Positions 1-64,000 of a DNA stretch of 64,000 bases are shown here, piece after piece; position 1 is the stretch's first letter; each line of letters begins with the position of its first letter. The stretch is from contig NZ_WTVG02000037.1 in NCBI RefSeq assembly GCF_012910705.2, positions 1-64,000 of the forward strand, given 5' to 3'. Made by a program: the position numbers and the translations under genes. The DNA is from Aromatoleum anaerobium (lineage in GTDB: Bacteria; Pseudomonadota; Gammaproteobacteria; Burkholderiales; Rhodocyclaceae). The notes beneath the pieces are model-generated. The model worked only from the letters and a program-made list of their open reading frames with translations, made no database searches and was not told the origin of the DNA.

Positions 1-2498
1 GCGATGCCGAGGCGCTTGGCGGTGCCCGCGTTGATGATCACGCCGGTGTGGCCGCGCACGTTCTGCGCGACTTCGCGCATCAAGGCGATCGAGACGTTGC
101 CGCCGGTGTGGTACTGCATGCTCTTGGTCGCGAGCAGCCACAGCGGAAAGTCTTCGGGGCGCGCGCCGGCATTCTTGAGCTGCTCGGTCCAGCGCCCGGG
201 CACGTCGTGCCACTCGGGCAGCGCCGTGTATTCGGAGAGCTGCGCGTCCCACCAGTGCATCTTCTGCTCGTGCAGCCGGTTGCCCAGTTCCCGCCCGATC
301 CGCAAGAGGCGCTCCTGGTACGGCATCTCGTAGCGCAGACCCTGTTTCTCCAGCGTCGGCGTGAGGTACCAGTCGAGTTTGGACATCGGCACGGTATAGA
401 AGCCGTGCGCCTTGAACCATTCGAGGTCGTGCGTCTCGGCGCCATTCGACAGGCTCGCCGAAGAGGCCTTGCAGATCGCGTCCCAGATCGCCTCGACGCC
501 GTGCTCCTGCGTCGTGTCGAGGCTGTGGTCGTACTGCTCGCCTTTCAACGGCGCCCCGCCGCCGGCGCCGCGGTTGAGCGCCGTGTTGTAGCCTTCGAGG
601 AGCCCGGTGCGTTTCGCGAGCTCCGTGCTGATCCACGTGAAGTCGCGCGCCTCGCCCTGCGGTGCGACCGCGGGCTGGCGCAGCACGACGCCGCGGTGCT
701 CCCAGAACTGCTCGACGAACTTCGTGCCGCCGACCTTGATCATCTGCAGCGACTCGAGGTCGGTTGCCTCGGGCAGCAGCACGTCGGCCATCCAGTTCGT
801 TTCATCGACCGTGTAGGCGAAGCACACCGTGAAGGGGAAGGTCGCGATCGTGTCGACCAGCGTCGGCGTGTCCCAGAACGAGATCGCCGGGTTCGAACGA
901 TAGACGAACCATACGTCGGGCAGCGTCGGCACCGGCATCGACCAGTCGTCGGGCACTTCGCGCAGGTGCATCCACGCCAGTTGCGTCGGGCCGAGCGCCT
1001 GGCTCCAGGCCGAATGACCAACGATCGGGACCAGGGTCCGATGTGCATTACGGCCCGTGGGCTGGCCGATCCAGTTTGCCTTGTCGGTGGGATTCAGGTT
1101 TTGGGTCATGAAACCGTCGTCCCCCGGCTTGACGCTCGCGAGCCGATCGTCATTGGGACGGTTCAGCCGCACCGTCGTGCCGAGCGTGCCGCCGGGGTTC
1201 TCGAGCGCGCCGACGAGGGTCGCCAGGAGCGTCCTCGCCCAGCAGCATTCGAACGCGCCCCAGCCGTTGTTCACCGACTTGCCGAGCGTGACCGCGACGG
1301 GCCGCAAGGGCAGCACCTGACCGTCGATCTCGATCGTCGCACCGATCGACGCCGCGTCGAGGTACTCGTTCGCGATGCGCCGGATCGTCGTCGCGGGCAC
1401 GTCGCAGACGTCCGCGGCCCACTCCGGCGTGTATTTCTTGATGTGCTCGACGAGCATCGTGTACGCGGTCGTGCCTTCGACGTCGCCGAACTCCTGACGC
1501 TCGTCGTCGGCGTCGATCGTGATCGCGTCGATGACCACGAAGCGGCCCGTCAGTGCCGGAATCGCGCTCGCGGTGTCGAACGGCACGGCACGCCTGCAGG
1601 CTGTATCGTAGATCAGCGGCTTCCCGGTGGTGGCATCGCGCAGATACAGCCCGTCGGGGCCGACGAGGTACGGCGACGAGGTGCGATCACGCAGGAACGG
1701 CACGTCGAGCTTGGCGAGCCCCTGTTCGCATACCAGCACGTGGATCAGCGCGAACATGAACGCCGGGTCGGTCTTCGGCCGGATCGGCACCCATTCGGCC
1801 GAACACGCGCCGGTCACCGACAGATGCGGCTCGACCTGCACGCGCTTGTAGCCGCGCACGCGCGCCCCGGCGTGGCGCGTCACCGCACAGGGGCCGCCGG
1901 AGGCTTCAACGTTCGAGCCGATCGAGATCACGTAGTCGGCGAGCGGCGTGTCGGCCGCGACCGTGAACGCGCGGTGCCAGAACTCGCCGTACAGGTGCTC
2001 GGAGTGGGTGCATTTCACTCCTTGTCCCGAGCCGAAGCTGTAGTCGATCGGTCCCCACGCGGCGAGGAACGCGGGAAGCGTGCCCATGTACATGCCGGGT
2101 GTGCCGCCGTGGCCGAAGCTTGCTGCGAGGCGCGGCAGCCCGGCCTCGTCGGTCAGCCCTTTCGCGCGCGTCGCCTTCAGTTTTTCGGTGACCAGATCGA
2201 GCGCCTCGTCCCACGACACCGGCACGAAGCCCGGATCCTCGTGGCGCCCCTTCTTCGGGTTCGTGCGCTTCATCGGCTGCAGCACGCGGTGCGGATTGTA
2301 GGTCTTTTGCACCAGCCCGTAGGCTTTCACGCACACGCGCCCGCGCGCCGGATGCACGTCCTCGGCGGCGAAGTTCGGTTCGATCTCGGTCGCCACGCCG
2401 TCGACGACTTTCACCGTCATGAAGTCCGGGCCGGCGACGCAGTTGTAGCAGTAGCTCGGGACCTTGGCGACCGACTGCGGCTTGGGGGCAAGCGTCAT
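1..2498 (-). CDS. padB: Phenylacetyl-CoA:acceptor oxidoreductase large subunit, PadB-like (3' end outside window)
   Basis: Molybdopterin oxidoreductase of the DMSO-reductase family. PadB oxidises phenylacetyl-CoA to phenylglyoxylate anaerobically, together with an Fe-S subunit (PadC) and a membrane subunit (PadD) that would lie beyond the left edge. About 832 residues are visible on the minus strand. The N-terminus has the PadB-like run SYCYNCVAGPDFM, then GRVCVKAYG, YNPHR, GHGGTPGMYMG, GSGQGVKC and FECCWARTLLATLVGALE, which match PadB of Azoarcus evansii as I remember it. The start is ATG at 2498 behind AGGA. It lies 13 nt after fdhD, so the two are probably one operon. A paralog acting on a related aryl-CoA thioester cannot be excluded. 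Confidence 0.82.
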   Translation of the reverse strand, partial: MTLAPKPQSVAKVPSYCYNCVAGPDFMTVKVVDGVATEIEPNFAAEDVHPARGRVCVKAYGLVQKTYNPHRVLQPMKRTNPKKGRHEDPGFVPVSWDEALDLVTEKLKATRAKGLTDEAGLPRLAASFGHGGTPGMYMGTLPAFLAAWGPIDYSFGSGQGVKCTHSEHLYGEFWHRAFTVAADTPLADYVISIGSNVEASGGPCAVTRHAGARVRGYKRVQVEPHLSVTGACSAEWVPIRPKTDPAFMFALIHVLVCEQGLAKLDVPFLRDRTSSPYLVGPDGLYLRDATTGKPLIYDTACRRAVPFDTASAIPALTGRFVVIDAITIDADDERQEFGDVEGTTAYTMLVEHIKKYTPEWAADVCDVPATTIRRIANEYLDAASIGATIEIDGQVLPLRPVAVTLGKSVNNGWGAFECCWARTLLATLVGALENPGGTLGTTVRLNRPNDDRLASVKPGDDGFMTQNLNPTDKANWIGQPTGRNAHRTLVPIVGHSAWSQALGPTQLAWMHLREVPDDWSMPVPTLPDVWFVYRSNPAISFWDTPTLVDTIATFPFTVCFAYTVDETNWMADVLLPEATDLESLQMIKVGGTKFVEQFWEHRGVVLRQPAVAPQGEARDFTWISTELAKRTGLLEGYNTALNRGAGGGAPLKGEQYDHSLDTTQEHGVEAIWDAICKASSASLSNGAETHDLEWFKAHGFYTVPMSKLDWYLTPTLEKQGLRYEMPYQERLLRIGRELGNRLHEQKMHWWDAQLSEYTALPEWHDVPGRWTEQLKNAGARPEDFPLWLLATKSMQYHTGGNVSIALMREVAQNVRGHTGVIINAGTAKRLGI

Positions 2499-2511
2499 GG
2501 TGTTCCTCACC

Positions 2512-3342
2512 TCAATGAATGCGTTGCGGGTGCGAATACACGCTGTGGCGCGCGCCGCGTGCAAACCCGATCAATGTGACCCCGGCCGCTTCGGCCAGGC
2601 GCACCGCCATGCCGGTCGGCGCCGACACCGCGGCGACGACCGCGATGCCCACGGCAGCGGCTTTCTGCACGATCTCGTAGCTCGCGCGGCTCGTCATCAG
2701 CACGAAGCCGTCGCCGAACGCGCTGCCGTTGGTGGCGACCGCGCCGATCAGCTTGTCGAGCGCGTTGTGCCGGCCGACGTCCTCGCGCACGAGCGCGACC
2801 GCGCCGTCCAGTCCGCACCACGCGGCCGCGTGCACTGCGCCGGTCAGGTGGAACAGGGGTTGCATGCCGACGAGCTGCGAATGGGCGACGGACAGGGCGC
2901 CAGCGGCCAGTCCGACGGTAGAGCGGACAGCGGGGACGGGGGCGCGGAACCGTTCGAGGCTCTCGACGCCGCACAGCCCGCAGCCGGTGCGCCCGGCCAT
3001 CGCGCGATGTTGCGCGCGCAGCAGGAGGGCGCGCTCCGTGGCAATTTCAAGTCGGGCTTCCATGCCGTTGTCGCGCGCGATCACCTCGAGATCGTAGACC
3101 TCCCGAGCACGCGCAACGATGCCTTCGCTGAGGCTGAAGCCGGCGGCGAAATCCTCGATATCCAGCGGTGTGGCCATCATCACCGTGTGCGCGACGCCGT
3201 TGTACACCAACGCAACCGGAGTCTCCTCGGCGATGCAATCGTGAGTGCTGATCGTGACTCCATCCACCCGGCGCTCGACGCGATAGTTCCCATGCGGCGT
3301 CTCGTGGGCCGGCCAATGTGCATTCGGCCGCAGAAAAACCAT
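2512..3342 (-). CDS. fdhD: FdhD, sulfur carrier for molybdenum cofactor enzymes
   Basis: FdhD passes sulfur from the IscS desulfurase to the molybdenum/tungsten cofactor of formate dehydrogenase-like enzymes. The 276-residue product has the family length and keeps the functional cysteine pair as CGLC at residues 121-124. It also has ALVREDVGRHNALDK and VLMTSRASYE. It is the first gene of an operon with the padB-like gene 13 nt downstream, so its client here is probably that oxidoreductase and not formate dehydrogenase. The cytoplasmic role is inferred from the family. The start at 3342 fits family length; a later start is possible. Confidence 0.93.
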   Translation of the reverse strand: MVFLRPNAHWPAHETPHGNYRVERRVDGVTISTHDCIAEETPVALVYNGVAHTVMMATPLDIEDFAAGFSLSEGIVARAREVYDLEVIARDNGMEARLEIATERALLLRAQHRAMAGRTGCGLCGVESLERFRAPVPAVRSTVGLAAGALSVAHSQLVGMQPLFHLTGAVHAAAWCGLDGAVALVREDVGRHNALDKLIGAVATNGSAFGDGFVLMTSRASYEIVQKAAAVGIAVVAAVSAPTGMAVRLAEAAGVTLIGFARGARHSVYSHPQRIH

Positions 3343-3421
3343 GTCCAGATGCTCCAGTAATGCTCGATACCGGACCTGCCCACCGCCACAGCTGCGCCAG
3401 GTCGTGCTCGAAATACACGAA

Positions 3422-3435
3422 TGAATGTTCGTTCA
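3422..3435. promoter_or_regulatory. TetR-type inverted repeat in the fdhD-padB upstream region
   Basis: The 14-bp sequence TGAATGTTCGTTCA is an inverted repeat with one mismatch (TGAAyG-N2-CrTTCA). It lies between the MarR-type palindrome and fdhD, about 80 nt upstream of the fdhD start. The shape suits a TetR-family operator, but no TetR gene is visible in the window. Confidence 0.3.
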
Positions 3436-3461
3436 GTAATACTCGCCGAAACAGCGTATAA

Positions 3462-3479
3462 CGTCAACCAGTGTTGACG
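3462..3479. promoter_or_regulatory. Palindromic operator CGTCAA-N6-TTGACG (fdhD-padB side)
   Basis: CGTCAA-CCAGTG-TTGACG has 7-nt arms when the inner C/G pair is counted. It lies between the divergent fdhD and marR genes. The same CGTCAA-N6-TTGACG pattern recurs at 4234-4251 before the synthetase gene. On the minus strand its TTGACG half would be a good -35 hexamer for fdhD, so a bound repressor would block RNA polymerase. The adjacent MarR protein is the obvious candidate to bind it. Confidence 0.6.
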
Positions 3480-3649
3480 GAAAAATCCTGTGTTTAGCGG
3501 CGATGTGCCAGCGCAGCGGCAGGCGGCGCCGGGTTCGCGACGTTCATTGACGGCCGGGGTACGGGTCCAGTATGGTCGGCGCCGAATCCAGCCGTTGCGC
3601 AAGCTCAATCCCGCGCAGCGCGTCAATCGATAGGTCACGGTGGAAGGTC

Positions 3650-4069
3650 ATGGAGTCGAAAAGAGGGAGGGACCTGCGGCAACTGCTGCTGATGCGATCC
3701 GAATGGTTCGAAGATCGCGTGTACCAAGGTGCCAGTGAGAAGGGCTACGGCTTCATAACGCCTGCGATGGTCCGGCTTTTCGCCCATATGGGACGCCGGG
3801 CGGTGAGCATTCCCGAACTCGCCCGCCGACTGTCGATATCCCGGCAGGCAGTGCATGTGACGATCCACGAGGCGATGCGGCATGGCGTGGTCGAGTTCGA
3901 GGAGTGTTCGTTCGACCGGCGGCTGAAGCTCGTCAAATTCACCGATGCCGGCATGCAGATGCTGGCGGCCGCGGACGCGACGATGGATCGCGTTCAGGAG
4001 GAGCTGGAGGCGCGCATCGGCAAGAAGGACGTCGAGTCGCTGCTGCGCATCCTCGAGAAGACCTGGTAG
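3650..4069 (+). CDS. MarR-family transcriptional regulator
   Basis: This is a 139-residue winged-helix protein. Residues about 50-100 hold the DNA-binding part, with PELARRLSISRQAVHVTIHEA as the helix-turn-helix and a following wing rich in charged residues. MarR dimers usually repress genes and release DNA when they bind aromatic acids or acyl-CoA esters. The start is ATG at 3650, preceded by GGAAGG; a longer frame upstream has no support. It is divergent from fdhD-padB and followed by the synthetase gene. Identical palindromes in both flanking promoters suggest that it controls the whole cluster, probably in response to an aryl-CoA. Confidence 0.8.
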   Translation: MESKRGRDLRQLLLMRSEWFEDRVYQGASEKGYGFITPAMVRLFAHMGRRAVSIPELARRLSISRQAVHVTIHEAMRHGVVEFEECSFDRRLKLVKFTDAGMQMLAAADATMDRVQEELEARIGKKDVESLLRILEKTW

Positions 4070-4233
4070 GTCGTTCTTGCCCGACGGCGGCCGGCCGTCC
4101 CGCCCCGGACCTCGGGAGCGGATCCGACGCCTGCAGGGAGGTCGCGGGCAACTCGTCGCATTTTCCCTTCGATACCAGGTTTTCTGCGGCGCTGCGCCAC
4201 AGTCGTTGTTGGTCAAGTCGCATTTACAGATCT

Positions 4234-4251
4234 CGTCAATTGTTGTTGACG
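4234..4251. promoter_or_regulatory. Palindromic operator CGTCAA-N6-TTGACG (synthetase side)
   Basis: CGTCAA-TTGTTG-TTGACG matches the 3462-3479 site at every arm position. The right half, TTGACG at 4246-4251, can act as a -35 box, with GATCAT at 4269-4274 as -10 after a 17-bp spacer, for the gene starting at 4405. The rest of the 4070-4404 gap shows nothing else clear. Confidence 0.6.
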
Positions 4252-4404
4252 TATTTTTGTGAGTGGATGATCATTCATGTCGATTCATGCGACGCCGCCC
4301 AGTGATGGTGGTGCCAGCTCTCAAAGCTGTCAGGTCGCTGGGACATCCGGCAGGTCCGCGATTTCCGCGCCACGTGATTGATCGAAACGACAAGGAGTCA
4401 TTAC

Positions 4405-6513
4405 ATGCACATGTACATTGAATCGAAATCACGCCGCGACGGAGCCCTGGTGAATCCGGAGACGAGGGCGATGTTCCTGCACGTGCTCGCCGACGGGCGC
4501 CACGCGCTAGACGCTACCGAACTGGGCATCCTGCTCTCGGACCTCGACGTACAACTGGATGCGGACGGCACCGCGGCCGGCCCGGCCAACGTCGAACTGC
4601 GCCTCGGTTTGTACAACACTGCCGAATTCGGCATCGTCATTCGCGCCGGCTTCGGCGGGCTGGACGCCGAGCTCGACCAGGCCAATTTCAGGAAAGATAG
4701 TGCCGCCGTGTCGGCAATCGCGGAGCTGACCGACGCCGATGATTTTCTCGCGCTGTTCCAGCGGACCATCGTCTATCAGAAGCTCGCCGTGCTCGCCGCG
4801 CGCAGCGGCCAACCGCTCCCGGACGTCCAGTTGAGAGCCTGCTTCGCGCGCTTGCTGGCGCTGGCCGACCGCTTTGCACCCGGTGCTCCGGAGGCGAGCG
4901 TCGTCGTGAACCGCCTCGAACTCGATCCGCTGCACGTCGGCGAGCGGCTGGTGGCCCGCTCGGCGCGCTGCGAACTCGCCGCGCCGTCGGTCCGACGCAA
5001 CCCCCGACCGATCCACAAGATCGACAAGTTGGTCCATCCCGAATCGATCGGCATCATCGGCGTGTCGGCCAGCGGCATGAACTTCGGCCGGCTGATTCTC
5101 GGCAACCTGCTCAAGAGCGGCTGCAGCCCGGCGCGCGTGACGATCATCCGGCCGGGCGAGACCGAGATCGACGGGGTGCGTTGCGTCGAAAGCCTCAAGG
5201 CGCTCGATCACAAGCTCGACCTGCTGATCGTCGCAGTCGCCGCGAGCGCGGTGTACGACCTCGTCGACGAGATCATCGAGACCGGCGCGGTCGAATCGGT
5301 GATGCTGATTCCGGGTGACCTCGGCGAAACGAAGAAGAGCCGGGAGCCGGCCGCGGCCCTCGCGGCGCGGATCAACGCCGCCCATGCGCGCGCCGACGGT
5401 GGTCCGATCTTCGTTGGCGCCAACTGTCTCGGCGTCGTGTCGCATCCCGGATCGTACGATTCCTGGTTCATCCCGAAGGAGCGCATGCCGAAGCCGCGCA
5501 ACACGGCCGAACGGACGTCGGTGCTGATCAGTCAGAGCGGCGCGTTCATGGTCATCCGCCTGACGATGAATCCGTGGCTGGACCCGCGCTACATGGTGGC
5601 GCTCGGCAACCAGACCGACCTCACGCACGGCGACATGCTGAGCTATTTTGCCGGACGCCCGGAGATCGAGACGATCGGTATTTATGTGGAAGGGTTCAAG
5701 GAACTGGACGGCCTGGATTTCGCCCGGGCGGTACGCCGCGCAGTGTTGAACGGCAAGCAGGTCGTCGTCTACAAATCCGGCAAGACTGCGGCCGGCATGG
5801 CGGGCGTGATGGGTCATACCGCATCGGTCGCAGGCGATCCGGTCCTGTTCGAGTCGGTGGTCCGGCACGCCGGGGCGATGGTGGCCGAAGACTTCAGCAC
5901 CTTCGACGATCTCCTCTACATGGCGGGCGCGCTGCACCACAAGAAGATCGGCGGCCACCGGCTGGCCGGTCTGAGCGGGGCCGGCTCCGGCGCCGTGGCG
6001 ATCGCCGACGCGACCGGGTCGGACACCTTCTCGATGGAAATGGCCGAGCTCGACGGGACCACCGTCACGCGCCTGGGGGAGATTCTTGCCGCCAAGCGCC
6101 TCGACGCGCTGGTCGAGATCCGCAACCCGATCGACATCAACCCTGGCGCCGACGACGAAGCGCACCTGCAGATCGCCGAGGCGCTGGCCCAGGACCCGAA
6201 CGTCGATGCCGTCGTCGTCGGACTCGACCCGACCGCGCCATCGGTACGCGGACTGGAGACGAGCGCGTTGCGCCCCGGTTTCGACCTGGGCGATCCGAAG
6301 GGCACAGTGCACCTGATGCCGGCGATCGTCGAGCGCAACGACAAACCGATCGTCGGCATCGTCGATGGCGGGAGTCTCTACGACGCGATGGCGGAACGCC
6401 TGATGGATCAGGGCGTCTGCGTGTTCCGGGACTGCGCGCGCGGTACGCGGGCGCTGGTGCGCTACGCCGAGGCGCGGCGCAGCGCCGAGGCGATCAGGGA
6501 CCGGAACCGCTAA
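4405..6513 (+). CDS. ADP-forming acyl-CoA synthetase-like protein, degenerate beta domain fused ahead of alpha domain
   Basis: The 702-residue product resembles NDP-forming acyl-CoA synthetases, which make acyl-CoA and ADP from acid, CoA and ATP. Residues about 205-680 match the alpha part: a Rossmann CoA-binding domain (HPESIGIIGVSASG), then the ligase domains with the histidine that is phosphorylated in this family (GHTASVAGDP, His471). Residues 1-195 resemble only the C-terminal part of the ATP-grasp beta subunit (VNRLELDPLHV is like ELDINPLLV), so the ATP site looks incomplete. ATG at 4405 follows AAGGAG by 7 nt. Its place in the cluster suggests activation of an aryl carboxylate, which is an inference. 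Confidence 0.75.
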   Translation: MHMYIESKSRRDGALVNPETRAMFLHVLADGRHALDATELGILLSDLDVQLDADGTAAGPANVELRLGLYNTAEFGIVIRAGFGGLDAELDQANFRKDSAAVSAIAELTDADDFLALFQRTIVYQKLAVLAARSGQPLPDVQLRACFARLLALADRFAPGAPEASVVVNRLELDPLHVGERLVARSARCELAAPSVRRNPRPIHKIDKLVHPESIGIIGVSASGMNFGRLILGNLLKSGCSPARVTIIRPGETEIDGVRCVESLKALDHKLDLLIVAVAASAVYDLVDEIIETGAVESVMLIPGDLGETKKSREPAAALAARINAAHARADGGPIFVGANCLGVVSHPGSYDSWFIPKERMPKPRNTAERTSVLISQSGAFMVIRLTMNPWLDPRYMVALGNQTDLTHGDMLSYFAGRPEIETIGIYVEGFKELDGLDFARAVRRAVLNGKQVVVYKSGKTAAGMAGVMGHTASVAGDPVLFESVVRHAGAMVAEDFSTFDDLLYMAGALHHKKIGGHRLAGLSGAGSGAVAIADATGSDTFSMEMAELDGTTVTRLGEILAAKRLDALVEIRNPIDINPGADDEAHLQIAEALAQDPNVDAVVVGLDPTAPSVRGLETSALRPGFDLGDPKGTVHLMPAIVERNDKPIVGIVDGGSLYDAMAERLMDQGVCVFRDCARGTRALVRYAEARRSAEAIRDRNR

Positions 6514-6540
6514 CCGGGTGGGCGAAAACGACCTGGGGCC

Positions 6541-6725
6541 GTCTCGCTCAGCGCGGCGGCCTGTGCATTCTCCTGCATCATTAACAAGGCCGCGGCGGAG
6601 GTTTCACTCACCAAGACGTTCAAAGAGGTAATGCCGTTTCTCGCTTCAGACTTGGTCCACATCGTGTTGCTGCTGTTTTTGCCTGTCCTCTCGCTGTACC
6701 CGGTACGCACCTTCGGCGGCCAACC
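6541..6725 (+). pseudogene. Remnant of a TRAP transporter large permease gene (dctM 3' end)
   Basis: Read in the frame of position 6541, this gap encodes VSLTKTFKEVMPFLASDLVH followed by a hydrophobic stretch ending in FLPVLSLYPVR. That is the typical C-terminal helix of DctM permeases. No start, no N-terminal 11 helices and no stop at the expected place are present. It lies directly before dctP, where dctQM often sit, so a permease gene was probably deleted down to its last 60 codons. Confidence 0.6.
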
Positions 6726-6760
6726 AGACCCGTTCATTCGACCTGTAGAAAGGAAAACCG

Positions 6761-7792
6761 ATGAAAACCCGCAATCTGCTCACCCCGCTTTTCGCTTCCG
6801 TCCTGATGACGTTCGGCGCAGCCCAGGCTCAGGCAGACAACGTCGTCACGCTGCGCGTGCATCATTTCCTGCCGCCATCGTCGAATACGCAGGTGAAGTT
6901 CCTCGAACCATGGTGCGCGAAGCTCAGCGCGGAATCCGCGGGCCGGCTGAAATGCCAGATCTATCCGGCGATGCAGATGGGCGGCACGCCGCCGCAGCTC
7001 TTCGACCAGGCCAAGGACGGCGTCGCCGACATCGTGTGGACCGTTCCCGGCTACCAGGCTGGCCGCTTCCTCGTGTCGGAAGTGTTCGAACTGCCGTTCA
7101 TGGGCATCTCCGGCGAGAAATCGAGCCGGGCGTTGTGGACCTACGCGACGAAAAACGCGACCGACGAATACAAGGGCGTGCGGCCGCTGATCTTCCATGT
7201 GATCTCCGGCATGGCGCTGCATACGACGAAGAAGCAGATCAAGACCATGGCGGATCTCAGCGGCATGAAGCTGCGCGCGCCGACCCGGCTTGCGACCAAG
7301 ATGGTCGCCGCGCTCGGGGCGACCCCGGTGCCGATGCCGATGCCGCTCGTTGCAGAGAGTCTCGCCAAGGGTGTCATTGACGGGGCGATGATGCCCTGGG
7401 AGGTGGTGCCGACGATGAAGGCGCAGGAAATCGTCAAGTACCACACCGAGACCGATCCGAGCTTGCCACTGCTGTCGACGACCACCTTCGTGCTGGCGAT
7501 GAACCCGGCCAAATACGACAGCCTGCCGCCGGAGCTGAAGAAGGTCATCGACGCGAACAGCGGCGCCGACGTGTCGGCGTGGGCCGGCAAGGTCTGGGAC
7601 GATGCGACGCATACCGGGCGGCAGTCCGGTGTCGACCACAAGAACGTCTTCTATACGGTCCCCGCGGACGAACTGAAAGGCTGGCAGAAGGCCTCCGAAT
7701 CGGTTGCGACCGAGTGGGTCAAGGAAGTCAGCGCCAAAGGCTATGACGGCAACAAGCTATTGATCGAAGCACGGGCGCTGCTGGCCAACTGA
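6761..7792 (+). CDS. dctP: TRAP transporter solute-binding protein (DctP family)
   Basis: This is a 343-residue periplasmic binding protein. Residues 1-25 form a signal peptide ending AQAQA. The mature part has the DctP features LRVHHFLPPSS, GVADIVWTVPGYQAGRF, ELPFMG, KTMADLSGMKLRAPT and VIDGAMMPWEVVP. DctP proteins bind carboxylates (often aromatic or dicarboxylic acids) and deliver them to a DctQM permease. ATG at 6761 has AAAGGA upstream. No intact dctQ or dctM is in the window; only a dctM tail precedes it, so it must borrow a permease from elsewhere or be non-functional. Confidence 0.9.
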   Translation: MKTRNLLTPLFASVLMTFGAAQAQADNVVTLRVHHFLPPSSNTQVKFLEPWCAKLSAESAGRLKCQIYPAMQMGGTPPQLFDQAKDGVADIVWTVPGYQAGRFLVSEVFELPFMGISGEKSSRALWTYATKNATDEYKGVRPLIFHVISGMALHTTKKQIKTMADLSGMKLRAPTRLATKMVAALGATPVPMPMPLVAESLAKGVIDGAMMPWEVVPTMKAQEIVKYHTETDPSLPLLSTTTFVLAMNPAKYDSLPPELKKVIDANSGADVSAWAGKVWDDATHTGRQSGVDHKNVFYTVPADELKGWQKASESVATEWVKEVSAKGYDGNKLLIEARALLAN

Positions 7793-7909
7793 CGGCCGAA
7801 TGTTTCGCTCCCCGGCGCCCGTGCCGGGGATTTTTCACCGTGACCCAACGTGTGGCTGGCTCCACACGAGGCGATCGTGTCTCGCCCCCGGCGCCCGAAG
7901 ACGTCGAGT

Positions 7910-8036
7910 TCTGGACCTCTCGGTGGTCGGAAACGACCGGGAGGATGGTGGCCGAAGACTTCAGCACCTTCGATGATTTCCTCTATATTGCGGGCGCGCT
8001 GCATCACAAGAAGATTGGCAGCCACCGGCTGGCCGG
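7910..8036 (+). pseudogene. Fragment of a second acyl-CoA synthetase gene
   Basis: From 7944 to 8036 the sequence copies 5877-5969 of the 702-codon synthetase gene with about eight substitutions, mostly at third positions. It encodes MVAEDFSTFDDFLYIAGALH in place of MVAEDFSTFDDLLYMAGALH. Weaker similarity with indels extends back to about 7910. No start, catalytic histidine or remaining domains survive. It follows dctP, so a paralogous synthetase gene once lay there. The rest of the 7793-8123 gap shows no gene. Confidence 0.75.
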
Positions 8037-8123
8037 GCCCGGCGCAGGCGTTCGGGCACTTGTCGCAGCACCAGCACGTCATCGAATATCCGGTCCATCC
8101 GATTTCCTTCAGGAGCGAAGGCT

Positions 8124-8675
8124 TTGGCGCATCCGGCACCTTCAACCATGGAGATTCATCCCACTGCGGACGACCGGCGCATCGCGCGGCTGGCGACCGC
8201 GGCGATCGTGCTGACGGTCGCCGAAGCCGCGATTCCGCTGCCGCTGCCGGGAGTCAAGCCGGGGCTCGGGAACATCGTGATCCTGATCGTGCTGCTGCGC
8301 TGGGGCTGGCGCGATGCGGTGTGGGTTGCGCTGTTGCGCGTGTTCGCGAGCAGCCTGCTGCTCGGGCAGCTGTTCGCGCCGGGATTTTTCCTCAGCCTCG
8401 CCGGCTCGCTGACGAGCCTCGCGACGCTGGGGGTGGCGAAGCACCTGCCGCGGCGCTGGTTCGGGCCGGTGAGCCTCAGCGTGTTCGCCGCGTTCGCGCA
8501 CATCGGCGGGCAGCTTGCGCTCGCCCGCGCGTGGCTCGTGCCGCACGACGGGGTGTTCTATCTCGTGCCGGTGTTCGCCGCGGCGGCGACGCTGTTCGGC
8601 CTGATCAACGGGCTGGTCGCGGCGCGTCTGTTGCGGGACCGCATTGGCGCGGCGGCGGGCGCAAACGAGCGGTAG
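8124..8675 (+). CDS. Gx transporter family / HepS-like membrane protein
   Basis: This is a small membrane protein (183 residues from TTG 8124, 175 from ATG 8148) with about five hydrophobic helices. It has [22 protein letters not shown] near the N-terminus and [19 protein letters not shown] in the middle, both typical of the Gx/heptaprenyl-diphosphate-synthase component I family. The family is predicted to move a small hydrophobic or vitamin-like substrate and often pairs with a NusG-like protein, which is absent here. TTG 8124 has AGGAG 8 nt upstream while ATG 8148 has none, so the TTG start is preferred. Confidence 0.75.
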
Positions 8676-8702
8676 CGGGCGGGGCTGGCCGCAATTTTGC
8701 TC

Positions 8703-8868
8703 GCTCAAGAAAACGCTGGGCCGCCCCAAGTATTCTTGTCCCCCTCGGGGGGGCGGAAACGGCAAAGCCGTTTCCTGGGGGCGCTCAAGAAAACGCCGGG
8801 CCGCCCCCAAGTTTTCTTGTCCCCCTCGGGGGGCGGAAACGGCAAAGCCGTTTCCTGGGGGCGCTCAA
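8703..8868. repeat. Tandem 80-bp GC-rich repeat with internal hairpins
   Basis: Two full 80-bp units (8703-8782 and 8783-8862) are followed by the first bases of a third. Each unit has two dyads: AAGAAAAC/GTTTTCTT flanking a GC core, and the perfect hairpin GGAAACGGC-AAA-GCCGTTTCC. A CCCCCTCGGGGG stretch lies between them. The units differ at only a few bases. The element sits between the Gx transporter gene and acuI and could act as a terminator or be a mobile intergenic repeat of this lineage. Confidence 0.85.
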
Positions 8869-8901
8869 TTCCTGGGCGGATTTCCATCGAGAGGAGGCAT
8901 C

Positions 8902-9894
8902 ATGTTCAAGGCGGTACTGATCGAGAAGGACGACGCCGGCTACCGGGCGACGCTGACCGATGTCGATGACGCGCGCCTGCCCGATGGCGACGTGACGGTG
9001 CGGGTCGCCTATTCGACGCTGAACTACAAGGACGCGCTCGCGATCACCGGCAAGGGGCCGGTCGTGCGCAAGTTCCCGATGGTCCCCGGCATCGACCTCG
9101 CCGGCACCGTCGAGCACAGCTCGCACCCGGACTACCGGGCCGGCGATCTGATCGTGCTCAACGGCTGGGGCGTCGGCGAAGGCCACTGGGGCGGGCTCGC
9201 GGAGAAGGCGCGGCTTGCCGGCGACTGGCTGGTGCCGCTGCCGGCAGCGTTCTCGCCGAAGCAGGCGATGGCGATCGGCACCGCCGGCTACACCGCGATG
9301 CTGTGCGTGATGGCGCTCGAACGGCACGGCGTGACGCCGGACCAAGGCGAAGTGCTCGTCACCGGCGCGAACGGCGGCGTCGGCAGCGTCGGCAGCGTCG
9401 CGGTGTCGCTGTTGTCGACGCTCGGCTACCGCGTCGTCGCCTCGACCGGCCGGCCGAACGAAGTCGAGTACCTGAAGACCCTCGGCGCCGCCGAGATCAT
9501 CGACCGCGCGCAGTTCTCGATGCCGGGCAAGCCGTTGGCGAAGGAACGCTGGGCCGGCGCCGTCGACACGGTCGGCAGCCACACGCTCGCCAACGTCTGC
9601 GCCAGCATGAAGTACCGCGGCGTCGTTGCCGCGTGCGGCCTCGCGCAGGGCATGGACTTCCCTGCGACGGTTGCGCCGTTCATCCTGCGCGGCGTCACGC
9701 TCGCCGGCGTCGACAGCGTCTATTGTCCGCGGCCGGAGCGCCTGGAAGCGTGGCAGCGGCTCGCTCGCGATCTCGATTTGGCCCATCTCGACCTGATCTC
9801 GCAGGAAGTGGGTCTCGCCGACGTGATCCGCCTTTCCGGCGAACTGCTCGCCGGCCAGGTGCGCGGGCGGCTGATCGTCGACGTCAACCGTTGA
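8902..9894 (+). CDS. acuI: Zinc-free MDR oxidoreductase, AcuI/YhdH (acrylyl-CoA reductase family)
   Basis: The 330-residue product is a medium-chain reductase of the AcuI/YhdH group, which reduces acrylyl-CoA or similar enoyl compounds with NADPH. Visible features are [42 protein letters not shown], the dinucleotide fold [15 protein letters not shown], and the C-terminal [10 protein letters not shown]. Structural zinc cysteines are absent, as usual for the group. ATG at 8902 follows GAGGAGG. It is convergent with ruvC, 60 nt away. Its physiological substrate here is unknown. Confidence 0.9.
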
Positions 9895-9954
9895 GCGGGC
9901 CCGCCCCGACGAGGCGCGTCGCGACGAGCCGGCCGAGCGGGGGGATGGGGTGCG

Positions 9955-10512
9955 TCAGCCGAGGTCCGGCGCGACGAGGATGCGCCCGGCGCGACGCCGC
10001 CCGACGAACCCGTCCGGCGTGCCCTGGCCGCCGTGCGCGTGACAGATCGCGCATGCGAGGGCGTCGGCAGCGTCCGGGCTCGGGCTGCCGTCGAGCGCGA
10101 GCAGCCGCTGCACCATGTGCTGGACCTGTTCCTTGGCTGCCTTGCCGTAGCCGACGACCGCCTGCTTGACCTGCAGCGCGGTGTATTCATGCACCGGCAG
10201 GTCGCACGACACGGCGCCGCAGATCACCGCGCCGCGCGCCTGGCCCAGCAGCAGCGTCGATTGCGGATTGACGTTGACGAACACTTTCTCGACCGCGACC
10301 TGGTCGGGCGTGTAGGCCGCGACGACTTCGCGCACGCCGTCGAGCAGCGTCTTCAGCCGTCCGGGCAGTTCGCCGTCGCGGGTCCGGATGCAGCCGCTCG
10401 CGACGTAGCGCAGCTGGTTGCCGAGCTTGTCGATGACGCCGAAGCCGGTGATGCGCAGCCCCGGATCGAGTCCGAGAATGCGGGTGGCAACGACGGTGGA
10501 AGCGCTTTTCAT
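9955..10512 (-). CDS. ruvC: Holliday junction resolvase RuvC
   Basis: RuvC is the endonuclease that cuts Holliday junctions in recombinational repair, working with RuvAB. The 185-residue protein opens with [17 protein letters not shown], giving the first catalytic Asp, then [20 protein letters not shown] with the catalytic Glu, and [12 protein letters not shown] with the C-terminal acidic residues. I chose ATG at 10512, since the extra upstream residues in the frame are not family-like. The usual ruvA and ruvB neighbours are not seen on the downstream side, where it converges with acuI. Confidence 0.96.
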
Positions 10513-10680
10513 GCCCTGCATTCTACGGGCCATCCCGACTCGGCGCTCGACCGGCGATGGGCGGACGCGAACGGGTCGCAACGCGGACGCCGCGCGGGGC
10601 GACCCGCTCGGGCATGGCTTCTTTTCCGGCTACGCGAAAAGCATGTCCTATGCTTGAATTCCATGACCAGGAGAAGCCTC

Positions 10681-12543
10681 ATGCTCGCACGCACCCTGCT
10701 TGGCTCGGTGGCCGCGACGCTGTTCAGCGTCGCGGCCGCTGCCGACTTCAGCGGCACCGTTTTCTTCGGCGACAGTCTCAGTGACGCCGGCAGCTTCGCC
10801 CCGCTCCTGCCCCCGGGCAGCGGGCGATTCACGACGAACCCGGGGCCGGTGTGGACCGAGAACCTTGCCGCCGAGCTCGGCGCCAACGCGACGCCCGCGA
10901 CGGCCGGCGGCAGCAACTTCGCGCAAGGCGGAGCGCGTGTGGCCCTGCAGCCGGGCGTCCCCGACACGAATCCGCTGACTGCCGCGGCTGTTCCGGTCCG
11001 TGACCAGGTGTCGGCGTTCCTCGCCGGCGCCGGGAGCGCGGACCCGGACGCTCTGTATTCGGTGTGGGCCGGGGCCAACGACCTGTTTCGCGCGATCGAC
11101 CCGACGAAGCCGGAATCGGCGAATCCGCTCGCCTACCTCGTCGCGAGCGCGACGCAGCTCGCCGGCGAGATCGCGCGCCTGAAGGCGGCGGGGGCTCGTT
11201 ACATCCTCGTCGCGACGCTCCCCGACATCGGCGCGACGCCGTTCGGCGCCTCGGTCGGCCCGGCCAATGCGACGAGCATCACCGCGCTGGCCGGCGCCTT
11301 TAACCAGACGCTGTTCGGCACCCTCGCCGGCGGTGGATTCACCGTGATCCCTGCGCTGCAAATCTCTGTGCAAGGTATCGAAGTGATTCCGCTCGACATC
11401 TTCACGCTGCTGCAGGAAGTCGGCGCGGATCCGGCGGCCTACGGATTCGCCAACGCGAGCGCGCCGGCCTGCGGTGCGACCGCGTCGCTCGTTTGCACCG
11501 CGGCGCATTTCGTCGTTCCCGGCGCTGAGCAGAGCTTCCTGTTTGCCGACGGTGTGCATCCGACGACGGCCGGCCACCGCGTCATCAGCGACTATGCGCT
11601 CGGCGTCCTGTCCGCACCGCACGCGATTTCGCTGCTCGCCGAGTCGCCGCTGCATTCGCGCGCGGCGCTGTTCGCGACGATCCAGGACCAGACGTTGCTC
11701 GGCGCCCGGGCGCGGCACGCGGGGGCGAAAGTGTGGGCCAGAGCCGGCGGCGGACAATTGAGGTTCTCGTCGGGGGCCGCATCGCCGGGCGCGAGCGGCG
11801 ATCCATACGATTTCGCGCTGGGTGTCGACTGGCGAGTGTCGTCGAACGTCGTCGTTGGCGCCGCGCTCGGCCTCGCCACGCTCGACGCGGACTTCTCGCA
11901 CAACCGCGGCGGTTACGAGCAGGATGAGCAGACCCTCGCGCTCTACGCCGGCTACCGCAACGGCGGCGCGCATGCGATGCTCGTCGGGGCGGCCGGCGAT
12001 CTGGATTACGACATCAAGCGGGTCGTCACGCTCGGCAGCCAGCGGCGCGCAATGAACGGTTCGACTTCCGGCTCCAGCGTGTCGCTCGGCGTGCTCGCCG
12101 GCTACGATTTCGCTGTCGGCGCACTGATGCACGGCCCGATCGCGAGCCTGCATTTGCAGCGTGTCCGTGTCGATGGCTTTGCCGAGCGCGGCCTCGCTTC
12201 GACCGCGATGATTTTTCGCAGCCAGGAGCGTGAATCGCAGCTCGGCAGCGTCGGCTATCAGGCGGCGTACGATCTCGGCCGCTACCTGCCGTATGCGCGC
12301 GTGACGCTCGACCACGACTTCGAGGATGCGGACCGCGACGTGCGCGCGCGGCTCGCGTCGCTGCCCGCCAACAGCTTCGGCCTGCCCGCGTTCGAAGCCG
12401 GACGTACCTATGGCACGGCCACGCTCGGCGTCGGCGCCAGGTTCTCGCCGGCGCTGGCCGGGAATGTAGCGCTGACGGCGCGCCTCGATCAGGATGACGT
12501 CCGGGCGTACGCGCTGCACGTCGGGCTGAGCGTCGGCTTCTGA
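10681..12543 (+). CDS. Autotransporter GDSL esterase/lipase (EstA-like)
   Basis: This is a 620-residue secreted esterase of the SGNH/GDSL family fused to a type Va autotransporter barrel. It has a signal peptide (residues 1-21, ending AAAA), block I FFGDSLSD with nucleophile Ser32, block III GAND near residue 130, and block V DGVHPT near 290 with the Asp-His pair. From about 350 it has the autotransporter beta-domain of alternating strands and ends in VGLSVGF with a terminal Phe. It should be anchored in the outer membrane, exposing the esterase. AGGAG lies 7 nt before ATG 10681; the ATG at 10663 lacks such a site. Confidence 0.93.
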   Translation: MLARTLLGSVAATLFSVAAAADFSGTVFFGDSLSDAGSFAPLLPPGSGRFTTNPGPVWTENLAAELGANATPATAGGSNFAQGGARVALQPGVPDTNPLTAAAVPVRDQVSAFLAGAGSADPDALYSVWAGANDLFRAIDPTKPESANPLAYLVASATQLAGEIARLKAAGARYILVATLPDIGATPFGASVGPANATSITALAGAFNQTLFGTLAGGGFTVIPALQISVQGIEVIPLDIFTLLQEVGADPAAYGFANASAPACGATASLVCTAAHFVVPGAEQSFLFADGVHPTTAGHRVISDYALGVLSAPHAISLLAESPLHSRAALFATIQDQTLLGARARHAGAKVWARAGGGQLRFSSGAASPGASGDPYDFALGVDWRVSSNVVVGAALGLATLDADFSHNRGGYEQDEQTLALYAGYRNGGAHAMLVGAAGDLDYDIKRVVTLGSQRRAMNGSTSGSSVSLGVLAGYDFAVGALMHGPIASLHLQRVRVDGFAERGLASTAMIFRSQERESQLGSVGYQAAYDLGRYLPYARVTLDHDFEDADRDVRARLASLPANSFGLPAFEAGRTYGTATLGVGARFSPALAGNVALTARLDQDDVRAYALHVGLSVGF

Positions 12544-12667
12544 ATACGGGCGAATATGGCCGAGGCGCTTGCCGCCGAGCAAGTGCCAGTCGCGCGGGGG
12601 ACGGTGGCGGGCTGCCATGAACTTCGGTGGTCGTGCGGCGGTCAGCCGGGATGAGGAACAAGGAACG

Positions 12668-12844
12668 ATGACGCCGCAAGTGGACCGGGTGTATGTGATC
12701 GAGCTGTGCAGCGGCGAGTTGCGGCACTGGCGTTTTCTCGGGCTGGATCGCCGCGAAACGGCATGGTGGCGCGACGAGGAGACCGGGCGCACGTTCTCCG
12801 AGGCGAGCCTGATGTACGTCTGGGAGATCGTCGCGGAGGCGTGA
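12668..12844 (+). CDS. Small hypothetical protein, 58 residues
   Basis: This short reading frame encodes a compact acidic protein rich in Trp and Glu: MTPQVDRVYVIELCSGELRH, then WRFLGLDRRETAWWRDEETG and a C-terminal VWEIVAEA. I do not recognise a family. AGGAAC sits just before ATG 12668. An in-frame ATG at 12617 would add 17 residues of less protein-like sequence. It is flanked by the autotransporter gene and, after a hairpin, the convergent sigma54 regulator. Confidence 0.5.
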   Translation: MTPQVDRVYVIELCSGELRHWRFLGLDRRETAWWRDEETGRTFSEASLMYVWEIVAEA

Positions 12845-12906
12845 ACCGGCCGGAAGCACCGCCGCAGATGCTTTTCCGTATTCCGTATTCGGTATTCGCC
12901 CGTCCT

Positions 12907-12926
12907 GCCGCCTGTCGATAGGCGGC
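12907..12926. terminator. Hairpin between convergent genes
   Basis: GCCGCCT-GTCGAT-AGGCGGC is a perfect 7-bp stem with a 6-nt loop in the gap between the small protein gene and the regulator gene, whose 3' ends face each other. There is no clear U-tract, so intrinsic termination is only possible. Confidence 0.4.
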
Positions 12927-12977
12927 ATTCAATGACCCGCACTCGATGAGCCCGCACGCGGTGCCGGTGGTCGCCGC

Positions 12978-14324
12978 TCAGCTCCGGTTGAGCCGCTTCC
13001 ACAAGGTCGTGCGCGACATGCCGAGCCGGCGCGCGGCTTCCGCCCGGTTGCCGCCGCACTGCTCGAGCATGCGCCGGATCTGCGCCTGCTCCTCGTCGGG
13101 CGTCACCTGCGTCGCGTAGTAGCGCGTCAGCGGCAGTGGCAGTGGCACCTCGTGCGTCGACTCGACGGGGGCCACGACTTCGGGCAGCAGGTGCTGCGGC
13201 AGGATCGTCGCACCGCCGGAATTGACGACGGCATATTCGAGCGCGTTGAACAGTTGCCGCACGTTGCCCGGCCAACTGTAGGACTCCATCGCCACGATCG
13301 CCTCCGGCGACAGCCGCAGATCGGGCCGGCGGTAGCGTTCGCCGAGCTCGCCGAGCAGCCGGCTCGCGAGCAGCGCGATGTCCTCGCGGCGCTCGCGCAG
13401 CGCCGGCACGTGCAGCGGCAGCACGTGCAAGCGGTAATACAGATCCTCGCGGAACTCGCCGCGGCCGACCATTGCGGCGATGTCGCGGTGCGTCGCGGCG
13501 ACGACGCGCACATCGACCTTGCGCGGATGGTTCTCGCCGACGCGCACGATCTCGCGCTCCTGCAGCACGCGCAGCAACCGGGTCTGTGTTGCCGGAGAAA
13601 TCTCGCCGATCTCGTCGAGCAGCAGCGTGCCGCCGTTGGCGGCTTCGAAGCGGCCCAGGCGCGCTCCGGTTGCGCCGGAAAACGAGCCTTTGGCGTGGCC
13701 GAAGAGTTCCGATTCCTGCAGGTTTTCCGGCAGCGACGCGCAATGCACGGCGACGTAGGGGCCTTTCGCGCGCGCCGAGTTGTCGTGCAGCGCGCGCGCA
13801 ACCAGTTCCTTGCCGACGCCGCTTTCGCCGGTGATCAGCACGTTGGCTTCGCTCGCCGCGATGCGCAGCACTTTCTGGTAGAGGTCCTGCATCGCGCGGC
13901 TGCGCCCGGTCAGGCCGCCGAGCTGCCAGCGGTCGCGCACCTCGGCTTCGAGTTCGACTTCGCGCGAGCGGTCGCGCAGCACGATCGCGCAGTACAGCCC
14001 GGAATCGTTCGGCGGCAGCAGCATCGCCCACATGCGCAGCGGAATGTCGACGCCCGTGGGCGAGCGCACGATGATGTCCTGGACCTTGTCGTCCTCGCCC
14101 TTCGCCGGGGTCAGCGAACATTCTCCGCGCGCTTCGCAGGCCCGGGCACACTCGGTGCCCCGGAACAGCGTCGGACACAGTTCGTCGACGAGGCGCCGGT
14201 CGTCGTGCCCGATCATCCGCGCCGCTGCGCTGTTCATCTCGAGGACGCGGCGCGCCCGGTCAAGAAACAGCACGCCTTCTTCGAGGCTGTCGAGAAATAC
14301 TCGCAGGGTTGCCAGACTCGGCAT
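12978..14324 (-). CDS. Sigma54-dependent activator with cysteine-rich PAS sensor domain
   Basis: The 448-residue protein is an enhancer-binding regulator. Residues 5-125 form a PAS-like sensor containing four cysteines, C50-x8-C59-x3-C63-x5-C69, which could hold an Fe-S cluster or metal. Residues 138-370 are the AAA+ domain with Walker A GESGVGKE (166-173), Walker [11 protein letters not shown] (231-240) and the sigma54 contact loop reading GSFSGA (213-218) instead of GAFTGA. The C-terminus is a Fis-type helix-turn-helix ([20 protein letters not shown]). ATG 14324 follows AAGGAGG by 8 nt. It is divergent from the norYS operon, which carries a -24/-12 promoter, so it very probably activates that operon in response to NO or redox state (inference). 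Confidence 0.9.
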
Positions 14325-14346
14325 CTGAATCCTCCTTTTTGTCCAG

Positions 14347-14373
14347 ACTGAACGTCCAGAGCGAACGTTCAGT
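14347..14373. promoter_or_regulatory. Upstream activator palindrome ACTGAACGT-N9-ACGTTCAGT
   Basis: A perfect 9-nt inverted repeat with a 9-nt spacer lies between the sigma54 activator gene and norY. Its centre is about 110 bp upstream of the start site predicted from the -24/-12 element, a usual distance for an enhancer-binding protein site. It is also 23-49 bp upstream of the regulator's own start codon, so autoregulation is possible. Confidence 0.7.
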
Positions 14374-14423
14374 TTCTCCTCCACGACATTCCAGCAGCTA
14401 AGCGCTGCGCGAAAAATGATTGT

Positions 14424-14436
14424 GATCAATGATTTG
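14424..14436 (+). promoter_or_regulatory. IHF-like site (overlapping an FNR-like dyad)
   Basis: GATCAATGATTTG matches the IHF consensus WATCAANNNNTTR at all fixed positions but the first. It lies between the upstream palindrome and the -24/-12 element, as IHF sites do in sigma54 promoters. The overlapping bases 14416-14429 also read ATGAT-N4-ATCAA, one mismatch from an FNR/Anr box, so control by an anaerobic regulator is an alternative. Confidence 0.5.
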
Positions 14437-14443
14437 CCAGATG

Positions 14444-14459
14444 TGGCACAGTGCTGGCT
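14444..14459 (+). promoter_or_regulatory. Sigma54 -24/-12 promoter of the norYS operon
   Basis: TGGCAC-N5-TGGCT matches the sigma54 consensus TGGCACRNNNNTTGCW with a single mismatch (T to G at the -13 side), and GG/GC spacing is exact. Transcription would start near 14470, about 50 nt before the GTG start of norY. A divergent sigma54 activator gene, the palindrome at 14347-14373 and the IHF-like site all support this reading. Confidence 0.75.
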
Positions 14460-14518
14460 AAGAGAATGCAAGGGGGACGGCTTGTCCCGAAGACGATCGC
14501 ATGACAGGAGAATCCACC

Positions 14519-15049
14519 GTGCAACCAATCGCTTGGCAAATATCGCTCGTGCTGATGGCGCTCGTCGCGTTCGGCTTTGCCTTTGTCGCCATCAATTCCG
14601 GCCGGCGTCAGGAAGACTACACGCCGCTGCAAAAAAGCGCCTATCGCCTGCGCACGCGCCTTTTCTGGGGCCTGGTGCTGGTGTTCGGCCCGGCGATGAT
14701 CTACACGCTGCTCGAGCTGCCGTACGATGCGGCGCGCGCGAACGCCGGGGCGGGGCCGGTGCAGGTCGTCGAGGCGACAGGTTACCAGTGGCGCTGGGAG
14801 CTCAGCCAGGATCGCGTCGCCGTCGGCCAGCCGGTCGAGTTCCGCGTTACCAGCGCCGATGTCAATCACGGCTTCGGCATCTACGATGCGAACCTGCACC
14901 TGGTCGCACAAACGCAGGCGATGCCCGGCTACATCAACACGCTGCGCCACACTTTCAGCGAGGAGGGGACGTACAAGATCCTGTGCATGGAGTACTGCGG
15001 CCTCGCGCACCACAACATGTTGACCGAAATCCGGGTCGGCGCTCAGTAA
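14519..15049 (+). CDS. norY: sNOR subunit II (NorY), CuA-containing cytochrome oxidase subunit II homolog
   Basis: The 176-residue protein has one or two N-terminal membrane helices and a periplasmic cupredoxin domain. The CuA ligands are present: His in VNHGFGIY and the loop [12 protein letters not shown] with both Cys, His and Met. It takes electrons from a donor such as cytochrome c and passes them to subunit I. Gene order norY-norS-senC-orf1 matches the sNOR cluster known from ammonia oxidisers. I prefer GTG at 14519, since AGGAG lies 8 nt upstream; ATG at 14501 has no ribosome site. A plain oxygen-reducing oxidase is the alternative. Confidence 0.8.
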
Positions 15050-15063
15050 CGGAGGAGACGAAC

Positions 15064-16551
15064 GTGGCGACCTACACTTACGAACATATTCCCGACCAGG
15101 GAGCGAAAGTCGGCGTGCTGGCCTACCTCGCGACATCGGCCGTCGTGCTGCTGCTGATGATGGTCTTCGGCCTGCTGATGCGGCTTGAGCAGGCGCAGTG
15201 GATCTCGATCGGCGCGATCCGCTTTTACGAACTGATGACCTTGCACGGCGCCGGCATGGTCGGCATCGCGGCGATCGCCGGCGCGTCGATCATGTGGCAC
15301 TTCCTGCGCCAGTACGTCGAGCTGTCGTCGCGCATCTTCATCGCGAACCTCGTGCTGTTCCTCGTCGGCGTCGTGATGATCCTCGGCAGCGTGCTGCTCG
15401 GGCATTTCCACGGCGCGTGGACGTTCCTGTACCCGCTGCCCGGCAAGTCGATGGGCTTGTGGAGCCCCGGCGCGGCAGCGCTCTTCATGGGCGGGCTGCT
15501 CGTCATCGGCGTCGGCTTCCTGCTGCTGCACCTCGACATCGCGCGTGCGCTCGTCGCGCGCTACGGCAATTTCTCGCGTGCGCTCGGCTGGCCGCAGCTC
15601 TTCGGCGAGGATGACGGCAAGGCCCCGCCGCCGACGGTGGTCGCGAGCGCGATGGTCACCGTTGTCAATGTCATCGGCCTGGTCGTCGGTGCGAGCATCC
15701 TGGCGATGATGCTGGTGAACCTCTACGTGCCCGAGTTCGACATCGATCCGTTGCTCGCGAAAGGCATGATCTATTTCTTCGGCCACATCTTCATCAACGC
15801 GACCATCTACATGGCGGTGATCGGGGTCTACGAGATCCTGCCGCGCTACACGCAGCGGCCGTGGAAGTCGAACAAGGTGTTCCTCGCGTCGTGGACGGCC
15901 TCGACGCTGATGGTGATGTTCATCTTCCCGCACCACCTGCTGATGGACTTCGCGTTCCCGAAGTGGATGCTGATCATGGGCCACATCATCGGCTACCTGA
16001 ACACCGTGCCGATCCTCGTCGTCACCGGCTACGGCGCGCTGATGATCGTGTATCGCTCGGGCATCCGCTGGGACATGGCGTCGAAGCTGCTGTTCCTGTC
16101 GCTGTTCGGCTGGGCGGCGGGCGCGATGCCGGCGTTCATCGACGGCACGATCACGGTCAATTACGTGATGCACAATACGCTGTGGGTGCCCGGCCACTTC
16201 CACACCTACCTGCTGCTCGGCATGGTGACGATGGTGTTCGGCTTCATGTACTACCTCGGCAAGCCGAGCCACGAACACGACGATCACCTGATCGACCGCA
16301 TCGCGTTCTGGCTCTTCACGTCGTCAGTGCTCGGCTTCACGATGAGCTTCCTGTATTCCGGCAAGGAAAGCGTCGCGCGCCGCTACGCTGCCCACCTGCC
16401 CGAATGGGTGCCGTACGACCGCATCGCGTCGGTGTTCGCGGTGCTCGTGATCGCCTCGTCGCTGGTGTTCATCGGGCGTTTCTTCGCCCGCATCGGGCTC
16501 GCGCGCCACGACTACCAGCGCGCTCCGGTCGCGCGCAGCGCCGTGGCATGA
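15064..16551 (+). CDS. norS: sNOR catalytic subunit I (NorS), heme-copper NO reductase
   Basis: The 495-residue integral membrane protein of about 12-13 helices belongs to the heme-copper oxidase superfamily, closest to B-type (YVMHNTLWVPGHFH is like ba3). All six histidine ligands are seen: His61 and His380 for low-spin heme, His378 for high-spin heme, and His241, His290 and His291 for CuB. The helix that in oxidases reads GHPxxY reads GHIFIN, so the tyrosine cross-linked to the CuB histidine is Asn245. Loss of that tyrosine marks NO reductases derived from oxidases. GTG 15064 lies 6 nt after GGAGGAG. It would be labelled coxA by routine annotation. Confidence 0.8.
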   Translation: MATYTYEHIPDQGAKVGVLAYLATSAVVLLLMMVFGLLMRLEQAQWISIGAIRFYELMTLHGAGMVGIAAIAGASIMWHFLRQYVELSSRIFIANLVLFLVGVVMILGSVLLGHFHGAWTFLYPLPGKSMGLWSPGAAALFMGGLLVIGVGFLLLHLDIARALVARYGNFSRALGWPQLFGEDDGKAPPPTVVASAMVTVVNVIGLVVGASILAMMLVNLYVPEFDIDPLLAKGMIYFFGHIFINATIYMAVIGVYEILPRYTQRPWKSNKVFLASWTASTLMVMFIFPHHLLMDFAFPKWMLIMGHIIGYLNTVPILVVTGYGALMIVYRSGIRWDMASKLLFLSLFGWAAGAMPAFIDGTITVNYVMHNTLWVPGHFHTYLLLGMVTMVFGFMYYLGKPSHEHDDHLIDRIAFWLFTSSVLGFTMSFLYSGKESVARRYAAHLPEWVPYDRIASVFAVLVIASSLVFIGRFFARIGLARHDYQRAPVARSAVA

Positions 16552-16570
16552 GTGGCATGAGTCCGGGTCG

Positions 16571-17185
16571 ATGAGTGCGGCCGCGCGCAGCGTCGTCCTG
16601 ACGGTGCTGGTGACCGTTCTCGGCACCGGCGCCTTCTGGTGGGGGACCAACGGTTTCAGCGCTTTTACCGCTGAAACCGCCCGCCGCGCCGACATCCTGC
16701 GCGCGCCGCGGCCGCTGCCCGCGGCGGTCCTCGAAGACCAGGACGGCCGTGTCTTCCGGCTCGACGATTACCGCGGGCGCTTGCTCGCGGTCGAGTTCAT
16801 CTACACGCGCTGCACGACGATCTGCCGCAGCCTCGGCATGGCGTTCAAACAGATCCGCGACCGCGTGCCGCCTGACGCCCTCGGGCGTGAGGTCGCGCTG
16901 CTGAGCATCAGCTTCGACCCCGAGCGCGACGATCCGGCGAGCCTCAAAGCCTACGGCAGCGGTCATGGCGCCGACGGCGAGCACTGGCGCATCGCGCGAG
17001 TGCGTGATGCAGCGCAGCTGCAGGCGCTGCTGAAGGCCTTCGGCGTCGTCGTGATCGCGGACCGCTTCGGCGGGTTCGAGCACAACGCCGCGATCCACCT
17101 CGTCGCCCGCGACGGGCGGCTCGTCGAAATCAGCGATCTCGAGGCGCCGCTCCAGTTTGCCCAGAAGCTCGCGGAGGCGCTGTGA
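16571..17185 (+). CDS. senC: SCO1/SenC-type copper chaperone
   Basis: The 204-residue protein has one N-terminal membrane anchor (residues about 7-27) and a periplasmic thioredoxin fold. Copper-binding residues are present: Cys81 and Cys85 in YTRCTTICRS and the His in the FEHNAAIHLV region. SCO proteins load or reduce the CuA site of oxidase subunit II, so here the likely client is NorY. It sits 19 nt after norS and overlaps orf1 by 4 nt (GTGA), so the genes are translationally coupled. Confidence 0.9.
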   Translation: MSAAARSVVLTVLVTVLGTGAFWWGTNGFSAFTAETARRADILRAPRPLPAAVLEDQDGRVFRLDDYRGRLLAVEFIYTRCTTICRSLGMAFKQIRDRVPPDALGREVALLSISFDPERDDPASLKAYGSGHGADGEHWRIARVRDAAQLQALLKAFGVVVIADRFGGFEHNAAIHLVARDGRLVEISDLEAPLQFAQKLAEAL

Positions 17186-17832
17186 TCGCCGCGCTCGCCC
17201 GTCCGCAAGTCGGGCTCCGCGTGCTCGGCGCGCTGTACCTGCTGCTCGCGGCGCCGCCGCTGCGGACATCGCTCGAAGCGACGATGAGCGGCCACATGCT
17301 GGTGCAGATTCCGCTTCTCGCCGCGATCGGCTTCGTCGCCTGCCGCCTGCTGCCGGAACAGCGGCAGGAGCGCCTGCTCGCCGCGGGCGGCGGTGCGGTG
17401 CCGTACGTCGTGCTGGCGGTCTTCGCATCGACCTGGTGGATGTTGCCGCGTGCGCTCGACGATGCGCTCGTGAGCCCGACTGTCGAGGCGGCGAAGTTCG
17501 TCAGCCTGCCGGCGCTCGTCGGGCTGCCGCTCGCGCTTGCGTGGCGCCGGCTCGGACCGATCGGCCGCGGCTTCGTCTGGACCAACTTCATCAGCATGCT
17601 CGCGGTGCTCGGCTGGCTGTACATCGCCGCGCCGCTGCGGGTGTGCAACAGCTACCTCGTCGACCAGCAGGAGAGCGCCGGCTGGCTGATGGTGAAGCTC
17701 GCGCTGCTGCTGTTCGCCGGCTGGCTCGGCAGCCTGTTCGTCGGCGGGGGCGGAAGTCCCGCGCTGTCCGCCGCGGAGCATGTTGCGCCCCGGTCGGCGC
17801 AGAGCCGCGACTGCGGTCCGGAGCGCGATTGA
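17182..17832 (+). CDS. Orf1 of the norSY-senC-orf1 operon, polytopic membrane protein
   Basis: This is a 216-residue protein with about six hydrophobic segments (such as VLGALYLLLAAPPL and AVLGWLYIAAPLRVCNSYLVDQQ). Its function is unknown. It starts with GTG overlapping the senC stop and is the last gene of the operon. A membrane protein called orf1 has the same position in the sNOR clusters of Nitrosomonas, which supports the operon assignment. A role in assembly of the reductase is a guess. It ends 7 nt from the stop of the convergent exporter gene. Confidence 0.75.
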   Translation: MIAALARPQVGLRVLGALYLLLAAPPLRTSLEATMSGHMLVQIPLLAAIGFVACRLLPEQRQERLLAAGGGAVPYVVLAVFASTWWMLPRALDDALVSPTVEAAKFVSLPALVGLPLALAWRRLGPIGRGFVWTNFISMLAVLGWLYIAAPLRVCNSYLVDQQESAGWLMVKLALLLFAGWLGSLFVGGGGSPALSAAEHVAPRSAQSRDCGPERD

Positions 17833-17839
17833 ACCGTGT

Positions 17840-18724
17840 TCAGACCTTGCGCGCGAGCCACACGCCCGACACGGCGATCACCATGCCGGCGAGCGCGAAC
17901 CCGGTCAGCGTCTCGCCGAACAGCAGCCAGGCCATCAGCGCGGTCGTCGGCGGCGTGAGGTAGAACAGGCTCGCGACGTTGACCGCGCTGCCGCTGCGGA
18001 TCAGTAGGTTCAGCAGGCTGATCGCGCCGAGCGACAGCACCAGCACCAGCCACAGCATCGCAAACACGAACTCGCCGCTCCAGTCGATCTGCATCGTCTC
18101 GGTGCGGCTCGCGAAGTACGCGGTGACGAGCAGGCACGGCACGAACTGGATGACCGAGCCGGTGCGCAGGTCGAAGGATGGGCAGAAGCGCTTCTGGTAC
18201 AGCGTGCCGGCGGTGATGCCGGCGAGGGCGGCCAGCGCCGGGGCGAGCATCCAGCCGAGCTCTGCGGACGACCCGTTGCCGAACGCGACCTTGTTGCTGA
18301 CGACCAGCGTGACGCCGATGAAGCCGAGCGCGAGTCCTGCCCATTGCCGGGCGCTGACGCGTTCGCCGAGCAGCCAGCCGGCGCCGAGCGCGGTGAGCAG
18401 CGGCTGCATGCCGACGACGAGCGCCGCGACCCCGGTCGGCAGCCCGCGGTGCAGCGTCATGAAGACGCCGCCGAGATAGGTGGCATGCACCAGCAGGCCG
18501 GCAACGCCGATATGCACCGCCTGGCGCCAGTTGCTCGGCCAGCGCGCGCGGGTAGCGAGTGCCAGCACCGCCATCAGCGCGATCACCAGCCCGTAGCGGG
18601 CGGAAAGAAAGGTCAGCGGCTCGGCATAGGGCAGACCGAACTTCGCGCCGATGAAGCCGGTGCTCCACAGGAGCACGAACAGCAGCGGGGCGGCGGCGGT
18701 GAGGGAGGGCGGCAGGGTCGGCAT
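17840..18724 (-). CDS. DMT superfamily transporter (EamA family)
   Basis: The 294-residue protein has ten predicted membrane helices arranged as two five-helix EamA repeats. WSTGFIGAKFGLPYAEPLTFL opens the first, and the second ends with LTPPTTALMAWLLFGE followed by GMVIAVSGVWLARK. DMT transporters of this type export amino acids or other small metabolites; the substrate cannot be told. It converges with the norYS operon. A large imperfect palindrome lies 58 bp upstream of its start and may be its operator. Confidence 0.85.
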   Translation of the reverse strand: MPTLPPSLTAAAPLLFVLLWSTGFIGAKFGLPYAEPLTFLSARYGLVIALMAVLALATRARWPSNWRQAVHIGVAGLLVHATYLGGVFMTLHRGLPTGVAALVVGMQPLLTALGAGWLLGERVSARQWAGLALGFIGVTLVVSNKVAFGNGSSAELGWMLAPALAALAGITAGTLYQKRFCPSFDLRTGSVIQFVPCLLVTAYFASRTETMQIDWSGEFVFAMLWLVLVLSLGAISLLNLLIRSGSAVNVASLFYLTPPTTALMAWLLFGETLTGFALAGMVIAVSGVWLARKV

Positions 18725-18781
18725 CGGTCAGCAGGCGGCTCGCGCAAGATGGAAAATGGCAGAAGCACGCAATCTTACCGT

Positions 18782-18813
18782 TCATCAATTTGTTTGAGTT
18801 CAAACATTGATGA
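18782..18813. promoter_or_regulatory. Large imperfect palindrome upstream of the DMT transporter
   Basis: The arms TCATCAAT...TTTGA and TCAAA...ATTGATGA form an interrupted dyad of about 14 paired bases per side with a 2-nt bulge and a GT centre. It lies between the terminator of yebC and the exporter gene on the same strand, where the exporter promoter should be. It could be an operator or a second hairpin behind the terminator. Confidence 0.45.
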
Positions 18814-18837
18814 AAAAAACCGCCCGGCGGGCGGTTT
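18813..18837 (-). terminator. Rho-independent terminator of yebC
   Basis: On the minus strand AAACCGCCC-GCC-GGGCGGTTT forms a 9-bp stem followed by seven T residues. It begins 20 nt after the yebC stop codon. This is the classical intrinsic terminator form. Confidence 0.9.
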
Positions 18838-18857
18838 GTTGCGGGTGGTGCGGCGCG

Positions 18858-19583
18858 TTATTCGTCCAGTACGGCAGACGTATACACTTCCTGGACGTCG
18901 TCGAGCGATTCCAGCGCATCGAGCAGTTTCTGCATCCGCTCGGCATCGTCGCCGGAGAGTTCGGTCTCGTTCTGCGGCTTCATCGTGACTTCGCCGAATT
19001 CCGCCCTGAAGCCGGCCTTCTCGAGCGCATCCTTGACGTTCGAGTACTCGTACGGCGCCGTGACGACTTCGATCGAGCCGTCGTCGTTGGTGACGACGTC
19101 CTCGGCGCCGGCCTCGAGCGCGGCTTCCATCAGCGCGTCCTCGTTCGTGCCGGGCGCGAACATCAGCTGGCCGCAGTGCTTGAACTGGAACGCGACGCAG
19201 CCATCGGTGCCCATGTTGCCGCCGTATTTCGAGAACGCGTGGCGCACGTCGGCGACGGTGCGCGTCTTGTTGTCGGTGAGGCAATCGACCATCACCGCGG
19301 CGCCGGCGATGCCGTAGCCCTCGTAGCGGGCTTCCTCGTAGCTGACGCCGTCGAGCTCGCCGGTGCCGCGCTTGATCGCACGGTCGATGTTCTCGCCCGG
19401 CATGTTCTCGGCCTTCGCCTTGTCGACCGCCAGGCGCAGGCGCGGGTTGAAGTTCGGATCGCCCCCGCCCATGCGCGCGGCGACGGTGATCTCCTTGATC
19501 AGCTTGGTGAATACCTTGCCCCGCTTGGCGTCCTGACGACCCTTGCGGTGCTGGATGTTGGCCCACTTGGAATGACCCGCCAT
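18858..19583 (-). CDS. yebC: YebC/PmpR-family regulatory protein
   Basis: The 241-residue cytoplasmic protein starts [20 protein letters not shown], the hallmark of the family, and continues with [20 protein letters not shown] and [17 protein letters not shown]. Family members act as DNA-binding regulators, and some help ribosomes pass proline-rich stretches. It is a single gene with a strong terminator 3' of it. In other genomes it often precedes ruvC; here it is 9 kb away from ruvC. Confidence 0.96.
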
Positions 19584-19718
19584 AAAATCCCCGATACTGC
19601 CGATTGCGATTGAAAATGGCGGCCATTATACAGGCGCACGCCGGCCGTGCCCCGCAGCGCTCGTTCGCGAGGTCTGGTAGATTGTCGCCGTTCTGTCAGC
19701 GACGTCGAGGAAATTGAA

Positions 19719-20336
19719 GTGACGGCCAGTTCTCCCCTTGCGTTGCCTTTCGTGCCGCGCCGGGTTTTTCTGTTCAGCGGCCACCGCATCGACACGCCCG
19801 GCCGGCGTACGCCACGTTTCCCGGCCGGCCAGGAAGCCGTTGCGGCACGATGCATGGCGGAGGCGCTCGACGCGTGGCAGGCCGGCGCGGGCGATCTGGC
19901 GCTGGCACAGGGGGCGAGCGGCGGCGACATCCTGTTTCTCGAAGCGTGCCGCGCCCGCGGCCTGCACCTGCAGATGCTGCTGCCGCTCGACGAGGCGCAG
20001 TTCGTCGAATGCAAGATCCTGCCGTCGATCGACGGCGAGCGCTGGCGGGAGCGCTACCAGGCATTGAAGGCCGGCCTCGCTTCGCCGCCGCTGATCATGC
20101 CGGCGCGGCCGATAACGCTTGCTCACCTCGCGGTTCCCGAAGGCGCCGGCCCCTGCGAGCGCTGCAATCTGTGGTCGCTCGACATCGCCCTCCATTGGGG
20201 GGCGCAGAGGCTGCGCTTCCTGTGCCTGTGGAACGGCGGCGGGGCGGACGGGGCCGGCGGCACTGCGCACCTGTACCGTGAAGCCAGGCGCCGCGGCGCG
20301 CAAGTGGTGTGGCTCGACACGCGCTCGTTGTGGTGA
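19719..20336 (+). CDS. Hypothetical protein with SLOG/LOG-like Rossmann fold
   Basis: The 205-residue protein has VFLFSGHRIDTPGR near the N-terminus, then LALAQGASGGDILFLEACRARGLHLQMLLP, a glycine-rich turn after a strand that resembles the nucleotide-sensing SLOG/LOG fold. The C-terminus has CNLWSLDIALHWGAQRLRFLCLW. Such domains bind nucleotides or nucleotide-derived signals; no catalytic role can be claimed. GTG at 19719 follows GAGGAAA by about 8 nt. It stands alone, divergent from yebC. Confidence 0.65.
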   Translation: MTASSPLALPFVPRRVFLFSGHRIDTPGRRTPRFPAGQEAVAARCMAEALDAWQAGAGDLALAQGASGGDILFLEACRARGLHLQMLLPLDEAQFVECKILPSIDGERWRERYQALKAGLASPPLIMPARPITLAHLAVPEGAGPCERCNLWSLDIALHWGAQRLRFLCLWNGGGADGAGGTAHLYREARRRGAQVVWLDTRSLW

Positions 20337-20424
20337 GCCGGGCCTGTTTTTTAGGCAATGCGCGCCAGCTCCGGAGTTGAACGGCCGGCTGCGTCGGACG
20401 CTGCCGGCCGAAGGTGCGCAAAGG

Positions 20425-20715
20425 CTATTTCGACTTCGCGACCTGCTTTTTCGCGCTGCCCACGGTGAACTGGTCGCGCAACTGGGCGATCGATTTATCC
20501 CCGATTCCAGGCACTTTCGTCAGATCGTCGACGCTCGCGAAGGCCCCGTTCGCCTTGCGGTATTCGATGATCGCCTTGGCCCTCGCCGGCCCGATTCCCT
20601 TGACCGTCTCGAGAGCGGCGGCATCGGCCGTGTTGACGTCGACCGGTCCTTCGGCGAACACCGTCAGCGGTGACAAGGCGAGGGCGAAGAGCAGCGAACG
20701 GAGCAGTTTGTTCAC
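20425..20715 (-). CDS. comEA: ComEA-like helix-hairpin-helix DNA-binding protein
   Basis: The 96-residue exported protein has a signal peptide (residues 1-21, VFA cleavage) and tandem helix-hairpin-helix motifs: VDVNTADAAALETVKGIGPA and SVDDLTKVPGIGDKS. ComEA-type proteins bind incoming double-stranded DNA in the periplasm and ratchet it inwards during natural transformation. The product is short, as in Gram-negative ComEA. No other competence gene is adjacent. Confidence 0.9.
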   Translation of the reverse strand: MNKLLRSLLFALALSPLTVFAEGPVDVNTADAAALETVKGIGPARAKAIIEYRKANGAFASVDDLTKVPGIGDKSIAQLRDQFTVGSAKKQVAKSK

Positions 20716-20940
20716 GTGGTACCTCCAGGCGGGTTCATGCCATATGGCAAATGCAATTTACGAGTCGCCGCGGACGATGTCAATGACATTTTGCCAGGGC
20801 CCGCCCTGACGATTCGCGGGCAGCAGCGGTTTTGCTGCATGGAGCAGCGTGCGCTCATGCCGGGCGGCGGCGCGCCAGGGGGCCGGGGTGTTTAATCCGC
20901 CGGCGGGTGGTTGGTAACGGTGAACAGGCAGGCTTCGATT

Positions 20941-21681
20941 ATGCTTGCGGGCATGGAACCGAATCCCGCCGACCCCGCGCTGCACGTCCCGGGGCCTCTC
21001 GCGGCCCGTGACGTTGCGATACCCGCCTATCTTCGCCATGCCTACTCCTGGGCTTATCTCGACCCGCGCACGCTGCGCTGGCTCGATCGGCCCGGCGTCG
21101 TCTCGGCGATTCTGTGGGGGAACGCGGATCGGCTGATGCGCGACGCGGTCGCCGAGTTCGCGCCCGGACAGCGCGTGCTGCAGGCGGCCTGCGTGTATGG
21201 CGGATTTTCGGTGCTGCTCGCGCAGCGCGTCGGTGCACGCGGCGCGCTCGATGTCGTCGACGTGGCCGCGTTGCAGGTCGCGAACGCACGCCGCAAGCTC
21301 GCGGGTTTCCGGCAGGCGAGGGTATGGCAGGCGGATCTTTCCGTGTCCGGCTGCGTCGTTGACGACGGGTACGACGGGGTGTGCTGTTTCTTCCTGCTGC
21401 ACGAGGTGCCGGAGGCCGAGCGCTGCCGAATCGTCGACAACCTGCTCGCGGCCGTGCGGCCCGGCGGCAGGATCGTGTTCGTCGATTACCACCGGGCGCA
21501 CGGCTGGCACCCGCTGCGCCCGGTGATGTCGTTGGTATTCCGCAGCTTCGAGCCTTATGCGCAGTCGCTTTTCGGCGCCGCCATCGAGTCGCGCTCGGCG
21601 CGTTCGGCCGGCTTCGAATGGACAAAGACCACCTGCTTCGGTGGTCTTTATCAAAAGCTGGTCGGCACGCGGCGAGGCTGA
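20941..21681 (+). CDS. rquA: Probable RquA, rhodoquinone biosynthesis methyltransferase-like enzyme
   Basis: The 246-residue protein has a class I SAM-methyltransferase fold but with the features I associate with RquA: IPAYLRHAYSWAYLDPRTLR, the SAILWGNADRLMRDA segment, an altered motif I (ACVYGGFS in place of the usual acidic/glycine motif), LDVVDVAALQVANARRKL, FFLLHEVPEAERCRIV and a C-terminal FGGLYQKLV. RquA converts ubiquinone to rhodoquinone, a low-potential quinone used for anaerobic fumarate reduction. Start at ATG 20941; 20953 is possible. It is divergent from comEA. Assignment rests on remembered family features. Confidence 0.72.
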   Translation: MLAGMEPNPADPALHVPGPLAARDVAIPAYLRHAYSWAYLDPRTLRWLDRPGVVSAILWGNADRLMRDAVAEFAPGQRVLQAACVYGGFSVLLAQRVGARGALDVVDVAALQVANARRKLAGFRQARVWQADLSVSGCVVDDGYDGVCCFFLLHEVPEAERCRIVDNLLAAVRPGGRIVFVDYHRAHGWHPLRPVMSLVFRSFEPYAQSLFGAAIESRSARSAGFEWTKTTCFGGLYQKLVGTRRG

Positions 21682-21705
21682 AAGGCCGGCGCCGCGCTCA
21701 TTGCG

Positions 21706-23292
21706 TCAGCGGTTGCGGTCGCCCGTCTTGGCGGTGAAGAGTGCCGGGCGCGGTTGCGGGCGACGGTTGCCGTCGGGTCGTGGTGCCGGGCGGGCGCTGT
21801 CACCGCCGCGTGGCGCGCCGTTCGGCCCGGCGTTGCGCGGCGCCCGGTTGCCGTCCGCGTCGGGACGTGCGCGGTTGGCCTCGATCTCGCTGCGCGGCGC
21901 CCGGTTGCCGTCCGCGTCGGGACGTGCGCGGTTGGCCTCGATCTCGCTGCGCGGGGCGCGATTGCCGAAATTGTCGGCGTCGCGCGGCCGGGCGGGAGCA
22001 CGGGCCGGCGACGGGTGGGCCGCCTGTCGGCCGGCGGGGCGGTCCGTTCGTGCCTGGCGCGGCGCGTTCGCGTCGTTGTGTCGCGACGGCTGACGGGACT
22101 GGGGCCGCGGAGGACGGGCGTCGCTCTCGTTCGGGTCAACCGGCGCGATCGCGAAGGCCGGCAGCGCTTCGCGGTCGATCGTGCGCTTGATCAGCCGCTC
22201 GATGGCCGTCAGGTGCTGGCGCTCTTCCGAGTCGACGAACGACACCGCTGCGCCGCTCGAACCGGCGCGGCCGGTGCGGCCGATGCGGTGGACGTAGTCT
22301 TCGGGAACGTTCGGCAGTTCGAAGTTCACGACGTGCGGCAGCTGGTCGATGTCCAGTCCGCGCGCGGCGATGTCGGTCGCGACCAGCACCGGCAGCGACC
22401 CGTCCTTGAATTCGGCCAGCGCGCGGGTCCGCGCCGACTGGCTCTTGTTGCCGTGGATCGCGGCCGACGGGATGCCGTGCTTGGCGAGGTATTCCGCGAG
22501 CTTGTTGGCGCCGTGCTTGGTGCGCGTGAAGACGAGCACCTGGTGCCAGTCGTTCTGCTTGACGAGGTGCACCAGCAGATCGCGCTTCTGCTTCTGCGCC
22601 ACGGAATAGACCGACTGCTGCACGAGTTCCGACGCGGTGTTGCGCCGCGCGACCTCGACGCAACCCGGATTGTGCAGCAGGCCGTTGGCGAGGCTGCGGA
22701 TCTCGTCCGAGAAGGTCGCCGAAAACAGCAGGTTCTGGCGCTGCTTCGGCAGCAGCGCGAGGATCTTGCGGATGTCGCGGATGAAGCCCATGTCGAGCAT
22801 GCGATCCGCTTCGTCGAGGATCAGGATCTCGACGCCCGACAGGTCGAGCGTCTTCTGGCCGACGTGGTCGAGCAGCCGGCCGGGGGTCGCTACGAGGATG
22901 TCGACGCGTTTTTTCAGCGCCTGGATCTGCGGGTTGATGCCGACTCCGCCGAACATCACCAGCGAGGTCGTCGGCAGGTGCTTGCCGTAGGTCCGGACGG
23001 ATTCCTCGACCTGTGCCGCGAGTTCGCGCGTCGGGGTCAGGATCAGGCAACGCGGTCGGCCCGCCTTCGGGTTCGCGGCCGGGGCGGCGCAGAGGCGGTG
23101 CAGCACCGGCAGCGTGAAGCCGGCCGTCTTGCCGGTGCCAGTCTGTGCGGCGGCGAGCAGGTCGCCGCCGGCGAGCACGAGCGGGATCGCCTGGGCCTGG
23201 ATCGGCGTTGGCGTCGTGTAGCCGGATTCGGAAATTGCGCGCAGCAGCGGCTCGGCCAGTCCGAGACCGGCAAAGTTTACTTCTGATGTCAT
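21706..23292 (-). CDS. rhlE: DEAD-box RNA helicase, RhlE-like
   Basis: The 528-residue protein has the full helicase core: Q motif ([26 protein letters not shown]), motif I AQTGTGKT, Ia [31 protein letters not shown] and [12 protein letters not shown]. The tail from about 390 is basic, disordered and rich in Arg, Asn and Pro; it contains a tandem 19-residue repeat. Such helicases remodel RNA in ribosome assembly and decay. ATG 23292 begins [12 protein letters not shown]; the longer frame is not supported. Confidence 0.93.
21841..21954 (-). repeat. 57-bp tandem repeat inside the helicase tail
   Basis: Two identical or near-identical 57-bp units (21841-21897 and 21898-21954) encode two copies of a 19-residue unit, [20 protein letters not shown] third, degenerate unit follows. 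Length polymorphism by slippage would stay in frame. Confidence 0.85.
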
Positions 23293-23567
23293 CGAGAAAA
23301 TTGCTCCAGCGACGGCCTGTCGCTCAAGCTGAGTGACACCAATCGAGGCGGGCGGGGGAATGAGACCGGAAAAGGTCGTTGTGGAAGAGCGTCGCCGATT
23401 GGCTGGGCGCACGCTAAGAAATGGATTGTACGGGCTTTTGCGGCACTGCAGCGAAATTCTTGCGCAAAGTGTGGACGATGCGCCACGCTACCACTTCTGT
23501 ACGATGTTTCGGCGGCCGATTGGCGGTTATAGTCCCCGTTCTGTCCATGGTCTACAGGTGCCGGTCG

Positions 23568-24710
23568 ATGCAAGCTTCCTGCCCGCGTTTGTCACGCCTC
23601 CGGTCGCGTCTGGCGCGGCGGCTCGGCTTGAAGGCGCTGGCCGGCCTGGTGCTGGTTGGCTGCATGGTCCTCGCGTTCGGCGCCATCGCCGGCCGCGTCG
23701 CGTTCGCGACCTGGAGTTTTCTCGTCGATGGGAAAGTGGCCGTGGCAACGACTTCCGCAGCCGTGTCGATGGTCGCGTTCGCGCTGGCCTGGCGCGTCCT
23801 CGGGTGGCTGATCGCGCCGGCTGCCTGCCCCGGCGGTGTCCGTCTGCCGCGCGAGGCGGCACGCTCCCTCCATGCGATGATCGACCAGATGAGCCAGCGC
23901 TTCGGCGGGATTCCCGTCGACGCGGTATGGATCGGCGGCGACATGAACGCGGCGATCCTGCAACGGCCGCGCTGGGGCTGGGCCGGACCGATCGAGACGC
24001 ATCTGATCATCGGCCTGCCGCTTGCCCACAGCGTCTCGCAGCGCCAGTTCTGCGCGATCCTCGCTCACGAATTCGCCCATCTCGCGTGCCAGCGGCAGCG
24101 GCTCGGCGCGTGGGGGGGGCACTTGCGCGCGTGGTGGTTCCGCGTGCTGGATCGCTGCATCGACGGCATTCCGCTGCTCGGGCGCGGGCTCGAACGGGGG
24201 TTTGCGGGCGATCTGCGCGACGCGCTGCGCCTGTCGCGCCTCGAAGAGTTCGAAGCGGATGCCGTCGCCGCCCGCGTCGTCGGCGCACGGCTGGTCGGCG
24301 AAGCGCTGGTCGAAGTGGCGCTGAAGGAGCGTTTTCTCAGCAAGGATTACTGGCGCAAGGTCATGGCGCAGAGCCGGCTGCAGCCGGAACCGTCGATTCG
24401 CCCGTACCGGGACATGGGGCTCGGGATGATGGCGGGCTTCAGGCGGCCGATGCCGGGATTGCTCGATCTGAGGCGCTGGATGGCGGGTGACGAAGAGTAT
24501 GTTCGGGGCGCCAGCTTTCACCCGACGGTCGCCGAGCGCTTGCGTGCGCTGCGCGTGCGCGCCGCGGTGTCGCACGGCGAGCGCATGTCGGTGGCGGACG
24601 CCTGCCTCGCCCCGCTGCTGCCGACGCTGGCGTGGGTCTTCGACCGGGCGTGGTGGGAGGACTCGCGCCTCGCGTGGCGGGGCTGTTACCAGTTGTCGCG
24701 GCCGGTTTGA
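23568..24710 (+). CDS. M48-family membrane metalloprotease
   Basis: The 380-residue protein has two hydrophobic segments near residues 20-80 and then a zinc protease domain with HEFAH (His167, Glu168, His171) and a downstream EEFEADAVAA giving the third zinc ligand. M48 (HtpX/Ste24-like) proteases act in membrane protein quality control. The C-terminal third has FHPTVAERLRALR, usual for peptidase M48 relatives. ATG 23568 is preceded by AGGTG; an ATG at 23547 would add seven residues. Confidence 0.85.
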   Translation: MQASCPRLSRLRSRLARRLGLKALAGLVLVGCMVLAFGAIAGRVAFATWSFLVDGKVAVATTSAAVSMVAFALAWRVLGWLIAPAACPGGVRLPREAARSLHAMIDQMSQRFGGIPVDAVWIGGDMNAAILQRPRWGWAGPIETHLIIGLPLAHSVSQRQFCAILAHEFAHLACQRQRLGAWGGHLRAWWFRVLDRCIDGIPLLGRGLERGFAGDLRDALRLSRLEEFEADAVAARVVGARLVGEALVEVALKERFLSKDYWRKVMAQSRLQPEPSIRPYRDMGLGMMAGFRRPMPGLLDLRRWMAGDEEYVRGASFHPTVAERLRALRVRAAVSHGERMSVADACLAPLLPTLAWVFDRAWWEDSRLAWRGCYQLSRPV

Positions 24711-24720
24711 GTTGCGATGA

Positions 24721-25614
24721 TCAGCGCACGGCGCGCTTCGCGCGCGCCGCGTCGAGAAATTCGCACAGCTGCGCGGCGCCGTCGAGAATCCGCGGCGTGT
24801 GGCGCTGGATGAGTTCGGGCGGCACGAAGTAGAGGTTCCCGGCCCGGCTCGCCGCCAGCCCCGGCCAGCGTTTCCATCGATCGAGCCATTCCGGGCGCGC
24901 CTCGCCCATGCCGCTGGCGACGATCACTTCCGGATCGGCCGCGAGCACGCTTTCGACGCCGATCGACGGCGCAAGCTGCGCCAGCGTGCCGAACACGTTC
25001 CTGCCGCCGCACAGGCGTATGACGTCCGAAATCAGGTGCTCGTCATTGATCGTCATCAGCGGATCGTCCCAGATCTGGTAGAACATCGGCACCGGCGGCC
25101 GCTTGCCGTAACGCCGCGCAAGCTCCGTCCTGCGGGCGCGAAACGACTCCGCCGCGGCATGGCCGGCCTGTTCGCTGCCGGCGAGGCGGCCAAAGGTCTC
25201 GAGGCTGCGCGCGACGTCGTCGAGGCTGCGCGGTTCATTGAGGAACACCGGGATCCCGAGCGCGGCGAGCTTGTCGAGATGCGCGTTGCGATTGCCGCTG
25301 CGCCAGGCGATCACGAGATCCGGCCGCAACGCCGCGACCGCCTCCATATCCACGTTGCTGTAGCCGCCGACGCGCGGCAGCGCCTTCGCCGCCTCGGGGA
25401 AGTCGCTGTACGCGACCACGCCGACGAGCCGCGCCCCGGCGCCCGCCGCGAACAGCAGTTCGGTGACGTGCGGCGCGAGGCTGACGATGCGACGTGCGGG
25501 CTGCGCGAGCTGCACGCGGCGTCCGGTGTCGTCCTCCACGACGAGTTCCGCTCGCAGCGGAGCGGCGAGCAGGAGGCAAAGGCAAAGTGTCGGGGCGATG
25601 CGAAGCGGGGTCAT
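24721..25614 (-). CDS. btuF: Cobalamin ABC transporter substrate-binding protein (BtuF-like)
   Basis: The 297-residue periplasmic protein has a signal peptide (ending LRA) and two lobes joined by a helix, as in BtuF: RIVSLAPHVTELLFAAGAGARLVGV at the front, LPRVGGYSNVDMEAVAALRPDLVIAW, and FYQIWDDPLMTINDEHLISD with IRLCGGRNVFG in the second lobe. It binds vitamin B12 or cobinamide for a BtuCD importer, which is not in the window. It is divergent from cobQ, a B12 biosynthesis gene, which supports the corrinoid role. Confidence 0.88.
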   Translation of the reverse strand: MTPLRIAPTLCLCLLLAAPLRAELVVEDDTGRRVQLAQPARRIVSLAPHVTELLFAAGAGARLVGVVAYSDFPEAAKALPRVGGYSNVDMEAVAALRPDLVIAWRSGNRNAHLDKLAALGIPVFLNEPRSLDDVARSLETFGRLAGSEQAGHAAAESFRARRTELARRYGKRPPVPMFYQIWDDPLMTINDEHLISDVIRLCGGRNVFGTLAQLAPSIGVESVLAADPEVIVASGMGEARPEWLDRWKRWPGLAASRAGNLYFVPPELIQRHTPRILDGAAQLCEFLDAARAKRAVR

Positions 25615-25723
25615 CGGAGGTACCGTGAAGCCGGCGCCAGGCTCGATCAGCCTGGAAATCGTCGGCGGGAGCTTATCTAATCGGCGATAATCCGCCGCTT
25701 TGAACGAAGCGGGATTTTACGCG

Positions 25724-27199
25724 ATGCCACATGCCGTTGCGCTGATGGTTCAGGGGACGACGTCGGACGCCGGGAAAAGCACGCTGGTTGCCGGTCTCGC
25801 CCGGGTGCTGTTTCGCCGCGGCGTGCGCATCGCGCCGTTCAAGCCGCAGAACATGGCGTTGAATTCCGCGGTGACTGTCGACGGCGGCGAGATCGGCCGC
25901 GCCCAGGCGCTGCAGGCGCTGGCCGCAGGGCTCGAACCGCATAGCGATTTCAATCCGGTGCTGCTGAAGCCCTCGACCGACGTCGGCGCGCAGGTCGTCA
26001 TCCACGGCCGGGTCGCTTTGAGCCTGTCGGCGCGCGACTACCATGCGTACAAGCCGACGGCGATGGCGGCAGTGATGGCGTCGTGGGATCGCCTCGTCAC
26101 GGCCTACGAGTGCGTGCTCGTCGAAGGGGCGGGCAGTCCCGCGGAAATCAACCTGCGCGACCGCGACATCGCGAACATGGGGTTCGCGGAAGCCGCCGAC
26201 GTGCCGGTGATCCTCGTCGCGGACATCGACCGTGGCGGAGTGTTCGCGCATCTGGTCGGCACGCTCGAACTGCTGTCGCCGTCCGAGCAGGCGCGCGTCA
26301 AGGGCTTCGTCATCAACCGCTTTCGCGGCGACATCGGGCTGCTGCAGCCGGGGCTCGACTGGCTCGAAGCGCGCACCGGCCGCCCGGTGCTGGGCGTGCT
26401 GCCGTACCTGCACGGGCTCTTTCTCGACGCCGAGGATGCGCTCGCCGACGCGCGCGCGGAAAAAGGCGAGACGCGCCTCACGGTCGTCGCGCCAGTCTAT
26501 CCGCGCATCTCGAACCACACCGATCTCGACGCGCTGCGCCTGCACCCGCAGGTCGATTTCCGCTGGGTCGGACCAGGGCAGGCGATGCCGCCTGCGGATC
26601 TGATCGTGCTGCCCGGTTCGAAGAGCGTGCAGGCCGATCTCGCGTGGCTGCGCGCGCAGGGCTGGGACGCGGCGATCCGGCGCCATCTGCGCTATGGCGG
26701 CAAGCTGGTCGGCATCTGCGGCGGTTTCCAGATGCTCGGCGCAACGCTGGCCGACCCGCTCGGGCTCGAAGGTGTGGCGACGACGGCCGCGGGCCTCGGT
26801 CTGCTCGACATGGATACCGTGCTCGAAGCGGAAAAGCGGCTCGAGAATGCTCGCGGCACGCTGTCGTTGCCGGGCGGCGCGGCGGTATCCGGTTACGAGA
26901 TCCACATGGGCGTGAGCCGCGGCCCGGCCCTGGACCGCCCGGCGCTGCGTTTTGCCGATGGGCGCGGCGATGGCGCACTGTCGGGCGACGGCCAGATCCT
27001 CGGCACGTATCTGCACGGCCTCTTCGACACCCCCGCCGCGTTATCAGCGCTGCTCGCCTGGGCGGGCGCCGGCGAAGTCGAAAGCGTCGATCTTGCCGCA
27101 CGGCGCGAAGCGGACCTCGACCGGCTTGCCGACGCGATCGAGCGCCACCTCGATCTCTCAACGCTGTTCCCGGCCGCCTGGGGCGCGGCGGGCGGCTGA
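25724..27199 (+). CDS. cobQ: Cobyric acid synthase CobQ
   Basis: The 491-residue amidotransferase makes cobyric acid by amidating four side chains of adenosylcobyrinic acid a,c-diamide with glutamine and ATP. The N-terminal synthetase domain has [22 protein letters not shown] and [10 protein letters not shown]. The C-terminal class I glutaminase-like domain has the nucleophile in [10 protein letters not shown] and the His in [12 protein letters not shown] 25724 gives the family start [12 protein letters not shown]; a TTG 24 nt upstream is less likely. It pairs with the divergent btuF. Confidence 0.95.
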
Positions 27200-27255
27200 A
27201 CTCGGGTCCAATTTTTACGATTTCTTAACCCGCCCGGCGCCAGAATCCGGGCGCT

Positions 27256-28770
27256 ATGAATATTCTCGCAAACGCCCTCGGCGTCGTCAGGCTGTCGCGG
27301 GTCAATGGCGCTCTGCGCGTCTATTTCCCGGTGCTGAACACGCTCGGCCTGATCATCATGATCTTCGGCCTGCTGATGGCGTTCCCCCTCGCGGTGTCGT
27401 TCATCATCGACGACGGCGCGACCGAAGCCTACGACATGGCGATCCTCGCGACCTTCGTGCCCGGCGCGCTGTTGTGGGGGCTCACCCGCGGCGCGCGGCG
27501 CGACCTGCGCGTGCCCGACGGCTTCCTGATGGTGGCTGCGACCTGGACGGTCGTGCCCATTTTCGGCGGTCTGCCGCTGATGTTCTATCTGCCGCAACTG
27601 TCGTTCACCGATGCCTATTTCGAAGCCGCATCAGGACTCACCACGACCGGCGCGACGGTATTGACCGGGCTCGACGGCATGGCGATCTCGATCCATCTGT
27701 GGCGTACCTTCATGCACTGGGTCGGCGGCATGGGCGTCATCGTGCTGATGGTCGCGATCCTGCCCCTGCTCGGTATCGGCGGACGCCAGATATTCAAGGC
27801 CGAGGCGCCCGGGCCGATGAAAGAGTCCAGCCTCACGCCGCGCATCGCGGAAACCGCGAAGGGCTTATGGACGGTGTACCTGCTGCTGACCATCGCGTGC
27901 GGGCTGGGTCTTTACCTTGCCGGGATGCCGCCTTGGGAGGCATTGATCCATGCCTTCTCGATTACCGGCCTGGGCGGATTTTCGAGCAAGGATGCGAGCC
28001 TCGGCTTCTTCGACAGCGTACCGGTGGAACTGGTCACAATGTTGTTTGCGCTGCTCGCAGGCTTCAACTACGCGACACACTACCTCGCCTTCGCCCACCG
28101 GAGCCTGGTGCCCTACGCGCAGGACCCGGAAATCCCGTGGTTCCTCGCTGTGCTGGCAGTCAGCATCGTCTGCCTGACGGCCTACCTGCTTTCGTTCAAT
28201 GCGCACGAAGACGTCGCCCAGACGCTGCGCTACGTCGCCTTCCACGCGATTTCGCTCGCCACTTCGCTGGGGCTGGCCACCTACGACTACACCGCATGGC
28301 CGATGTTCGCGCAACTGTGGATCCTGTTCCTGTGCAGCTTCGCGGCCTGCTCGGGTTCGACCGGTGGTGGTATCAAAATGATGCGCGCCATCATCCTGTA
28401 CAAGCAAACCTACCGCGAGGTGATCCGCTCACTGCACCCGAACGCGGTGGCGCCGGTACGCCTGGGGAATGTGCCCGTGTCGGACAATGTCCTGCACGCG
28501 GTGCTTGCCTTCAGCTTCATGTACATGGTGACGAATGTGGTGCTGACGCTCGTGCTTTCGGCGAGCGGGCTCGATATCATCAGCGCGTTTTCGGCGGTCG
28601 TGGCCTGCCTCAACAACGCCGGACCGGGGCTTGGTGCGGTTGGTCCGGCTGCGAACTACCAGGGACTCAACGACTTCCAGATCTGGGTGCTGTCATTCAC
28701 GATGATCCTCGGTCGCCTCGAGATATTCACGCTGCTGGTGGTGATGACCCCGGTGTTCTGGCGCCGCTGA
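27256..28770 (+). CDS. trkH: TrkH-family potassium uptake protein
   Basis: The 504-residue membrane protein has four pore repeats. Filter-like segments are seen as GLTTTGATV, the SITGLGGFSS stretch, CSGSTGGGIK and NNAGPGLG, typical of TrkH/KtrB. It imports potassium using the ion gradient, with a TrkA-type regulatory subunit that is not present here. ATG 27256 lies after a short AT-rich promoter region. It converges with a KdpE/KdpD-like two-component pair, an unusual neighbour for a Trk channel. Confidence 0.93.
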   Translation: MNILANALGVVRLSRVNGALRVYFPVLNTLGLIIMIFGLLMAFPLAVSFIIDDGATEAYDMAILATFVPGALLWGLTRGARRDLRVPDGFLMVAATWTVVPIFGGLPLMFYLPQLSFTDAYFEAASGLTTTGATVLTGLDGMAISIHLWRTFMHWVGGMGVIVLMVAILPLLGIGGRQIFKAEAPGPMKESSLTPRIAETAKGLWTVYLLLTIACGLGLYLAGMPPWEALIHAFSITGLGGFSSKDASLGFFDSVPVELVTMLFALLAGFNYATHYLAFAHRSLVPYAQDPEIPWFLAVLAVSIVCLTAYLLSFNAHEDVAQTLRYVAFHAISLATSLGLATYDYTAWPMFAQLWILFLCSFAACSGSTGGGIKMMRAIILYKQTYREVIRSLHPNAVAPVRLGNVPVSDNVLHAVLAFSFMYMVTNVVLTLVLSASGLDIISAFSAVVACLNNAGPGLGAVGPAANYQGLNDFQIWVLSFTMILGRLEIFTLLVVMTPVFWRR

Positions 28771-28782
28771 ACACAGGGCGCG

Positions 28783-29480
<698 letters not shown>

Positions 29481-29484
<4 letters not shown>

Positions 29485-30944
29485 GCGTGACGCTCCGGCA
29501 CTGCGGGCGGCTCGCCGCGCGGCAGTTCGATGACGAAGCGAGCGCCGCCGCCCGGGCGATTTTCCGCGTGTACGCTGCCCGCGTGCGCTTCGGCCACCGC
29601 CTGCACGATTGACAATCCCAAGCCGACACCGGGGATGCCGGATTCGCCCTGCCCGCGACTGAACTTGTCGAACAGCGCGCGTTCGCGGCCCGGCGGCAGC
29701 CCCGGCCCGTCGTCGGCGATGATGATGTCGACATGAGTGTCGTGCGCCTGCGCGGCAATCTCGATCGTGCTGCCGGGCGGCGTGTATTTCGCCGCGTTTT
29801 CCAGCAGGTTGCACAGGGCGCGTTCCATCAGCACCGCGTCCACCTCGATCAGCGGCAACTCGGCGGGCAGATCGAAGCTCAGGCGGTGGTGTGCAAGTTG
29901 CCGCGCGCGGGCCTGCAGGGCGGCGCCGACGACCTCTTCGAGCGGCTGCCATTCGCGCCGCAACCGGATCTGACCGGACTGCAGGCGTGCCATGTCGAGC
30001 AGGTTATTGACCTGCGCGCTGGTACGCAGGGCATCGTCGCGGATCGCCTGCACCAGATCGGCTTGCTCAGCCGAAAGCGGCGGCGTGCTCAGCTGCAGGG
30101 TGTCGGCGAGTCCGACCAGGGCCGTGAGCGGCGTGCGCAAGTCGTGCGAGAGTGCTCCGAGCAGCGAGTTACGCAAGCGCTCCGAGGCCATTTCGAGCTG
30201 GGCCGCGTGTGCGACAGCGACGTAATGCACGCGTTCGAGGGCAATCGCAATCAGCGTGGCGAAGGTTTCCAGCAGCTGGCGCTGTTCGGCCGTGAAGCCC
30301 GGACTGTCGCCGGGACAAACGATCGCCAGCGTCTCGCGCCCGCGCGTGGGCGCCTGCAGGGGGAGCACCAGGCGCGAATTGTTTGCCGGGTAGTGTGCAT
30401 TCGCCGCGGGTGAGTCGTCGCCGGTGTCCGCCTGCAGCAATGCGGCATGGGCGCCAAAACCGTCATGCACGAAGCGTTCGGTGATTTCGGCGATCTGTTC
30501 CGTCGTCAGTGCGCCCGACAGTTCGCGCCCCATTTCGTAGAGCGCGCGCGTCCGCTTTTCGCGTTCCTCGGCCGCATCGCGTTGCGCACGCAGGCCTGTC
30601 GCCAACTCCGCCGTGATCAATGCCACCGCGAGCATCACGGCGAAAGTCACGAGATACTGCAGATCGCTGACGGCGAGCGTCAGGTGCGGAGCGACGAAGA
30701 AGAAATCGAACAGCCCCACCGACAGGAAGGCCGCCAGGACCGCCGGGCCGCGTCCCAGTCGCACCGCCGCGAACAGTACCGCGAGCGGAAACAGCATGAC
30801 GATGTTGACCGGATCGACATGGCGCAGCAGCAGCGCGCTGGTCGCCGCAAGGCTGCATACGACCGCCGTCGCGACGGCGTACGCGCGCCAGCCGACAGGG
30901 CGGTCGGTGAGCGGTGCGAAGAGTTTGCGGGCCGGCGTGGGCAT
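29481..30944 (-). CDS. kdpD: Short KdpD-like sensor histidine kinase
   Basis: The 487-residue kinase matches only the C-terminal half of KdpD (about 890 residues). It has the four-helix DUF4118 membrane region (residues about 25-115, with DFFFVAPHLTL), a GAF-like domain, HisKA with ALSHDLRTPLTALVG, and HATPase with NLLENAAKYTPPG, DDGPGLP and GVGLGLSIV. The N-terminal KdpD sensory and USP domains that read potassium and c-di-AMP are missing, and the start MPTPARKLFAP looks natural. It is translationally coupled to kdpE. Confidence 0.88.
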
Positions 30945-30981
30945 CGGTGAACTCTAACCTGCCCGCACGCGGGCCCGCGCG

Positions 30982-31764
30982 CTATCGTCCGGTGAAGCGC
31001 GGCGGGCGCTTGGCGAAGAAGGTTTCGAGCCCTTCGCGGTAGTCCGCGGTGTCGAGGAAGGCGAAGGCGGCGCGCTTTTCGTCCGCGCTCAGCGGTTCGT
31101 CCCGCATCAGCCGGCGCACCCACTGCTTGTGCCAGCGCGCGACGAGCGGCGCCCCCGCGGCGATGCGGGCGGCGCTCGCCTGCGCTTCGTCGATCACTTT
31201 CTCGTCGTCGACGATGCGTGTCAGCAGGCCTTTCTGCAGCGCTTCACGCGCGCTCAGGATGCGGCCTTCGAGCAGGATCTCGAGCAGCACCGCCGGGCCG
31301 ACGAGGTCGAGCAGTCCGGCCATCTCGCCCGGATACATCGAGAAGCCGAGGCGGTTGATCGGTGCGCCGAAGCGCGCCGATTCGCCGGCGATGCGCAGGT
31401 CGCAGCAGCCCGCGATCTCGAGGCCGCCGCCGATGCACGCGCCCTGGATCGCGGCAACGGTCGGAACCGGACATGCACGGATCGCGTCGAGCGCGGCCGC
31501 GACGAGTTCGTCGTGGTAGTGCAAAGCGTCCTCGACCGTCGCGCGCACGGTAAGGAATTCCTCGATGTCGCCGCCCGCCGCGAAGGCCTTGTCGCCGTCG
31601 CCGCGCAGGATCACGCAGCGCAGGTTGTTGTCGGCCGCGATCCGTTCGAACGTTTCGTGCAGCGCGATCCACATCGCCGAGTCGATCGCGTTGAGCTTGC
31701 CGGGGTTCGACAACACGAGGGTCGCGACACCGTCAGCGGACGAAAAAACGATCCGGCCTTTCAT
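30982..31764 (-). CDS. Enoyl-CoA hydratase/isomerase family protein
   Basis: The 260-residue crotonase-fold protein has the oxyanion-hole segment FAAGGDIEEF, QGACIGGGLEIAGCCDLRIAG and a C-terminal FFAKRPPRFTGR. The first catalytic glutamate of hydratases is present (GGGLEIA), but the second, normally in the PExxLG motif, is replaced (APINRLG). A classical hydratase is therefore doubtful; isomerase, hydrolase or other crotonase chemistry is possible. ATG 31764 gives MKGRIVFSSADG; the longer frame begins in AT-rich noncoding DNA. Confidence 0.85.
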   Translation of the reverse strand: MKGRIVFSSADGVATLVLSNPGKLNAIDSAMWIALHETFERIAADNNLRCVILRGDGDKAFAAGGDIEEFLTVRATVEDALHYHDELVAAALDAIRACPVPTVAAIQGACIGGGLEIAGCCDLRIAGESARFGAPINRLGFSMYPGEMAGLLDLVGPAVLLEILLEGRILSAREALQKGLLTRIVDDEKVIDEAQASAARIAAGAPLVARWHKQWVRRLMRDEPLSADEKRAAFAFLDTADYREGLETFFAKRPPRFTGR

Positions 31765-31852
31765 CGAGCGTTGCCGTGGGTAGTCTTCAACATGCTGTTT
31801 TCGCTTGTGTTTTATGTAATAAAAATTCTTTTTATGCGTTACAAAAAAACTT

Positions 31853-31870
31853 CCATACTCCACGGTATGG
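31853..31870. promoter_or_regulatory. Inverted repeat CCATAC-N6-GTATGG
   Basis: A perfect 6-nt inverted repeat lies in the AT-rich divergent region between the crotonase gene and yjcH-actP. Its centre is 8 bp from a second palindrome. It suits a dimeric regulator, probably of the acetate-uptake operon. Confidence 0.45.
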
Positions 31871-31878
31871 AGCGGTTT

Positions 31879-31894
31879 GGATGATATATCATCC
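31879..31894. promoter_or_regulatory. Perfect 16-bp palindrome GGATGATATATCATCC
   Basis: The sequence is a perfect palindrome about 100 bp upstream of the yjcH GTG start. With the CCATAC-N6-GTATGG site next to it, it forms a compact two-operator region in the only AT-rich gap of this stretch. Confidence 0.5.
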
Positions 31895-31994
31895 GCCCCA
31901 TGCCACGACCGCGTCAGACGGTCGGGCGGAAAAATGAAGGGGAAGGCGGGGGCAGCCGTGTTTTCGTTGCTTTCTTACTTTGGGAGAGGTGAAA

Positions 31995-32315
31995 GTGTCC
32001 AGTTCCATGTATGCGCATATCAGGCGCAATCCGCGTTTTACGGAACTCGTTTCGAAGCGCACGCGCTTTGCGACGATTCTGTCGGCCATCGTGCTGACGA
32101 TTTTCTACGGCTTCGTGCTGCTCGTGGCGTTCGCGCCCGATCTGATCGGCTCGCGCCTGTCCGGTACCAGCAACCTGACGTTCGGCGTCGCCGCCGGCCT
32201 GTTCCAGTTCATCTTCTTCTGGGTGCTGACCCTGGTCTACGTGCGCCGCGCCAACGGCGAGTTCGACGACATCAACAATGAAATCGTGCGTGCCGCATGG
32301 AAGGACGAAAAATGA
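31995..32315 (+). CDS. yjcH: YjcH-like DUF485 membrane protein
   Basis: The 106-residue inner-membrane protein has two helices ([20 protein letters not shown] and [14 protein letters not shown]) and the DUF485 pattern [16 protein letters not shown]. It is the usual partner gene of acetate permease ActP. GTG 31995 follows GAGAGG; its stop overlaps the actP start by 4 nt (ATGA). Confidence 0.9.
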
Positions 32316-33991
32316 GGAAATCATCCTTCCTGTCGCGCCTCGCGGGCGGCCTGCTGCCGCTGGGATTCGCTGCTTCGGCGTTCGGCGGTGACGCGATCGA
32401 AGCCACCGAGAAGCAGGGCGTCAATCTCACCGCGATCGGCATGTTCTTCGCCTTCGTGCTGATGACGCTCGGCATCACCTACTGGGCGGCGAGCCGCACC
32501 AAGTCGACGGCCGATTTTTACACCGCCGGCGGCGGCATCACCGGCTGGCAGAACGGGCTGGCGATTGCCGGTGACTACATGTCGGCGGCGACGCTGCTCG
32601 GCCTGACCGCGATGATGTACACGCAGGGCGTCGATGCGTACATCTACATGATCGCGTTCTTCGTCGGCTGGCCGATCATCCTGTTCCTGATGGCTGAGCG
32701 CCTGCGCAACCTCGGCAAGTTCACGTTCGCCGACATCACGTCGTACCGCCTCGACCAGGGCAAGGTGCGCACGATGGCGGCGGTCAGTTCCCTGACCGTG
32801 GTGTGCTTCTACCTCGTCGCTCAGATGGTCGGCGCCGGCCAGCTGATCAAGCTGCTGTTCGGCCTCGACTACGTCTATGCGCTGTTCGTCGTCGGCGCGC
32901 TGATGATGGTGTACGTCACGTTCGGCGGCATGGTCGCGACGACCTGGGTGCAGATCATCAAGGCCTGCATGCTGCTGATCGGCGGCACGACGGTGATGCT
33001 GCTGGCGTTCAGCCAGTTCGGTTTCAGCTTCGACGAGCTGACGACGCGCGCGATGGAAATGCACAAGCTCGGCGACAAGCTGCTCGCGCCGGGGAGCCTG
33101 CTCGCCGATCCGGTCACCGCGATCTCGCTCGGCCTCGGGCTGATGTTCGGCACGGCCGGCCTGCCGCACATCCTGATGCGCTTCTTCACCGTCACCGACG
33201 CCAAGGAAGCGCGCAAGTCGGTGCTCTACGCTTCGGGCATCGTCGCGTACTTCTTCAACGTCATCGCGATCATGGGTCTGTGCGCGATCCTGATCGTCGG
33301 CACGAACCCGGCGTTCTTCGAAGGCGGCGAGCTCGGCGGCAAAGTCATCGGCGGCGGCAACATGATCGCGATGCACCTCGCGAGCGCCGTCGGGGGCAAC
33401 CTGCTGCTCGGCTTCCTGTCGGCGGTCGCGTTCGCGACGATCCTCGCGGTCGTCGCCGGCCTCGCGCTGGCCGGTGCGTCGGCGATCTCGCACGACATCT
33501 ACTCGCGCGTGATCATGAAAGGCAAGGCTTCGGAATCGACCGAGCTGAAAGTGTCGAAGTTCGCGACGATCGGCCTCGGCGTCGTCGCGGTGCTGCTCGG
33601 CATCGCGTTCGAGAAGATGAACATCGCGTTCATGGTCGCGCTGGCTTTCGGCGTCGCCGCGTCGGCCAACTTCCCGGTGCTGATCCTGTCGATGTACTGG
33701 AGGGGCCTGACGACACGCGGCGCGTTGTGGGGCGGCTACTCGGGCCTCGTCAGCGCGGTGATGTTCGTCGTGCTGTCGAAGTCGGTGTGGGTGGACGTGC
33801 TCGGCAATGCCTCGGCGATCTTCCCCTACACGCAGCCGGCGCTGTTCTCGATGCCGATCGCGTTCCTGCTGACGATCATCGTGTCGAAGCTCGACATGAG
33901 CGCGCGGGCCAAGCGCGAGATCGAAGCCTTCGAAGACCAGTACGTGCGCGCGCAGACCGGCGTCGGAGCGGCGACCGCCTCCAGCCACTGA
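32312..33991 (+). CDS. actP: Acetate/cation symporter ActP (SSS family)
   Basis: The 559-residue sodium:solute symporter has an N-terminal cleavable leader (residues 1-25) and about 13 helices. Family features include [47 protein letters not shown] and [19 protein letters not shown]. It takes up acetate and similar short acids. It is translationally coupled to yjcH and followed by a strong terminator. Two palindromes upstream of the operon probably control it. Confidence 0.94.
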
Positions 33992-34032
33992 GCCCAGCTA
34001 CAAGAGACACCGTCGTGCTTCGGCACGGCGGC

Positions 34033-34073
34033 ACGACCCCCGCCAGGGCTACCGTCCGGCGGGGGTCGTTTTT
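34033..34073 (+). terminator. Rho-independent terminator of yjcH-actP
   Basis: ACGACCCCCGCC pairs with GGCGGGGGTCGT in a 12-bp stem followed by five T residues, 42 nt after the actP stop. It lies just before the 3' end of the leftward tad operon. Confidence 0.92.
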
Positions 34074-34095
34074 ATGTGCGCGGCGCAGTGCCCGC

Positions 34096-35274
34096 TCACT
34101 GGCCGGAAGCGGCAGCGGGGTGCACCGCTGCAAGCTGCCCGGCGGGACTGCGGGCGATCCGGGCGCACAGCCCCAATACGGCGCAGGCGTCGCTGCTGGT
34201 GAGGTCGCGCCCCAGCATCAGCCGCACGTCGACGGCGAGATCGTTTGATGCCGTGGCCCGGATTGCCGGCCGGAACGGCAGGCCGGCGGCGAACGCGGTG
34301 GCCGCTTCGCGGTAGCCGTCGCGGTATTCGACGAAGGAGGCGGCCTGGTCGAACGGTCGGCTGTTCGTCAGTCGCGGGCGCGCCCCCCCTTGCTGTCCGA
34401 GCAATCCGGCGAGTCGCCGGGCGAGGCCTTCGCCCCCATGACCGTTCGAGATCTCGTAGCGCACCGGCCGGGACGCTGGCGGAAGGGGCGCAGCAGCCGG
34501 AGGCAGTCCCTCTGCGACGCTCGGGGTGGCGGCGCGAACGACAAACGCCTCGGCCGGCCGGGCGAGGGCAGAGGGGCGGGCGACGGCCGTGATGATCGCG
34601 GCTGCCTCGACGACCGCCGTATCACGCCTTACCGGTGCATTGAGCAGTTCGAAGACGTTTTCGGCAACTTTCACGAGCCTTGCGCTCGGCGTGGTGCTGA
34701 CCGCAGGTCCGGCAACCGCCATGGCCGGCGAGGTCACCGCTGGCGCGCGCCCTGGCGCGGCGGCGAACTCCGCCTTGTCCTGCACGCCCAGGCGCCGATA
34801 AGCCGTTGCCAGATTGGTCCACGCGCGGCGGTTGTTGCCGTCGAGTTCGACGGCGCGGCGCAGCGACGTCGCGGCGGCGTCAGGCCGTCCCGCGAGCAGC
34901 AGCGCGTAGCCGAGATTGTTGTACAGGTGGCTCGCCGCCGGGGCGAGACTCACCGCCTGTTCGAGTGCCCGCACACCGTCATCGAATCTGCCCAGCGCGG
35001 CCTGCAGCGAGCCGAGCGCGTTCCATGCTGCGGCGTGCCCGGGGTCGGCGTTCAGGGCCTGGCGGTACGCGGCGATCGCTTCTTCATCGGCGCCCCGCCC
35101 CTCCCGGTAACGCCCGAGCGCGAAATAACCCGCGGCGGCGCTTGCGCCCCCATGGCGCACGGTCTGCACCGGCGCGACTTTCCAGGCGTTTTCCGGCATC
35201 GTCGGGCTCGTGCTGCAGGCAGCGAGCACGAGCGCGGCGAACACGGGTGTCAAAGTGGGCGCGAGCTTGTTCAT
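34096..35274 (-). CDS. tadD: TadD-like TPR lipoprotein with LytR C-terminal domain
   Basis: The 392-residue protein is the last gene of the tad operon. A lipobox (VLAACS, Cys20) makes it a lipoprotein. Residues about 45-165 are tetratricopeptide repeats (AYRQALNADPGHAAAWNALG and similar). A low-complexity Ala/Pro/Val linker follows, and residues about 285-350 resemble the LytR_C domain (YEISNGHGGEGLARRLAGLL). TadD acts as a pilotin-type factor for secretin assembly; the LytR_C part makes this version longer than usual. Confidence 0.85.
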   Translation of the reverse strand: MNKLAPTLTPVFAALVLAACSTSPTMPENAWKVAPVQTVRHGGASAAAGYFALGRYREGRGADEEAIAAYRQALNADPGHAAAWNALGSLQAALGRFDDGVRALEQAVSLAPAASHLYNNLGYALLLAGRPDAAATSLRRAVELDGNNRRAWTNLATAYRRLGVQDKAEFAAAPGRAPAVTSPAMAVAGPAVSTTPSARLVKVAENVFELLNAPVRRDTAVVEAAAIITAVARPSALARPAEAFVVRAATPSVAEGLPPAAAPLPPASRPVRYEISNGHGGEGLARRLAGLLGQQGGARPRLTNSRPFDQAASFVEYRDGYREAATAFAAGLPFRPAIRATASNDLAVDVRLMLGRDLTSSDACAVLGLCARIARSPAGQLAAVHPAAASGQ

Positions 35275-35290
35275 TCCGTTCTCCCTCGTG

Positions 35291-36235
35291 TCAGCCGCCG
35301 GTGCCGGCCATCGTCGGCAGCAGGATGCGGTAGATCTGGATCATCGCCGGCCCAAGCAGCACCAGCATCAGCGACGGGAAGATGAAGAAGATCAGCGGGA
35401 ACAGCAGCTTCAGCGCGATCTTCGCCGCGGCTTCCTCGGCGCGCTGGCGGCGGCGGGTGCGCAGCATGTCCGAATGGATGCGCAGCGACGCGGCGATGCT
35501 GGTGCCGAAGCGCTCGGCCTGGATGATCATCGCGACGAAGCCATCGACCTCGTCGACGCCGGTGCGCGTGGCGAGGTTGCGCAGCGCGCGTGCGCGTTCG
35601 AGCCCGGCGCGCAGTTCCAGCGTCACGAGGTGGAGTTCCTCGGCGAGCGCCTCGCTCTTGTGCTGCATCTCGTCGGCGACGCGAACGAGCGCTGCTTCGA
35701 CGCCGAGCCCGGCTTCGACGCACACCGTCATCAGGTCGAGCGCGTCGGGGAAAGTCTCGAAGATCTCGCGCTGGCGCACGAAGATCAGCCGGTTCAGCAC
35801 GAGGTTCGGCAGGTAGTAGCCGAATGCTGCCGCGACCAGCACGACGAACAGCGTGCCCTGGAACTGCAGTTCCGGCGCCGTGATCAGGACCGTGAAATAC
35901 ACCAGCAGCGGCAGCCCGAGGGCGAGGACGGTCTTGATGCCGAAGTAGGCGAGCGGGGCGGACGCGTGACGGATGCCGGCATTGAGAAAGCGCGTGCGCA
36001 GCGCCGACATGTGCTCGCTGTCCTCGGGAGTCGACAGTTTCGCGAACGGGCGGGTCAATTGGACGGTGCGCTCGATCCACGCCTCCGCCCCCGGCGCGGA
36101 CGAGGCCTTGCCGGCGCCGAGTGCGTCCAGGCGGTCCGCCGTCGGCGAGCGCGAAAACAGGCTGATGACGAAGAACGCGCCGGCCGACACCGCGACGAAC
36201 AGCAGCCCGAGAAATGCAATTTGCGGATAGTTCAT
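35291..36235 (-). CDS. tadC: TadC, inner-membrane platform protein of the Tad pilus
   Basis: The 314-residue type II secretion F-domain protein has an N-terminal helix, two central helices after FGIKTVLALGLPLLVYF, and a C-terminal pair near LKLLFPLIFFIFPSLMLVLLG. ALDLMTVCVEAGLGVEAAL is the F-domain signature. With TadB it forms the membrane platform that the TadA ATPase drives. It lies 28 nt after tadB and 16 nt before tadD. Confidence 0.93.
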   Translation of the reverse strand: MNYPQIAFLGLLFVAVSAGAFFVISLFSRSPTADRLDALGAGKASSAPGAEAWIERTVQLTRPFAKLSTPEDSEHMSALRTRFLNAGIRHASAPLAYFGIKTVLALGLPLLVYFTVLITAPELQFQGTLFVVLVAAAFGYYLPNLVLNRLIFVRQREIFETFPDALDLMTVCVEAGLGVEAALVRVADEMQHKSEALAEELHLVTLELRAGLERARALRNLATRTGVDEVDGFVAMIIQAERFGTSIAASLRIHSDMLRTRRRQRAEEAAAKIALKLLFPLIFFIFPSLMLVLLGPAMIQIYRILLPTMAGTGG

Positions 36236-36263
36236 GTTCGCCTTCTCCCCATTGCCGCCGCGG

Positions 36264-37241
36264 CTAGACGCGGATGCGGATGATCTTGCGCATCCACACC
36301 ACGCCGAGAACCATCATCACCAGCGCGCCATAGATGAAATTGATGCCCGCGGGGTCCTCCCACAGCACCTTCATGAAGCCCGGGTTCACGAGGTTGATCA
36401 TTGCCGCGGTCGCGAACGGCAGGCCGCCGAGAATCCACGCCGACAGCCGTCCCTCGGCCGACAGCGTGCGGATCTGCCCATACAGCTTGAGGCGCGCGCG
36501 GATGATCGCGCTGATGTTGTCGAGCAGCTCGGCGAGATTGCCGCCGGAGTCGCGCTGGATCAGCACCGCGATGACGAAGTAGTTCAGGTCCGTGCTGTCG
36601 GTGCGTGACGCGAGGTTCAGCAGCGCGGTCTGTTGCGGCACGCCGTAGTTCGTCTCGTCGAACAGGATGCGGAACTCGCCACCGACCGGGTCCTTCATCT
36701 CCTCGCCGACCATCTTGATCGCGGTCGGGAACGCGTGGCCCGCGCGCAGCGCCCGGCTCATCAGGTCGAGGGCCTCCGGCAGCTGCTGCTCGAAGCGCTG
36801 CATGTGCCGGTTGCGCGCGCGCAGCACGTACAGCGTCGGCAGCGCGGCCAGCACGCCGCCGACGACCAGGCCGATGAGCACCGGCCGGTTCAGCAGCACC
36901 GGAGCCGCATAGCCGAGCGCGCCGAGCGCCACCGTCCAGCCGACGAACTGGGCCAGCGTCAGCTTCAGGCGCGACTGGACGATCAGCCGGTTCAGTCCGT
37001 GCAGGTGCGGGATCGCCGCAAGCAGCCGGTCGCCTGCAGCCGAGCCCGTGGCGCTTTGTTCCTTGAACAGCGACGATTTTGCCCATGCGCCCTGCACGCC
37101 GCTCGCCACCTCTTCGAGACGCCGGTTGAGGCGTTTCACTTCCGTGCTGCGCGTCGAAGCCCACCACAGGTAGCCGCCCTCGAGAAACAGCACCACGGCG
37201 ATGAAGGTCGCCAGTGCAAACAGCAGCGTCAGGATGTCCAT
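36264..37241 (-). CDS. tadB: TadB, inner-membrane platform protein of the Tad pilus
   Basis: The 325-residue protein is the second F-domain platform subunit. It has helices at residues about 5-25, 95-140 and near the C-terminus, and the F-domain segment [23 protein letters not shown] 37241 ([13 protein letters not shown]) is chosen because upstream residues in the frame belong to tadA in another frame. It starts 7 nt after the tadA stop. Confidence 0.93.
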
Positions 37242-37248
37242 GTCAGCC

Positions 37249-38601
37249 TCACTCGAAGCGTCGCGTCGGGTCGAACATCTCCTCCGGCAGCCGGATGCCG
37301 AAGGAGCGCAGGCGCTCGGCGAAATGCGGGCGCACGCCGGTCGCGGCAAACTGGCCCTGCACCACGCCGCTGTCCGAGATGCCCTGCTGCCGGAACGTGA
37401 AGATCTCCTGCATCGTGATCATGTCGCCTTCCATGCCGGTGATTTCCTGGATGCTCACCAGCTTGCGCTTGCCGTCGGTGAGGCGGCTCGCCTGGACGAT
37501 GACGCCGATCGCGCTGGCGATCTGCGCCCGCGCGACCTTCTGCGGCAGATTCGCGCCGGACATGCCGATCATGTTCTCCATGCGGCCGAGCGCATCGCGC
37601 GGCGTGTTTGCATGCACCGTCGTCATCGAACCTTCGTGGCCGGTGTTCATCGCCTGCAGCACGTCGAAAGCTTCGGCGCCGCGCGTCTCGCCGAGGATGA
37701 TGCGGTCGGGGCGCATGCGCAGCGCATTCCTCACCAGCGCGCGCTGCGTCACCTCGCCCTTGCCCTCGATGTTCGGCGGGCGGGTTTCGAGCCGCACCAC
37801 GTGCGGCTGCTGCAGCTGCAGTTCGGCGGCGTCCTCGATCGTGACGATGCGTTCGTCCTCGGGGATGTTGTGCGACAGGATGTTCAGCAGCGTCGTCTTG
37901 CCGCTGCCGGTACCGCCGGAAATGAGGATGTTCACCTTCGCCCGGACGAGTCCGGCGAGCAGCTCGGCCATCCCCGGCGTCAGGGCCTTGAAGTCGATCA
38001 GTTTGTCGATCGTCAGCGGAATCGCGGCGAAGCGGCGGATCGACACGACCGGTCCGTCGAGCGCCAGCGGCGGAATGATCGCGTTGACCCGCGAGCCGTC
38101 CGGCAGGCGCGCATCCACCATCGGGCTCGACTCATCGACACGCCGTCCGACCCGCGACACGATCTTGTCGATGATCTTCATCAGGTGCGCGTCGTCGCTG
38201 AACGTGATGTTCGTATGCTCGATCTTGCCGTGGCGCTCGACGTAGATCTGCTGCGAGCCGTTGATCAGGATGTCCGACACGGTCGGGTCGGCGAGCAGCG
38301 GCTCGATCGGCCCGAGGCCGAGCATCTCGTACTGGATGTCGCGCACCAAATCGCGTCGTTCGTTCGTGTTGATGACGACGTTTTCCTCGGCGAGCAGGCG
38401 CTCGACCATCAGCCGCAGCTCGTCCCGCAGCCGCTCGGGGGCGAGGTTCTCCATCGCCTCGAGATCGATGCGCGACAGCAGCAACTGGTGGATGTGCAAT
38501 TTCAGGCTCTGGTAGGCCCTGCTCGCGCTGGAGTCGGAAGCCGCCTGCGAGCGCAGGGCGTTTTCCGGCGAGACCGATTCGAGACGCTGGCGCAGACTCA
38601 T
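37249..38601 (-). CDS. tadA: TadA, Tad pilus secretion ATPase (CpaF)
   Basis: The 450-residue hexameric ATPase powers Flp pilus assembly. It has Walker A ([14 protein letters not shown]), the Asp box [13 protein letters not shown], Walker B ([20 protein letters not shown]) and the His-box region [21 protein letters not shown] lies 8 nt before ATG 38601. It sits between tadZ and tadB in the usual order. Confidence 0.96.
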
Positions 38602-38632
38602 TTCATGCTCCCTCAGTTGTTGGCAGTCGGCT

Positions 38633-39787
38633 TCAGTGCGTCGCGAACAGGCGCCCGAGCCAGCCCTTGCCAGTCTTCTCCGGCTCGGCGGCAAGCGATT
38701 CGGCGATCTCGCGCAAGGCCTTCGTCACCGGGCTGCTCTTCGCCAGCCGTGCGATCGGCTCGCCCTGATTTACCGACGCGGCGACCGCCTCGTAACAATT
38801 CGGCACCGTCTTGAACACCTTCGCATTGACCGTGCGTTCCAGGTCCTGCAGCCCGATGTCGCTGTTCTTCTGGTGGCGATTGACGATCAGCCCGACTTTC
38901 GACATCGGGTAACCCAGCGACACGAACACCTCGACCAGGCGCTTGGCTTCGCGGATGAACGGCAACGTGAGCTGCACCACCGGAAAGATCCTGTCCGCCA
39001 TGTCGAACGGTCGCAGGCTCACCGCGTCGAGCGAGCGGCCGACATCGACGATGACGAAGTCGTAGTTCGCGCGCGCCACCTTGAGGATCGCCTCGACGTG
39101 CTCGGGCTTGACGTCAGTCGCGTGTGCCGGGTCCTCCGGTGCCGCGAGGAGGTGGAAACCGGGCGCGACCTCGATCATCGCCGACGCGAGGAAGGCGGCA
39201 TCGAGGCGATGGATCTGCTGGCACACCAGCGCGAGGTTGCTCGCCGGCTTCTGGTCGGTGACGAACATTGCCGCGTCGCCGAACTGCAGGTTCAGATCGA
39301 TCAGCGCGACCCGTTTGGCATGGGTGGTGGCGAGCACCCACGCGAGGTTCGTCGCGAGAAAGGTCGCGCCGCTGCCGCCCTTGCACGAGGTCATCGCGAG
39401 GATCTTGCCGTCGGCCGCGGCGCCGCCGCGCTTGCGGACAATGCGTGCGAGCGCCGCCTTGAGGGCCTCGACGCCCGGCGCGCTCGACAGCACTTCGCGT
39501 CCGCCGGCGCGAAAGACCTGCAGCTGGAAGGCGGTCGAGGTGTCGGCAGTGATGACGATCGGGTCGATCGTGGGATAGCGCTGCGTCAGCCGCTCGAGTG
39601 CGTCGAGGCCGCTCGGCTCGAAGGCATCGAGTACGACGATATCGGGCACCGTGCCGTTGACGGCGCCGATCGGATCGTTCGACGTCGCGTGTCCGACTGC
39701 GACGTCCATCGCCTGGCCCGCCTGAACCAGCGTTGTGCGCAGGCGCTCGGCGTTGTCATGGCTGTCGGAAAGAATTCTGATTTTCAT
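38633..39787 (-). CDS. tadZ: TadZ, pilus-localising ATPase (CpaE family)
   Basis: The 384-residue protein has an atypical receiver domain (residues 1-115; [14 protein letters not shown]) followed by a MinD/ParA-type ATPase with a deviant Walker [17 protein letters not shown] and [12 protein letters not shown]. TadZ places the Tad machine at the cell pole. It lies 31 nt before tadA. Confidence 0.93.
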
Positions 39788-39816
39788 GGCGTCCTCTCAA
39801 CGCGGTAGCGGTGCGG

Positions 39817-40260
39817 TCAACTGCACACGGGATTGCCGGAACTGCTCATGCTTTCGCGCGGCAGCGTCGTCTGGAACGCGGGCAGCGGCACGGCAAGGGG
39901 AACGAACGGAATCACCGTCTGGTGCGTGTAGTTCGACAGGCGTACCCGCACCGACTTGCAGGTCGCGACGTCACAAGAGGCGTTGGGGGGATCGAGATAG
40001 TCGATTGTGATCGTCGCCGCCGCGAACGACGGCAGCATCTGTCGCATGCGGGTCTCGATGATCGAGGCATCCTTGTCGCAGACGACCGCAAGGCGCGCGC
40101 CGAGCCGGGTGGCTTCCGCTGCGGCGTTCCAGGTCCACAGCATCCGTCCGAACTCCATGATGCCGATCAGCAAGGTGAAGAACAGCGCTGCGACCACCGC
40201 GAATTCAACCGCGGCGACACCGCACTGCCGCTTCCTGTCGTTTGTGATTCGCGAGTTCAT
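39817..40260 (-). CDS. tadF: TadE/TadF-like pseudopilin
   Basis: The 147-residue minor pilin has the N-terminal leader and helix RQCGVAAVEFAVVAALFFTLLIGIM, with the VAAVEFA processing motif cut by TadV. It overlaps the preceding tadE by 4 nt. The C-terminal domain has two cysteines and is probably periplasmic. Confidence 0.88.
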   Translation of the reverse strand: MNSRITNDRKRQCGVAAVEFAVVAALFFTLLIGIMEFGRMLWTWNAAAEATRLGARLAVVCDKDASIIETRMRQMLPSFAAATITIDYLDPPNASCDVATCKSVRVRLSNYTHQTVIPFVPLAVPLPAFQTTLPRESMSSSGNPVCS

Positions 40261-40721
40261 AGCTGCGACCTCATCGTGACCGCGATGTTGTTGAAGGTGA
40301 TGTCCGGCATCACGTACTCGACGACGGAGTTGTACGGATAGCCGCTGATCCGCACCGTCACCGTGTTGATCGTCCCGGTTCCGGTCGTCACGGTGTTCTC
40401 GACGCCGGTGCAGCTGAGGATCGTGTCACAGGTCTGCACCATGCCTGTTTTCAGGCCTGGCGCCAGCGCCGCGCCGCTGCAATCCGGGCTGCCATGCACC
40501 GCCAGACACTTGGCGATCGCGTGCTCGACAGGATCCCCCGGCGTTTTCGATGTCAGATGGCGGGCGGCGTCGCGCACCGCCTTGCCCAGGGTGTTGTACG
40601 AGTAGATCGCGCGGCCGAACTCGGTGATGCCGAAGCCCAGCATCACCAGCGGGATAAGCAGAATCCCGAATTCGACGGCGGCGACACCGCGCATGTGGCG
40701 ACGCATGGCTCGAATCCTCAC
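40257..40721 (-). CDS. tadE: TadE-like pseudopilin
   Basis: The 154-residue minor pilin has leader and helix MRGVAAVEFGILLIPLVMLGFG. The periplasmic part has four cysteines (KCLAVHGSPDC, QTCDTILSC) that may form disulfides. It overlaps tadG (4 nt) and tadF (4 nt), so all three are translationally coupled. Confidence 0.9.
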   Translation of the reverse strand: MRIRAMRRHMRGVAAVEFGILLIPLVMLGFGITEFGRAIYSYNTLGKAVRDAARHLTSKTPGDPVEHAIAKCLAVHGSPDCSGAALAPGLKTGMVQTCDTILSCTGVENTVTTGTGTINTVTVRISGYPYNSVVEYVMPDITFNNIAVTMRSQL

Positions 40722-42040
40722 TGGACCAGGGCGGGCACCAGCGGCCCGACCGAGGTTGAGCTGCCGACCGCGCCCGAGGTGGCGCAGGGGCTGCCCGGTT
40801 CATTCGATGCGCCGAGATACTCGGCGCTGACGGTGACGTCGCTGCCAGCCTTCTTGTATGGTTCCAGCATCAGGATGCAGGCATAGCCGCGGATTGGTGC
40901 GTGCTGTCCGCCGGCGAAAGAGTCGCACTGCAGGAAGGGTACGGTGACCAGGCGTCGGTCTGCGCCGAACGAGATCATCTGCGCAGTGCTGGCCCGGGTT
41001 GTTCCGTTGGGCAGTTCGGAACTTTGTACCTGGAGGTGCGAAGTGCGCGCCGCGACGAAGTTCGGCGTGCCTTCGACAACGGAGCCCTTGTACGCGTCAC
41101 GGCCCAATGACCAGTTCGTCGTGTTGTAGGCGAGGCCGGTGAAGTCGGGCGGGGCGCTCTTCAGTTCGTCGTCCGTACACGACGCTCCCCCCTGACAGAT
41201 CCCGAAGCGCGTGTTGAACGCCTTGCCGATACTAGTCTTCTGGCCGGCGTCGCCGACACAGCCCGGTGTTGGGGTCGAATTGCCAGAGGTAGGACAGGTG
41301 GGCGGGCCGTTCGGCGGCAGATTGCACTGTCCCGCTCCCTCGAACAGGCAGGAGAGTTCCTGCGCGCCCTTGCCGGAGCAATTGGGCGTAGTCGTGCTCG
41401 GATCGAAGTCCACCCAGCGGAAATCGCCCGTCAGGTTTTCCATCGTACCGCCGCCGCTTTCCTTGAAGTTCATCGAGTACCAGTTGCCCTTGACGTAGCC
41501 GAAGTGCGGTGCCGAGCTGCCGGGGGTGGTGCATAGGCCCATGGGAATCGCGCAGTTGTTCTGCGACGGGGATAGGGTGGCGGTGGCAAGGGCGCTCACC
41601 GTTTGATCGTCGAAGCCCATGACCTGCATGAACCACGGCGCTATTCCGCTTTCGGTAATCGTGCAGCGCACGTACTTCGAGTTGCCGGTCGCCCCCCCTG
41701 CGGACAGCCACGAACCGGCGAGCGAAGTCGAGAACGTCACATCGATGTCCGCGACCTGGATGGCGCCGCCCTGAAAATCGACGCGGTTCTCCGCTCCGAC
41801 CGTCTTGCCTGCATTTTCGGCCCGCGTGAAGTTTTCCGCCGGAATCGGCGAGCCGGTCAGCTCGTAGGACGCAGCCAGCGCACAGGCATCGGCCGCGTTC
41901 TGCAACTCGGTCTTGGTCAGATAGAGATGACCACCATCGAGTGCGAGGCCGGCGAATCCCATCAGCACCACCAGCGACAGCCCGGTGATGATCGCGACCG
42001 TACCGCGCTGCCGGGAACGTATGCTGAAAGCCTTTGGCAT
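40718..42040 (-). CDS. tadG: TadG-like pilus assembly protein
   Basis: The 440-residue protein has an N-terminal membrane helix of the Tad_N type (RGTVAIITGLSLVVLMGFAG) followed by the conserved LTKTELQNAADACALAASYEL, and a long periplasmic part with many cysteines. TadG anchors or organises the pilus in the envelope. GAGGAGAG precedes ATG 42040. No von Willebrand domain is evident in the periplasmic part. Confidence 0.88.
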   Translation of the reverse strand: MPKAFSIRSRQRGTVAIITGLSLVVLMGFAGLALDGGHLYLTKTELQNAADACALAASYELTGSPIPAENFTRAENAGKTVGAENRVDFQGGAIQVADIDVTFSTSLAGSWLSAGGATGNSKYVRCTITESGIAPWFMQVMGFDDQTVSALATATLSPSQNNCAIPMGLCTTPGSSAPHFGYVKGNWYSMNFKESGGGTMENLTGDFRWVDFDPSTTTPNCSGKGAQELSCLFEGAGQCNLPPNGPPTCPTSGNSTPTPGCVGDAGQKTSIGKAFNTRFGICQGGASCTDDELKSAPPDFTGLAYNTTNWSLGRDAYKGSVVEGTPNFVAARTSHLQVQSSELPNGTTRASTAQMISFGADRRLVTVPFLQCDSFAGGQHAPIRGYACILMLEPYKKAGSDVTVSAEYLGASNEPGSPCATSGAVGSSTSVGPLVPALVQ

Positions 42041-42065
42041 GTCTGCTCTCCTCGCGCGCATGGTG

Positions 42066-42350
42066 TCAGCGCCCCGAACCGCCGCTGCCCACGCCGATGG
42101 TGAACACGTTGGGTTGGGGCTGGGGTTGCGTATAGCTCTTGGCATATTCGCCCATCGCCCCCTGCGCCGCCTTGCCGTCGATTCCCGCGACCGGGTCGGC
42201 GTTGTGTGAGGCGTCGGGGGCGATCACCTGCTGCGCGGCGACGGTTCGCGCGGCTTCGCCGAAACGGGCGTCCCAGTGGGGCGAGGTGGACATGCAGCCG
42301 GTCAGGCCCAGGATCACCAGGGCGCCGGTCAGGTTCGCGAATTTGTTCAT
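42066..42350 (-). CDS. Small lipoprotein of the tad locus
   Basis: The 94-residue protein has a signal peptide with lipobox LTGCMS (Cys19) and a mature part HWDARFGEAARTVAAQQVIA, then a Gly/Ser-rich end. It resembles the small pilus-assembly lipoproteins (CpaD/pilus biogenesis lipoprotein type) that sit behind the secretin gene. It lies 11 nt after rcpA. Confidence 0.75.
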   Translation of the reverse strand: MNKFANLTGALVILGLTGCMSTSPHWDARFGEAARTVAAQQVIAPDASHNADPVAGIDGKAAQGAMGEYAKSYTQPQPQPNVFTIGVGSGGSGR

Positions 42351-42361
42351 GATCCGCCTCC

Positions 42362-44059
42362 TCACTTGGGTTCGAAGCCGCCGCGGGCGGGCTCGGTGAT
42401 GCCGGGCATCGTTTCCATCCTGTCGGCTGGAGCGGGTCCATCGCCTTCGACCTTGCCGCGCAGAATCACGTCGGCGCGGTTCGGCTCGACGTAGTTGTCG
42501 GTCGGCAGTGCGTAGTCCGGCGGCAGCGGCTTCACCAGGCGCGGCGTGATGACGAACACCAGCTCGGAGCGGTCGGTCTGGAATTCGGTGCTGCGGAACA
42601 GCGCGCCGAGCACCGGGATCTCGCCGAGGAAGGGGAAGGCCTTGATGTTGGTCGTCGTGTTGTTCTTGATCAGGCCGCCGATCGCGAAGCTCTGGCCATC
42701 GTGCAGCTGGACGGTGGTGAAGGCCCGGCGCGTCGTGAAGGATGGCAGGATCGCCAGGCCATTGATGCCCGGTGCAGTGAGGCCGACACCCTCGCGGTTC
42801 AGTTCGGATACCTCAGGCCGCACCGCGAGGTTGATGCGCCCGCCTTCCAGCACGGTGGGCGTGAATTTCACCGAAACGCCGAACTCCTTTTCCTCCAGCG
42901 TGATCGTTCTCCCGCCCCCGTCGTTCTGCGATACCGGAATGAAAATCTTGCCGCCGGCGAGGAAGCTGCCTTCCTGGCCGCTGATCGCCATCACCGTCGG
43001 CTCGGCGAGGATCTTGATCAGGCCGTCGCTCTTCAATGCATCGACGCTGAGCATCGTGCTGTTGCTGCCGGAGATCAGCGGGATCTTGGTTACGTCGCTG
43101 CCGATCGTCGCTTCGCCGATCGGCGCGGTGATCGCGCTGGTCGCGCTGCTGTTGCTGAGGGCGTCGACGATGCCGCCGCCGACGCGGGCGCCGACCGTGC
43201 CCGACACCTGGCCGCCGACGGCGCCGCGTCCGCCGAAGACGCCGGACAGGAAGCGGATCATCGAGCCGTCGCCGGCGGCATAGGCGCGGGTGAAGTCGAT
43301 GCCGAAGCGGTCGAGCACTGCTTTCGACACCTCCGCGACCTTCACTTCCAGCATCACCTGTTGCGGCGCCCCGACGTTGAGCATGTTCAGCACCCGCACG
43401 TTGCGTCCGTCCTCTCCGCCGCCGTCCCGAACGTACGCCGAGGCGATCTCGACGGCGCGATCGACCTTCGTCGCGTCGCTGACGGTGCCGGTGAGCACCA
43501 GCGAGTCGTACGCCGAGCTCACCTTGATACCGGTCTCGTTTGGAAGCAGGGTTGCGAGGGCGCCCTGCACCGAGGTCACGTCCATTGCCACAACCACGTC
43601 GAGCGCGGTGCAGCCGCCGGAGCGGTCGACGAGCACGACGTTCGTCGAGCCGACGGTCTTGCCGAGCAGGTAGATCTCGTTCGGGCTCAGCAGCAGCACG
43701 TCGACCTGGGCGACGCCGGGGCGGCCGTCGGCCTGCTTCGTTTGCGGGGCGCCCTTGTCGTCCTTCGCGGGTTCGGTGCTCGGGCGCGCGGCCTGGGCGT
43801 TTTCCGGGTTGCCGAGCAGGATGCGCGTGACGGGAACCTGCGGCCGGATCACCGACGACTTGCCGACCGGGATCGTCACCATCGGCGCGATTTCGACACG
43901 CCCGCAGGGCGAGCCGCCGCCAGCGACGGCGGCGGCGGGTTTTTTCGCCGGCGTGCCGGTGACGGCCGCCTGTGCCGCGCCGGACAGCATCAGCGCGATG
44001 AACGCTGTCGTGCCAACCCCCGCGAGCCTGCGACTGCTGCTGTTCTTGTTCGTGGTCAT
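42362..44059 (-). CDS. rcpA: RcpA/CpaC, Tad outer-membrane secretin
   Basis: The 565-residue secretin forms the outer-membrane pore. A signal peptide (ending AQAA) is followed by a pilus-assembly N domain and a BON-like segment (IKVSSAYDSLVLTGTVSD), and from about 330 the secretin domain, with VPVLGALFRSTEFQTDRSEL and VFVITPRLVKPL near the end. AGGGGA precedes ATG 44059. Confidence 0.94.
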   Translation of the reverse strand: MTTNKNSSSRRLAGVGTTAFIALMLSGAAQAAVTGTPAKKPAAAVAGGGSPCGRVEIAPMVTIPVGKSSVIRPQVPVTRILLGNPENAQAARPSTEPAKDDKGAPQTKQADGRPGVAQVDVLLLSPNEIYLLGKTVGSTNVVLVDRSGGCTALDVVVAMDVTSVQGALATLLPNETGIKVSSAYDSLVLTGTVSDATKVDRAVEIASAYVRDGGGEDGRNVRVLNMLNVGAPQQVMLEVKVAEVSKAVLDRFGIDFTRAYAAGDGSMIRFLSGVFGGRGAVGGQVSGTVGARVGGGIVDALSNSSATSAITAPIGEATIGSDVTKIPLISGSNSTMLSVDALKSDGLIKILAEPTVMAISGQEGSFLAGGKIFIPVSQNDGGGRTITLEEKEFGVSVKFTPTVLEGGRINLAVRPEVSELNREGVGLTAPGINGLAILPSFTTRRAFTTVQLHDGQSFAIGGLIKNNTTTNIKAFPFLGEIPVLGALFRSTEFQTDRSELVFVITPRLVKPLPPDYALPTDNYVEPNRADVILRGKVEGDGPAPADRMETMPGITEPARGGFEPK

Positions 44060-44094
44060 GATGTCCCCTGCGATCCGTGATCGGTTCGATTTGG

Positions 44095-44940
44095 CTAGAA
44101 GCATTCGTTGACCTTGCTGACGCCGCGGATCACCTCGACGCAGACCTGTGCGCCGGGGGCGGGCGCAGGGCGCGGCTTGGCGGCGGCGCGGCGCGGGGCC
44201 GCCACCTTGACCGGGGCCGGGGGCGGCACCTCGACCGAGGTGCGCAGCAGCATCGCCTTGGTAATGCCGGCGGTCTCGGTGGGGCTCGAATCGATCTGGT
44301 TGCGCAGCACCAGCGACAGGTTGCCGACGCTGCGCGCGAGGTCGAGCCGCTCGGCCTGCTCGGGGGTGACTTCGAGCGTGACGGCATTGACGACGCGGGG
44401 CTTCGTCTCGTCGCGGTTCGCTTCCTGCGCGACGGCGAGCACGAGGATGCGCTCGAGCACGATCTTCGAGATCATCCGGTCCTCGTTGTTCTGTTTCGCT
44501 CCCGCGTCCTCGGTATTCACCATGATGTCGACATAGTTGCCGGGCAGCGTGAAGCCGGCGACGCCAACGACGTCATTGACGCGCACGGTGATCGCGCGCT
44601 TGCCGTCGGGCACGACTGCGGAAAGCCCCCCTTTGGTGCCGACCGGGGCGAGGCGGGATTCAAGGATCGGTTCGCCGGGCTGGATGCCGGTGATCGCGAC
44701 GCGGCCGTCGAGCGCGGCGAGATCGGTGAAGGCGCCGCTGGGAATGCTGCTGGATGGCCACTCCACGAGGCGGATCGCCTCCGGCCCGATTCGGCCGCCG
44801 AGTTGCAGCTCGACTGCCGCGACGGCGATGCGGTTGCCGTCGCCGCCGGTCTTCGCCTGCAGCCAGCGTGTCCCGAGGGCGACGGCGGCAAGGCCGGCGA
44901 GCATCGCGACCAGAAGAAAGACGAGACCTTTGGCCTTCAT
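44095..44940 (-). CDS. rcpC: RcpC/CpaB, Tad pilus assembly protein
   Basis: The 281-residue protein has one N-terminal helix and a SAF domain (GRVAITGIQPGEPILESRLA) followed by the RcpC domain (RAITVRVNDVVGVAGFTLPGNYVDIM). It helps join the secretin to the inner parts. An Ala/Pro/Lys-rich tail ends in a short Cys-containing segment. Confidence 0.92.
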   Translation of the reverse strand: MKAKGLVFLLVAMLAGLAAVALGTRWLQAKTGGDGNRIAVAAVELQLGGRIGPEAIRLVEWPSSSIPSGAFTDLAALDGRVAITGIQPGEPILESRLAPVGTKGGLSAVVPDGKRAITVRVNDVVGVAGFTLPGNYVDIMVNTEDAGAKQNNEDRMISKIVLERILVLAVAQEANRDETKPRVVNAVTLEVTPEQAERLDLARSVGNLSLVLRNQIDSSPTETAGITKAMLLRTSVEVPPPAPVKVAAPRRAAAKPRPAPAPGAQVCVEVIRGVSKVNECF

Positions 44941-45070
44941 GTGAGCCCCCTTGTTTCCGGACCGTCAGAGTCTGCCTCGCGGTCCTGCAAATGCCCGCCG
45001 TGGCGGGCGTTCCGGTGCCAGTGCCGGCGGCCATCGGTGCGCCGCCGGCCCCTCCCTTCGATGCGCGGCC

Positions 45071-46378
45071 CTAGCGGGTCGCGAAGTAGTTGTGCCAGGC
45101 CCAGTGCAGCGCGTCGGGCGTCAGCTGTGCCGGTTCGCCGAGGTAGCGGGCGAGGTCGGCGATCTGGTTCACGATGTCGCGCGGGAAGCACGCCAGCAGC
45201 GGCTGCCCATGCACCGCGTGGTAGTCATTCAGCAGCGTCTGAAACACGGCGTCATCAAACGGTACGCCGCTTTCTTCGCAAACGCACGTGAATATGTTCC
45301 TGTATTCGTCTTCGTCCATCGGCCCGATATGGATCTTGTAGCCGAGGCGGCGCAGGAAGGCCGGGTCGGCGACGTCGGACGGCATCAGGTTCGTCGAGAA
45401 CACCAGCACGACGTCGAACGGCAGCGTGAACTTCGTGCCGCTGTGCAGCGCGAGGTAGTCGTGACGCCGGTCCATCGGCACGATCCAGCGGTTCATCAGC
45501 TGCTCCGGCGTGACGAGCTGCCGGCCGAGGTCATCGACGACGAACAGCCCGCCATTCGCCTTGACGTGCGGCGGCGCCTGGTAGAAGCCGGTGCCCGCGT
45601 CGTAGTCGAGGTCGAGCATGCGCAGCGTCAGTTCGCCGCCGGTGATCGCGACCGGCCGCCGGCAGCGCACCCAGCGCAGGTCCGGCCGCAGCAGGTTGTC
45701 GAGCACCGCGGGACGATGGTCGTCCTCGACCGGCGCATGGATCAGCGGGTCGAACACCTGAATGATCTCGCCGTCGACGAGGATCGCGTGCGGCACTGCG
45801 ACGTCGCCATCGAGCAGCAGCGCGAGCCGTTCGGCGAGGTAGGTCTTGCCGGCGCCCGCGGGGCCGTAGAGGAACAGCGCACGTCCCGAACCCATCGCGG
45901 CGCCGAGCTGGTCGCACACTTCCGGCTTGATGATCAGACCGCGAAACGCTTCGTTCACGCCCTCGCGGGTCACGCACATCTTCGTCACCGACTGGCGCTC
46001 GACCTGGGCGACATACGCCGCGAGGCCGACCGGCGCGGCGCCGGCGTATTTGCAGCGGCCGAGGAATTCGGCGGCGCGCGCGCGGCCTGCGTCGGTGAGT
46101 TCATACAGGATGTCGCCGTCCGTCTCGCCGCGGCGCATGACTTCACAGATCCGCTCCGCGCGCATGAACGCGAGCAGGCTTTCGAGCACGTTCGCTGGCA
46201 GGCGCAGCTGCTGCGACAGCTCGGTGAGGCGCAGCTGGCCGCGCACGAACAGCAGCTTCGCCGCGAGTTCGACGAGGAACAGCAGCGGCAGCCCGGTTTC
46301 TTCGAGCGTGCGCGGCGCGCGCGGGAAGCCGGACGGTTCGTCGAAGGGGATCACTCGGGCGCTGGAAGAGGCGTTCAT
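45071..46378 (-). CDS. AAA ATPase inserted in the tad locus
   Basis: The 435-residue protein has a winged-helix-like N-terminal part (LTELSQQLRLPANVLESLL) and an AAA domain with Walker A YGPAGAGKTYLAERL, a Walker B-like GGLFVVDDLGRQ and sensor-like LVFSTNLMP. It is neither TadA nor TadZ; its role is unknown, though its place between TadV and RcpC suggests a helper of pilus biogenesis or regulation. ATG 46378 has GGAG 7 nt upstream. Confidence 0.8.
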   Translation of the reverse strand: MNASSSARVIPFDEPSGFPRAPRTLEETGLPLLFLVELAAKLLFVRGQLRLTELSQQLRLPANVLESLLAFMRAERICEVMRRGETDGDILYELTDAGRARAAEFLGRCKYAGAAPVGLAAYVAQVERQSVTKMCVTREGVNEAFRGLIIKPEVCDQLGAAMGSGRALFLYGPAGAGKTYLAERLALLLDGDVAVPHAILVDGEIIQVFDPLIHAPVEDDHRPAVLDNLLRPDLRWVRCRRPVAITGGELTLRMLDLDYDAGTGFYQAPPHVKANGGLFVVDDLGRQLVTPEQLMNRWIVPMDRRHDYLALHSGTKFTLPFDVVLVFSTNLMPSDVADPAFLRRLGYKIHIGPMDEDEYRNIFTCVCEESGVPFDDAVFQTLLNDYHAVHGQPLLACFPRDIVNQIADLARYLGEPAQLTPDALHWAWHNYFATR

Positions 46379-46400
46379 GGCGAAGCTCCGCAAAATCCGT

Positions 46401-46964
46401 TCAGCTCAGTGCCCAGCCGCCGGAGCGGACCAGTATCAGTTGCAACAAGGTGCCGGCGGCGATCGCCACCGCGTAAGGCATGCGCCCGGCGGTCTGCGCG
46501 AGCGGTTCGAAGCGCGGGCTTTCGCCGCCCGCGGCGCGTACTGCGCTGGTGGTCAGCATGAAGCGCAGGTTCGCCGCGAGTTGCCGGAACGAGCGTTGCC
46601 ACAGCGCCATGCCGAGCGCGAGCACGCCGCCGGCGAGGAACGTCAGCACGACCACGCCGAAAGTCTGCAGCGGACCGAGGAAGGCGCCGACCATCATCAT
46701 CAGCTTGACGTCGCCGGCGCCCATCGCGCGTAGCAGATAGAGGGGAAACAGCGCTGCGAAGCCAACGGCGACGCCGGGAAGGGCGGACAACAAGCCAATG
46801 ACGCCACCCTCTGGATGCAGCGGACCCAGACCCGAAGGAGGCAAGAGTTGAAGCAGCGAGCCAAGCACCAAACCGATCAGGACAAGGGCGTTCGGAATCC
46901 GGCGCCGGCGAATATCCGTGACCACAGCGATCGCAAGAAGCGCGCACAAGAGGATCGCAGTCAT
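46401..46964 (-). CDS. tadV: TadV/CpaA prepilin peptidase
   Basis: The 187-residue A24-family aspartic peptidase cuts Flp pilin and pseudopilin leaders. Both catalytic aspartates are in context: TDIRRRRIPN and MGAGDVKLM. About six helices are predicted. GGAGG precedes ATG 46964. It follows the flp pilin genes and lies 22 nt before the ATPase gene. Confidence 0.93.
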   Translation of the reverse strand: MTAILLCALLAIAVVTDIRRRRIPNALVLIGLVLGSLLQLLPPSGLGPLHPEGGVIGLLSALPGVAVGFAALFPLYLLRAMGAGDVKLMMMVGAFLGPLQTFGVVVLTFLAGGVLALGMALWQRSFRQLAANLRFMLTTSAVRAAGGESPRFEPLAQTAGRMPYAVAIAAGTLLQLILVRSGGWALS

Positions 46965-47067
46965 AGCTGCCTCCAACGCTACTGTAAGCATTTGAGTGGA
47001 ACAGGGACTTGAAGGAGAGATCCCGGATACAGCAATCCCATCCGAAACCTCTCGTCAATTGACCAAC

Positions 47068-47235
47068 TCAGAGTTTCAGTTCGTCCCGGATTTTTTCGAA
47101 GACAAGTTTGAGGTTGTCCCCGACCTCACCTACAGCTGCGATGATCACGACTGCAATCAGCGCCGCAATCAGCCCGTACTCAATCGCCGTCACGCCTTCT
47201 TCATCCCGAATGAACTGCTTCATCATTTCCAACAT
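47068..47235 (-). CDS. flp1: Flp pilin 1
   Basis: The 55-residue class IVb pilin has a short leader ending RDEEG, the cleavage site before VTAIEYG (Glu at +5) and a single hydrophobic helix. GGAGAG precedes ATG 47235. It is probably the second pilin of a pair; the gap of 117 nt to flp2 contains a GCCGGA-CC-TCCGGC hairpin that may lower read-through. Confidence 0.92.
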   Translation of the reverse strand: MLEMMKQFIRDEEGVTAIEYGLIAALIAVVIIAAVGEVGDNLKLVFEKIRDELKL

Positions 47236-47352
47236 GATTCTCTCCTTCATCAAGAAAACGCCGGACCTCCGGCTGCCAAACCGGAGCGGGAGGCCCGTTC
47301 CGGGAAACCGCTGCGAGTCGCTTTTGCCCCTCGCAGTAAAACCTCTACCCCT

Positions 47353-47544
47353 TCAGGACACCGCGTCCGTCACCTTTGCGGCAACGTCGTCATAGAGCAC
47401 CTTGAGGTTGTCCCCGACCAGGCCGACCGAACCAACAATGACGCCGAAGATCAGGGCCGCCAGCAGTGCGTACTCAATAGCGGTGACGCCGTCCTGTTCC
47501 GCCCGGAATGCGTTGAGCATTGTCATGATCTGCACGGTCTTCAT
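47353..47544 (-). CDS. flp2: Flp pilin 2
   Basis: The 63-residue class IVb pilin has leader MKTVQIMTMLNAFRAEQDG and VTAIEYA at the cleavage site, then one helix. It is the first gene of the tad operon. It differs from the second pilin mainly in leader and C-terminal tail (KVTDAVS). Confidence 0.92.
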   Translation of the reverse strand: MKTVQIMTMLNAFRAEQDGVTAIEYALLAALIFGVIVGSVGLVGDNLKVLYDDVAAKVTDAVS

Positions 47545-47905
47545 TTCCGTCGTCCCGTCCTGTGCGTCTTGAGTTCAGATTAGGCTCCCCGCTTTTTCGC
47601 GACATCGGCAATTGCGCCCAATCCGGCTAGTCATATGCAACGAGGGACATGGGTGACAGTTGTCACGGCTGGCATTAACCCGGCGTATGGCCTGCGCGGG
47701 GCGATCCGGGTGCTTCGTGCCGCAGAGTGCTTGTGCCTGGGCGCTTGTGCTTGAGCAACACAGCAGCGGCTCCGGCAGAAACGATCGCACGCAGCGCAGG
47801 TCGCGTTGGTGGACGGGCGACGGGAAAATAGGCGGGCAGGAAGCGCAAAGCGCCGCGGCGTCCCGTTGAGCGGGAGGCCGCGGCGCATTTGTCGAGGCTT
47901 GCGTA

Positions 47906-48526
47906 TCAGAACACGAACGGGATGAGCCGCCACCTGACGCGGCTGCGATAGGCCTGGTACTCGGGTGTCTGTCCGAGATGTCTTTCCTCGAAATGCACGC
48001 GCGCCAGCAGCAGGCTCAGGCTGGCCGTCACGATCAGCAGATTCCGGGTCGAAAAATTGGCCGCGAGGTAGAACGAAAATGTGACCAGATAGCTGGTGTA
48101 GATCGGATGTCGGACGAGCGAATACATGCCACGGGTCTTGAGTTCGCGCAGCGCCGGAACAATGGCCAAGCTGCGGTTCAGCGACAGCACGCCGGCGATT
48201 TGCAGCGCCGAACCGAGCATCAGACCCCATTCGGCGATCGGCACCGGGCTATCCGCCGTGGGGCGGAGAAGCAGCGGAAGAAACGTTCCCGCGACGGCCA
48301 CGACCCACTCGGAAGGTTTTGTCGTGAGCGTTTTCGGCGGCGTGCGCAGCAGGAAAAATACCGCGACGAGCGTTTCGGCTATGGCGAATACCAAGAGACT
48401 TGTTTTTCCGGTTTGCGCGAAGCCGAAAAGATGCGCGACCGCGAAAAGCAGCCACAACACCGAGAGGGCTGCACCGGTCAGCGACTGTGTTTGCGCTGAA
48501 CCCAGGATGTGTGCGGTACGGGCCAT
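47906..48526 (-). CDS. Isoprenylcysteine methyltransferase-family membrane protein
   Basis: The 206-residue protein has about six helices and the ICMT/PEMT signature near the C-terminus: GMYSLVRHPIYTSYLV and FEERHLGQTPEYQAYRSRVRWRLIPFVF. Such enzymes methylate lipids or small membrane substrates with SAM; the bacterial substrate is unknown. ATG 48526 has GGAG 9 nt upstream. The gap 47545-47905 shows no gene. Confidence 0.82.
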   Translation of the reverse strand: MARTAHILGSAQTQSLTGAALSVLWLLFAVAHLFGFAQTGKTSLLVFAIAETLVAVFFLLRTPPKTLTTKPSEWVVAVAGTFLPLLLRPTADSPVPIAEWGLMLGSALQIAGVLSLNRSLAIVPALRELKTRGMYSLVRHPIYTSYLVTFSFYLAANFSTRNLLIVTASLSLLLARVHFEERHLGQTPEYQAYRSRVRWRLIPFVF

Positions 48527-48784
48527 TTGACATATCTCCACGCTTTGTTCCCACCGGGCAGCAATCCCGCCGTCAATACCTTTTCGGACGGCGCGCGTGT
48601 CATTCCAGCGGGGTTTGTCTCGAACGCTGCCGGCGGGTGCTGCTTTCCCGCGACGATTCGGTCTATCGGATTCCGATTTTCATGGTGATCCGGCGGCGCC
48701 GGTTCGGCATCGGCCGATGCGACTAGCCGGGGTGGTCTCGTTTGCCCGTCCGGTCCGTGACAATTGTCACCTTCAACTTTCCCT

Positions 48785-49168
48785 TCAGCCGGTCGCCCTG
48801 CGGATCGCCGCGATCAGTTCTTCGCCCGGTGCGGTTTTCGCAATGAAGCCGACCGCGCCGAGGCGTAGCGCCCGCAGGCGTACGCCGGGTTCGGCGAGGC
48901 AGGTGAAGACGACGATCGCGGCGCTGCAGCAGTCGAGAAGCAGCGGAATGAGGTCGAGCCCATCCTCGCCGCCGAGGTCGGCATCGAGCACGATGACGTG
49001 GGGCCGGACGCTGCGGGCGAGTTCGAGCGCCTGGCGGCCGCCGCGGGCGTGACCCGCGACCCGCATACGCGGCGCCTCGCTTTCGATCAGCGCGGTCACG
49101 CCGGCCAGAATCGCCCGCTGGTCGTCGACCAGGAGAACTTCGATCGGCGAGGCGGAAACGCTCGACAC
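48785..49168 (-). CDS. Single-domain response regulator
   Basis: The 127-residue protein is a receiver domain only: EVLLVDDQRAILAGVTALIE at the front, phospho-acceptor Asp in VIVLDADLGGEDGLDLI, TCLAEPGVRLRALRLGAVGFIAKTAPGEELIAAI at the back. There is no output domain, so it may act by protein contact. I chose GTG 49168 because a second copy of this 5' region at 54859-54969 has ATG at exactly the equivalent codon. No partner kinase is nearby. Confidence 0.78.
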   Translation of the reverse strand: MSSVSASPIEVLLVDDQRAILAGVTALIESEAPRMRVAGHARGGRQALELARSVRPHVIVLDADLGGEDGLDLIPLLLDCCSAAIVVFTCLAEPGVRLRALRLGAVGFIAKTAPGEELIAAIRRATG

Positions 49169-49335
49169 GGTGGCGTGCTCCACGCATGCGGCGAAGGCCG
49201 CGGATGATCGCAAGGTACAGCGAACACCGTAAGCGGCCCATAGTAAGAGATGCCCGGATTCGGCAGGACAAAACGACCGGGGGAGCGACGATGCATGGAC
49301 GATGAGGCTTCCTCGTGCCTGGCCGCCGCGGTGAG
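49062..49335. repeat. Left copy of a long direct repeat bounding the accessory island
   Basis: About 270 bp, covering the first 36 codons of the response-regulator gene and its upstream region, recurs at 54863-55166 in the same orientation with scattered differences. This copy has a single GATTCGGCAGGACAAAACGA unit; the right copy has it doubled. Confidence 0.85.
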
Positions 49336-49445
49336 GATGCAGGCTGCGTTCGGAGTGCGGCTGACGGCGACCCGCGAGCGGGTGCAGCGATGTGGTCGAG
49401 CAGGAGGCGACCTGCCGGAATGCGCCGGCTGCCGCGCCGGCCGAA

Positions 49446-50345
49446 TCAGTCGTCGGCGAAGACTTCGTCGAGGCTCGCGGCGTCGATCACCCGGTCGGCC
49501 CAGGTTTCCAGTTGCTCGGAGTCGGCACGGGCAAGGCGGTCGAGCACGTTCTGCGGAAGCGGGCCGAAGCGGCGGGTGAGCAGGCGGCGCAGGATGGTGC
49601 CTTCGCCTTTCACTATGCCTTGCTCCAGGCCTTTTTCCATGCCTTTTTGCATACCGCGCTCGATTGCGAGCCGTTCGACGCTGGTCACGTATCGCACTTT
49701 CCGTTCTCCTTCAATGTCTTCGATATCCTGCCACAGTTTGGCCTCGAGGGCCTTCGGCAGCTGCATCATCCAGTCGAGCACCGAGAACAGGCGCAGGATG
49801 CGGCGCTTGTTCCAGTCGCGTTCGTAGAGCAGGCGAACGAGCCGGCGTTTGGCCTGGAAGCGGGTGGCGGGATCCTGGCGGGTCTGGCGCGTGAGCAGGT
49901 GGGCCGCGGTTATGAGCGCGAACGGGTTCGTGTCCGCGAGCAGGGCGTCGAGCCGCTCGGCGTGGTCCGTCAGTTTGGCGACCGGAAAGCGGATGCCGGT
50001 CTCGCAGCCGAATGCTTCGACGTGGAACTGGTCGGGTCGCCACCCGGCCTCTTCATCCGCGAGCACGGCGAGGCTCGCCACCGGGCGGTCGTAGCGGTCG
50101 AAGAGGCGGTAGTTGTAGACGAACATGCGCCTGGCGAAGTCCGCTTCGCGGCTGCCCTGCACCTCGACATGGACGTACACCCATCCTTCGCCGCCGCCGA
50201 GGCGCGTGACCCGCACCAGCTTATCGACAAAGCGCCGGCCGAGCTCGGCGTCGCGCACGACCTGGCGCAGTTCCTGGTCGAGAAAGACGTGTTCGTGCGT
50301 CCAGTCGATCTGGCGATGGGCGTCGGGAAAAGGCAGCGGCCGCAA
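49446..50345 (-). pseudogene. PD-(D/E)XK/DUF4351 nuclease-like gene, copy A (5' truncated)
   Basis: It is nearly identical to the intact copy at 51418-52413 from FPDAHRQIDWTHEHVFL onwards, but the first about 30 codons are gone and replaced by the DNA next to hicB. The nuclease-like core is present (VYVHVEVQGSREADFARRMF), followed by a GMQKGMEKGLEQG coiled segment and the C-terminal DUF4351 helix (LLTRRFGPLPQNVLDRLA). It may still be translated from ATG 50345 with MRPLPFPDAH, but lacks the native start. Confidence 0.75.
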
Positions 50346-50378
50346 CCAAACTCGATGATCCGTGGTGGCCGTAGCCGA

Positions 50379-50702
50379 TCAAGCAGCCAGCTTGGCGCTC
50401 GCGAGACGGTTCAGGCTGACTCCTTGTTCGGCAGCCTGCATCGCCAAGGCGCGATGGACCTCAGGCGGAATGCGAACCCGGAATTCGCCGCTGTAGTGTT
50501 TTTCAGCAATCGGTGACGGGATCTTCTCGCCAGCGGTCTGCATCTCGGCCACAACATCCGCTACCACTTGGCGGATGCCTTTCAAGGCCGCTTCCGGCGT
50601 TTCAGCCAGCCACGACAGCGACGGAAATTCCGCGCACAGGCCCACATGTTCGCCATCCTCCGGCGACCACGTAACGCGGTAGGTATAGTGATCAACGCTC
50701 AC
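50379..50702 (-). CDS. hicB: HicB-family antitoxin
   Basis: The 107-residue antitoxin has the HicB fold (YRVTWSPEDGEHVGLCAEFP, then LSWLAETPEAALKGIRQVV) and a C-terminal ribbon-helix-helix (FRVRIPPEVHRALAMQAAEQ) for operator DNA. GTG 50702 overlaps the end of hicA, with GGAGGAAA upstream inside hicA. It neutralises HicA and represses the pair. Confidence 0.88.
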   Translation of the reverse strand: MSVDHYTYRVTWSPEDGEHVGLCAEFPSLSWLAETPEAALKGIRQVVADVVAEMQTAGEKIPSPIAEKHYSGEFRVRIPPEVHRALAMQAAEQGVSLNRLASAKLAA

Positions 50703-50949
50703 GGTGCATTTCCTCCAACTTCGCGATTGCGAGAAGCACCTGCCGAACCTGATATGCCTTGGCTTTTCCCTTGTCGTCCTGAATGTTGATTCGAGGATCG
50801 CCAGCCCAAGGTGTCTTGAAAATCGCGTGACTGGTGCCAATCTGGCGTGGCTTGCCGAAGTATTCCTCGCAGACTTTCTTGAGGTCACCGAACCGGACAT
50901 TAGCCGGTTCATGTCGCATCTGATCAAGGATCTTCTTCGAAGCCGCCAT
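50692..50949 (-). CDS. hicA: HicA-family mRNA interferase toxin
   Basis: The 85-residue toxin has a dsRBD-like fold with the catalytic histidine in QIGTSHAIFKTPW. HicA cuts mRNA and tmRNA. It is first in the operon and overlaps hicB by 11 nt. The order toxin-antitoxin is usual for hicAB. Confidence 0.88.
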   Translation of the reverse strand: MAASKKILDQMRHEPANVRFGDLKKVCEEYFGKPRQIGTSHAIFKTPWAGDPRINIQDDKGKAKAYQVRQVLLAIAKLEEMHRER

Positions 50950-50952
50950 GTG

Positions 50953-50984
50953 GAAAATGGTATCAATAGTGGCACCACATTTTC
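50953..50984. promoter_or_regulatory. Inverted repeat at the hicA promoter
   Basis: GAAAATG (50953-50959) and CATTTTC (50978-50984) form a 7-nt inverted repeat directly upstream of the hicA start. It is a likely HicB operator. Confidence 0.5.
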
Positions 50985-51118
50985 AAGCTGATCGCGACTT
51001 CCGATACAAAAAAATCCCGGCCGTAGCCGTGCTCAGCCGCGAATGGGCCGGTTCGCGGCTGAAGCCGCTCCTGCAATGTGTCGTCGAGGCAGTTCCGCGA
51101 GCCGGACTCTCGCGATGG

Positions 51119-51358
51119 TCAGTCCTCGGCGAAGACTTCGTCGAGGTTCGTGGCGTCGATCACGCGGTCGGCCCAGGTTTCCAGTTGCGCGGACTCGGCG
51201 CGGGCGAGGCGGTCGAGCACGTCCTGCGGAAGCGGGCCGAAGCGGCGGGTGAGCTGGCGGCGCAGGATGGTGCCTTCGCCCTTCACTATGCCTTGCTCCA
51301 GGCCCTTTTCCATGCCGCGCTCGATTGCGAGCCGTTCGACGCTGGTCACGTATCGCAC
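51119..51358 (-). pseudogene. PD-(D/E)XK/DUF4351 gene fragment, copy B
   Basis: Only the last 79 codons survive: RYVTSVERLAIERGMEKGLE, then the DUF4351 part FGPLPQDVLDRLARAESAQL to DEVFAED. Homology to the intact copy breaks near 51380. It has diverged slightly more than copy A, with changes such as DATNLDEVF. Confidence 0.8.
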
Positions 51359-51417
51359 TTTCCGTTCTCCTTCAATGTCTGCGACTGCACCAGTTTGCCG
51401 ACGACGTGCCGGCCGAG

Positions 51418-52413
51418 TCAGTCCTCTGCGAAGACTTCGTCGAGGCTCGCGGCGTCGATCACCCGGTCCGCCCAGGTTTCCAGTTGCTCGGAGTCGGCAC
51501 GGGCAAGGCGGTCGAGGACGTTCTGCGGAAGCGGACCGAAGCGGCGGGTGAGCAGGCGGCGCAGGATGGTGCCTTCGCCTTCGATACGGCCTTTCTCCAT
51601 GCCTTTCTCCATGCCTTTCTCCATGCCTTTTTCCATGCCCTGTTGCATGCCGCGCTCAGTCGCGAGCCGTTCGACGCTGGTCACGTATCGCACTTTCCGT
51701 TCTCCTTCAATGTCTTCGATATCCTGCCACAGTTTGGCCTCGAGGGCCTTCGGCAGCTGCATCATCCAGTCGAGCACCGAGAACAGGCGCAGGATGCGGC
51801 GCTTGTTCCAGTCGCGTTCGTAGAGCAGGCGAACGAGCCGGCGTTTGGCCTGGAAGCGGGTGGCGGGATCCTGGCGGGTCTGGCGGGTGAGCAGGTGGGC
51901 CGCGGTTATGAGCGCGAACGGGTTCGTGTCCGCGAGCAGGGCGTCGAGCCGCTCGGCGTGGTCCGTCAGTTTGGCGACCGGGAAGCGGATGCCGGTCTCG
52001 CAGCCGAATGCTTCGACGTGGAACTGGTCGGGTCGCCACCCGGCCTCTTCATCCGCGAGCACGGCGAGGCTCGCCACCGGGCGGTCGTAGCGGTCGAAGA
52101 GGCGGTAGTTGTAGACGAACATGCGCCTGGCAAAGTCCGCTTCGCGGCTGCCCTGCACCTCGACATGGACGTACACCCATCCTTCGCCGCCGCCGAGGCG
52201 CGTGACCCGCACCAGCTTATCGACGAAGCGCCGGCCGAGCTCGGCATCGCGCACGACCTGGCGGAGTTCCTGGTCGAGAAAGACATGTTCGTGCGTCCAG
52301 TCGATCTGGCGATGGGCGTCGGGAAAGTAGAAGGCGATGAATTCGGGGAAGGCTTCTTCGAGCGCTTCCTTCCACGGGCTGTCGTATTGATCCGCTTCCG
52401 TTGTTGATGTCAT
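51418..52413 (-). CDS. PD-(D/E)XK nuclease-like DUF4351 protein, copy C (intact)
   Basis: The 331-residue protein starts MTSTTEADQYDSPWKEALEE and has a restriction-like core with acidic VHVEVQGSREADF, as in Rpn/PD-(D/E)XK putative transposases that promote recombination. A coiled segment follows with four GMEK repeats, and a C-terminal DUF4351 helix pair (GPLPQNVLDRLARADSEQLE). Its function is not established. It is the only whole copy of three within 3 kb. Confidence 0.8.
   Translation of the reverse strand: MTSTTEADQYDSPWKEALEEAFPEFIAFYFPDAHRQIDWTHEHVFLDQELRQVVRDAELGRRFVDKLVRVTRLGGGEGWVYVHVEVQGSREADFARRMFVYNYRLFDRYDRPVASLAVLADEEAGWRPDQFHVEAFGCETGIRFPVAKLTDHAERLDALLADTNPFALITAAHLLTRQTRQDPATRFQAKRRLVRLLYERDWNKRRILRLFSVLDWMMQLPKALEAKLWQDIEDIEGERKVRYVTSVERLATERGMQQGMEKGMEKGMEKGMEKGRIEGEGTILRRLLTRRFGPLPQNVLDRLARADSEQLETWADRVIDAASLDEVFAED
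51594..51650 (-). repeat. 12-bp tandem repeat encoding GMEK units
   Basis: Four consecutive 12-bp units (GGCATGGARAAA on the minus strand) encode GMEK repeats in copy C. Copy A has one such unit followed by diverged forms and copy B one. The repeat keeps frame on expansion or loss. Confidence 0.75.
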
Positions 52414-52605
52414 GGCGCGATCCGTCTTTCAGAGGACGAAGCGCGTAATGATATTGGCATTGCTTCCACGCGTCCAGCATGCAGCGCGCGCGGGCGTCGG
52501 GCCTCGCACGGTGGGCAGGGCGCTGATGCGCGGCGCGCGCCGCGCGGGTGGGCGGCGGGGCGCGCCTGCGGCTAACCCGCCCGAAGGCTGCGGATGTGCG
52601 AAGCG

Positions 52606-54225
52606 CTAGAAAACGACGACGGCCTCGTTCGAGCAGGTGGCCGTTCCCGCTTCGCACAGCTTGTAGGTGTAGGCGCCGCCGCCGTTCTTGTTGATGGGGT
52701 CGGTGTAGGCCCCGTCGTTGCTCTCGGGAGGGGTGGACACGACGCTGCCGTTGCGCCAGACGTCGACGAAGGTGGATGTTGCGCCGGTCCATTGCAGATT
52801 GGCCTTCTGCAGGCCTTTGACCTTGTAGCCGGTGGCGGTCAGGCTGATGTTGGCGGGGGGCGGGGCGGGATCGTCGGCGGTCAGGGCCTGGTAGGCATTC
52901 ACCCGGCCGTATTTCACCCAGGCGCGGAAGTTCTGGCCGAGCGCGCCCTGTGCGTCGGCGCCGTCTTCGATGTGGCTGCGCACTTGCGCATTCGTGATGC
53001 CGGGATAGTGCGCCCAGACCAGCGCGGCGACGCCGGCGACGTGCGGCGACGCCATCGAAGTGCCCGACAGCCAGGTGTAGCAGCCGTCGGGGTCGTTCGC
53101 GGGCAAGCCGCAGGCGGCGTTCGGATAGGCGGAGAGAATGTTGTGGCCGGGCGCGGCGACCGACACCCAGGCGGAACCGAAGCTCGAGAAATACGCGAGG
53201 TTGTCGTGCCGGTCGGTTGCCGCGACGGAGATGACTTCGGGGAAGGCGGCCGGGTAGTGGCGGGTCGCCGCATAGTCGTTACCCGCCGCGGCGACCAGCA
53301 CCACGCCCTTGTTCCAGGCGTACGTGATCGCATCCGCTTCGGCCTGCGACGGTGAATAGGGATTGGGGTCGCTGCCGTAGCTCATGTTGATGACCTTGTA
53401 GCCCTGATCGGCGGCATAGAGGATGCCTTCGACCGAGTCCGCGACGTCGCACATGCCGAGCAGCGGAAAGGACTCCGACGGGTATTCGCGGCACACTTTC
53501 AGCGAGCCGATTTTCGCGCTCCACCCCACGCCGGCGGTGCCCCTGCCGTTGTCGGTGTTGGCGGCGGCAATGCCCGCGACGTGCGTGCCGTGTCCGATCA
53601 GGTCGCCGGGCGTGCTGCTGATCGTGAAGTTCTTCTGCTCGACACATTTGCCGAGCAGATCGACGTGGGTACATTCGACGCCGGCATCGAGGATCGCGAT
53701 CCTGACGGTGTCGCTGCCACGCGAGAGATCCCAGGCCTGCGGCGCGTCGATATCCGCATTCAGCGTGCCCGTCACGTTGGCGCCGGTATCCGGTTCGTAC
53801 AGCGGCTGGGCGGTGTTGTCGAGCCCCCACTGTTCGGGAAAGTAATCGATGCCGAGCCCCACCGGCGGCGACGGGTCCGCACCCTCGGTGGGCAGGACCA
53901 GCAGCCGGTAATGGTTCGGTTCGGCATAGCGGACATTGGGATTGCGCTGATAGAGCGCAATCGCGTCCTCGACCGTCCCCGGCGGCACCGCGAGCACCTG
54001 CACGCCGATCGCCGCGAAGCGCCGCACCAGTTGCGCCCCGGCGGCGGCATGCGCCTGCGCGATGTCGGCGCCTGGCGTGCCGGGCCGGAAGGCGACCAGG
54101 ACCCGGTCCGGCGCGAAGCGCGGCGGTGGCGTGACGCCCGCTGGGAGGCCGCCGGCATCGGCGAGTGGCGCGGCGAGCAGGAACAAGGCGCCGACGAGCG
54201 GTGCGACGAAGGTGGTATGACGCAT
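52606..54225 (-). CDS. Secreted subtilisin-like serine protease (S8)
   Basis: The 539-residue protease has a signal peptide (residues 1-24, ending ADA), an N-terminal prodomain (RFAPDRVLVAFRPGTPGADI), then the S8 domain with catalytic Asp in RIAILDAGV, His in GHGTHVAGIAA and Ser in SGTSMASPHVAGVAAL, plus the oxyanion Asn in AAAGND. The tail from about 455 is a small beta-rich domain (ATSTFVDVWRNGSV). It is of thermitase/fervidolysin type. GGAGG lies 8 nt before ATG 54225. Confidence 0.93.
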   Translation of the reverse strand: MRHTTFVAPLVGALFLLAAPLADAGGLPAGVTPPPRFAPDRVLVAFRPGTPGADIAQAHAAAGAQLVRRFAAIGVQVLAVPPGTVEDAIALYQRNPNVRYAEPNHYRLLVLPTEGADPSPPVGLGIDYFPEQWGLDNTAQPLYEPDTGANVTGTLNADIDAPQAWDLSRGSDTVRIAILDAGVECTHVDLLGKCVEQKNFTISSTPGDLIGHGTHVAGIAAANTDNGRGTAGVGWSAKIGSLKVCREYPSESFPLLGMCDVADSVEGILYAADQGYKVINMSYGSDPNPYSPSQAEADAITYAWNKGVVLVAAAGNDYAATRHYPAAFPEVISVAATDRHDNLAYFSSFGSAWVSVAAPGHNILSAYPNAACGLPANDPDGCYTWLSGTSMASPHVAGVAALVWAHYPGITNAQVRSHIEDGADAQGALGQNFRAWVKYGRVNAYQALTADDPAPPPANISLTATGYKVKGLQKANLQWTGATSTFVDVWRNGSVVSTPPESNDGAYTDPINKNGGGAYTYKLCEAGTATCSNEAVVVF

Positions 54226-54295
54226 GATCTTGTCCTCCGGGGTAACGGCTGACGTCTCGGGAACGGGAAAACCCGGCACGACGCTGCGGCGGCCT

Positions 54296-54320
54296 GCGGA
54301 TTGCGGATTGCGGATTGCGG
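54296..54320. repeat. Short tandem repeat of GCGGATT
   Basis: Three consecutive 7-bp units lie about 70 bp upstream of the protease start codon. The rest of 54226-54537 shows nothing I can name. Confidence 0.7.
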
Positions 54321-54537
54321 CCCGCCGTGCCGGTCGCCCGACCTGCCGAGGAGCTCGCGCAATGGCTTGCCGAACCCGCCGGACACATCCACTTTAGTGC
54401 GCGGCGGACGCTGCGCGCGCGGGAGGAGATGCCCGTCGCGCCTATGACAATTCGACTAGCGGGCTGGGCCGCCGTGGGGGCAGTGGGTTGCACGGCATGG
54501 ACAAACCGCAGGCGAGTCTGACCCGGTGCGCGGCAAG

Positions 54538-54557
54538 CCCCGGCCTTCAGGCCGGGG
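54538..54557. mobile_element. Terminal hairpin of an IS200/IS605-type element
   Basis: CCCCGGCCT-TC-AGGCCGGGG is a perfect 9-bp stem just 3' of the transposase remnant. IS200/IS605 elements end in such subterminal hairpins, not in inverted repeats, and TnpA recognises them. Confidence 0.6.
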
Positions 54558-54593
54558 AAGGATAGCGCGGGCGGCGTAGCCGTCCTGGTGGTT

Positions 54594-54862
54594 TCAGTGT
54601 GGGCTCTGCTGTTGTTCGATGTACTGGCGCACGATGGAAATCGGCGCCCCGCCGCAGGATGAGGCGAAGTAGGAAGGCGACCACAGCACGCCTTTCCAGT
54701 AGCGTTTCTCGATGTCGGGCCGCTCCTTGCGCAGCAAGCGGCTGGACACGCCCTTGAGGCTGTTGACGAGGTGGGAGACGGCCACCTTCGGCGGATATTC
54801 CACCCACAGGTGAACATGATCGTCCTCGCCATCCATTTCGATCAGTTGCGCCTCGAAGTCAG
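54594..54862 (-). pseudogene. tnpA: Truncated IS200/IS605 transposase (tnpA)
   Basis: The C-terminal part of a Y1-HUH transposase is readable: FEAQLIEMDGEDDHVHLWVE with the HxH metal motif, VSHLVNSLKGVSSRLLR, and IVRQYIEQQQ with the catalytic Tyr. About 45-55 N-terminal residues are missing. At the break (about 54862) the sequence changes abruptly into the repeated response-regulator 5' region. Confidence 0.82.
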
Positions 54863-54969
54863 CGCATACGCGGCGCCTCGCTCTCGATCAGCGCGGTCAC
54901 GCCGGCCAGGATCGCCCGCTGGTCATCGACGAGCAGGACTTCGATCGGAGGGGCCGAAACAATAAGCAT
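54859..54969 (-). pseudogene. Truncated copy of the response-regulator gene
   Basis: It encodes MLIVSAPPIEVLLVDDQRAI and goes on to RMR, then stops at a TGA created at the junction with the tnpA remnant; 36 codons in all. It matches the first 36 codons of the gene at 48785-49168. Confidence 0.85.
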
Positions 54970-55166
54970 GGCGGCGTGATCCACGCATGCGGCAAAGGCC
55001 GCGGATGATCGCAAGGTACCGCGAACGCGGTAAGCGGCCTATGGTAAGAGATGCCCGGATTCGGCAGGACAAAACGACCGGGCGGTGGATTCGGCAGGAC
55101 AAAACAACCGGGCGGTGGAGCGACGATGCATCGACGATGAGTCTGCCTCGTGCCCGGCCGCGGTGA
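54863..55166. repeat. Right copy of the long direct repeat
   Basis: It matches 49062-49335 in the same orientation. Inside it, a 30-bp unit is duplicated in tandem (55058-55087 and 55088-55117). At 55177-55204 a 28-bp match to the DUF2933 gene (58026-58053) follows, so the right side is a patchwork. Confidence 0.85.
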
Positions 55167-55384
55167 CCGCCATGCCCGCCATGCATGAACAGATGCATCA
55201 GCGGGAGCCCCGCCTGTCCGGGAGATGACCGGAAGATGAACCAAAAGTAATGCTCAGGTCATCTTGTGGTCAGTGGCGTCCGCCTAGCATGTGTCCAGGG
55301 TTGCTCGAACGCGAGCGCCTGATTCGAACACGGCGTTACCCGCCCGGTTTGATCCGAAGTAACACAGCTCACAAGGAGTAAATC

Positions 55385-55666
55385 ATGTTGATGAAAATCG
55401 CCGCCGCCGCCGCGTCCGTACTGATCGCCACCTCGGTTTTCGCCGCCGACAAGGTCAACGTCGCCAAGTTCTACGAACTGAAGGACGGTTCCACGGTGTA
55501 TGTGTTCAAGGACGGCAAGATGGCCATGGAAAACAAGGCCGGCCAGGTTGTCTCGATGAAGGAGGGCCACGCGATGGAGACGAAGGATGGCCAGAAGATC
55601 ATGATGAAGGGCAACGAGGTCTGGCGTCTCGACGATGCGCTGAATCACGATCGTCGCGGCAACTGA
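55385..55666 (+). CDS. copK: CopK-like periplasmic copper-binding protein
   Basis: The 93-residue protein has a signal peptide (ending VFA) and a CopK-like mature part: YELKDGSTVYVFKDGKMAME, then GHAMETKDGQKIMMKGNEVWRLDDALN, rich in Met. CopK of Cupriavidus binds Cu(I) and Cu(II) in the periplasm under high copper. AAGGAG lies 7 nt before ATG 55385. It opens the copper region that continues to copA. Confidence 0.9.
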   Translation: MLMKIAAAAASVLIATSVFAADKVNVAKFYELKDGSTVYVFKDGKMAMENKAGQVVSMKEGHAMETKDGQKIMMKGNEVWRLDDALNHDRRGN

Positions 55667-56023
55667 AGAGAAGGCGCGCGGCCGCGCCAGGTTCCGGATG
55701 GCCCCCCTTGCCCGCAGACATGGGGCCATCGCCATTTTCGCGTGAGTGGGTACGCCGGACCTATTCGTTGCTGATCAGACTCTGTTTGACGCGACCGGAT
55801 CGGTCCGATGTCGCGTCACTTGCCTGAACGGTTTTCAGTCCCGGGCATTCCGATGCAGCCATGATCGCATTCGACGATCCAGCGCCTGCGCAGCACGACG
55901 GCGCAATAACGGTAGCTCACGGCGTTCCCGGAACAGCCCGCGGCGGCTGCGAGAAGGTGGCAGACGCAGCGCTCGCCGTGGGTCTGCCCGGATTTGAAAT
56001 GCATGAAAGGGCGGGACATCGCG

Positions 56024-56302
56024 TTACTTCATGTCGCGCTGGTGATCGTGCCGCTTGTCCGGCGTCTTGTCCTCGTGCACGGATCTTTCGCCCGAGGGCG
56101 CCGCTTGCCTGGCGGGCACGCCGAGCTTTTCGGCGACATGGCTGTGGCGCGGTTTCACCTGCGCCGGGCTGCCCGGCGCGGTGGTCTCCGTGTTTTCCCC
56201 TTTGGCATCGACCGGGGGGGTATCCTGCGCGGCGCCTGCGCCGACGGAAAACGTCATGGCGATGGCAAATACGCTGAGGACGAAGCTTGTCGTGCGTTTC
56301 AT
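56024..56302 (-). CDS. Small His-rich periplasmic protein
   Basis: The 92-residue protein has a signal peptide (ending AGA or GAAQ) and a disordered, charged mature part with scattered His (PRHSHVAEKLGV, KRHDHQRD). I do not recognise a family. The composition and the place between copK and copA suggest a metal-related role. The 55667-56023 gap shows no convincing gene. Confidence 0.65.
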   Translation of the reverse strand: MKRTTSFVLSVFAIAMTFSVGAGAAQDTPPVDAKGENTETTAPGSPAQVKPRHSHVAEKLGVPARQAAPSGERSVHEDKTPDKRHDHQRDMK

Positions 56303-56486
56303 GATGATCTCCGGCGATGGGCGTTGAATCGGATCGGGAGCGTCCGGCTGGCCGCGCCCGAGTCTCTTGAAGACGCTGTCAGTGTGCGCCGGCGCGGCTG
56401 TCCGGTCGATGACGAACGGATTACAGATGAGTCAGGATGCCGACGCGGCCTGCCGACACGTGCCGCCTTCACCACTGCGATGGCCG

Positions 56487-57269
56487 CTACGTTCGCCGGT
56501 GCGATGGCCGGTCGGTTCGGCCGAAATCGGCTTCGCTGCACTTCAACTCGACCATGCGCCGCAAAGCCGGCTCTTCGGCAACGAAAAGCCGGACCGCCTC
56601 AGGGTCGAACTGGCTGCCGCTCATGCGCCGGATTTCCGCCATCGCCGTTTCGAACGGCAGCGCGTGCCGATAGGGGCGGTCCGAGGTCATCGCATCGAGC
56701 GCGTCGATCACGGCAAACAGTCGCGCCCCCAACGGGATGGCTTCGCCACGCAAACCACGCGGATACCCTGTGCCGTCGAAGCGTTCCTCGTGGCAGCGCA
56801 CGATTTCTGCCGCGTCCTCCATGCCTGCGAGGTGACTGACGAGGTGATGGCCGTCGTCGGGATGGCGGCGCATCACGGTCCATTCGTCGTCGTCGAGCGG
56901 TCCGTTCTTCAACAAGATACGGTCCGGGACGCCGATCTTCCCGATGTCGTGAAGCAGCGCGCCCCAGTAAATTTGGGTGAGGCGCCGCTCGTCGTGCGGA
57001 AAGAAGCGTTTTGCCAGGACGACCGTGTGGCAGGCGACGCGCCGCGAGTGGAGACCGGTCTCGTGTTCGCGCAGATCGAGCGCGCTGGCGAGCGCTTCGG
57101 CGAAACCGGCGTTCAGATCGCCGCAAGCCGAACACTCCGCCGCGAGCGGTTCGAGAAAGCAGCGTTCGCAGAGCGCATCGCCGGTTTCCGGCCGGTCCCG
57201 GGATGCGATGAGAGCGCCGCAGCAACTGCATGTCGCCGCTGAAGTGGTCGAAGTGCGTGAATCGTTCAA
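56487..57269 (-). CDS. HD-GYP domain phosphodiesterase with N-terminal Cys clusters
   Basis: The 260-residue protein has an HD-GYP domain: HDIGKIGVPDRILLKNG, HPDDGHHLV and HEERFDGTGYPRG. HD-GYP enzymes hydrolyse cyclic di-GMP. Ahead of it are cysteine pairs CSCCG, CERC and CSACG that look like zinc ribbons. I chose TTG 57269 (with GGGAG upstream) because residues further up overlap the next gene; this start is uncertain. Confidence 0.8.
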   Translation of the reverse strand: MNDSRTSTTSAATCSCCGALIASRDRPETGDALCERCFLEPLAAECSACGDLNAGFAEALASALDLREHETGLHSRRVACHTVVLAKRFFPHDERRLTQIYWGALLHDIGKIGVPDRILLKNGPLDDDEWTVMRRHPDDGHHLVSHLAGMEDAAEIVRCHEERFDGTGYPRGLRGEAIPLGARLFAVIDALDAMTSDRPYRHALPFETAMAEIRRMSGSQFDPEAVRLFVAEEPALRRMVELKCSEADFGRTDRPSHRRT

Positions 57270-57313
57270 GGCCGCAATCTCCCTCGATGGCCGTGCGATC
57301 GAACCCGGTTTCG

Positions 57314-57970
57314 TCAGTTCCGCGGCGCCCCGGACTGTTGCGCACCCAGGCGGGGGATGAACGCGGGCGTGCGTTCGAGGTAGCGGCGGTACGCATCGCC
57401 GAATTCGGCGACCGCGTCGCGCTCCTCGTGCCGCGCGAGCCGCGCGTAGACGACGAGCAGGATCGGGAACAGCACGAGCGTGATCAGCGTCGGCCACTGC
57501 AGCAGGAAGCCGAACATCACGAGCACGAAGGCGACGTACTGGGGATGTCGGATGCTGGCATAGGGACCGCTGTCGGCCACCCGGTGCTCGCGCTGGGCTT
57601 CGTAGAGCACCGGCCAGGCTTTCGCGAGCAGCCAGAATCCGCCGACGATGAACACCGTGCTGAGCAGGTGGAAGGGGCCGAAATGCGGATTCGAGCGCCA
57701 GCCGACCATCGTCTCGAGCAGGTGCCCGGAATCATGGGCGAGGAAATCCACCCCCGGAAAACGCGACGACAGCCAGCCGGACAGCAGGTAAATCGTCAGC
57801 GGGAAGCCATACATCTCGGTGAACAGCGCGACGATGAACGCCGAGTAGGCACCGAACGAGCGCCAGTCGCGCTTGCTGCGCGGCCTGGCGAAGCTGAACG
57901 CGAACGCGATGAAGAACAGCGAATTGATCACGACCAGCGACCACAGGCCATAGGCGGGCGTGTCGCTCAT
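57314..57970 (-). CDS. Isoprenylcysteine/phospholipid methyltransferase-like membrane protein
   Basis: The 218-residue protein has about six helices and the C-terminal ICMT/PEMT signature SGPYASIRHPQYVAFVLVMF and RHEERDAVAEFGDAYRRYLER. Family members methylate lipids or lipid-like substrates. It overlaps the DUF2933 gene by 4 nt, and genes of this kind often sit beside DUF2933 and CopA in metal-resistance clusters. Confidence 0.85.
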   Translation of the reverse strand: MSDTPAYGLWSLVVINSLFFIAFAFSFARPRSKRDWRSFGAYSAFIVALFTEMYGFPLTIYLLSGWLSSRFPGVDFLAHDSGHLLETMVGWRSNPHFGPFHLLSTVFIVGGFWLLAKAWPVLYEAQREHRVADSGPYASIRHPQYVAFVLVMFGFLLQWPTLITLVLFPILLVVYARLARHEERDAVAEFGDAYRRYLERTPAFIPRLGAQQSGAPRN

Positions 57971-58221
57971 TTTTCATCTCCTTGCACACTTCTCGGCTTC
58001 GTCCCGTGATCGTGCCCGCCGTGACCGCCATGCATGAACAGATGCATCAGCGGACACGCGAGCACTATCAGCCAGGGGAGGAAGCCGAGTACGTGGGCGC
58101 GGTGCTCGGTGAAAAGCAAGAACACCGCCAGCGCGAGAAATCCGGCGAAGACCCACTTCGCCCGCGAGCCGGAGCGGGCGTGTGGATGGGATGACTGCTC
58201 CTTGTCGTCCAGCGATTTCAT
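57967..58221 (-). CDS. DUF2933 membrane protein
   Basis: The 84-residue protein has one or two helices (WVFAGFLALAVFLLF, LGFLPWLIVLACPLMHLFMH) and a His-rich end MHLFMHGGHGGHDHG, the DUF2933 pattern. It probably helps bind or handle metal at the membrane. GGGGAG is 5 nt before ATG 58221. Confidence 0.88.
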   Translation of the reverse strand: MKSLDDKEQSSHPHARSGSRAKWVFAGFLALAVFLLFTEHRAHVLGFLPWLIVLACPLMHLFMHGGHGGHDHGTKPRSVQGDEK

Positions 58222-58232
58222 GTGTCTCCCCA

Positions 58233-58703
58233 TTAACGGCGGCGGTATTCGAATAAGGCTTCAATCGGCTTCGCTGTTCCGGGCAGGCGGATTTCCAACG
58301 CGATTCGGTACGGGCCATCGCCCGTCAGGATGAAATAGCCGCCGAAGCTCGTCGCTTCTTCGATACGCATCGGCTCAAGTTGCTTGCGTGTACCGGCCAG
58401 GCCGAGGTCGGCCACGGTCGCCCGCACATCGGCCTCGGTGATGCGCTGGCCGGCCGTATCAAAGAGGGCGACGACCAGGTGATAGGCGTTCTTCCCGGTG
58501 GAAACGCCGCCATGCATGGCCCGCTCTTCGTGAGGCAGCGGGTGCTTGCCGGCGACCTGTGCGGGCAGGATGCCGTAATAGATCTCGATGCCCTGCACGG
58601 TTGCGTGCTGCCCCGACTCGACCGCATGGGCGAAAGCCGCCGTGACCAGCATGATCAGCGCAGCGATCCAGTGCCGAATCGTTCGCGGGTACTCTTTTCT
58701 CAT
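58233..58703 (-). CDS. Hypothetical exported protein of the copper cluster
   Basis: The 156-residue protein has an N-terminal helix ending FAHA, then HATVQGIEIYYGILPAQVAG, AMHGGVSTGKNAYHLVVALF, and a beta-rich C-terminus ending EALFEYRRR. I do not recognise the family; the layout resembles FixH-like or copper-chaperone-like periplasmic domains. AAGGAGAAGG precedes ATG 58703; the longer frame overlaps the methyltransferase gene. Confidence 0.65.
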   Translation of the reverse strand: MRKEYPRTIRHWIAALIMLVTAAFAHAVESGQHATVQGIEIYYGILPAQVAGKHPLPHEERAMHGGVSTGKNAYHLVVALFDTAGQRITEADVRATVADLGLAGTRKQLEPMRIEEATSFGGYFILTGDGPYRIALEIRLPGTAKPIEALFEYRRR

Positions 58704-59539
58704 GATCCTTCTCCTTGCGTTGAAGCGGGACGTGCCACCCAGAAAGACAGCAACTGCATCCAGCGCCCGTGCCTTCGGACTGAGCCGAATCCGCTCCGAT
58801 GCAGAAAAGCGGGGATCTCGCCGCGCAGGTTGCCGGCAGTCATCGGCATCGCCAGCAAGGGCCAGACCAGCAGCCACCACAGCGGGTTCGCCGGCCGGTC
58901 GAGGTCGGCGATGACAAGACGTCCCGAGGGCTTCAGGACGCGTCGCACACTCTTGAGCCCGGCTTCCTTCGCCTGCGGCGGCAGGTGATGCAGCATCACG
59001 CTCGCCAGCACCACGTCGAATGAGGCGTCGGGAAACGGCAGCGTTTCGATCGCGGCAAGCTGGAAGCTCGCGCGGCTGCCCGCGCGGGCGGCATTCTCAC
59101 GTGCGACGCCGATCATCGCCGGTGCCGCGTCAATCCCGACGGCCTCGCCCGACGGCCCGACTGCTTCTGCGGCGAGCCGGGTCAGCACGCCCGTGCCGCA
59201 GCCAACTTCCAGCACGCGCTCGCCTGGGCGCAGGGCGGCATGGCGCAGCGTCTCGATCCGAAAGGCTTTGCCGAGACCGAGCTTGGGACAGTACCAATCA
59301 TAGATCGGTGCAGCCCAGCCCATGGTCATTCCCGCCGTGTGCGGGACGGGGCCTGGGGGAAAGGCGTTTGAGCGGCGCAACTGCAAGGCACCCCAGATGA
59401 GCAACGCCGGGCAGATAAGCAGAATGGCGACCACGATCGCGCTCGCCCACGTGAGTCCCCACAGCCACAGGATCGCCGCCGCCATCGCAATGGCCAGGGC
59501 GGGGCAGATCCACATCCAGTTGTCGATGCGTCGGTTCAT
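58700..59539 (-). CDS. Membrane-anchored class I SAM methyltransferase
   Basis: The 279-residue protein has two N-terminal helices (residues about 9-50) and then a SAM fold: motif I VLEVGCGTGVLTRLA, VGIDAAPAMIGVA, DVVLASVMLHHLPP and VLKPSGRLVIADLD. A membrane substrate such as a lipid or quinone is likely. It overlaps the preceding-listed gene by 4 nt and follows copA by 10 nt, so the genes are one operon. Confidence 0.85.
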   Translation of the reverse strand: MNRRIDNWMWICPALAIAMAAAILWLWGLTWASAIVVAILLICPALLIWGALQLRRSNAFPPGPVPHTAGMTMGWAAPIYDWYCPKLGLGKAFRIETLRHAALRPGERVLEVGCGTGVLTRLAAEAVGPSGEAVGIDAAPAMIGVARENAARAGSRASFQLAAIETLPFPDASFDVVLASVMLHHLPPQAKEAGLKSVRRVLKPSGRLVIADLDRPANPLWWLLVWPLLAMPMTAGNLRGEIPAFLHRSGFGSVRRHGRWMQLLSFWVARPASTQGEGS

Positions 59540-59549
59540 CCGGCGGCAC

Positions 59550-61910
<2,361 letters not shown>

Positions 61911-62211
61911 GATGGTTTCCTCGTGGAGCTCATGTATCGGGATAGACGCGCAAGCCTTTCCGCTGGATGACCGGAGCCTTATCGGGGTGTCCGTCTCAGA
62001 GCCTCTTCCACGGGCATCAGCGCTTAACTCGCATGTCATGTCCGCCTCACCCATGGCGCGACCGGTGCGCCTGGGTCGAGGTCGGTTCACCCAGCGAACG
62101 AGCCGATCACGCTGCAATCAGGCGGACTGGAGCGCCGCAGGACATGCCGCGCCAGCCCGGACGCCATGTCCATGTCACGGACGGGGCTGGAAGATGTTCA
62201 GCGGATGACGA

Positions 62212-62676
62212 TCATTTTCCGGTGGATTTACCCGTCGGCTTCGGCATCCGCTCCATCATCATCTGCATCATGTCCATGCGCCGCTCCATCTGGTGCATGC
62301 GGTTGGTGATGGCTTCGGTCGATGCGGCGCCCGTGCCCGGAGCCATCATCATTCCCATCCCCTGCATCATGCCCATGTCACCCATCATCGGGCAGCCCAT
62401 CTGGCCCCTCGCCATCTGCTGGCCCAGCATCATGTTTTCACGCATGGTCTGCATGTGCTCCATCAGCAGTTTCTGCCGCTCCTCGGGATCCTTGGCTGCG
62501 GCCACGGCCTCGAGTTGCGACTGCATCTTGCTCGTGTTGTCCCGCATCTTCTGCACCGTCGTTTCGGGCGTCGGGGCGGAGACGGCCGCGGGTTGGTCGG
62601 GGTGGTGCGCATCGTCGGCGTAGGCGGGAAGGGCCGCGACCAGGGATATCGCGACTGCAGTCAGGATCGTTTTCAT
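62212..62676 (-). CDS. Met-rich periplasmic protein
   Basis: The 154-residue protein has a signal peptide (ending AYA), a His pair HHPDQ, a helical middle and a Met-dense segment (CPMMGDMGMMQGMGMMM) followed by MERRMDMMQMMMERM. Such sequences bind Cu(I) in the periplasm. It sits 302 nt upstream of copA on the same strand, so probably serves copper storage or chaperoning (inference). Confidence 0.75.
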   Translation of the reverse strand: MKTILTAVAISLVAALPAYADDAHHPDQPAAVSAPTPETTVQKMRDNTSKMQSQLEAVAAAKDPEERQKLLMEHMQTMRENMMLGQQMARGQMGCPMMGDMGMMQGMGMMMAPGTGAASTEAITNRMHQMERRMDMMQMMMERMPKPTGKSTGK

Positions 62677-62929
62677 GATTTGTCTCCTAAGTCGGCGTAG
62701 CCGGAACCAGACAGGGAACTTGCGCAGGCCGGGTCAGACCGTTCGGCCGTTGCGTGGGCTGGAGGGTGATGCAAGTGCATGCTGCGCTCCCCGTGCTGAA
62801 GATGAATTCATCATAGCCCGCGCCGGTCGACAGGAGGCTGACGCGAAGATTACATTTCGGTCATCCTGACGCAGGGGGCGCAGGTGGAACGATATCGGCA
62901 TGTTCGACCTGGATCCGCGCGGGGCAGGT

Positions 62930-63328
62930 TCAGCGCCAGTTTTCCACCACCAGCCCGCCGACCCGCGCGAATTCGCTGACATTGGACGTCACCACGATCA
63001 GGCCGCGGGCAAGGGCGCAGCCGGCGATCAGCACGTCGTAGGCACCGATCGGCTGTCCCTGACGCTGCAGTGCGGCGCGAATACCGGCCGCCGCCTGTGC
63101 GTCGGCGTCATCGAACGGGAAGGTCGTGATCGAGCCGAGAAAAGCGTCGATGACCGGCGCGAGTCTTCTGGCGCGCTCCGGGTTGAGCCTCAGCCCGAAT
63201 TCGAGTTCCATGCGCGTGACGCTGGAAATGCCGATCAGAGTCGGCGCGGTAGCCTTGATGCGCGCCAGCACGCCCGGCTGTCCCTTGACGAAGTCGCTGA
63301 CCGTGCAGGTGTCGAGCAGGTACTTCAT
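62930..63328 (-). CDS. vapC: VapC-like PIN-domain toxin
   Basis: The 132-residue ribonuclease-type toxin has the PIN acidic residues in context: MKYLLDTCTVSDF, the MELEFGLR segment and GAYDVLIAGCALA, with TSNVSEF near the C-terminus. It overlaps the antitoxin gene by 4 nt. VapC toxins cut tRNA or rRNA. Confidence 0.9.
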   Translation of the reverse strand: MKYLLDTCTVSDFVKGQPGVLARIKATAPTLIGISSVTRMELEFGLRLNPERARRLAPVIDAFLGSITTFPFDDADAQAAAGIRAALQRQGQPIGAYDVLIAGCALARGLIVVTSNVSEFARVGGLVVENWR

Positions 63329-63561
63329 GCCAGCGGATCCGTCAGCGGCGGTTTCAGCGTGCTGCGGCCGGCTTCCAGGGGCGGCATGTCGGCCACGCCC
63401 TCGAAGCCAAGCACTTCATCGGGCCACTGCGGCGTGCCATGCCGCGCGAGCCACTCGCTCACTGCCTTGCGGATCAGCGCGTTCTTCGTTTCCCCGGTAC
63501 GTTCGGCCGCGGCAACGAGCTGCCGGCCGGTCTGGTCGTCGAGGTAGATGTTGAAGTTCAT
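63325..63561 (-). CDS. vapB: VapB-like antitoxin, ribbon-helix-helix
   Basis: The 78-residue protein has a ribbon-helix-helix start (MNFNIYLDDQTGRQLVAAAE, KNALIRKAVSEWLARHG) and a C-terminal tail that would block the toxin. ATG 63561. It starts the operon and overlaps vapC by 4 nt (ATGA). Confidence 0.85.
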   Translation of the reverse strand: MNFNIYLDDQTGRQLVAAAERTGETKNALIRKAVSEWLARHGTPQWPDEVLGFEGVADMPPLEAGRSTLKPPLTDPLA

Positions 63562-63578
63562 GACGTTTCCCGATGAAT

Positions 63579-63598
63579 ATAACATGTTCAGATGTTAT
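63579..63598. promoter_or_regulatory. Operator palindrome upstream of vapBC
   Basis: ATAACAT-GTTCAG-ATGTTAT is a perfect inverted repeat 18 bp upstream of the vapB start, in the promoter. It is the likely site for VapB/VapBC autorepression. Confidence 0.65.
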
Positions 63599-63729
63599 GT
63601 TCGCTGGGGGGAAGAATCAAGCTTTCCACCGGAAAAACGCAGCGACGAATCCGGCTGTCGGCCATGCGCGGTAGCGGCAGGTTTGTCGTAGCCGCGCGAA
63701 GCTTCGACCGCCGGTCCCGGCTCGCGTCC

Positions 63730-64000
63730 TTACTTGATCGCGAAGCGCGCCGTCGCCGGCGCCTTGCCCGCCAGCGTGACCACCGCGACGGCCTTGGTGC
63801 CGGGGGCGACCTTGAACGTGCCTTTCGCTTCGAGCTTGTTGTCGCCGGCGGGCGCGAGGCTGGCTTCGCTCTTTTCGGCGCCGCTCAGCAGCGTGACTTT
63901 CGCGGTCGCGCCGGTCGTGTCGATCTTCCGGCCGTGGTCATCGAGGTAGAGGCTCAGCGTGTCGGGCGTCGCGACGAGCTCATAGACGACTTCCTTCACT
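63730..64000 (-). CDS. Hypothetical protein, C-terminal part (5' end outside window)
   Basis: About 90 residues are visible and the gene continues past the right edge. VKEVVYELVATPDTLSLYLD, then HGRKIDTTGATAKVTLLSG and a beta-rich end VTLAGKAPATARFAIK. The form is that of a periplasmic beta-domain seen at the C-terminus of metal-resistance proteins; no function is claimed. A GTG codon at 63999 is probably internal. Confidence 0.6.
   Translation of the reverse strand, partial: VKEVVYELVATPDTLSLYLDDHGRKIDTTGATAKVTLLSGAEKSEASLAPAGDNKLEAKGTFKVAPGTKAVAVVTLAGKAPATARFAIK

Follow-up and report, generated by a model that had tools for sequence, protein, structure and literature searches.

Few NO reductases are as poorly understood as sNOR. 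What it does is in dispute, and annotation calls it an oxidase. The main survey of this enzyme is reportedly that of Murali et al. 2024 (PNAS). The window analysed here, a 64,000-nucleotide stretch of Aromatoleum anaerobium DNA, contains a gene cluster that raises two questions: does it encode an sNOR or an oxygen reductase, and what switches it on? A first-pass annotation had proposed a CuA subunit II, a haem-copper subunit I, a SCO/SenC protein and a membrane protein in the order norSY-senC-orf1. All four genes are present, closely packed on the plus strand between 14501 and 17832.

Gene content of the cluster

The cluster and the region upstream of it contain the following features.

12978–14324, minus strand: sigma54 activator (bEBP) with a PAS domain, an AAA+ domain with a GSFSGA loop and a Fis-type HTH; ATG after AGGAGG
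14349–14371, no strand assigned: predicted upstream activating sequence, tandem TGAACGTTCA palindromes, TGAACGTCCA-GAG-CGAACGTTCA
14424–14436, plus strand: IHF-like site, GATCAATGATTTG against WATCAANNNNTTR, one mismatch
14444–14459, plus strand: predicted sigma54 -24/-12 promoter, TGGCACAGTGCTGGCT, scored against the consensus with our own weights
14501–15049, plus strand: norS, CuA subunit II, 182 aa, CoxB-like, with a CuA motif
15064–16551, plus strand: norY, catalytic haem-copper subunit I, 495 aa, PF00115 (E = 3.4e-49)
16571–17185, plus strand: senC, SCO-type copper chaperone, SCO1/SenC PF02630, CxxxC (CTTIC)
17182–17832, plus strand: orf1, membrane protein, 216 aa

The start of orf1 overlaps the end of senC by 4 nt. 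An alternative start of norS, read from the sequence, is the GTG at 14519, with AGGAG at 14506–14510. Two details of the first-pass annotation are corrected here. The names in its 'norY-norS' are reversed, because the literature assigns the CuA subunit to norS and catalysis to norY (PMC6967387 and PMC3772326, both in part), and no gene begins at its start position, 14347, which adjoins the predicted activator site. Neither a sigma70 promoter nor a plus-strand terminator was found within 14300–18100, and Rfam at gathering thresholds gave no match anywhere in the window.

Of 81 loci (the window and 80 named ones), 77 have the order norS-norY-senC-orf1, so the cluster is not a chance arrangement. 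In three of the exceptions (L063, L065 and L066) no SenC match is present, and L070 lacks norS because its contig begins inside norY. Since the 80 loci were kept out of 495, distant sNORs are under-sampled. The window's operon resembles norSY-senC-orf1 of ammonia oxidisers, such as Nitrosospira multiformis Nmul_A2667-64, in its gene order, CuA subunit, active-site Asn, SenC and orf1 (PMC4940428, in part). The norSY genes were formerly named coxB2A2 (a section of PMC6967387).

The orf1 product has the invariant residues Lys105, Arg153, Cys155 and Gln163 among 47 aligned members. Its model is confident (pLDDT 90), and Foldseek returned no solved structural relative (best E 2.2). DUF1404 is a weak lead: its matches, the best at E 1.4e-5, cover 10 of the 47 members and do not include the window's orf1.

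The genome also contains NirS-family frames, a norB-type gene and nosZ, so that the cluster appears to be one more NOR in a denitrifying Aromatoleum; in this respect the host differs from the ammonia oxidisers. Elsewhere, sNOR loci have further neighbours. FNT formate/nitrite transporters occur in 40 of the 80 named loci (13 strong matches, E 4e-68 or better; 27 weaker, 1e-22 to 3e-6), Rrf2 regulators adjoin sNOR in 21 of 80, and eNOR-like subunits do so in L044 and L064. For four of five scanned Rrf2 regulators NsrR was the best family, every one scoring below the NsrR cut-off. No FNT or Rrf2 match adjoins the operon in the window or in any of the seven named Aromatoleum loci, so this context comes from relatives.

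Active site and family placement of NorY

Helix VI of oxidase ba3 carries the cross-linked active-site Tyr. In NorY this helix reads GHIFIN, and Asn245 aligns with the position of that Tyr, so the cross-linkable residue of B-family (ba3) oxygen reductases is absent, as the first-pass annotation had stated. All six ligand His are retained (61, 241, 290, 291, 378 and 380), which we take to be three CuB ligands and the haem ligand(s). The motifs GHxxxN, HHxxxD and GHxH are found in 80 of 81 loci; L038 is masked at that spot. Of the residues compared with regard to a K-type proton channel, by alignment only, Val252, Ile317 and Val320 match ba3 Y244, S309 and T312, while Tyr256 is kept at Y248. At the positions of Val252, Ile317 and Val320, three rows of B oxidases show Tyr, Ser and Met. 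For the residue comparison, 30 of the 80 named norY were taken, and no usable frame was found for L004, L156 and L162; one norY comparison was made without L020, which has an internal TAG, the partial L030, L031 and most rows of the same genus. A listing of the family gives sNOR with Asn and without a proton channel (PMC8756737, in part).

In a tree of 51 rows (15 of 66 were dropped as near-duplicates, one partial row and one other), NorY falls in a 26-row clade with the sNORs of ammonia oxidisers (support 99/96). The A-, B- and C-family oxidase rows and the bNOR-like and eNOR-like rows lie outside this clade; these labels were assigned by motif, without a characterised reference. NorY does not group with the GHTLVN (bNOR/CuANOR-like) rows, also labelled by motif, near the B-family oxidases; the clades are separate. 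A long-branch warning concerns other parts of the tree, namely the A family with the C family and L031 with L168. Nitrosospira norY products are 80–81% identical to the window's NorY. The first-pass annotation had named branching within oxygen-reducing oxidases as the outcome that would count against it; run with NorY, the tree gives the sNOR clade instead. By these sequence characters, the cluster is an sNOR operon, norS-norY-senC-orf1. The expectation that routine annotation would call it an oxidase also holds: the R. pomeroyi relative is annotated as cbb3-type cytochrome c oxidase subunit I, and KEGG labels sNOR as coxA (PMC11388526, in part).

A different function in vivo has been considered for these enzymes. 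NorSY could be a high-affinity oxygen reductase, with an activator sensing low oxygen or redox state and NO reduction as a side activity. In N. europaea, O2 limitation raises the sNOR genes 2.7- to 10.8-fold; the authors favour an oxidase, possibly of high affinity, and doubt a mainly NO-reducing role (PMC6967387, in part). We consider this unlikely for the window's enzyme. The Asn in place of the Tyr, the residues at the three ba3 positions and the placement of NorY outside the sampled oxygen reductases argue against it, and by motif two A-family oxidases and one oxidase of the cbb3 type are already present in the genome.

The activator and its predicted control region

The divergent gene encodes the sigma54 activator with a four-Cys PAS that had been predicted. 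The motif C-x8-C-x3-C-x5-C (C50, C59, C63 and C69, counted from the ATG) is kept in 26 of 26 orthologues. The model of this domain has a PAS fold (pLDDT 74), and its closest folds are LOV, haem-PAS and NifL; they include oxygen and redox sensors, which would suit an oxygen-reducing NorSY. The activator scores 333.6 bits against the NorR equivalog model (cut-off 476), aligned from model position 181 on. A PAS is found where NorR would have an N-terminal GAF, and a profile search found no place in the window's genome above the NorR cut-off. A distant relative of the activator, whose motif has three Cys, is located close to the gene of a ferredoxin-like ATPase; by eye, no NO gene was seen among its nearest neighbours.

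Between the activator and norS, the elements of a sigma54-dependent operon can be read: a -24/-12 site, upstream sites and the adjoining AAA+ activator gene, with rpoN elsewhere in the genome (two sigma54 genes). The -24/-12 site is found in 26 of 26 activator loci, against 3.4% of random 200-nt windows. The TGAACGTTCA palindrome, allowing one mismatch, precedes norS in 24 of 26 activator loci and in 0 of the 54 activator-free sNOR loci. The 26 loci span 325,674 nt and contain 22 exact copies, all of them inside the control regions; these 26 loci also supplied the motif, and whole-genome searches serve as the independent check. In the window's genome the tandem site occurs at a single place, even with up to three mismatches. 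The IHF consensus is WATCAANNNNTTR, and a match to it (up to one mismatch, within 40 nt upstream of -24) is present in 21 of 26 loci. An FNR/DNR box at 14416–14429 (ATGATTGTGATCAA) was rejected as a candidate: the part that persists in aligned control regions fits the IHF consensus better than a dyad, so the element is read as IHF-like.

The activator might merely adjoin the operon and regulate other genes, as divergent neighbours are not necessarily regulator and target. This is highly improbable. In L054 and L074 the activator lies downstream of the operon, yet the predicted site and promoter remain at norS or at its leader gene, and the window's genome has that single tandem site.

The arrangement resembles NorR-norVW of enterobacteria and NorR-norB of Ralstonia, where a sigma54 activator accompanies an NO reductase gene with tandem palindromic enhancers and a sigma54 promoter (PMC1274295, in part). 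It differs in the sensor, a four-Cys PAS here and a GAF in NorR (PMC2941729, in part), and in the predicted site, which is TGAACGTTCA here and GT-N7-AC for NorR. At the NsrR-linked loci of R. pomeroyi and Nitrosococcus oceani (Noc2967-2971; PMC3772326, in part), the same enzyme operon also lies beside a likely NO-responsive regulator; there it is an Rrf2 repressor, in the window a sigma54 activator. The two regulators coincide in just 1 of 80 named loci. The Aromatoleum operon also differs from ammonia-oxidiser sNOR in being preceded by the activator and promoter: among 12 Nitrosospira, Nitrosovibrio and Nitrosomonas loci, none has the activator in the flank, and in none do the 400 nt ahead of norS contain a -24/-12 site scoring 12.5. 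Among the matches listed in the open-access literature, no paper connects sNOR to a sigma54 activator or mentions the TGAACGTTCA site. The activator, the tandem sites and the sigma54 promoter at an sNOR operon are the new part.

Co-occurrence, signal and proposed mechanism

The activator is found in 26 of 81 loci and is not nearby in 55; seven of the latter have less than 3 kb upstream of norS, so its absence there is less sure. Corrected for the tree, five independent pairs agree with an association of activator and palindrome, none opposes it and one is neutral (p = 0.0625, quick tree). In Aromatoleum, 13 of 17 genomes contain norY, the activator and the tandem site together, and the other four have none of them. 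The tandem site is always beside the activator in these 13, in keeping with the dedicated sensor first proposed, and seven named isolates carry operon and activator. In a class sample, 12 of 14 norY-positive genomes had no strong PAS match (at most 10 candidates scored per genome).

The one further tandem site among the 13 genomes lies in G009, ahead of a NorV-NorW flavorubredoxin fusion that scores above the NCBIfam cut-offs; this link comes from a single genome, and in 2 of the 17 the reversed control pattern likewise gave one match each. Flavorubredoxin NorVW is an NO reductase unrelated to sNOR, and predicted control common to both argues against an oxygen reductase. If the activator drives sNOR and NorVW, two unrelated NO reductases would be under one control.

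It is possible, though we think it the less probable case, that the activator's signal is not NO but nitrite, thiol or metal stress or general redox state, with NO reductases induced within that response. The ligand of the four-Cys PAS could be another one, and by eye no NO gene was seen among the nearest neighbours of the three-Cys relative. Against this, the sole predicted targets of the activator are sNOR and, in one genome, NorVW.

We favour NO, and regard as likely the full proposal of an sNOR operon under a sigma54 activator with an NO-responsive four-Cys PAS. The activator would sit as an oligomeric AAA+ ring on the two TGAACGTTCA palindromes, about 80–95 bp upstream of -24, and IHF would bend the DNA. 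NO or nitrosative stress, acting on the four-Cys PAS, would switch on sigma54-dependent transcription from the -24/-12 promoter, making the activator the probable equivalent of NorR in function, though with another sensor. NorS would pass electrons from a periplasmic c-type cytochrome via CuA, and NorY would convert 2 NO to N2O at a haem/CuB site without the oxidase Tyr. SenC would deliver copper and orf1 would probably help assembly.

Whether this is a second, independently evolved NO-responsive sigma54 switch is evenly poised in our estimate. In such a switch the four-Cys PAS, probably with an Fe-S cluster or other metal, would replace the GAF iron centre of NorR; it would be reserved for sNOR in many Betaproteobacteria and in one or more gammaproteobacteria (Thiohalobacter), and would also drive NorVW in one Aromatoleum. 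The activator suggests a gas or nitrosative sensor of a new class, and the named Aromatoleum isolates offer a testable promoter system. An activator with predicted NO-reductase targets provides an independent genetic argument for NO as the substrate of sNOR, which in denitrifiers would be an easily missed extra source of N2O.

The sNOR operon and its catalytic subunit

The window (C35:1-64000 of the 4.56 Mb host genome) contains the following features:

12978-14324, minus strand, sigma54 activator, divergent from the operon
14501-17832, plus strand, four operon genes: CoxB-like CuA protein, PF00115 haem-copper subunit, SCO/SenC protein and small membrane protein

The first-pass annotation had located the four genes correctly in substance and had swapped two of their names: PMC6967387 and PMC3772326 use norS for the CuA subunit and norY for the catalytic subunit. 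The order norS-norY-senC-orf1 is found in 77 of 81 loci, which comprise the window and 80 named loci selected from 495 found. Of the 80 NorS proteins, 79 carry the CuA motif C-x-[EQ]-x-C-x3-H-x2-M, and the one from L095 lacks it. The closest named relatives of the window's norY belong to Aromatoleum species, with 98% identity to that of A. buckelii.

NorY contains all six of the family's haem and CuB ligand histidines. In the alignment, Asn245 occupies the position of the cross-linked Tyr of Thermus ba3, and Val252, Ile317 and Val320 align with Y244, S309 and T312 of the ba3 K-type channel. Residues 252, 317 and 320 are Tyr, Ser and Met in three B-oxidase rows. NorY keeps a Tyr (Tyr256) at the position of ba3 Y248. 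A table in PMC8756737 lists sNOR with Asn and without a proton channel.

The first-pass annotation had held that branching of NorS inside the oxygen-reducing oxidases would refute the NO-reductase reading. We examined the catalytic subunit in a tree of 51 haem-copper proteins, where NorY falls inside a 26-row clade (99/96) with the Nitrosospira, Nitrosomonas and Bacillus sNOR. This clade lies apart from the A-, C- and B-family (GHPLVY) oxidases and from the GHTLVN and GHSxQQ rows, which we read from their motifs, not from characterised proteins, as bNOR-like and eNOR-like. The branching that would have refuted the reading is therefore not what the tree shows. A tool warning concerned long branches joining in parts of the tree other than the sNOR clade.

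Within the genus, norY is present in the host and in 12 of 16 other genomes; a sample of 44 genomes covering the remainder of the family and order has none. Among the 368 further genomes of the class sample there are 13 with a match, one of which (L031, 32% identity) lies outside the sNOR clade.

Elsewhere in the window, a DEAD-box helicase recognized by eye (21706-23412) has a C-terminal tail with near-exact repeats of ~19 aa.

The divergent activator and its control region

Activator orthologues accompany the operon in the window and in 25 of the 80 named loci, nearly all from Betaproteobacteria, plus Thiohalobacter. The PAS domain of all 26 has the four-Cys motif C-x8-C-x3-C-x5-C. A model of this domain (pLDDT 74; numbering is that of the protein + 1) places Cys51 at the start of helix 51-54, Cys60 and Cys64 within helix 59-67, and Cys70 just past it; the nearest folds include LOV, haem-PAS and NifL PAS. 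A strong PAS match occurs in 2 of 369 class-sample genomes, the host and G393, both norY-positive. Six others contain weak matches (E 2.7e-11 to 7e-7), and the match is absent from the 12 other norY-positive genomes of this sample. A distant sigma54 regulator (L171:6511-7881), encoded near a ferredoxin-like ATPase gene, has a PAS domain with C-x8-C-x3-C alone. The four-Cys form may therefore elaborate a broader motif, and this regulator hints at a larger group of activators with a Cys-PAS domain.

From the activator 5' end towards norS, the control region first has copies of the palindrome (TGAACGTTCA). An IHF-like site then lies ~20 nt before -24, ahead of a -24/-12 element reading TGGCACGN4TKGCT or a close variant. 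Scored with weights set here on the sigma54 consensus, a site (threshold ≥12.5) is present in 26 of 26 activator loci; random 200-nt windows reach this score in 3.4%. The site lies ≤200 nt from the activator 5' end in 24 of these loci, even with a small gene before norS, and L054 and L074 have it ≤250 nt before norS though their activator is downstream. Without an activator, 4 of 54 loci reach 12.5 in ~400 nt before norS (7.4 kb was scanned in one of them, L104), and one of the four reaches 13.

The palindrome (≤1 mismatch) occurs in 24 of 26 activator loci versus 0 of 54 without activator, whether 300 nt or 600 nt are searched, and in 1.0% of random 125-nt windows. All 22 exact palindromes in 325,674 nt are within control regions. 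A scan of both strands of all 81 loci gave one correctly spaced pair of palindrome and promoter in each of 24 loci. Every such pair lies at the operon, and no locus lacking the activator has one; L068 and L069 were missed because their palindromes carry two mismatches. With phylogeny corrected for on a quick tree, 5 independent pairs agree with the association, none opposes it and 1 is neutral (p=0.0625). This is suggestive, but the events are too few to reach significance.

By eye, small genes of several kinds separate the sigma54 promoter from norS in L039-L042, L044, L045, L056 and L058-L062, cytochrome c-like in L044 and with DPLxxSFxRxLxH-type repeats in others, as if leader genes had been repeatedly gained by the operon.

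Site specificity and a second predicted target

The paired site occurs once in the host genome, at the sNOR operon. Allowing ≤3 mismatches, the tandem site is present in 13 of 17 Aromatoleum genomes. These are exactly the genomes with norY and a strong PAS match (E ≤2.4e-74), and in each of them the site adjoins that match. The four genomes without norY have neither tandem site nor strong PAS match. One genome (G012) contains a partial PAS match (5e-7), and G009 and G015 contain weak extra ones. The reversed pattern, used as a control, has a single match in 2 of the 17 genomes; judged by counts alone, a site seen in one genome could therefore be a stray match.

Twelve of the 13 genomes have a single tandem site. 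The remaining one, G009, carries an additional site 5 kb from the first, where two exact palindromes and a degenerate third copy are accompanied by a -24/-12 element (TGGCATGGATTTCGCT) and, by eye, an IHF-like stretch. Downstream are a short ORF and a protein of 889-909 aa that scores above the NCBIfam thresholds of both NorV flavorubredoxin (802 vs 711 bits) and NorW (427 vs 392). This NorV-rubredoxin-NorW fusion of ~900 aa (L190:5496-9009) shares the control architecture and adjoins the activator and sNOR operon. NorV reduces NO and is not related to the haem-copper enzymes. As the predicted targets of one regulator would thus be two unrelated NO reductases, the activator signal may be NO and sNOR may act on it; this one genome provides the best evidence here. 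In enterobacteria, norVW is described as under NorR control (PMC1274295).

Genomic setting and proposed mechanism

Of the 80 named loci, 21 contain an Rrf2 regulator in the stretch covered; 40 contain an FNT formate/nitrite transporter (13 strong matches, 27 weaker). Of five Rrf2 proteins scanned, four have NsrR as their best NCBIfam family, each under its curated cut-off, and the fifth (L044) has RirA. The R. pomeroyi operon, with Rrf2 and FNT genes, is annotated as a cbb3-type oxidase. Subunits of eNOR-like type adjoin sNOR in L044 and L064; L038 has a similar pair of matches, its frame unusable. These neighbours speak for nitrite or NO rather than oxygen. Neither Rrf2 nor FNT adjoins the operon in the window or the seven named Aromatoleum loci.

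In a Ramlibacter MAG (L044, 1-13470), sNOR, the eNOR-like pair, FNT transporter, Rrf2 regulator and sigma54 activator form a NOR island; its norB-like gene (10521-12797) has no NCBIfam match. The norY on a contig binned as Anaerolineae (L070) shares 82% identity with that of the window and groups among Betaproteobacteria in the tree; the contig's assignment is probably a binning error.

The host has five PF00115 genes: by motif two A-family and one C-family, plus a NorB-like gene and norY. Genes downstream of norB look by eye like norE, norQ and norD. Cytochrom_D1 (NirS family) matches four open frames on one contig, clustered at C37:279774-293238, and a weak frame elsewhere; two nosZ copies above cut-off lie on C13 and C2. 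Given these genes, the host looks like a complete denitrifier, in which sNOR would be one more NOR. There are two sigma54 genes. The NorR model hits 21 places in the genome, none of them above its cut-off.

Gene content, residues, clade, sites and co-occurrence, all read from sequence, are consistent with the following mechanism. The activator would be switched by NO via its PAS cysteines and bind the palindromes, IHF would bend the DNA of the control region, and sigma54 transcription would start at about 14469. NorSY would then reduce NO without proton pumping.

The literature already describes sNOR, together with the order of its operon and the misannotation of the enzyme (PMC4940428, PMC8756737, PMC11388526), and surveys building on Murali et al. 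exist (PMC12569097). Among the open-access literature matches listed, none reports a sigma54 activator of sNOR. The enzyme belongs to the known sNOR, and the novelty is the regulatory unit, a variant of the NorR-type arrangement.
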